A stretch of DNA of 20,188 nt from a virus: positions 1 through 20,188 of the IMG/VR virus record IMGVR_UViG_3300032560_000153; one strand, written 5' to 3'. The translations under genes and the position numbers were made by a program. The notes beneath the pieces are model-generated. The model did not search any database. It was not told the origin of the DNA and was given only the letters and a program-made list of their open reading frames with translations. How positions within the stretch are numbered: the first letter of the stretch is position 1; each line of letters begins with the position of its first letter. This document shows, in pieces, positions 1 through 20,188 of the stretch.

Positions 1-221
1 TATGCTATTACGAAACAACTAAGCGTGGTGATAAGCATTTATCTTTTAAAACAAATATAAGATTAATACCTTGGCAAAAACCAGCGGTAACAAAAGTTCA
101 TTATACTAGAAGATTTATAAAAGAAATAAAACCCATCCAATCTCAAATGTGCGTTCACATTGAAACGAGTGAGGAGGATAATAGCCTAGTAGTAGGCGAA
201 GGATATATAGCTACATGCTAA
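1..221 (+). CDS. C-terminal part of an unrecognised phage gene (truncated by window edge)
   Basis: An open frame runs from base 3 to a TAA at 219-221, giving 72 residues that are cut off at the left edge. It reads like real coding sequence: mixed composition, with a segment rich in basic and aromatic residues (RLIPWQKP, then HYTRRFIKEIKP) followed by an acidic stretch. Its stop codon overlaps the terminase ATG by 7 nt, which is typical of co-translated phage genes and supports it being genuine. I do not recognise the family. A small terminase subunit would be a natural neighbour, but nothing visible in these 72 residues shows that. Confidence 0.5.
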   Translation, partial: CYYETTKRGDKHLSFKTNIRLIPWQKPAVTKVHYTRRFIKEIKPIQSQMCVHIETSEEDNSLVVGEGYIATC

Positions 222-1654
222 CCACAAAGCAGGAAAAAATCTTAGCAGATTTTGCAACCGCAAATAAACATTGGCCTAAGGCGCAACTTGATGCAGCCTT
301 ATGGCAAGTCAAATGGAGCCTGCAGGCTTTACCACACCAACAAGAACCCGAGGGCGGGGAGTATGATACACTGCTGATGTTAGCAGGTCGAGGATCTGGT
401 AAGACACACACCGCATCACATTGGATCGGTATCAGGGCTTGGAAGTATCCAGGCACCCGATGGTTAGTCACAGCGCCAACATCAAACGATATTAGGGCAA
501 CATGTTTTGAAGGCGACTCAGGATTGATGAACATCATCCCAGCCTCGCTGATAGAGACTTATAACAAATCATTATTTGAAATCACATTAACCAACGGTTC
601 TATTATACAAGGCATACCGGGCTCAGAACCAGAACGGTATCGAGGTAAACAATTCCACGGCGCTTGGTTTGATGAGCTCTGTGCATTTGATTATATTGAT
701 GATGCATACGATGGTGTTCAGTTTACACTGCGATTAAAAGACCCACGCATTCCTCGTGTTCAGCAGATCATCACAACAACACCCAAACCAAAAGAATTAA
801 TTGTTGATTTGAATGAGGGTAAGGTTGGAGGTGATGTGTATGTCATCAACGCCAGTTCATACGACAACAAAGAAAACTTATCAGCTACGTTCTTCAAACA
901 GTTAGAGTCATACGATGGAACTGACTTAGGGCGTCAAGAGATCTATGGTGAAATTTTAGATCCAGAAGCGTCGGGTATTATCAAACGTAAACAATTCCGT
1001 TTATGGTCAGCAAAGAAACCTACACCAAACCTTGAATACGTGATTGCCTCATACGACCCTGCAACCAGTGAGAAGACACACAATGACCCAACAGCATGTA
1101 CAGTCTGGGGCGTATTTGATCAAGAGGACGCGGGCACATCAATCATATTGCTGGACTCTTGGGATGCACATCTATCCTACCCAGAGTTGCGACGTAAGGT
1201 GATTGATGACTTTAAAGAGGTAGTCTACGGATCTGACAACGAGTTCGGTAAGGGACGAAAAGTAGATCTCATACTGATGGAGGATAAGTCAGCTGGTATA
1301 TCATTGATCCAAGAACTCCAAGGTGCCAATGTCCCAGTCAGGGGTTACAACCCAGGCCGAGCAGATAAAGTTCAGCGTCTTAATATTGTAGCACCTATTG
1401 TTGCTAAAGGCAAGGTATTTATACCAGAAGATATTAATATAAAAGGCGAGTATGCAGAGTGGGCTAAACGCTTCATACGACAGGTATGTTCGTTCCCAGA
1501 AGCGGGCGGTCATGATGACTACGTTGATTCACTTTCACAAGCACTACGAGTTCTCAGAGACTCGGGATGGATTCAATTAGATCCGTTACCATCAAGGGAT
1601 TATTCATACGCAGATGACTCTTCTAAGAAATATGCAAACCCATACGCTCAATAG
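215..1654 (+). CDS. terL: Terminase large subunit (ATPase/nuclease DNA packaging motor)
   Basis: This is the motor that pumps phage DNA into the prohead through the portal and cuts the concatemer. The 479 residues have the full two-domain layout at normal length. Walker A is AGRGSGKT at residues 57-64, and Walker B is GAWFDE at 149-154, ending in the catalytic Glu. The coupling motif is TTTP at 187-190. The RNase H-fold nuclease domain shows Asp281 in SYDPAT, Glu356 in LMEDKSAG and the HDD...D cluster at 433-438, the expected metal-binding acidic residues. The start ATG at 215 has GAAGGA 11 nt upstream and overlaps the previous stop. The TAG stop at 1652-1654 is also the first triplet of a repeated intergenic element. 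The portal follows. Assignment is by motifs and I consider it secure. Confidence 0.95.
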   Translation: MLTTKQEKILADFATANKHWPKAQLDAALWQVKWSLQALPHQQEPEGGEYDTLLMLAGRGSGKTHTASHWIGIRAWKYPGTRWLVTAPTSNDIRATCFEGDSGLMNIIPASLIETYNKSLFEITLTNGSIIQGIPGSEPERYRGKQFHGAWFDELCAFDYIDDAYDGVQFTLRLKDPRIPRVQQIITTTPKPKELIVDLNEGKVGGDVYVINASSYDNKENLSATFFKQLESYDGTDLGRQEIYGEILDPEASGIIKRKQFRLWSAKKPTPNLEYVIASYDPATSEKTHNDPTACTVWGVFDQEDAGTSIILLDSWDAHLSYPELRRKVIDDFKEVVYGSDNEFGKGRKVDLILMEDKSAGISLIQELQGANVPVRGYNPGRADKVQRLNIVAPIVAKGKVFIPEDINIKGEYAEWAKRFIRQVCSFPEAGGHDDYVDSLSQALRVLRDSGWIQLDPLPSRDYSYADDSSKKYANPYAQ

Positions 1655-1700
1655 GGCGGAATCTTTTCGGATTATGTATTAGTGTGCTTAGATATGAATC
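1652..1700 (+). repeat. Two-box intergenic element, copy 1 (terminase-portal gap)
   Basis: TAGGGC at 1652-1657 is followed by TATGTATTAGT at 1673-1683. The two boxes are 21 nt apart start to start, exactly as in the copies at 5290 and 9745. A looser third match, GAATC, lies at 1696-1700 (also at 9788-9792 in copy 3). The TAG is the terminase stop codon. No convincing long stem is visible in this copy. It sits upstream of the portal gene, and no endonuclease gene is next to it. Function is unknown. Confidence 0.7.
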
Positions 1701-1721
1701 TTTTAGGTACCTATAATTAAT

Positions 1722-4580
1722 ATGGCAAAACAACCGCAAATCGCAATCCAAAAAGGTGGAAACTTGCCTACGTTAGATGATCGTGAAGACGATATCAAAC
1801 AATCTGTAGAACAGGATGATGAGACTCATGAAATTGCAGATGATCTTGGTATTGATGATGCCGATGCAGAACAAGAAGTTATTGAACTAGATGATGGCTC
1901 AGTAGTTGTAAACTTCAAGCCAACTAAAGGACCACAAACAGATCCAGACTTCTATGAGAACTTAGCAGAAGTCTTTGACGATGGAACGCTAGACTCACTA
2001 GCAAATGAATATTTAGATTATATTGATGTCGATAGAGAATCAAGAAAACAACGCGACAAGCAATATGAAGAGGGTTTGCGCCGTACAGGTTTGGGCAAAG
2101 ATGCTCCAGGCGGTGCAACATTCGACGGCGCATCCAAAGTTGTACATCCAGTTATGGCAGAAGCTTGCGTGGATTTCGCTGCATCATCAGCCAAAGAGTT
2201 ATTACCCCCAGATGGTATTGTTAAGTCAAACATCAAGGGTGATGCAAATACAATTAAAGAAGCTACTGCAGAACGTAAAGTAAACTTTTTAAATTGGCAA
2301 TTATCAGAACAGATACCTGAGTATCGTGATGAGATGGAGCAGTTGCTAACACAACTACCATTGGGTGGATCACAGTTCCTTAAATGGCGTTTTGATCCAG
2401 AACAAAAACGTCCAACATGTGAATGGGTACCGATTGACAACATCTTGTTACCTTACGCGTCAACAAACTTTTATACTGCGTCTCGTAGTACAGAAGTACA
2501 AGACATTACAGAAGACATCTATCTACAACGTATTGAGCAGGGTATATACCGCGATACGGATGCTTCATATACATCTGACGCTCCTTTAAACGACCAAACA
2601 CAATCAGAAAAAGCTAACAATAAGATTGAGGGCAAAGATATGCCTTCTAAAAATATTGATGGTCTTCGTCGTGTTTATGAGATTACTTGTTTTATTCGTT
2701 TAGACGATGATGATGTTTCAGAAGGCAAACGCGCTCCATACATTTTAACAATTGACGAGTCAAGCAGCAAGGTTCTTGGCCTTTACCGTAACTGGGAAGC
2801 TAACGATGAAAAACTTCAAAAATTGGATTGGTTCGTTGAGTTTAAGTTTATTCCTTGGCGTGGGGCTTATGCTATTGGCTTACCTCATCTCATTGGCGGT
2901 CTTTCTGCCGCTCTTACTGGTGCATTACGTGCTTTGTTGGATTCAGCACATATTAATAATAGCCAAACATTACTTAAATTAAAAGGTGGTCGTATTGGTG
3001 GACAGTCGGATCGTATTGAACCGACACAGGTAGTAGAGATTGAGGGAGCTCCAGGTGTAGATGATGTACGTAAATTGGCTATGCCAATGCCATTTAGTCC
3101 ACCATCAAGTACATTGTTAAACCTATTAACATGGTTGACAGATGCAGCTAAGGGAGTAGTAACAACAGCAGAAGAGAAGATTGGCGAAGCTAATAACAAT
3201 ATGCCAGTTGGTACTGCACAAGCACTAATTGAGCAAGGTGCCAAGGTATTCTCTAGTATTCATGCACGATTACATCGTAGTCAAGCTAAGTCATTAGCAA
3301 TCATCTCACGTATCAATCATTGGTACTTAAATGAGATGGATAATGAATCAGGCGAAGAAATTGAAGTTAGAGACTTTGCTAACAACAATGATGTCCGCCC
3401 AGTTTCAGACCCTAACATATTTTCAGAAACACAACGCCTAGCTCAAAACCAAGCAATTTTACAGCTTGCTAGGGAAGCCCCACCAAACATGTTTGACCTA
3501 CGGGCAACTTATCGTAGGGTTTTACAACAACTCAAGGTTCCAGCAATTGATGAGATATTACCAAACCCACAAGGTGCAAGTGAATCTAATCCAGCATTAG
3601 AGAACGTATCCATGACAATGGGTCGTCCGGCCGCAGCATACCCAGACCAAGATCATCTAGCACATATTCAAGTACACTTGGAATACACAAATAATCCAGC
3701 GTATGGTGGTAGTCCAGTAATTGGGCCAACATTAACACCACCTATGTTAGATCATTTGAAACAACATTTAACGCTACATTACTTGCAATCAATGCGTTCA
3801 TATGTATCTCATGCAGCCGGTGGTAAAGATGTATTTAAACTGCATGAAGAAAGTCCAATGGACGCTGAATCTCAGCAAGCATTGGCCCTAGCAGCTCAGA
3901 TGGTTGATCAAGATGCCACTCAGATCCTAGGTCAGTATTTACCAAAAATTAATGAGCTTGCACAAAAAATGCAACAGATGCAACAAGGTCAACAACAAGC
4001 TGCTGCAGATGCAGATCCAACGGCTCAAGTTATCCTTAAAACACAAACGGCTGAGACTCAACGTAAAGCTCAAGAAGCTCAGGCTAAAATGCAACTTGAA
4101 ACAGCATCACAACAGCAAGAGTATCAAATTAAAATTGCTGAATTGCAACAAAAAATGCAAGAACTTGAAGCTAAATATAAAACACAATCAACTATTGATT
4201 CACAACGTAACGCCACAAACATTGCAATGGCAGATATCAATAACTCTTCTCGTGAACGTATTGCAGAAATTTCAGCTCAAGCTCAATTATCACAAAGTCA
4301 GCTACAAATGCAACACGAGCAAGACACTACAGCGTTCATGACGTCACAAGAAGCAGCTAGTGATATCAGACAGCATGGTATTGATATACAACAACAAGCA
4401 TTTACGCAACAAGCTGAAGCAGCACAACAGCAAGCACAACAGCAAGCACAACAGGCACATCAAGCTGATCAACAAAATCAGCAAATAGCAGCTCAAACAC
4501 AACAGCAACAAATGGATCAAGCACATCAACAACAAATGCAAGCTAATCAACCACAACCAGCACCACAATCCGGAGAATAA
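1722..4580 (+). CDS. Portal protein with long Gln-rich C-terminal extension
   Basis: The portal is the dodecameric ring at one head vertex through which DNA enters and leaves, and to which terminase and tail bind. This is inferred from position right after terminase and from sequence style shared with large podovirus-like portals: an acidic N-terminus (about residues 17-60), then the segment FDGASKVVHPVMAEA, then GGSQFLKW and VPIDNILLPY, and a helical stretch around GLPHLIGGLSAALTGALRALLD. At 952 residues it is long for a portal. From about residue 745 it becomes a Gln/Ala-rich helical and coiled-coil tail of over 200 residues, ending in near-pure Q/A/H/N runs; this may form the barrel/stem that projects inside the head. 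The start has no clear Shine-Dalgarno: the nearest AGG is 14 nt away. The next gene starts 2 nt after the stop. Confidence 0.85.
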   Translation: MAKQPQIAIQKGGNLPTLDDREDDIKQSVEQDDETHEIADDLGIDDADAEQEVIELDDGSVVVNFKPTKGPQTDPDFYENLAEVFDDGTLDSLANEYLDYIDVDRESRKQRDKQYEEGLRRTGLGKDAPGGATFDGASKVVHPVMAEACVDFAASSAKELLPPDGIVKSNIKGDANTIKEATAERKVNFLNWQLSEQIPEYRDEMEQLLTQLPLGGSQFLKWRFDPEQKRPTCEWVPIDNILLPYASTNFYTASRSTEVQDITEDIYLQRIEQGIYRDTDASYTSDAPLNDQTQSEKANNKIEGKDMPSKNIDGLRRVYEITCFIRLDDDDVSEGKRAPYILTIDESSSKVLGLYRNWEANDEKLQKLDWFVEFKFIPWRGAYAIGLPHLIGGLSAALTGALRALLDSAHINNSQTLLKLKGGRIGGQSDRIEPTQVVEIEGAPGVDDVRKLAMPMPFSPPSSTLLNLLTWLTDAAKGVVTTAEEKIGEANNNMPVGTAQALIEQGAKVFSSIHARLHRSQAKSLAIISRINHWYLNEMDNESGEEIEVRDFANNNDVRPVSDPNIFSETQRLAQNQAILQLAREAPPNMFDLRATYRRVLQQLKVPAIDEILPNPQGASESNPALENVSMTMGRPAAAYPDQDHLAHIQVHLEYTNNPAYGGSPVIGPTLTPPMLDHLKQHLTLHYLQSMRSYVSHAAGGKDVFKLHEESPMDAESQQALALAAQMVDQDATQILGQYLPKINELAQKMQQMQQGQQQAAADADPTAQVILKTQTAETQRKAQEAQAKMQLETASQQQEYQIKIAELQQKMQELEAKYKTQSTIDSQRNATNIAMADINNSSRERIAEISAQAQLSQSQLQMQHEQDTTAFMTSQEAASDIRQHGIDIQQQAFTQQAEAAQQQAQQQAQQAHQADQQNQQIAAQTQQQQMDQAHQQQMQANQPQPAPQSGE

Positions 4581-4582
4581 AC

Positions 4583-4804
4583 ATGGTAGTAGATAAGAAC
4601 GTAGGTTACAAGAAAGCATATAAAATGACAGGTACCCCAGGCTACGCTGGTGACACTGCAACAACAGAAATCGAAAAAGGTAAATCCGGATCCCACCGTG
4701 ATGAAAACTGGAAAGTTGGCGCCGCACAAGTTAAATTAACTAAAGGTTCTAAGGTAGGTCCAGACAAAAATCTAAACGAAATCGGTGGCGGAAATTTTTA
4801 TTGA
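4583..4804 (+). CDS. Small conserved-looking phage protein, unknown function
   Basis: A 73-residue, Lys/Gly-rich basic protein that I do not recognise. The ATG at 4583 lies 2 nt after the portal stop, with CGGAGA at 4570-4575 as ribosome binding site at 7 nt spacing. It ends GGGNFY with TGA at 4802-4804, overlapping the TTG start of the HNH gene by 4 nt. It contains no membrane segment or Cys pairs. Lying between portal and head genes, it may be a small head or connector component, but that is inference from position only. Its last codons seem to have been altered by insertion of the HNH gene. Without that insertion it would end in the same residues but with a TAG stop. Confidence 0.7.
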   Translation: MVVDKNVGYKKAYKMTGTPGYAGDTATTEIEKGKSGSHRDENWKVGAAQVKLTKGSKVGPDKNLNEIGGGNFY

Positions 4805-5292
4805 AGCGAAGTAATCCGCAAACTGGAAAAAGCTTTAAAAGAGGCGAATATCGGGATGATGGATTTAGGTTTCATCATTACAGATATGATAGACCTTTAA
4901 AAGATGGACTATACACAGAATCTTGGTATAGTCCGGAAGCATTTGATAAACAAAATATTGGGATGGCTAAATGCCGAGAATCCAATAGAGAAAAAGCTCG
5001 ACAAACAACAAGACTTTGGCAAATAAACAATGCCAATAAGGTCAATGATTATTTTAATCAACGAAGAGCTGACAAATTAAATAGAACTCCATCCTGGTTA
5101 TCTGAAGACCAACGAAATGAAATTCAAGAATTTTATGAAATGGCTAAAGCATTAGAAAATATTTTCCCTTGGAAGCAACATGTAGATCATATTGTTCCAT
5201 TAAAAGGTAAAAACGTATCGGGATTAAATGTTCCTTGGAATCTTCAAATATTATCAGCGCATGAAAATATTACAAAAAGTAATAAATATTAG
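4801..5292 (+). CDS. Free-standing HNH endonuclease (putative homing endonuclease) 1
   Basis: A 163-residue HNH nuclease. The catalytic segment near the C-terminus reads HVDHIVPLKGKNVSGL (residues 127-142), then VPWNLQILSAHEN, giving the D-H, N and H/N positions of the ββα-metal fold (Asp129-His130, Asn147, Asn156). A RTPSWLS linker at about 95-101 precedes it and matches RTPKWLT in the second HNH protein of this window. The N-terminal half is basic and aromatic and may bind DNA. The start is TTG at 4801, preceded by GGCGGAA about 8 nt away and overlapping the previous stop. The TAG stop at 5290-5292 is the first triplet of the repeated element. Such genes usually spread themselves by cutting alleles that lack them; a packaging role of the kind known for some cos-phage HNH proteins is less likely given two unlinked copies. 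Confidence 0.88.
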   Translation: MKRSNPQTGKSFKRGEYRDDGFRFHHYRYDRPLKDGLYTESWYSPEAFDKQNIGMAKCRESNREKARQTTRLWQINNANKVNDYFNQRRADKLNRTPSWLSEDQRNEIQEFYEMAKALENIFPWKQHVDHIVPLKGKNVSGLNVPWNLQILSAHENITKSNKY

Positions 5293-5349
5293 GGCAGATA
5301 TAACTATTGCTGTGTATTAGTAATAATATACAGCAATAGAAAGAATATC
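5290..5349 (+). repeat. Two-box intergenic element, copy 2, with strong stem-loop
   Basis: TAGGGC at 5290-5295 and TGTGTATTAGT at 5311-5321 keep the same 21 nt offset as the other two copies. Here box B lies inside a stem-loop. CTATTGCTGT at 5304-5313 pairs perfectly with ACAGCAATAG at 5330-5339. The stem extends by GTAT (5314-5317) with ATAT (5326-5329), including one G-T wobble, around the loop TAGTAATA. There is no T-run after it, so it is not a standard intrinsic terminator. The TAG is the stop codon of the HNH gene. Confidence 0.7.
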
Positions 5350-5351
5350 GC

Positions 5352-5549
5352 ATGGTTGATTTAATAGGCGAAATCCTGAAGAGGATTAAGGCCGCAGAAT
5401 TTAATACTAAAGAAGCGTTAGCTTCTGGTACACACATCCAAACTTTTGAACAATATCAGAGGTTATTGGGTACTTGTGAAGGATTATCACAATCTCTCAC
5501 ATTAATCGAAGGCATCCTATCAGAGGATGATGAAGACCAAAACAACTAA
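5352..5549 (+). CDS. Small phage protein of unknown function
   Basis: A 65-residue mostly helical protein with an acidic end (SEDDEDQNN). Phage head regions often carry a small gene with this look: a short helix, then a Tyr-x-x-Leu-x-Gly segment (here FEQYQRLLGTCEGL), then a second helix. I cannot assign a function. The ATG at 5352 is 30 nt downstream of box B of the repeated element and has only a weak ribosome binding site (AGAAAG). A GTACC/GGTAC inverted repeat follows right after its stop. It would be a direct neighbour of the 73-residue gene if the HNH gene were absent. Confidence 0.7.
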   Translation: MVDLIGEILKRIKAAEFNTKEALASGTHIQTFEQYQRLLGTCEGLSQSLTLIEGILSEDDEDQNN

Positions 5550-5563
5550 GTACCGTATGGTAC
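5550..5563 (+). promoter_or_regulatory. Small inverted repeat before the GroES-like gene's ribosome binding site
   Basis: GTACC-GTAT-GGTAC forms a perfect 5 bp stem with a 4 nt loop directly after a TAA stop. It is followed immediately by AAGGAGA at 5564-5570, a strong ribosome binding site 8 nt before the ATG at 5579. An ATG at 5571 touching that site leads to a stop after five codons and is unlikely to be used. The hairpin could tune translation or be a processing site. It is short, and chance is possible. Confidence 0.35.
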
Positions 5564-5578
5564 AAGGAGAATGGCCGT

Positions 5579-6025
5579 ATGGCTATAGTAGCAGATTATA
5601 ATAGCAATGCAGAGGCGGATTTAAGGTCCGAAGCTGAATGTTTTCCCACAATCGATCCGGGTGTAGAAATTTCTGGAGACCGTGTACTTGTACAATTACG
5701 TCGTCAGAAGACAAAAAGCCGGGGTGGTATCTTTTTAGTGGAGGAAACAACCCAAACTTTGAAATTTAACGAAACTGTAGCAAAAGTAGTCCAAATTGGA
5801 CCTTTGGCATACAAGAGTCCAGATACTTTAGAGCCTTGGCCTGAAGGTAACTGGTGTGAAGTGGGTGATTTAGTGAGAACTATCAAGTATGGTGGTGATC
5901 GCTACGTAGTAGATGCAGAAGACGGTGAAGGTGCAGTGATATTTATTACATTGCAAGCCCGTGAAATCATCTCTAAGATTAAATCATTTGAATTCGCTCA
6001 AAAAATGAAAAGTTTTGTAGATTAA
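5579..6025 (+). CDS. GroES-like co-chaperonin (phage-encoded Cpn10)
   Basis: Probably a phage co-chaperonin that caps the host GroEL during folding of capsid or other virion proteins, comparable in role to T4 gp31. The Cpn10 signature runs over residues 30-132: GDRVLVQL at 33-40, then the mobile-loop region KTKSRGGIFLVEET at 44-57 whose GGIFL corresponds to the GroEL-binding Ile-Val-Leu tripeptide of GroES. TVAKVVQIG, EVGDLVRTIKYGG and the closing LQAREIISKI match the rest of the barrel. It is longer (148 residues) than GroES (about 97), with about 28 extra N-terminal residues, a longer insertion (YKSPDTLEPWPEGNW) in place of the roof, and a C-terminal helix. It lies just upstream of the putative scaffold and capsid genes, which fits a role in head assembly. 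Confidence 0.82.
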   Translation: MAIVADYNSNAEADLRSEAECFPTIDPGVEISGDRVLVQLRRQKTKSRGGIFLVEETTQTLKFNETVAKVVQIGPLAYKSPDTLEPWPEGNWCEVGDLVRTIKYGGDRYVVDAEDGEGAVIFITLQAREIISKIKSFEFAQKMKSFVD

Positions 6026-6045
6026 CTTTGTATAAAGGATAGAAA

Positions 6046-7026
6046 ATGGCAGAAGAAAAGAAAAATATTCCTATTAAGGAACATGAGGATGGAAGCGTAC
6101 AAGCAAAGCTTAGCGCTTCAGACGTCGAAGAGTATGATGGGTTCGGAGTCGACGAAAAAGAAGAGAATCCCGAAGAATTAGAAGGTGATGAAGAAGGTGA
6201 AGAAGAAAGTTCTGAAGAATCTAGCAACGAAGATGGTGATCGAGAACAAATCCGTGAAGCCCGTCGTGAAGAGCGCAGATTAAAGAAAGAATTAGCAAAA
6301 CAGCGTGAGGCATCATCCAAACATAAGATTAGTGCACTAGAAAAACGTAACGAAGACCTAGCAAAACGCCTAATTCAACTAGAAAACGGCGCTGCATCGC
6401 TTCGTTTTGCACAGATAGACAAAGCCGTGGAAGATGAAGCCACCAGAGTCGAATATGCAAAGATGAAGATGTTACAGGCCGCCCAAGCAAATGATGCTGC
6501 AGGTCAAATTGAGTATTTAGATCAATTAACAGATGCAAAACAAAGATTACTGCAAGTACAGCATTATAAAAAGAAACAGTTAGAAGAAGCTAATCGTCCT
6601 ACCCAAAATGTTCCAACACCTATGGCTGCTGAGGTTCAACAACAAGCAACCCACTGGTTAAAGAAGAATTCTTGGTATGACCCAGAAGCTCGTGATACAG
6701 ATAGTAGAATTGCCAAAGTAATTGATCAAGAGTTAGCATCAGATGGTTGGGATCCAGCGGATTCTGAGTACTGGGATGAGCTTGATAATCGTTTAGCTGC
6801 AAGATTACCACATCGTTATACAGCAGGCAGCAAGAATGCCAAAAGGTCCTCAGGACCTACAGCATCGAGCCGTGTAGCGAATACATCAACAGGTCGACCT
6901 AATACCATCACATTAAGCCGTGATCGTGTTAATGCGATTAAGGATGCTGGTGCTTGGGACGACACAGATAAACGAAATAAAATGATCCGCGCATACGCAT
7001 CGTATGACCGCGCTAATAAAGGATAA
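6046..7026 (+). CDS. Putative capsid scaffold protein
   Basis: 326 residues in the usual place of a scaffold gene, between portal and capsid. Residues 25-66 are strongly acidic (long Glu/Asp runs with Ser). Then about residues 70-195 form a charged helical region with coiled-coil character (REARREERRLKKELAKQ and following). Then comes a more globular part with paired Trp/Tyr (HWLKKNSWYDP, SDGWDPADSEYWDEL) and a basic, Ser/Thr-rich C-terminal part ending in a short helix. Acid-rich plus coiled-coil plus basic C-terminus is the general build of phage scaffolds, whose C-terminus contacts the coat protein. There is no protease motif. The ribosome binding site AAGGA lies 6 nt before the ATG. Function is inferred from build and position, not from a recognised motif. 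Confidence 0.6.
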   Translation: MAEEKKNIPIKEHEDGSVQAKLSASDVEEYDGFGVDEKEENPEELEGDEEGEEESSEESSNEDGDREQIREARREERRLKKELAKQREASSKHKISALEKRNEDLAKRLIQLENGAASLRFAQIDKAVEDEATRVEYAKMKMLQAAQANDAAGQIEYLDQLTDAKQRLLQVQHYKKKQLEEANRPTQNVPTPMAAEVQQQATHWLKKNSWYDPEARDTDSRIAKVIDQELASDGWDPADSEYWDELDNRLAARLPHRYTAGSKNAKRSSGPTASSRVANTSTGRPNTITLSRDRVNAIKDAGAWDDTDKRNKMIRAYASYDRANKG

Positions 7027-7031
7027 ATATA

Positions 7032-7586
7032 ATGGCTAACAATCGAATCACTCGCGACTTAGATGATCGCATTTCTGATAGAGTACAAGAAGTAAAGGAC
7101 AGGTCTACATTGGCCAGTTCAGATGATATCGCACATCGCGAACGCCTAGATGCGTTCAGAGATAAATGGCAAAATAGTGCGTTGCCTGATATTCCGGGAA
7201 GTGCAATCCCAGGAATGCACTTGTGTTGGTTGAGTACCACCAATACATATGACAGTATCGACAAACGTATGGCATTGGGTTATGAACCAGTTAAAGCTAG
7301 TGACTTAGGTAAAGGCTTTGAAGGACTAGGTAAAATGAGCTCGGGCAAGTTTGAAGGCTGTATTACTTGTAATGAAATGATTCTCTTCAAGTTACCTGAA
7401 GATGTCTATCAAGAAGTTATGCATTTGTTGCACCTTGAGGATCCCCTCGAGCACCAACGAAATATCACGGCTAATGTTCGTGACACCGCTGATGGTAAAA
7501 AGGGCGGGCGTAGTATTTTGGAAGGCGGACTTTTGGAAATGGAAAGAGATGCTTCAAAAGCAAGTAAAAACATTCGTTTTCAATAA
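7032..7586 (+). CDS. Head-region protein of unknown function
   Basis: A 184-residue soluble protein between the putative scaffold and the capsid cluster. Visible features are a charged N-terminal helix (about residues 5-50), then SALPDIPGSAIPGMHLCWLSTTNTYDSI as a likely folded core, Cys residues at CITCNEM, a helical segment LPEDVYQEVMHLLHLEDP, and a Gly-rich then charged C-terminus. I do not recognise the family. The ribosome binding site AAAGGA overlaps the end of the preceding gene and sits 8 nt before the ATG. Position suggests a minor head or assembly protein. No catalytic motif is apparent. Confidence 0.65.
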   Translation: MANNRITRDLDDRISDRVQEVKDRSTLASSDDIAHRERLDAFRDKWQNSALPDIPGSAIPGMHLCWLSTTNTYDSIDKRMALGYEPVKASDLGKGFEGLGKMSSGKFEGCITCNEMILFKLPEDVYQEVMHLLHLEDPLEHQRNITANVRDTADGKKGGRSILEGGLLEMERDASKASKNIRFQ

Positions 7587-7614
7587 CTAACTTTAAACAC
7601 AAAGGAATAGACAT

Positions 7615-8277
7615 ATGTCTACAGTATTTCAACCCTTTGGTCTGAAACCTGCCTACCACCCAAGTGGACTTGATCGTGCAGTACCTTTTGTCGGTACTAA
7701 CTCATATTCAAACGGCGTTTCATACAGTGCTAACTACTCTTTGTCTTCTGGTCAATCTTTTTTCCAGTACACTCCAGTAGCTATCACTACAACAGGCCAA
7801 CTTACACTCGCAAACCAAGCCGCAGCATCTGGTAAAGTTTACGGTTCTTTTGACGGTGTAGAGTACACTAACTCAGATGGTCGTCGCGCAGTTGCGAAGT
7901 CAATCTCTTTAGTTGCTTTAGCCGCCTCAACTCAAGTTATTTTCTGGATTTTTGCAGACCCTGCATTAGTTTATGAAATTCAAGTAAACGGTTCTGCTAC
8001 TACTAGCGCCGTAGGTACTGAATACAACTTTGATACTACTGCAGGTTCTACTGTTTCTGATGGTTATACTATCGGTATCGGCGGATCAGGCTTCTCTACT
8101 ACTGCGTTGCTTGCAACAGCAGTTGGTACTGGCGTTCAAGGTCAAGTTCGTGTTGTTGGATTAGGCCGCGAAGCAGCTTACCCAGCAGGAAACACAAACG
8201 CTTGGGGCGATGCATTTACTATCGTTCAAGTTCAGATCTCTAACAATGCATTTGCCGCTCCGTCGGTCTCTGTATAA
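7615..8277 (+). CDS. Putative head decoration / capsid-associated structural protein
   Basis: 220 residues, rich in Ser, Thr, Ala, Gly and aromatic residues and very poor in Lys, Cys and Met, with many short β-type segments: a typical virion structural composition. It starts MSTVFQPFGLKPAYHPSG and has strong AAAGGA 8 nt upstream. It lies 19 nt before the major capsid gene, the common place for capsid decoration or stabilisation proteins. Codon use here and in the capsid gene looks more uniform than in flanking genes, consistent with high expression. The family is not firmly recognised, so the decoration role is inference from context. Confidence 0.6.
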   Translation: MSTVFQPFGLKPAYHPSGLDRAVPFVGTNSYSNGVSYSANYSLSSGQSFFQYTPVAITTTGQLTLANQAAASGKVYGSFDGVEYTNSDGRRAVAKSISLVALAASTQVIFWIFADPALVYEIQVNGSATTSAVGTEYNFDTTAGSTVSDGYTIGIGGSGFSTTALLATAVGTGVQGQVRVVGLGREAAYPAGNTNAWGDAFTIVQVQISNNAFAAPSVSV

Positions 8278-8296
8278 TTAACGAAAGGAAATAGCA

Positions 8297-9214
8297 ATGG
8301 CAACCCCAATGCGTAGTACGGACTTTCGTGCGGTAGTCGAACCGATTATCAACGAGGTCTTTGATGGTGTATATGAGCAACGTGACGATGAGTGGAAAGG
8401 TTTTGTTGAACAAACAACCGGTATTCCACGTAACTATCACGAAGAAGTAATGTTATTTGGTATGAACGCAGCTCCTGCAATGCCTGACGGCACTCCAGTT
8501 AGCTATGACCAAGGTGGTACGTTATATGTCACACGTTTTATCTATCAAATTTATGGCTTAGCTTACGCTATGACTAAAGTTTTGATGGAAGACGGCGATC
8601 ATATCCGTATCGGCAGTACTTTTGCAAAACACTTAGCTCAATCTATGATTGAAACAAAAGAAACTTTATGTGCTAACTTATTGAACTTTGCCTTTACAAG
8701 TGGCTACACTGGCGGTGATGGCGTTACGCTAGTCAACTCAGCTCACCCAATTGCAAACGGTGGCACTTTCAGTAATCAATTAAGCACTGCAGCTTCATTG
8801 TCACAAACATCAGTTGAACAATTATTGATTCAAATCCGCTCTGCCGTAGACAATAACGGTAAACGTATTCGTCTTAAAGCTGAACAGTTAGTAGTTCCGC
8901 CAGCACTAGAATTCCAAGCTGAAGTTATCTTGAAATCTGTGTTGCGTTCAGGTACTGCTGACAATGATTTGAACCCTATCAAATCAACAGGTATGTTACC
9001 AAAAGGCGCTCATGTAGTTACTCGTTTGAGCTCTTCTAAAGCTTGGTGGATCCAAACAGATGCAGAAAATGGCTTAATGCTAGTTATGCGTCGTCCGATG
9101 GAAAAATCTGTCGAGGGAGACTTCGAAACTGACTCTATGCGCTACAAGGCAACTGAGCGTTATAGTACTGGTTGGCACGATGCCCGTAATATTTACGGTA
9201 CATCAGGTCTTTAG
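8297..9214 (+). CDS. Major capsid protein (HK97-like fold expected)
   Basis: 305 residues with features of phage major head proteins of the Mu gpT-like/HK97-fold type. An N-terminal helical arm (residues 1-45) precedes a segment RNYHEEVMLFGM. A long central helix surrounds IGSTFAKHLAQSMIETKETLCANLLNFAF. The LVNSAHPIANGGTFSNQL segment and the later LVVPPALEFQAEVILKS match the usual order in this family, followed by a β-rich C-terminal part ending WHDARNIYGTSGL. The ribosome binding site is AAAGGA 7 nt before the ATG. A strong intrinsic terminator follows 21 nt after the stop, as expected for the most abundant virion product. Alternative: the neighbouring 220 aa protein could be the coat, but length, composition and motifs favour this one. 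Confidence 0.85.
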   Translation: MATPMRSTDFRAVVEPIINEVFDGVYEQRDDEWKGFVEQTTGIPRNYHEEVMLFGMNAAPAMPDGTPVSYDQGGTLYVTRFIYQIYGLAYAMTKVLMEDGDHIRIGSTFAKHLAQSMIETKETLCANLLNFAFTSGYTGGDGVTLVNSAHPIANGGTFSNQLSTAASLSQTSVEQLLIQIRSAVDNNGKRIRLKAEQLVVPPALEFQAEVILKSVLRSGTADNDLNPIKSTGMLPKGAHVVTRLSSSKAWWIQTDAENGLMLVMRRPMEKSVEGDFETDSMRYKATERYSTGWHDARNIYGTSGL

Positions 9215-9229
9215 TATCCTGTAAGAAAT

Positions 9230-9262
9230 AAAAAAGCTACCCTTAAAAAAGGTAGCTTTTTT
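9230..9262 (+). terminator. Intrinsic terminator after the major capsid gene
   Basis: GCTACC at 9236-9241 pairs perfectly with GGTAGC at 9251-9256 around a 9 nt A-rich loop. An A-run lies upstream (9230-9235) and a T-run downstream (9257-9262), so the stem can extend to 12 bp. It would work in both directions, but there is no - strand gene here. It separates the head genes from the second HNH gene. Confidence 0.93.
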
Positions 9263-9275
9263 ACATTTAGGCGAG

Positions 9276-9288
9276 TATAATATTATAT
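9276..9288 (+). promoter_or_regulatory. Possible -10 promoter element for HNH gene 2 (leaderless)
   Basis: A consensus TATAAT at 9276-9281 lies just after the terminator and 7 nt before the ATG at 9289. Transcription would therefore start at or next to the start codon and give a leaderless mRNA. This fits the absence of any Shine-Dalgarno in this AT-only stretch. No good -35 hexamer is visible at 16-18 nt spacing, so support is partial. Confidence 0.35.
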
Positions 9289-9747
9289 ATGGCTAAAGAT
9301 ATAGAAAATCAAAAAAGATTAGCAAAAGAATGGTATGAGAAAAATAAAGATCGCGCTAAAGAAAATGCTCGTCAGTGGGCTTTAAATAACCCAGATAAAA
9401 GAAAGGAAATTATAAGAAAATGGCGAGAAGAAAATATAGAACAATACAAGGCTACTAATAGAAATTGGACTTCAAAAAATCAAGATAGGAAAACAGCAAT
9501 AGAAGGTAAACGTAGATCTTCTAAGTTATTAAGAACACCAAAATGGCTCACAGCCGATGATATAGAGCATATGCGGGCTTTATATTCTTTGGCAGCAATG
9601 TTTCAAAGAGAATCAGGTATTATGTATCATGTGGATCATATTATTCCCCTCCAAGGTAAGTTTGTATCTGGACTTCATGTGCCAGATAACCTTCGTGTCA
9701 TCCCCGCAGTAGACAATCTAAAAAAGTCAAATAAACATATTTTATAG
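9289..9747 (+). CDS. Free-standing HNH endonuclease (putative homing endonuclease) 2
   Basis: 152 residues. The C-terminal catalytic core is YHVDHIIPLQGKFVSGL (Asp116-His117), followed by VPDNLRVIPAVDN (Asn134, Asn143), the same pattern as HNH gene 1. RTPKWLTADD at 82-91 precedes it as in the first protein. Residues 10-65 hold about four short degenerate helical repeats with a Trp/Tyr and an Asn in each (EWYEKNKDRAKEN, QWALNNPDKRKE, KWREENIEQYKA, NWTSKNQDRK), a repeat build common in phage HNH proteins and probably DNA-contacting. The gene sits alone between the capsid terminator and the repeated element. Its TAG stop is the first triplet of element copy 3. The start has no ribosome binding site. 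Confidence 0.88.
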   Translation: MAKDIENQKRLAKEWYEKNKDRAKENARQWALNNPDKRKEIIRKWREENIEQYKATNRNWTSKNQDRKTAIEGKRRSSKLLRTPKWLTADDIEHMRALYSLAAMFQRESGIMYHVDHIIPLQGKFVSGLHVPDNLRVIPAVDNLKKSNKHIL

Positions 9748-9792
9748 GGCGATAATTCCTACTTATATGTATTAGTATATTTAGGAAGAATC
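9745..9792 (+). repeat. Two-box intergenic element, copy 3
   Basis: TAGGGC at 9745-9750 and TATGTATTAGT at 9766-9776 have the conserved 21 nt offset. TTCCTA at 9757-9762 can pair with TAGGAA at 9782-9787. After a 2x2 internal mismatch, a short AT stem continues around a loop holding the GTATTA core, so box B is again at the tip of a hairpin. GAATC at 9788-9792 matches the GAATC of copy 1 at nearly the same distance. The TAG is the stop codon of HNH gene 2. Confidence 0.7.
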
Positions 9793-9856
9793 ATCTCATT
9801 CTGCTGGCCGTACTTCCCGGTTTAACGACTTAGAGACAGTTTGGGATAACCACTAA
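9785..9856 (+). other. Possible gene remnant or leader between element copy 3 and the next gene
   Basis: The 94 nt between box B and the ATG at 9871 contain a 23-codon open stretch with no start codon. It runs from just after a TAG at 9782-9784 to a TAA at 9854-9856, and the end reads SAGRTSRFNDLETVWDNH, which looks like natural protein. CTTAG (9829-9833) and CTAAG (9852-9856) could also pair. It may be the tail of a small gene whose front was lost when HNH gene 2 arrived, or simply an untranslated leader. Confidence 0.25.
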
Positions 9857-9870
9857 GATAAGGAAATATC

Positions 9871-10401
9871 ATGTCATCAACATTTACCACACCAATTCGC
9901 GTATTCAAACGCAACAACCCAACAAACAACGGTGTTATCGCTCCAGACAACACAGGCGCAGCTCAAGTATCTCAACAAGTATCATTTTCTGGTGTAGCTG
10001 CCGCTGGAGCAATTACAACATATGGTATTGGTTCTCAATCTACTACTACAGATTCTATAGTAATCCCCGCAGGATCTTTAGTTCAAAATGTTCAATTATT
10101 TGAAACTACTGCCCCTTCAGCATTTACTGGATTAGTAATCACAGTAGCAATCGCAGGAACTACAGTAGGGGCTATTACTCCATTAACTACAGGCGGCCTA
10201 ATCCAATTTGTTCCTGCAGCAACAACCGCAGCCGCAGCACTATTAGCAAACGTTGGTGTAAATGATGTAGCAGTAACGTTCACAGTAGGAACTACTTCAG
10301 GAGTAACAGGAACATTAGCTGGAGTATTTTCAATAGACTACACAGCGCGTAACGTAGATGGTTCTATCATTGCTTACGGTTCTGGATACACAAACTCATA
10401 A
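9871..10401 (+). CDS. Putative minor virion structural protein (β-rich)
   Basis: 176 residues dominated by Thr, Ala, Val, Gly and Ser, with almost no charge after residue 35. It is predicted to be nearly all β-strand, as expected for a small decoration, tail or fibre-associated protein. The first 20 residues are basic and polar (FKRNNPTNNG). There is no signal peptide and no Cys. The ribosome binding site AAGGAA lies about 6 nt before the ATG. I do not recognise the family. The location between capsid and fibre genes supports a structural role. Confidence 0.6.
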   Translation: MSSTFTTPIRVFKRNNPTNNGVIAPDNTGAAQVSQQVSFSGVAAAGAITTYGIGSQSTTTDSIVIPAGSLVQNVQLFETTAPSAFTGLVITVAIAGTTVGAITPLTTGGLIQFVPAATTAAAALLANVGVNDVAVTFTVGTTSGVTGTLAGVFSIDYTARNVDGSIIAYGSGYTNS

Positions 10402-10410
10402 TTAATTAGT

Positions 10411-10426
10411 GGCGGAGCAATCCGCC
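10411..10426 (+). terminator. GC-rich hairpin with GCAA tetraloop between structural genes
   Basis: GGCGGA-GCAA-TCCGCC is a perfect 6 bp stem closed by a GNRA-type tetraloop, 9 nt after a stop codon. It is followed by TCTCTT, only a weak T-run. It may be a leaky terminator or an mRNA-stabilising hairpin separating expression of the flanking genes. Confidence 0.45.
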
Positions 10427-10452
10427 TCTCTTAACATAAAGGATAATTAATT

Positions 10453-11235
10453 ATGGTAACAAATTTACAACAAACGTCACCCCCACATTCTGTCACTGTC
10501 CAAGGTGCTTACGAGCCATTTGATCTTCAAGTTGCACGTAATCAAATCATGGGACATCAAACAATCAATGTGTTTGGGTACCAAGCAGCCATATCAACAA
10601 CAGCTATTCCGGTGTGGGAAAATACCGCGGCTTATGTATACCCAACATCGGCATCTACCTTAACTTTAGTAAGTACCTCAGCCTCAGATAATACATCTGC
10701 TTCTGTATTAATTGGTGGTTTAGATGCTAACTTTAACCCCATATCAGAAATATTATTTTTAAATGGTGTAACTGGTGTAACAACAGTTAATAGCTATTTA
10801 CGTATTAATAGTATGGTTCTTGTATCACCAGGATCAAGTCAAAATACTAACGTCGGAGTAATTACACTTAAACAAACATCCAACACGCTATCTCAAATTA
10901 ATGCGGGTATCGGTAAGTCACAAAGTACTATTTACACAGTACCTAACGGATACACATTATTTTTAGATCAAGTAGAAGTTAATTCATCAAATAGTTACAC
11001 AAGTGCTACGATTTTAACATACAAAGTTCAAACAATTAATAATACAAATGGTGTTAAATTAGTTGTATTGCAACAACCATTTGTGGCTATTTATACTATT
11101 ACTAGACCAACGGATCCGTTTGTATATGCAAGTAAAACAGATATTCAATGGTTATTAAATACTAGCACAGGAACTGTTGCCGCTGGAGTTATCGTAGTTG
11201 GTAAGTTAATTAAGAATGATGGCCAAACTGCTTAA
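10453..11235 (+). CDS. Conserved phage virion structural protein, exact role unknown
   Basis: 260 residues. The N-terminal segment YEPFDLQVARNQIMGHQTINVFGYQAAI, followed by VWENTAAYVYP and a run of β-strands, is a pattern I associate with structural proteins of podovirus-like aquatic phages. This is recall, not a search result. Residues 40-260 are β-rich, with TVPNGYTLFLDQVEV in the middle and low charge. The ribosome binding site AAAGGA lies 9 nt before the ATG. The stop TAA overlaps the next ATG by 1 nt, implying coupled translation. Likely a head-tail, neck or fibre-base component. Confidence 0.65.
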   Translation: MVTNLQQTSPPHSVTVQGAYEPFDLQVARNQIMGHQTINVFGYQAAISTTAIPVWENTAAYVYPTSASTLTLVSTSASDNTSASVLIGGLDANFNPISEILFLNGVTGVTTVNSYLRINSMVLVSPGSSQNTNVGVITLKQTSNTLSQINAGIGKSQSTIYTVPNGYTLFLDQVEVNSSNSYTSATILTYKVQTINNTNGVKLVVLQQPFVAIYTITRPTDPFVYASKTDIQWLLNTSTGTVAAGVIVVGKLIKNDGQTA

Positions 11236-11870
11236 TGCCGGTTTATCTTGACACGCTGGGTAATTCTGTCCTATCTGTAGCGATCTGTGATCGTTGCAGT
11301 AGGAAGTTCCCGTATGTTGATTTAATGCCAGACCCGAACTTTCCGGGCATGCGAGTATGTAAAGATGATTTAGATGATTTTGATCCTTGGAGACTTCCAG
11401 CGATCCAGACAGAGAACATTGCACTAAGATTTCCAAGGCCAGATGTTTCTGTAGCTGTGGACACAGCACAGGTACAGACACAAGATTATAATGCTATGTT
11501 TATTGAGGGAACTCCTCCATATTCAGGAGCACAGGGTAATTTAACTATAGGTCCAGTAGCGGAGTTTGGTAATACTTATACGCCCCCTGTACCACCGCCT
11601 GCGCCAGTTGAAGGATTACCCCCTACAGTATTAGGGGTTAATCCTAATGTGGCAACACATAATGGCGGTACGATTGTAACAGTACAAGGGTTGAACTTTA
11701 CGTATGCCATGGGAGTTTCTTTTGGAGGAGCTTCTGTGACAACCATGATTGTACTAGATGATAGAAATATTGTAGTAACAACCCCTGCTCATGCAATTGG
11801 CGCGGTTGATGTAGTAGTGACAAATCCTTATGGGTTAGGCACTGGATCTAAAGCTTTTAACTACCTATAA
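11235..11870 (+). CDS. Structural protein: Cys-rich N-terminal module plus IPT/TIG domain
   Basis: 211 residues in three parts. Residues 15-75 hold C18-x-x-C21 and C42-x-x-D45, followed by DFDPW and LRFPRPDV. This matches a phage module that normally has a second CxxC; here the fourth metal ligand would be Asp45 in place of Cys. Residues 75-128 are a flexible, Pro-rich linker (PPVPPPAPVEGLPP). Residues 129-211 look like an IPT/TIG immunoglobulin-like domain: VLGVNPNVATHNGGTIVTVQG, then VSFGGASV, IVVTTPAHAIGAVDVVVTNPYG. Such domains in virions often bind cell-surface sugars or decorate the particle. The ATG overlaps the previous stop. The tail fibre gene starts 9 nt later, suggesting a tail-associated role. 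Confidence 0.72.
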   Translation: MPVYLDTLGNSVLSVAICDRCSRKFPYVDLMPDPNFPGMRVCKDDLDDFDPWRLPAIQTENIALRFPRPDVSVAVDTAQVQTQDYNAMFIEGTPPYSGAQGNLTIGPVAEFGNTYTPPVPPPAPVEGLPPTVLGVNPNVATHNGGTIVTVQGLNFTYAMGVSFGGASVTTMIVLDDRNIVVTTPAHAIGAVDVVVTNPYGLGTGSKAFNYL

Positions 11871-11879
11871 AGATAACTC

Positions 11880-14800
11880 ATGGATCAACCCATATCACAA
11901 CTACCCATAGCCACAACCATCACAGGTGAAGAGCTTACAGTAGTTGTACAACGAGGAGTAACCAAGCAGACACAAGTAAGCCAAGTGGCTAATGCTATCT
12001 CTCCGGGTAAGCTGATTACGAGTGTTACTTTTGATAGTAATAGCAATTTAATATTCCACTATAGTGATGGTACAACATCATCAGTGGGACCAATTCCGGG
12101 ATATGTAAGTGCAACAATTAACGGGTCTGGTCACTTAATACTGACCAACTCACTAGGATATACGACAGACGCGGGTAACGTAGTAGGGCCAACAGGCTCT
12201 CAGGGACCAACGGGTGCGACAGGTGCAACAGGTGCGACAGGCCCAGCAGGAACTCCAGGAACTCCGGGAGCCGCGGCTACAGTAGATGTAGGTGTTACAA
12301 ACACAGGCGCACCGGGAAGTTATGCCTCTGTAAATAACTCAGGCACAACAAGTGATGCAGTATTTAACTTCACTATTCCTGCAGGCGCTACAGGCGCACA
12401 AGGTCCAACGGGTACTACAGGGGCAACAGGACCCGGAGTACCTGTAGGCGGGAATACTAATCAAGTACTAGCTAAAATAAATAGTGCTGATTTTAATACA
12501 CAGTGGGTTTACTTACCGGGCACTGGAACAGTAACAAGTGTAGATGGTTCCGGAGGGACTACAGGGCTATCTCTATCAGGCGGCCCAATTACGGTTGCTG
12601 GTACACTTACCCTTGGTGGCACACTAAACGTCGCTTCAGGGGGCTCTGGTGCAGTCAGTTTAACAGGGTATTTGATTGGAAATGGTACCGGACCCTTCAC
12701 AGCGTCAACTACCATACCAAACACAGCAATCACTGGGTTGGGCACTATGTCCACTCAAAATGCTAACGCGGTCGCAATTACAGGTGGTACTATTCAAGGG
12801 GTAGCGCTTACCCTCGATAGCTTGAACAATACACCAGTGGGTAATGTTACATCATCCACGGGAGCATTTACCTCATTAACAGCTACTGATGGTGTTATAT
12901 TAGCATCATACACTGGTTACGTGTATGCCAATGGTAATGGTGTAATAACAGTAAGCCCAACAGTTCCGACAACAAACTTGTCAGGGACAGTATCAAACGC
13001 ACAGTTAGCAAACAGCTCTTTAACAATCAATGGTAATTTGGTAAGCCTCGGTGGGACAACCACCGTGACGGCAATCAACCCTTTTGCACTAACAATAGGC
13101 ACCGGACTATCAGGTACAAGCTACAATGGCTCTGCGGCAGTAACGGTAGCATTAAGTAACACAGCAGTTACAGCAGCATCTTACGGCTCTGCCAGTGCAG
13201 TACCTACATTTACAGTCAATGCTCAAGGGCAATTAACCTTAGCAACTAACGCAACTATCAGCATTCCATCGAGTGCTATTAATACAGCCATTCCTAATAG
13301 CGGACTGGCAAATAGTGCAATCACTATCAATGGATCGGCAATTAGTTTAGGTGGATCAGTTTCAGTAGGTACAGTGACATCACTAACCTCGACCACACTA
13401 TCAATCGCTGGTACAAGTGCAGTACCTACAGTCGACCTTACCAGTGGAATTGTGACTGCAGGAACTACCGGGTCAGCAACATTAATTCCGGTAGTTACGG
13501 TTGATACATACGGTAGGGTGACAGCGGTTACAACAGCGGCTAATCCACAGGGTACTGTAACAAGCGTCTCTGGTACAGGTACAGTCAATGGTATTACATT
13601 AACAGGAACTGTAACATCCACAGGAAGTCTCACATTAGGTGGTACTTTAGGGTCTATAGCAAATAGTCAATTGACTAACAGTACCATCTCTGGCATCTCG
13701 TTAGGTAGTAACTTAGTAGCATTAACCATTGGTACAGGCCTATCAGGCACGAGCTACAATGGTGGAACAGCAACAACAGTAGCCATTGCAAATAGTGGTG
13801 TAACAACAGGCACTTACGGGTCAGCGAGCGTTATTCCAGTAATTACTGTCAACGCTCAAGGGCAGATTACCAATGTCACAACACAGGCTACCAACGCTCC
13901 GTCCTATCAAGGTACATGGAATGCATCTACAAATACCCCAACACTAACAAGTAGTGTAGGTACTGCAGGATTTTACTATGTGGTATCCGTAGCGGGAAAC
14001 ACAACACTTAATGGCTTCAGTGGTTGGAATGTAGGCGACTGGGCAATATTTAATAATAGTGTGTGGCAAAAGATTCCGGGATCATCATCAGAGTCATTTA
14101 CTAACCTAACTACTACTAACTTAGCAGTTACAGGACTAACAGGATATACATACGCAAACGGGGCAAGTAATTTAACTGCCTCGACTACGATACCAACTAC
14201 AGCATTAAGTGGTACAGTAACAAACGCACAGTTAGCGAATAGTACAATATCAGGCGTCTCATTAGGTAGTAACTTAGCTACATTGACCATTGGTACAGGA
14301 CTCTCAGGAACAAGCTACAGTGGTGGCACAGCGGCGACTGTTGCAATTAGTAACACAGCGGTTACAGCGGGTGCATATACTAATGCAAATATTACAGTAA
14401 ATGCCCAAGGGCAGATTACTTTAGCGGCAAATGGTACTCCCGGAGGTGTAACGTCATTTAGCGCGGGCACAACAGGATTTACCCCGAGTACAGCAAGTAC
14501 AGGCGCTATTGTATTAGCAGGAACATTGAATGTAGCCAATGGAGGTACTGGAGTAACAACAAGTACAGGTAGTGGTAGTGTAGTATTAAGCACAAGCCCA
14601 ACCTTAGTGACACCACTACTAGGCACACCCACCAGTGGGAACTTTAGTACAGGTACATTTACATGGCCTACATTTAACCAGAATACCACAGGTACTGCGT
14701 CTAATGTAACAGGCATAGTAGCATTAGCCAACGGTGGTACAGGAACAGCAACACCATCATTAGTGGCAGGAACAAACATTACCATCACGGGTACGTTTCC

Positions 14801-15227
14801 AAATCAAACGATCAATGGATCTGCTAGTGGTGTAACAACATTTAGTGGTGGTACTACAGGATTAACTCCGGCAACAGCAACATCTGGAGCAGTAACTTTG
14901 GCAGGTACATTGGCGGTAGCCAATGGAGGTACTGGAGTAACAACACTAACAGGACTTGCTTACGGTAATGGCACAAGTGCATTTACTGCGGCAACGGCAG
15001 CCCAAGTGGTTTCAGTAATTAGTACGACAGCGGTGACAAATGCTACTAACATGGCAAATACAGGGGCTGTAACAACAGCGGCACCATATTATATTAATTT
15101 CCTTGCGGCTAATACCACAACAAGTCAAGGATCTAATACAGCAACAAACTTGAGCTACAACCCATCAACTAGCATCCTTACAGTAGGTACTGGTGTAACT
15201 GGCGGAATAGCTGGTGGAACTTTTTAA
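11880..15227 (+). CDS. Large tail fibre protein with collagen-like repeats
   Basis: 1115 residues. The N-terminal part (ISQLPIATTITGEELTVVVQRGVTKQTQV) is typical of the virion-attachment end of phage tail fibres. Two collagen-like Gly-x-y stretches follow, at residues 103-130 (9 triplets) and 169-186 (6 triplets), which should trimerise the fibre. The rest is a long, nearly uncharged Gly/Thr/Ser/Val/Asn-rich shaft. It includes three copies of a 50-odd residue unit beginning LTIGTGLSGTSY and ending VNAQGQ (from residues 404, 615 and 802), plus a diverged fourth around 500-550, and repeated segments such as VANGGTGVTT. It has no S74 domain, unlike two fibre genes downstream, so it may rely on another gene's chaperone or carry a tip supplied by another protein. 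Only a weak ribosome binding site precedes the ATG. Confidence 0.85.
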   Translation: MDQPISQLPIATTITGEELTVVVQRGVTKQTQVSQVANAISPGKLITSVTFDSNSNLIFHYSDGTTSSVGPIPGYVSATINGSGHLILTNSLGYTTDAGNVVGPTGSQGPTGATGATGATGPAGTPGTPGAAATVDVGVTNTGAPGSYASVNNSGTTSDAVFNFTIPAGATGAQGPTGTTGATGPGVPVGGNTNQVLAKINSADFNTQWVYLPGTGTVTSVDGSGGTTGLSLSGGPITVAGTLTLGGTLNVASGGSGAVSLTGYLIGNGTGPFTASTTIPNTAITGLGTMSTQNANAVAITGGTIQGVALTLDSLNNTPVGNVTSSTGAFTSLTATDGVILASYTGYVYANGNGVITVSPTVPTTNLSGTVSNAQLANSSLTINGNLVSLGGTTTVTAINPFALTIGTGLSGTSYNGSAAVTVALSNTAVTAASYGSASAVPTFTVNAQGQLTLATNATISIPSSAINTAIPNSGLANSAITINGSAISLGGSVSVGTVTSLTSTTLSIAGTSAVPTVDLTSGIVTAGTTGSATLIPVVTVDTYGRVTAVTTAANPQGTVTSVSGTGTVNGITLTGTVTSTGSLTLGGTLGSIANSQLTNSTISGISLGSNLVALTIGTGLSGTSYNGGTATTVAIANSGVTTGTYGSASVIPVITVNAQGQITNVTTQATNAPSYQGTWNASTNTPTLTSSVGTAGFYYVVSVAGNTTLNGFSGWNVGDWAIFNNSVWQKIPGSSSESFTNLTTTNLAVTGLTGYTYANGASNLTASTTIPTTALSGTVTNAQLANSTISGVSLGSNLATLTIGTGLSGTSYSGGTAATVAISNTAVTAGAYTNANITVNAQGQITLAANGTPGGVTSFSAGTTGFTPSTASTGAIVLAGTLNVANGGTGVTTSTGSGSVVLSTSPTLVTPLLGTPTSGNFSTGTFTWPTFNQNTTGTASNVTGIVALANGGTGTATPSLVAGTNITITGTFPNQTINGSASGVTTFSGGTTGLTPATATSGAVTLAGTLAVANGGTGVTTLTGLAYGNGTSAFTAATAAQVVSVISTTAVTNATNMANTGAVTTAAPYYINFLAANTTTSQGSNTATNLSYNPSTSILTVGTGVTGGIAGGTF
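13089..14435 (+). repeat. Three dispersed copies of a fibre shaft unit
   Basis: Units start at 13089, 13722 and 14283, run about 150-170 nt each, and encode LTIGTGLSGTSY...VNAQGQ(I/L)T. Copies 2 and 3 are preceded by nearly identical sequence around TTAGGTAGTAACTTAG. They lie in phase within the large fibre gene and probably arose by internal duplication. Synonymous differences between copies show that they are not recent. Confidence 0.75.
14532..14945 (+). repeat. 30 bp direct repeat within the fibre gene (two copies)
   Basis: An identical 30 bp stretch occurs at 14532-14561 and 14916-14945. It starts GTAGCCAATGGAGG and ends GGAGTAACAACA, and it encodes VANGGTGVTT in phase both times. The spacing is 384 nt, a multiple of three, so recombination between copies would delete or add 128 residues without breaking the frame. 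Confidence 0.85.
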
Positions 15228-15240
15228 TTAAGGAAATATT

Positions 15241-15864
15241 ATGGCAGCAACCGGGTTTACCCCACTATCGCTGTATTACAGTGTAACAACCACCAACGCA
15301 CCCACATCAGGGAACTTGGTCAATGGTGAACTAGCGATTAACATTACAGACGGAAAGTTGTTCTACAAGGACAACTCGGGCGTCGTTCAAATTGTCGCAA
15401 CCAAGAACGTGGCGGCCGGGATCTTCATTGGTACTGGGGCAGTCACGTTGCCTGCCGGAACCACGGCTCAACAGCCAACTGGTGTTCAGGGCATGTTGCG
15501 CTTCAATACGACCACCACCCAATTTGAGGGATACAATGGTACAGCTTGGGCTTCTGTAGGGGGTGCGGCGATCAGTAACGACACGGCGACTGCCACTGCA
15601 GTCTACCCACTCTTTGCTAATGCCACCTCCGGAACTGCGCTGACTGTCTATACATCAAACGCTAAGTACCTATATACTCCAAGTACAGGACTATTAGCCG
15701 CTCCTATTATTCAAGCATCAAATGGTTTAATACTGAACAGCAAGACAATCGGTACAAGTTACACTATTCCAACGGCTGATAATGCTATGTCAGTTGGACC
15801 AATCACTATATCAAGTGGCGTTACAATAACTGTTCCATCGGGTAGCCGTTGGTTGGTTCTTTAA
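15241..15864 (+). CDS. Tail fibre / virion tail protein
   Basis: 207 residues. The first 60 residues (TGFTPLSLYYSVTTTNAPTSGNLVNGELAIN, then DGKLFYKDNSGVVQIVA) are a very common opening of short phage tail fibre subunits. A middle part carries MLRFNTTTTQFEGYNGTAWASVG, another frequent fibre motif. The end (PITISSGVTITVPSGSRWLVL) is a short β-helix-like cap used in several tail proteins. The ribosome binding site AAGGA lies 6 nt before the ATG, 14 nt after the large fibre gene. Base composition is unusual: bases 15361-15600 are 56% G+C by hand count, well above the following 60 bases (40%), which suggests this N-terminal half was acquired separately. Confidence 0.78.
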   Translation: MAATGFTPLSLYYSVTTTNAPTSGNLVNGELAINITDGKLFYKDNSGVVQIVATKNVAAGIFIGTGAVTLPAGTTAQQPTGVQGMLRFNTTTTQFEGYNGTAWASVGGAAISNDTATATAVYPLFANATSGTALTVYTSNAKYLYTPSTGLLAAPIIQASNGLILNSKTIGTSYTIPTADNAMSVGPITISSGVTITVPSGSRWLVL

Positions 15865-15873
15865 GGAAAATAT

Positions 15874-16737
15874 ATGGCAACGATTATATCAAGCAAGACA
15901 ACGGGCGGTGGCGGTGCTAGTATCACAGGTGATTCATCAGGCATCCTACAACTAGCCTCAGCAGATGGCACAACTGCGGTCACTATAGATGCTAGTCAGA
16001 ATGTGGGGATTAATACTACAACCATGCCAGCTAAATTAAATGTTGCTGGTGGAAATATTTACAACATTACTTCTTCAACGGGAGCAACGGGATTCTATAC
16101 CTATAACGGAACTGCTGTTGGTACTGCAATTTCTTGTGATTTTATCGGTCCATATTCTTATTTTGATTTTAGGGGTACTTTAAGTTTAAGAGATACAAAT
16201 TCTTCTTACGCAACTAGATTATCTATTGACGCTAGTGGTAATGTGTTTGTTTCAGCTAATGCAAGTGCTAATGCTGGTTGTCAATTTAATCCAACAGGAT
16301 ATATGAGTGTTGGCAATAGTGCTGGTACAACTGGTTGGGGATTTGCAGGTTTTTATAGAAGTGGTGTTTTAATTGGAAGTATTGCACAAAATGGTACAAC
16401 AGCAGTTCTTTACAACACAACTTCTGATTATCGTTTAAAAAATGATGTAGCACCTATTAAAAACGCACTTACAACTATTGAAGCATTAAATCCTGTTAGC
16501 TTTATTTGGATTGATGATAGACCTGATGCTGGTTTTTTAGCACATGAACTTCAAGCAGTATTGCCTAATTGCGTTACTGGCGAAAAAGATGCCGTTAATG
16601 AAGATGGTACACCTAAATATCAACAAATGGATAACTCAGGTGTAGTACCTTTTTTAGTAAAAGCCATTCAAGAACTCAAAGCTATCATAGACCTACAAGC
16701 AACACGCATATCAGCATTGGAGAGTAAAATTGTCTAG
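15874..16737 (+). CDS. Tail fibre/spike with C-terminal S74 intramolecular chaperone domain
   Basis: 287 residues. A Gly-rich N-terminus is followed by LQLASADGTTAVTIDASQNVGI, a common fibre segment, then a β-rich stalk. The C-terminal S74 domain starts at about 181: TTSDYRLKNDV, with the expected catalytic Ser184 and Lys189 five residues apart as in endosialidase-type chaperones. It continues PVSFIWIDD, DAGFLAHELQAVLP, VPFLVKAIQELKA and a terminal coiled coil. Such domains drive trimer folding and then cut themselves off before Ser184, leaving a mature fibre of about 183 residues. The ribosome binding site AAGGA lies 6 nt upstream. The TAG stop overlaps the TTG start of the next fibre gene. 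The central part is AT-rich (27% G+C at 16141-16200). Confidence 0.88.
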   Translation: MATIISSKTTGGGGASITGDSSGILQLASADGTTAVTIDASQNVGINTTTMPAKLNVAGGNIYNITSSTGATGFYTYNGTAVGTAISCDFIGPYSYFDFRGTLSLRDTNSSYATRLSIDASGNVFVSANASANAGCQFNPTGYMSVGNSAGTTGWGFAGFYRSGVLIGSIAQNGTTAVLYNTTSDYRLKNDVAPIKNALTTIEALNPVSFIWIDDRPDAGFLAHELQAVLPNCVTGEKDAVNEDGTPKYQQMDNSGVVPFLVKAIQELKAIIDLQATRISALESKIV

Positions 16738-17914
16738 CATAGTCGTAGCTGGAGATACCAGCGGAAGTGTCACATTAAGTGCGCCAGCAGTAGCAGGGAG
16801 TACAGTATTAACCTTGCCAACCGCAACGGGGACGGTAACCACCAACACATCATTAGCAGCAGCAGATGCCAACATAAATGGAGTAACAGTAGGGTTGGGT
16901 GGTGGTAGTGTTGCTGGTAATACAACAGTAGGAAATAGCGCATTATCTACAAATACTGCTGGTACTTATAATGTAGCTGTAGGGTATGCTTCTCTTAATC
17001 AAAATACAGCTTCTAATAATACGGCTGTAGGAACTTCAGCACTTCAAGCTAATACAACAGGTACAGCTAATAATGCTTTTGGTTATCAAGCTTTAAAGGC
17101 TAATACCACAGGTTATTTAAACACCGCAGTAGGGTATCAGGCTGGGTATGCAAATACAGTTGGAACAAGAAACGGATATTTTGGATTTTCGGCAGGTTTA
17201 AATCAAACTGCATCAAATAATACAGCAGTAGGGGCTTATGCTTTATTTTGCCCAACAACAGGTTCTGGTGCTAGTAATTCGGCATTTGGTGATAGTGCTT
17301 TGTATACCAATACAAGTGGTGCATATAATACAGCAATAGGACAAGCAGCATTATCGGGAAGTACTACTGGAAGTAATAATACTGCTTTAGGGTATAACGC
17401 TGGTAATAATCTTATAACTGGTGGTAATGGCGTTTATATTGGTTATGGGGTTCAAGCTGCTACTAATGCTACATCAAGTGAAATAGTTATATCAGGCAAT
17501 GGAGTAACAGGTAAAGGAGCAGGAACAGGGTTTATATCGCCTAATGGCGGTGGAGTATATCAAGGTAATAACTCTGCTGCTTGGTCTATTACTTCTGACC
17601 AACGCCTTAAAAAGAATATAGTAAATAATAATAATGGTCTATCTTTAATCAATGCTATTCAAGTACGTAACTTTGAGTATCGTACAGCAGAAGAAGTAAC
17701 AGAGTTACCAGAGCATTCAGTAATTGATATTAAAGGTATTCAACTTGGTGTAATCGCACAAGAACTCCAACTGGTCTTACCCGATTGCGTTAAAGAAGAA
17801 AGTACAGGTGTTCTTTCAGTTCAAACTGATAATCTAACTTGGTATCTTATCAATGCTGTAAAAGAACTCAAAGCCGAACTAGACGCACTTAAATTAAAAG
17901 TAGGAGCAATATAA
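16730..17914 (+). CDS. Tail fibre with NTAVGY-type repeats and C-terminal S74 chaperone domain
   Basis: 394 residues if started at TTG 16730. That start is preferred because SSIVVAGDTSGSVTLSAPAVAGSTVLTLP is a standard fibre N-terminus and GGAG lies 7 nt upstream; it overlaps the previous gene by 8 nt. Residues about 64-240 hold eight to nine degenerate repeats of 14-20 residues built on NTAVGY-x-AL...NTTG, similar in spirit to YadA-type head repeats of trimeric adhesins, and probably forming a β-roll stalk. The S74 domain begins ITSDQRLKKNI with Ser289 and Lys294, then IQLGVIAQELQLVLPDCV, LTWYLINAVKELKAEL. Self-cleavage would release the mature fibre of about 288 residues. The next ATG overlaps the stop by 1 nt. 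Confidence 0.88.
   Translation: MSSIVVAGDTSGSVTLSAPAVAGSTVLTLPTATGTVTTNTSLAAADANINGVTVGLGGGSVAGNTTVGNSALSTNTAGTYNVAVGYASLNQNTASNNTAVGTSALQANTTGTANNAFGYQALKANTTGYLNTAVGYQAGYANTVGTRNGYFGFSAGLNQTASNNTAVGAYALFCPTTGSGASNSAFGDSALYTNTSGAYNTAIGQAALSGSTTGSNNTALGYNAGNNLITGGNGVYIGYGVQAATNATSSEIVISGNGVTGKGAGTGFISPNGGGVYQGNNSAAWSITSDQRLKKNIVNNNNGLSLINAIQVRNFEYRTAEEVTELPEHSVIDIKGIQLGVIAQELQLVLPDCVKEESTGVLSVQTDNLTWYLINAVKELKAELDALKLKVGAI
16919..17434 (+). repeat. Tandem NTAVGY-x-AL protein repeats (DNA-level degenerate)
   Basis: Eight to nine consecutive repeats encode segments such as NTAVGTSALQANTTG, NTAVGYQAGYANTVG and NTAIGQAALSGSTTG within the second S74 fibre gene. Unit length varies from 14 to about 20 residues. 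The Asn-Thr-Ala-(Val/Ile/Leu/Phe)-Gly core is the constant part. Confidence 0.75.
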
Positions 17915-18912
17915 TGGCTATCACGTTAGATGGAACAAGTGGCATCACCTCACCTACCTATGGTGGCACAACAACAGCAGAATATAGTGTACCTGTAACA
18001 GGGTTCAAGAATCGCATTATCAATGGTGCTATGGTGATAGACCAGAGGAATGCAGGGGCTGCTCAAACATTACTTAATTCTGTCCCTGCTTATTGTATTG
18101 ATAGATGGAAGGCTTCTAGTTATGGGGCAAACTCAACAGGGCAACAAATATCAGATGGCGTTGGAGGTTATAGGTATCAAATAACAGGTGCGGCTAGTGT
18201 AAGTGCGATAGGGTTTCAACAAAGAATTGAATCAAGTAATTCTTATGATTTAGCTGGAAATACAGTTACATTGTCCGTAGATTTATCTGATAGTTTATTA
18301 ACTACAGTTTCTTGGGCAGCATATTATGCAACAGCAAAAGATAATTTTACCTCTGTTACTTCTATTGCTTCAGGGACTTTTACTGTTACAAGTTCTATCG
18401 CTAGATATTCTGCTTCAATATCTATACCTTCTGCTGCAATGACAGGCTTGATGATTGAGTTCAGTGTAGGCGCACAAACATCAGGAACTTTAGTTATTGG
18501 TAAAGCCCAACTAGAAAAAGGCTCTACTGCTACTAGCTTTGATGTTAGACCTTATGGTACTGAGTTGCAATTATGTCAAAGATATTTACCAGCAATACTT
18601 GCTAATAATAATCAATATTTAGGTGTTTCTGCAAATACAACTACAAGCTATATATTTATATCATTTCCTACAACAGCTAGAGTTCCACCAAGTGGAATTT
18701 CAATACCTGCATTAAGTAACTTTTCATTATTTAATTATGCTGCTGCAAGTGGCGCACCTACAGCTTTAACTTTTGATAGTGCAGGTTCGCAAAGTGCTAT
18801 GTGTATAGTTACTACTACTGTAGCTACTCCTACTTTAGTGGCAGGACAAGCAGACTTTTTAAGAATATCAAATGCTAATGGTTATATTTTATTTAATGGG
18901 TGTGAGCTATGA
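17914..18912 (+). CDS. Tail fibre / receptor-binding protein with carbohydrate-binding-like domain
   Basis: 332 residues. The opening GFKNRIINGAMVIDQRNAG, then YCIDRWKAS, is a recurrent phage tail/receptor-binding motif. It is followed by a β-sandwich-type domain (about 75-200) whose end IGKAQLEKGSTATSFDVRPYGTELQLCQRYL is characteristic of the same group. A C-terminal β-rich domain (about 210-332) with FPTTARVPPSG would be the variable tip. No S74 domain is present. The ribosome binding site AGGAG lies 7 nt before the ATG at 17914, which overlaps the previous stop. The TGA stop overlaps the next ATG. A carbohydrate-binding role is inferred from family style; substrate is unknown. Confidence 0.78.
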   Translation: MAITLDGTSGITSPTYGGTTTAEYSVPVTGFKNRIINGAMVIDQRNAGAAQTLLNSVPAYCIDRWKASSYGANSTGQQISDGVGGYRYQITGAASVSAIGFQQRIESSNSYDLAGNTVTLSVDLSDSLLTTVSWAAYYATAKDNFTSVTSIASGTFTVTSSIARYSASISIPSAAMTGLMIEFSVGAQTSGTLVIGKAQLEKGSTATSFDVRPYGTELQLCQRYLPAILANNNQYLGVSANTTTSYIFISFPTTARVPPSGISIPALSNFSLFNYAAASGAPTALTFDSAGSQSAMCIVTTTVATPTLVAGQADFLRISNANGYILFNGCEL

Positions 18913-19082
18913 GTAATTATAAACTTTATAAAACTTCAAGTGGCTCAGATGCTGTAGTTAAAACAAACGAAGATGGTTCTACGTCTAGTTTTATATTTGA
19001 CGCAGCCAACATAGACTACCAAGCCTATCTCGTTTGGCTATCCGAAGGCAACACACCTGAATCAGCGGACATACCACTATGA
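18909..19082 (+). CDS. Small tail-associated phage protein
   Basis: 57 residues: MSNYKLYKTSSG, an acidic middle, then DAANIDYQAYLVWLSEGNTPESAD. The IDYQAYLVWL-x-EGNTP-x-x-AD ending is frequent in small proteins or C-terminal tags encoded beside phage tail fibre genes, which supports it as real despite its size. The function of that segment is not established. The ATG overlaps the fibre stop (ATGA) and its TGA overlaps the next ATG (ATGA), so it belongs to a translationally coupled trio. Confidence 0.78.
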   Translation: MSNYKLYKTSSGSDAVVKTNEDGSTSSFIFDAANIDYQAYLVWLSEGNTPESADIPL

Positions 19083-19465
19083 AAAACCTAGAAGTATTCG
19101 GTAAGTGGTCAGACAAGCTACTCAATAGCTTCCCATTCTGCCTAGACGATATTTATATCAAGACAGTCGGTATTGCTTGGCTATTTACGGTAGACGGCAA
19201 GTGGTCATTTATCCCTAAGATAGTACCGACAAATTGGCAATATGCTAATGCCTGTATCTTTGTACGCATAGGCTTCCCCTTCGCTTTCTTCATGCAACTA
19301 CGTGCTAGTCCTACACACTTATGGCAAGGTGGGATTGGTTGGAAGCAATCAGGCAGAATAGCAATTCATTTTAGGTTTCAGACAGATGCGAGTTCTACAC
19401 TTGGCTATCATGCATGGCTACCTAATACTGACCATGCAAGTGGCTTTGAATACGGAAGACATTAA
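19079..19465 (+). CDS. Phage protein of unknown function
   Basis: 128 residues, rich in Trp and Phe, with many aromatic residues in FPFAFFMQLRASPTHLWQGGIGWKQSGRIAIHFRFQTDASSTLGYH. The stretch around residues 60-75 is hydrophobic but short for a sure membrane segment. I do not recognise a domain. Location right after the fibre genes, with 4 nt start/stop overlap, points to a tail or lysis-linked role. A strong hairpin follows the stop by 7 nt. Confidence 0.65.
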   Translation: MKNLEVFGKWSDKLLNSFPFCLDDIYIKTVGIAWLFTVDGKWSFIPKIVPTNWQYANACIFVRIGFPFAFFMQLRASPTHLWQGGIGWKQSGRIAIHFRFQTDASSTLGYHAWLPNTDHASGFEYGRH

Positions 19466-19472
19466 ACTAGCT

Positions 19473-19503
19473 ATTCTCCAGAATACTATGTATACTGGAG
19501 AAT
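19473..19503 (+). promoter_or_regulatory. Strong hairpin in the gap before the small membrane genes
   Basis: ATTCTCCAG (19473-19481) pairs perfectly with CTGGAGAAT (19495-19503). After one A-A mismatch, ATAC pairs with GTAT around a 3 nt loop. The tip reads TATGTAT, the same seven bases that begin box B of the repeated intergenic elements, and lies 21 nt after the base following the stop codon. No T-run follows, so it is not a classic terminator. It may be a diverged element copy or an RNA-processing site. Confidence 0.5.
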
Positions 19504-19554
19504 TCTAAACTAAATCGGAGCTTATAATCGTACTGAAAATTGGAGTAAAGTATA

Positions 19555-19713
19555 ATGGAATTTTTTAAAGAATTAGAAGCTGAAATAGAAACACTTGTAG
19601 CTAAAGTGGAAACACCTATTATTGTTAAAGCAATAGAAGCACCTCACCCAAACCCAATCATCGCCTTAGCAATCGCTCAAGCCGCTGAACGTCTGGCAAA
19701 TGAGACTAGATAA
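19555..19713 (+). CDS. Small protein of unknown function before the membrane pair
   Basis: 52 residues, starting with an acidic amphipathic helix (EFFKELEAEIETLVAKVETP), then PHPNPIIALAIAQAAERLANETR. There are no membrane segments of full length. GGAG lies 9 nt before the ATG. The stop overlaps the next ATG by 1 nt (TAATG), which supports it as a genuine coupled gene. The family is not recognised. It may work with the two membrane proteins that follow. Confidence 0.6.
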   Translation: MEFFKELEAEIETLVAKVETPIIVKAIEAPHPNPIIALAIAQAAERLANETR

Positions 19714-19925
19714 TGGCCTCATTAGAGCAACTTAAAGAAGAGGTTGATAGCCTAAAAGAAGATCTTGTAGGCATCAAACAGGATACTTCAGAATTATTAG
19801 CTGCTTGGAAAGATGCTAAGGGAGCACTAAAAGCCCTTGCGTGGATTGGAGCTGCAGCTCGATGGTTTATGGCTATTGTAGGTGCAGGAACATTTATCTA
19901 CTTTTTGATATCAGGTAAAAAATAA
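19713..19925 (+). CDS. Small coiled-coil/single-pass membrane protein, putative lysis-region protein
   Basis: 70 residues. An N-terminal coiled coil (LEQLKEEVDSLKEDLVGIKQDTSELLAAW) leads into ALKALAWIGAAARWFMAIVGAGTFIYFLI, a membrane segment at about 39-66, and a short basic tail (SGKK). This arrangement is common among small phage membrane proteins next to lysis genes. It could be a holin partner or spanin-like protein, but no lipobox or second component proves either. The stop overlaps the next ATG by 1 nt. Confidence 0.6.
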   Translation: MASLEQLKEEVDSLKEDLVGIKQDTSELLAAWKDAKGALKALAWIGAAARWFMAIVGAGTFIYFLISGKK

Positions 19926-20140
19926 TGTCTTTATTTTCAGATGTTATTTCCACCGCAGATGGTAAAGTCAGTCATTCTAAACTATGGTGTAATATAGCCT
20001 ACTTGGCCGGCACCATTAAATTTATTATGATTCCAAACCCAACGGCTGATATCTGGATGGCATATTTAGGTATTGTGGGGAGTGCTGCAGTAGCCTCTAA
20101 ATATATTTCTATGAAGTATAAGGAAACTCCTGTACAATAG
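19925..20140 (+). CDS. Putative holin-like two-segment membrane protein
   Basis: 71 residues with two hydrophobic segments, at about 20-38 (KLWCNIAYLAGTIKFIMIP) and 42-60 (DIWMAYLGIVGSAAVASKYI), joined by a short Pro/Asn loop and ending in a charged tail. This is the size and topology of small phage holins. The N-terminal ADGKVSHSKLW is a pattern I recall from small proteins of prophage lysis regions. No endolysin gene is visible in the window; it may lie downstream. The assignment rests on topology and position. Confidence 0.5.
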   Translation: MSLFSDVISTADGKVSHSKLWCNIAYLAGTIKFIMIPNPTADIWMAYLGIVGSAAVASKYISMKYKETPVQ

Positions 20141-20144
20141 TCGA

Positions 20145-20188
20145 ATGATTATACAAAATGTACTCCCTAAAGAACTTGAAGAAGAAGT
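20145..20188 (+). CDS. Start of a further gene, cut by the window edge
   Basis: ATG at 20145 begins MIIQNVLPKELEEE and stays open to the end, 4 nt after the previous stop. The opening resembles that of 2OG-Fe(II) oxygenase-like phage proteins (Asn-x-Leu-Pro-x-x-Leu), but 14 residues are too few to decide. No strong ribosome binding site precedes it. Confidence 0.4.
   Translation, partial: MIIQNVLPKELEEE

Follow-up and report, generated by a model that had tools for sequence, protein, structure and literature searches.

Introduction

The late promoters of Salmonella phage 7-11 are bipartite (GTAAtg-16-aCTA) and are read by the phage sigma factor SaPh711_gp47 together with the host core RNA polymerase (PMC8948821). 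In phiEco32 the phage sigma factor gp36 lacks region 4, and a -10-like element, tAATGTAtA, is found before the middle and late genes; these single-element promoters have been explained by the absence of region 4 (PMC8948821). Late transcription in phage T4 uses gp55, gp33 and gp45. Of these, gp33 binds the beta flap, has no structural relationship with region 4 and fails to bind DNA alone, and the T4 system also requires the sliding clamp (PMC7892883). A review of jumbo phages contains the ideas nearest to those developed below, namely minimal sigma factors with a single HTH and orthologues of gp33 (PMC7824862).

The present study concerns a stretch of viral DNA of 20,188 nt, referred to below as the window, in which an earlier reading (the original prediction) had noted three copies of a two-box element. 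We propose that each copy is a sigma-dependent phage promoter, used by the host core RNA polymerase in combination with a two-part phage sigma factor, and we place the probability of this reading at about 0.8. Sequence analysis of the window and its relatives, most of which are metagenomic fragments, revealed a promoter-like distribution of the element, a fixed geometry, specificity for one clade, lineage-wide variants of the -10, a sigma gene, and a conserved protein of 101 aa together with its predicted fold. In the open-access literature that we searched we found no paper describing the motif.

Results

Three copies of the element in the window

The exact motif TAGGGC-N15-TRTGTATTAGT occurs three times in the window, always on the + strand, at 1652, 5290 and 9745, with its second box (box 2) at 1673, 5311 and 9766. 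The constant distance of 21 nt from box to box that had been claimed for these copies is thus confirmed. When both strands were searched with up to 3 mismatches, no further match to the two-box motif appeared in the window, and dinucleotide shuffles of the window gave a mean of 0.00 exact matches and of 0.12 with 3 mismatches. The box 2 core, GTATTAGT, is found in the window only at the three copies; TAGGGC alone is not above chance (7 found, 8.2 expected). Both boxes of the original prediction are therefore real, but the element is longer than was supposed, because a third conserved block had been missed. This block is a TA at element positions 38-39, 5 nt past box 2, and it lies at 1689-1690, 5327-5328 and 9782-9783 in the three copies. 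A looser GAATC that had been pointed out after copies 1 and 3 is not conserved in relatives. As had been stated, the TAG of each copy serves as stop codon for the ORF before it, these ORFs being the terminase, HNH-like 1 and HNH-like 2.

Distribution of the element among related phages

The exact motif is present in 19 IMG/VR stretches, and the form with GCATTAGT in at least 120. When IMG/VR was scanned with the motif only, 118 of the 119 new loci among the matches listed were found to encode proteins of this phage clade, and a reversed control pattern gave no match. When 84,980 bacterial and archaeal genomes were scanned, a sole match was obtained, on one contig binned in a betaproteobacterial MAG. 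The environmental genome MW202545 and Caulobacter phage RW have the terminase and the gene order in common with the window, and the motif is absent from both.

Related genomes and long contigs have about 3 to 8 sites each with a moderately strict pattern, distributed over both arms. Of 71 sites in 12 related genomes, 67 stand in front of a gene on the same strand and are directed into it. Relatives also keep the element in the same gaps. For example, the terminase stop codon is followed by the element, or by its beginning, in 29 of the 29 related loci listed; in one of these (L247) the contig holds just the first four bases of the element. TAG occupies element positions 1-3 in 36 of the 71 sites, and in 25 of these 36 it terminates a preceding reading frame 50 or more codons long, which suggests that the fusion to a stop codon is a common economy and is not obligatory. 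In close relatives two more tandem box 2 sites are found upstream of the terminase (at 157 and 204 on the - strand in L005, and near 88 and 159 in L006), so that the lineage of the window probably has at least five promoters.

The original prediction had left four options for the role of the element: a phage-specific promoter, an mRNA processing or termination site, a packaging or replication signal, and the recognition site of the HNH enzymes. The first is strongly supported by clade specificity, strand concordance, occurrence in the same gaps of relatives and fixed spacing, whereas none of the other three holds as the primary role. A packaging or replication signal, in particular, is difficult to reconcile with several oriented copies per genome ahead of genes. 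Judged from its sequence, the element is a virus-specific promoter, located where blocks of genes begin, in a large family of phages related to one another.

Consensus, geometry and predicted start site

A consensus was derived from the alignment of 120 non-redundant relatives. It begins with TAGGGCGRAWW and continues with a loose spacer turning T-rich, TWTGYATTAGTA and the TA at 38-39, followed by purines. The 15 bases between the boxes do differ, as had been reported, yet they are partly constrained: GGGC is followed by a G and then by A/T-rich positions, and box 2 is preceded by a T-tract. GGGCG is invariant at a fixed spacing in most sites, and box 2 together with TA forms the best-conserved part.

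By the usual promoter conventions the TG of an extended -10 is assigned to -15/-14. If the TG at element positions 24-25 is placed in this way, ATTAGT falls at -12 to -7, GGGCGR at -36 to -31, and +1 at A39, after T. Read in this way, the element has a sigma-type promoter geometry, consisting of a -35 GGGCG(R), an 18-bp spacer and a TGn-extended -10 ATTAGT. When the box 2 core alone was used as bait at terminase and sigma loci, 157 of 274 sites had GGGC at a single offset, compared with 6 for the next best. Conversely, 27 box 2 sites have the TA block without GGGC, suggesting that the -35 is not always needed. Among 183 sites, element position 39 holds an ATG that opens a reading frame in 40, and no other position does so in more than 7. 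This pile-up suggests that many transcripts would be leaderless, with A39 of the conserved TA as the probable start site.

Copy 1 (1652-1690, + strand) is an exact motif match that conforms to the consensus, has the TA block and occupies the same gap in relatives. Its -35 is GGGCGG (1654-1659), followed by TG at 1675-1676, the -10 ATTAGT at 1678-1683 and a predicted +1 A at 1690, before the portal gene (1722-4580). Copy 2 (5290-5328, + strand), also an exact match, has its counterpart in the same gap of HNH-free relatives; its -35 is GGGCAG (5292-5297), with TG at 5313-5314, the -10 ATTAGT at 5316-5321 and a predicted +1 A at 5328. Downstream are an ORF at 5352-5549, the gene for a co-chaperonin (5579-6025) and then head genes. 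In copy 3 (9745-9783, + strand), an exact match that is found in the same gap without an HNH gene in L006, the -35 is GGGCGA (9747-9752), TG lies at 9768-9769, the -10 ATTAGT at 9771-9776 and the predicted +1 A at 9783, before an ORF at 9871-10401 and the genes after it.

Several other features of this region may be mentioned. The co-chaperonin, encoded within the head gene block, is a phage GroES-like protein (PF00166, PHROG 3188), and a co-chaperonin is annotated in the same block of MW202545 and Caulobacter phage RW. Copy 2 lies within a near-perfect 14-bp inverted repeat (CTATTGCTGTGTAT...ATATACAGCAATAG, 5308-5341) that covers the -10 and the start, with a fold z of -7.5; it is possibly an operator or a quirk of this lineage, and is not family-wide. 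Directly 3' of the major capsid gene is a terminator-like stem with a T-tract (AAAAAAGCTACCCTTAAAAAAGGTAGCTTTTTT, 9224-9263), which is also kept in L006, where the promoter comes directly after it.

The same bases can be read in another way, as promoters of a phage single-subunit (T7-like) RNA polymerase, in which case TTTGCATTAGTAnAnTA and the GG that follows it would span -18 to +2. Taking the length and start context of single-subunit polymerase promoters as the basis of comparison, the stretch from box 2 to the TAGG block does resemble such promoters in both respects. However, this leaves GGGCG at a sigma-type spacing unexplained, and a sigma factor is present (see below). Further, PF00940 had no match in 12 related genomes, with control genomes equally silent, and no such family is among the 25 listed for the non-structural proteins of G013. 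We consider a T7-like polymerase a very improbable reader of the element.

The T-tract before box 2 raises the question of an RNA signal, either an intrinsic terminator or a processing hairpin, in which GGGCG would supply the 5' arm. Stems of 4 bp or more that include 3 GC pairs can be formed in 62 of 179 sites, compared with about 36 in shuffled spacers (maximum 51), some sites read GGGCG-loop-CGCCC-TTTTTT, and copies 2 and 3 of the window fold well (z of -7.5 and -3.4). Most sites, however, have no stem, and copy 1 folds poorly (z of -1.6), no better than many shuffles; a GC-rich stem with a T-tract is thus not a property of all copies, as it should be for an intrinsic terminator. Hairpins around box 2 are on average no stronger than with shuffled flanks, and the best-conserved parts, box 2 and TA, are downstream of the T-tract. 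Processing or termination is therefore a side feature at most, and it is very improbable that it accounts for the element. In G013 (56369-56407 and 62801-62839) and G016 (8870-8908, - strand) GGGCG doubles as the 5' arm of a terminator-like hairpin with a T-tract (GGGCG...CGCCCTTTTTT), so that end and start signals overlap. A hairpin with TGTATTAG in its loop was considered as an RNA motif and rejected; it is perfect in L001 and strong in copy 2 of the window, but is not general. A search of Rfam gave sub-threshold matches only.

A sigma factor without region 4

Returning to the sigma-type promoter, a sigma70-family protein of about 190 aa, with regions 1.2, 2 and 3 (Pfam), is encoded in 10 of 13 related genomes and also in 80 IMG/VR loci. 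The remaining three genomes have no sigma gene on the contig, and these contigs may be incomplete. A four-member profile of the protein matches SigA (PDB) with E=2e-25 over regions 1.2-3.2. The polypeptide ends after region 3.2 and PF04545 gives no true region 4, so that regions 2 and 3 of a complete sigma70 factor are present and region 4 is missing from the same chain. A scan for sigma70-type promoters in the divergent region that precedes the sigma arm in G013 returned fewer matches than shuffles did. The 20-kb window contains neither the sigma gene nor the gene for the 101-aa protein described below, and the link of these regulators to the element therefore comes from relatives. The window's own phage presumably carries both genes, and the phage sigma is likely to be what reads these promoters.

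The -10 differs from lineage to lineage, with TTGCATTAATA, TTGCATTATTA or CGTATTAGT replacing TTGCATTAGTA; the lineage of the window has TGTATTAGT. Sites on the same contig agree in the -10 variant in 125 of 134 pairs, compared with a mean of 73 and a maximum of 88 in permutations, in which the kinship of contigs remains. Since the site in one gap is not a copy of that in another, a trans-acting factor is the simplest cause of these lineage-wide variants. G017 is the only lineage that shows a specific covariation of sigma and -10, the sigma protein having K for N and the promoters CG for TG. The K/N position aligns with the histidine that SigA has in its extended -10 helix, a residue that we take to have a role in extended -10 recognition.

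A candidate reader of the -35

A search for proteins conserved across the genomes yielded one of about 101 aa, present in 11 of 13 related genomes, the gene for which is directly downstream of an SNF2-type helicase gene. In 43 of 43 loci with both genes the two are on one strand, and the sigma gene is 6.3-10.3 kb upstream of the gene for the 101-aa protein; many other sigma loci stop short of this distance. By sequence its resemblance to region 4 is weak (PF08281, E=0.038), a search of the PDB gave no match, and neither did a BLAST search of phages with this protein. Its C-terminal 60 residues are predicted to form four helices, with pLDDT near 90, and almost all of the best 50 matches to this fold are to sigma region 4, among them SigE region 4 on -35 DNA. 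The best match has Z 7.4 and an rmsd of 1.8 Å over 57 residues, where a Z below 8 can mean a common helical arrangement, and the Foldseek E-values are weak, near 1. A putative recognition segment, EK.WRYHF, is invariant, which fits the constant GGGCG. The modelled fold suggests that the 101-aa protein may be the reader of GGGCG. Sigma2/3 and a candidate sigma4 would then be carried by separate conserved proteins, the identification of sigma2/3 being certain and that of its partner a fold prediction with weak sequence support.

A 56-aa region-4-like ORF of G013 (L256:17515-17691, - strand; HTH match to PF04545, E=3.2e-7) was also considered as the missing sigma4. It was not found in the other genomes examined, and the conserved 101-aa protein took its place; the ORF possibly encodes a second free-standing sigma4-like protein.

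It may be argued that the phage sigma acts alone through the extended -10, with GGGCG read by an upstream activator or by the host alpha-CTD, and that the 101-aa protein has some other role. The region-4-less gp36 of phiEco32 uses a single-element promoter (PMC8948821), some sites keep the -10 and TA without GGGC, and the sequence of the 101-aa protein resembles region 4 weakly, as noted above. Nevertheless, GGGCG is invariant and at fixed spacing in most sites, and the predicted fold matches region 4 almost exclusively, in a protein conserved in the same genomes. We therefore regard a sigma acting alone as possible but doubtful. Unlike in phiEco32, a sigma that lacks region 4 occurs here together with an invariant -35 box, which hints that the reader of the -35 is separable. 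In our estimation the chances are slightly better than even that this clade possesses a true two-subunit sigma, made up of regions 1.2-3.2 and a free region-4 protein encoded 6-10 kb away, which reads an invariant GGGCG and a -10 that drifts with lineage, and that HNH genes occupy the upstream edge of its promoters.

HNH genes at the edge of the element

Two HNH/endonuclease VII-like genes adjoin the element in the window, both on the + strand. Gene 1 (4801-5292; PHROG 1035 endonuclease VII, E=1.5e-10) is directly upstream of copy 2, and gene 2 (9289-9747; PHROG 1035 endonuclease VII, E=1.2e-13) lies between the capsid-gene terminator and copy 3. In both, the TAG stop codon is the first three bases of the promoter, an arrangement that recurs in L213, L231, G006, G012, G019 and G021. 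Across the clade, the stop codons of 23 of 30 HNH relatives are exactly on the element TAG. This speaks for the element as the recognition site, or a carried part, of HNH homing genes. The element is not, however, confined to the company of an HNH gene. In L001, L002, L006 and L011-L014 gap 2 is HNH-free and the element comes directly after the upstream gene; gap 3 of L006 is likewise HNH-free and the element follows the capsid-gene terminator. It is present in many other gaps, including the one before the portal gene, and its -10 variants track the genome. The HNH genes are therefore not the reason for the element, and it is most unlikely that HNH recognition or carriage is its primary role. 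Rather, the 23 coincident stop codons indicate that HNH genes settled at its upstream edge. This suggests that HNH genes preferentially home to or insert at the promoter edge, and they may exploit the element.

Discussion

In the mechanism that we propose, the host polymerase would transcribe the early arm of the phage genome, and two regulators from this arm would join the host core RNA polymerase. One would be the sigma with regions 1.2, 2 and 3 only, reading the -10 and extended -10, and the other the separate protein of about 101 aa with its predicted region-4 fold, reading the -35 GGGCG. The two-part sigma would then fire the elements, so that packaging, head, tail and some replication genes would be turned on. 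We infer both the timing of promoter use and the host.

These results provide a sequence-only transcription map, together with likely regulators, for a widespread phage group that lacks close cultured members. With so many promoter/sigma pairs, the co-evolution of sigma specificity and promoters could be tested directly, and the pairs would also serve as orthogonal laboratory parts.

The element shares with phage-sigma promoters the several oriented, group-specific copies ahead of genes and, in the relatives only, an encoded sigma factor. As in 7-11, the promoter is bipartite, is present in several copies per genome and is proposed to be used by a phage sigma on the host core; the sequences are unrelated, however, and the 7-11 sigma has a region 4 of its own, which the sigma described here lacks. 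With phiEco32 it has in common a phage sigma without region 4 and a -10-like element ahead of genes, but GGGCG, the -35-like box, is invariant here, whereas the phiEco32 promoters are single-element. In promoters of the phiEco32/7-11 type the start is 6-9 bp from the -10 element; here the predicted +1 is implied by the ATG cluster at 39. The combination of a region-4-less sigma-like protein with a second small phage protein recalls gp55 and gp33 of T4, although, in contrast to T4, a region-4 fold is predicted for the 101-aa protein and a -35 box is part of the promoter. The predicted separation of sigma2 and sigma4 domains on different polypeptides is like that of SigO-RsoA. SigO-RsoA is a host system, however, and in the phages regions 1.2 and 3 are retained in the sigma part, and 6-10 kb separate the two genes. 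None of phiEco32 gp36, 7-11 gp47, T4 gp55/gp33 and SigO-RsoA pairs a region-4-less phage sigma with a separate protein of region-4 fold. We propose that the element works like the late promoters of phage sigma factors.
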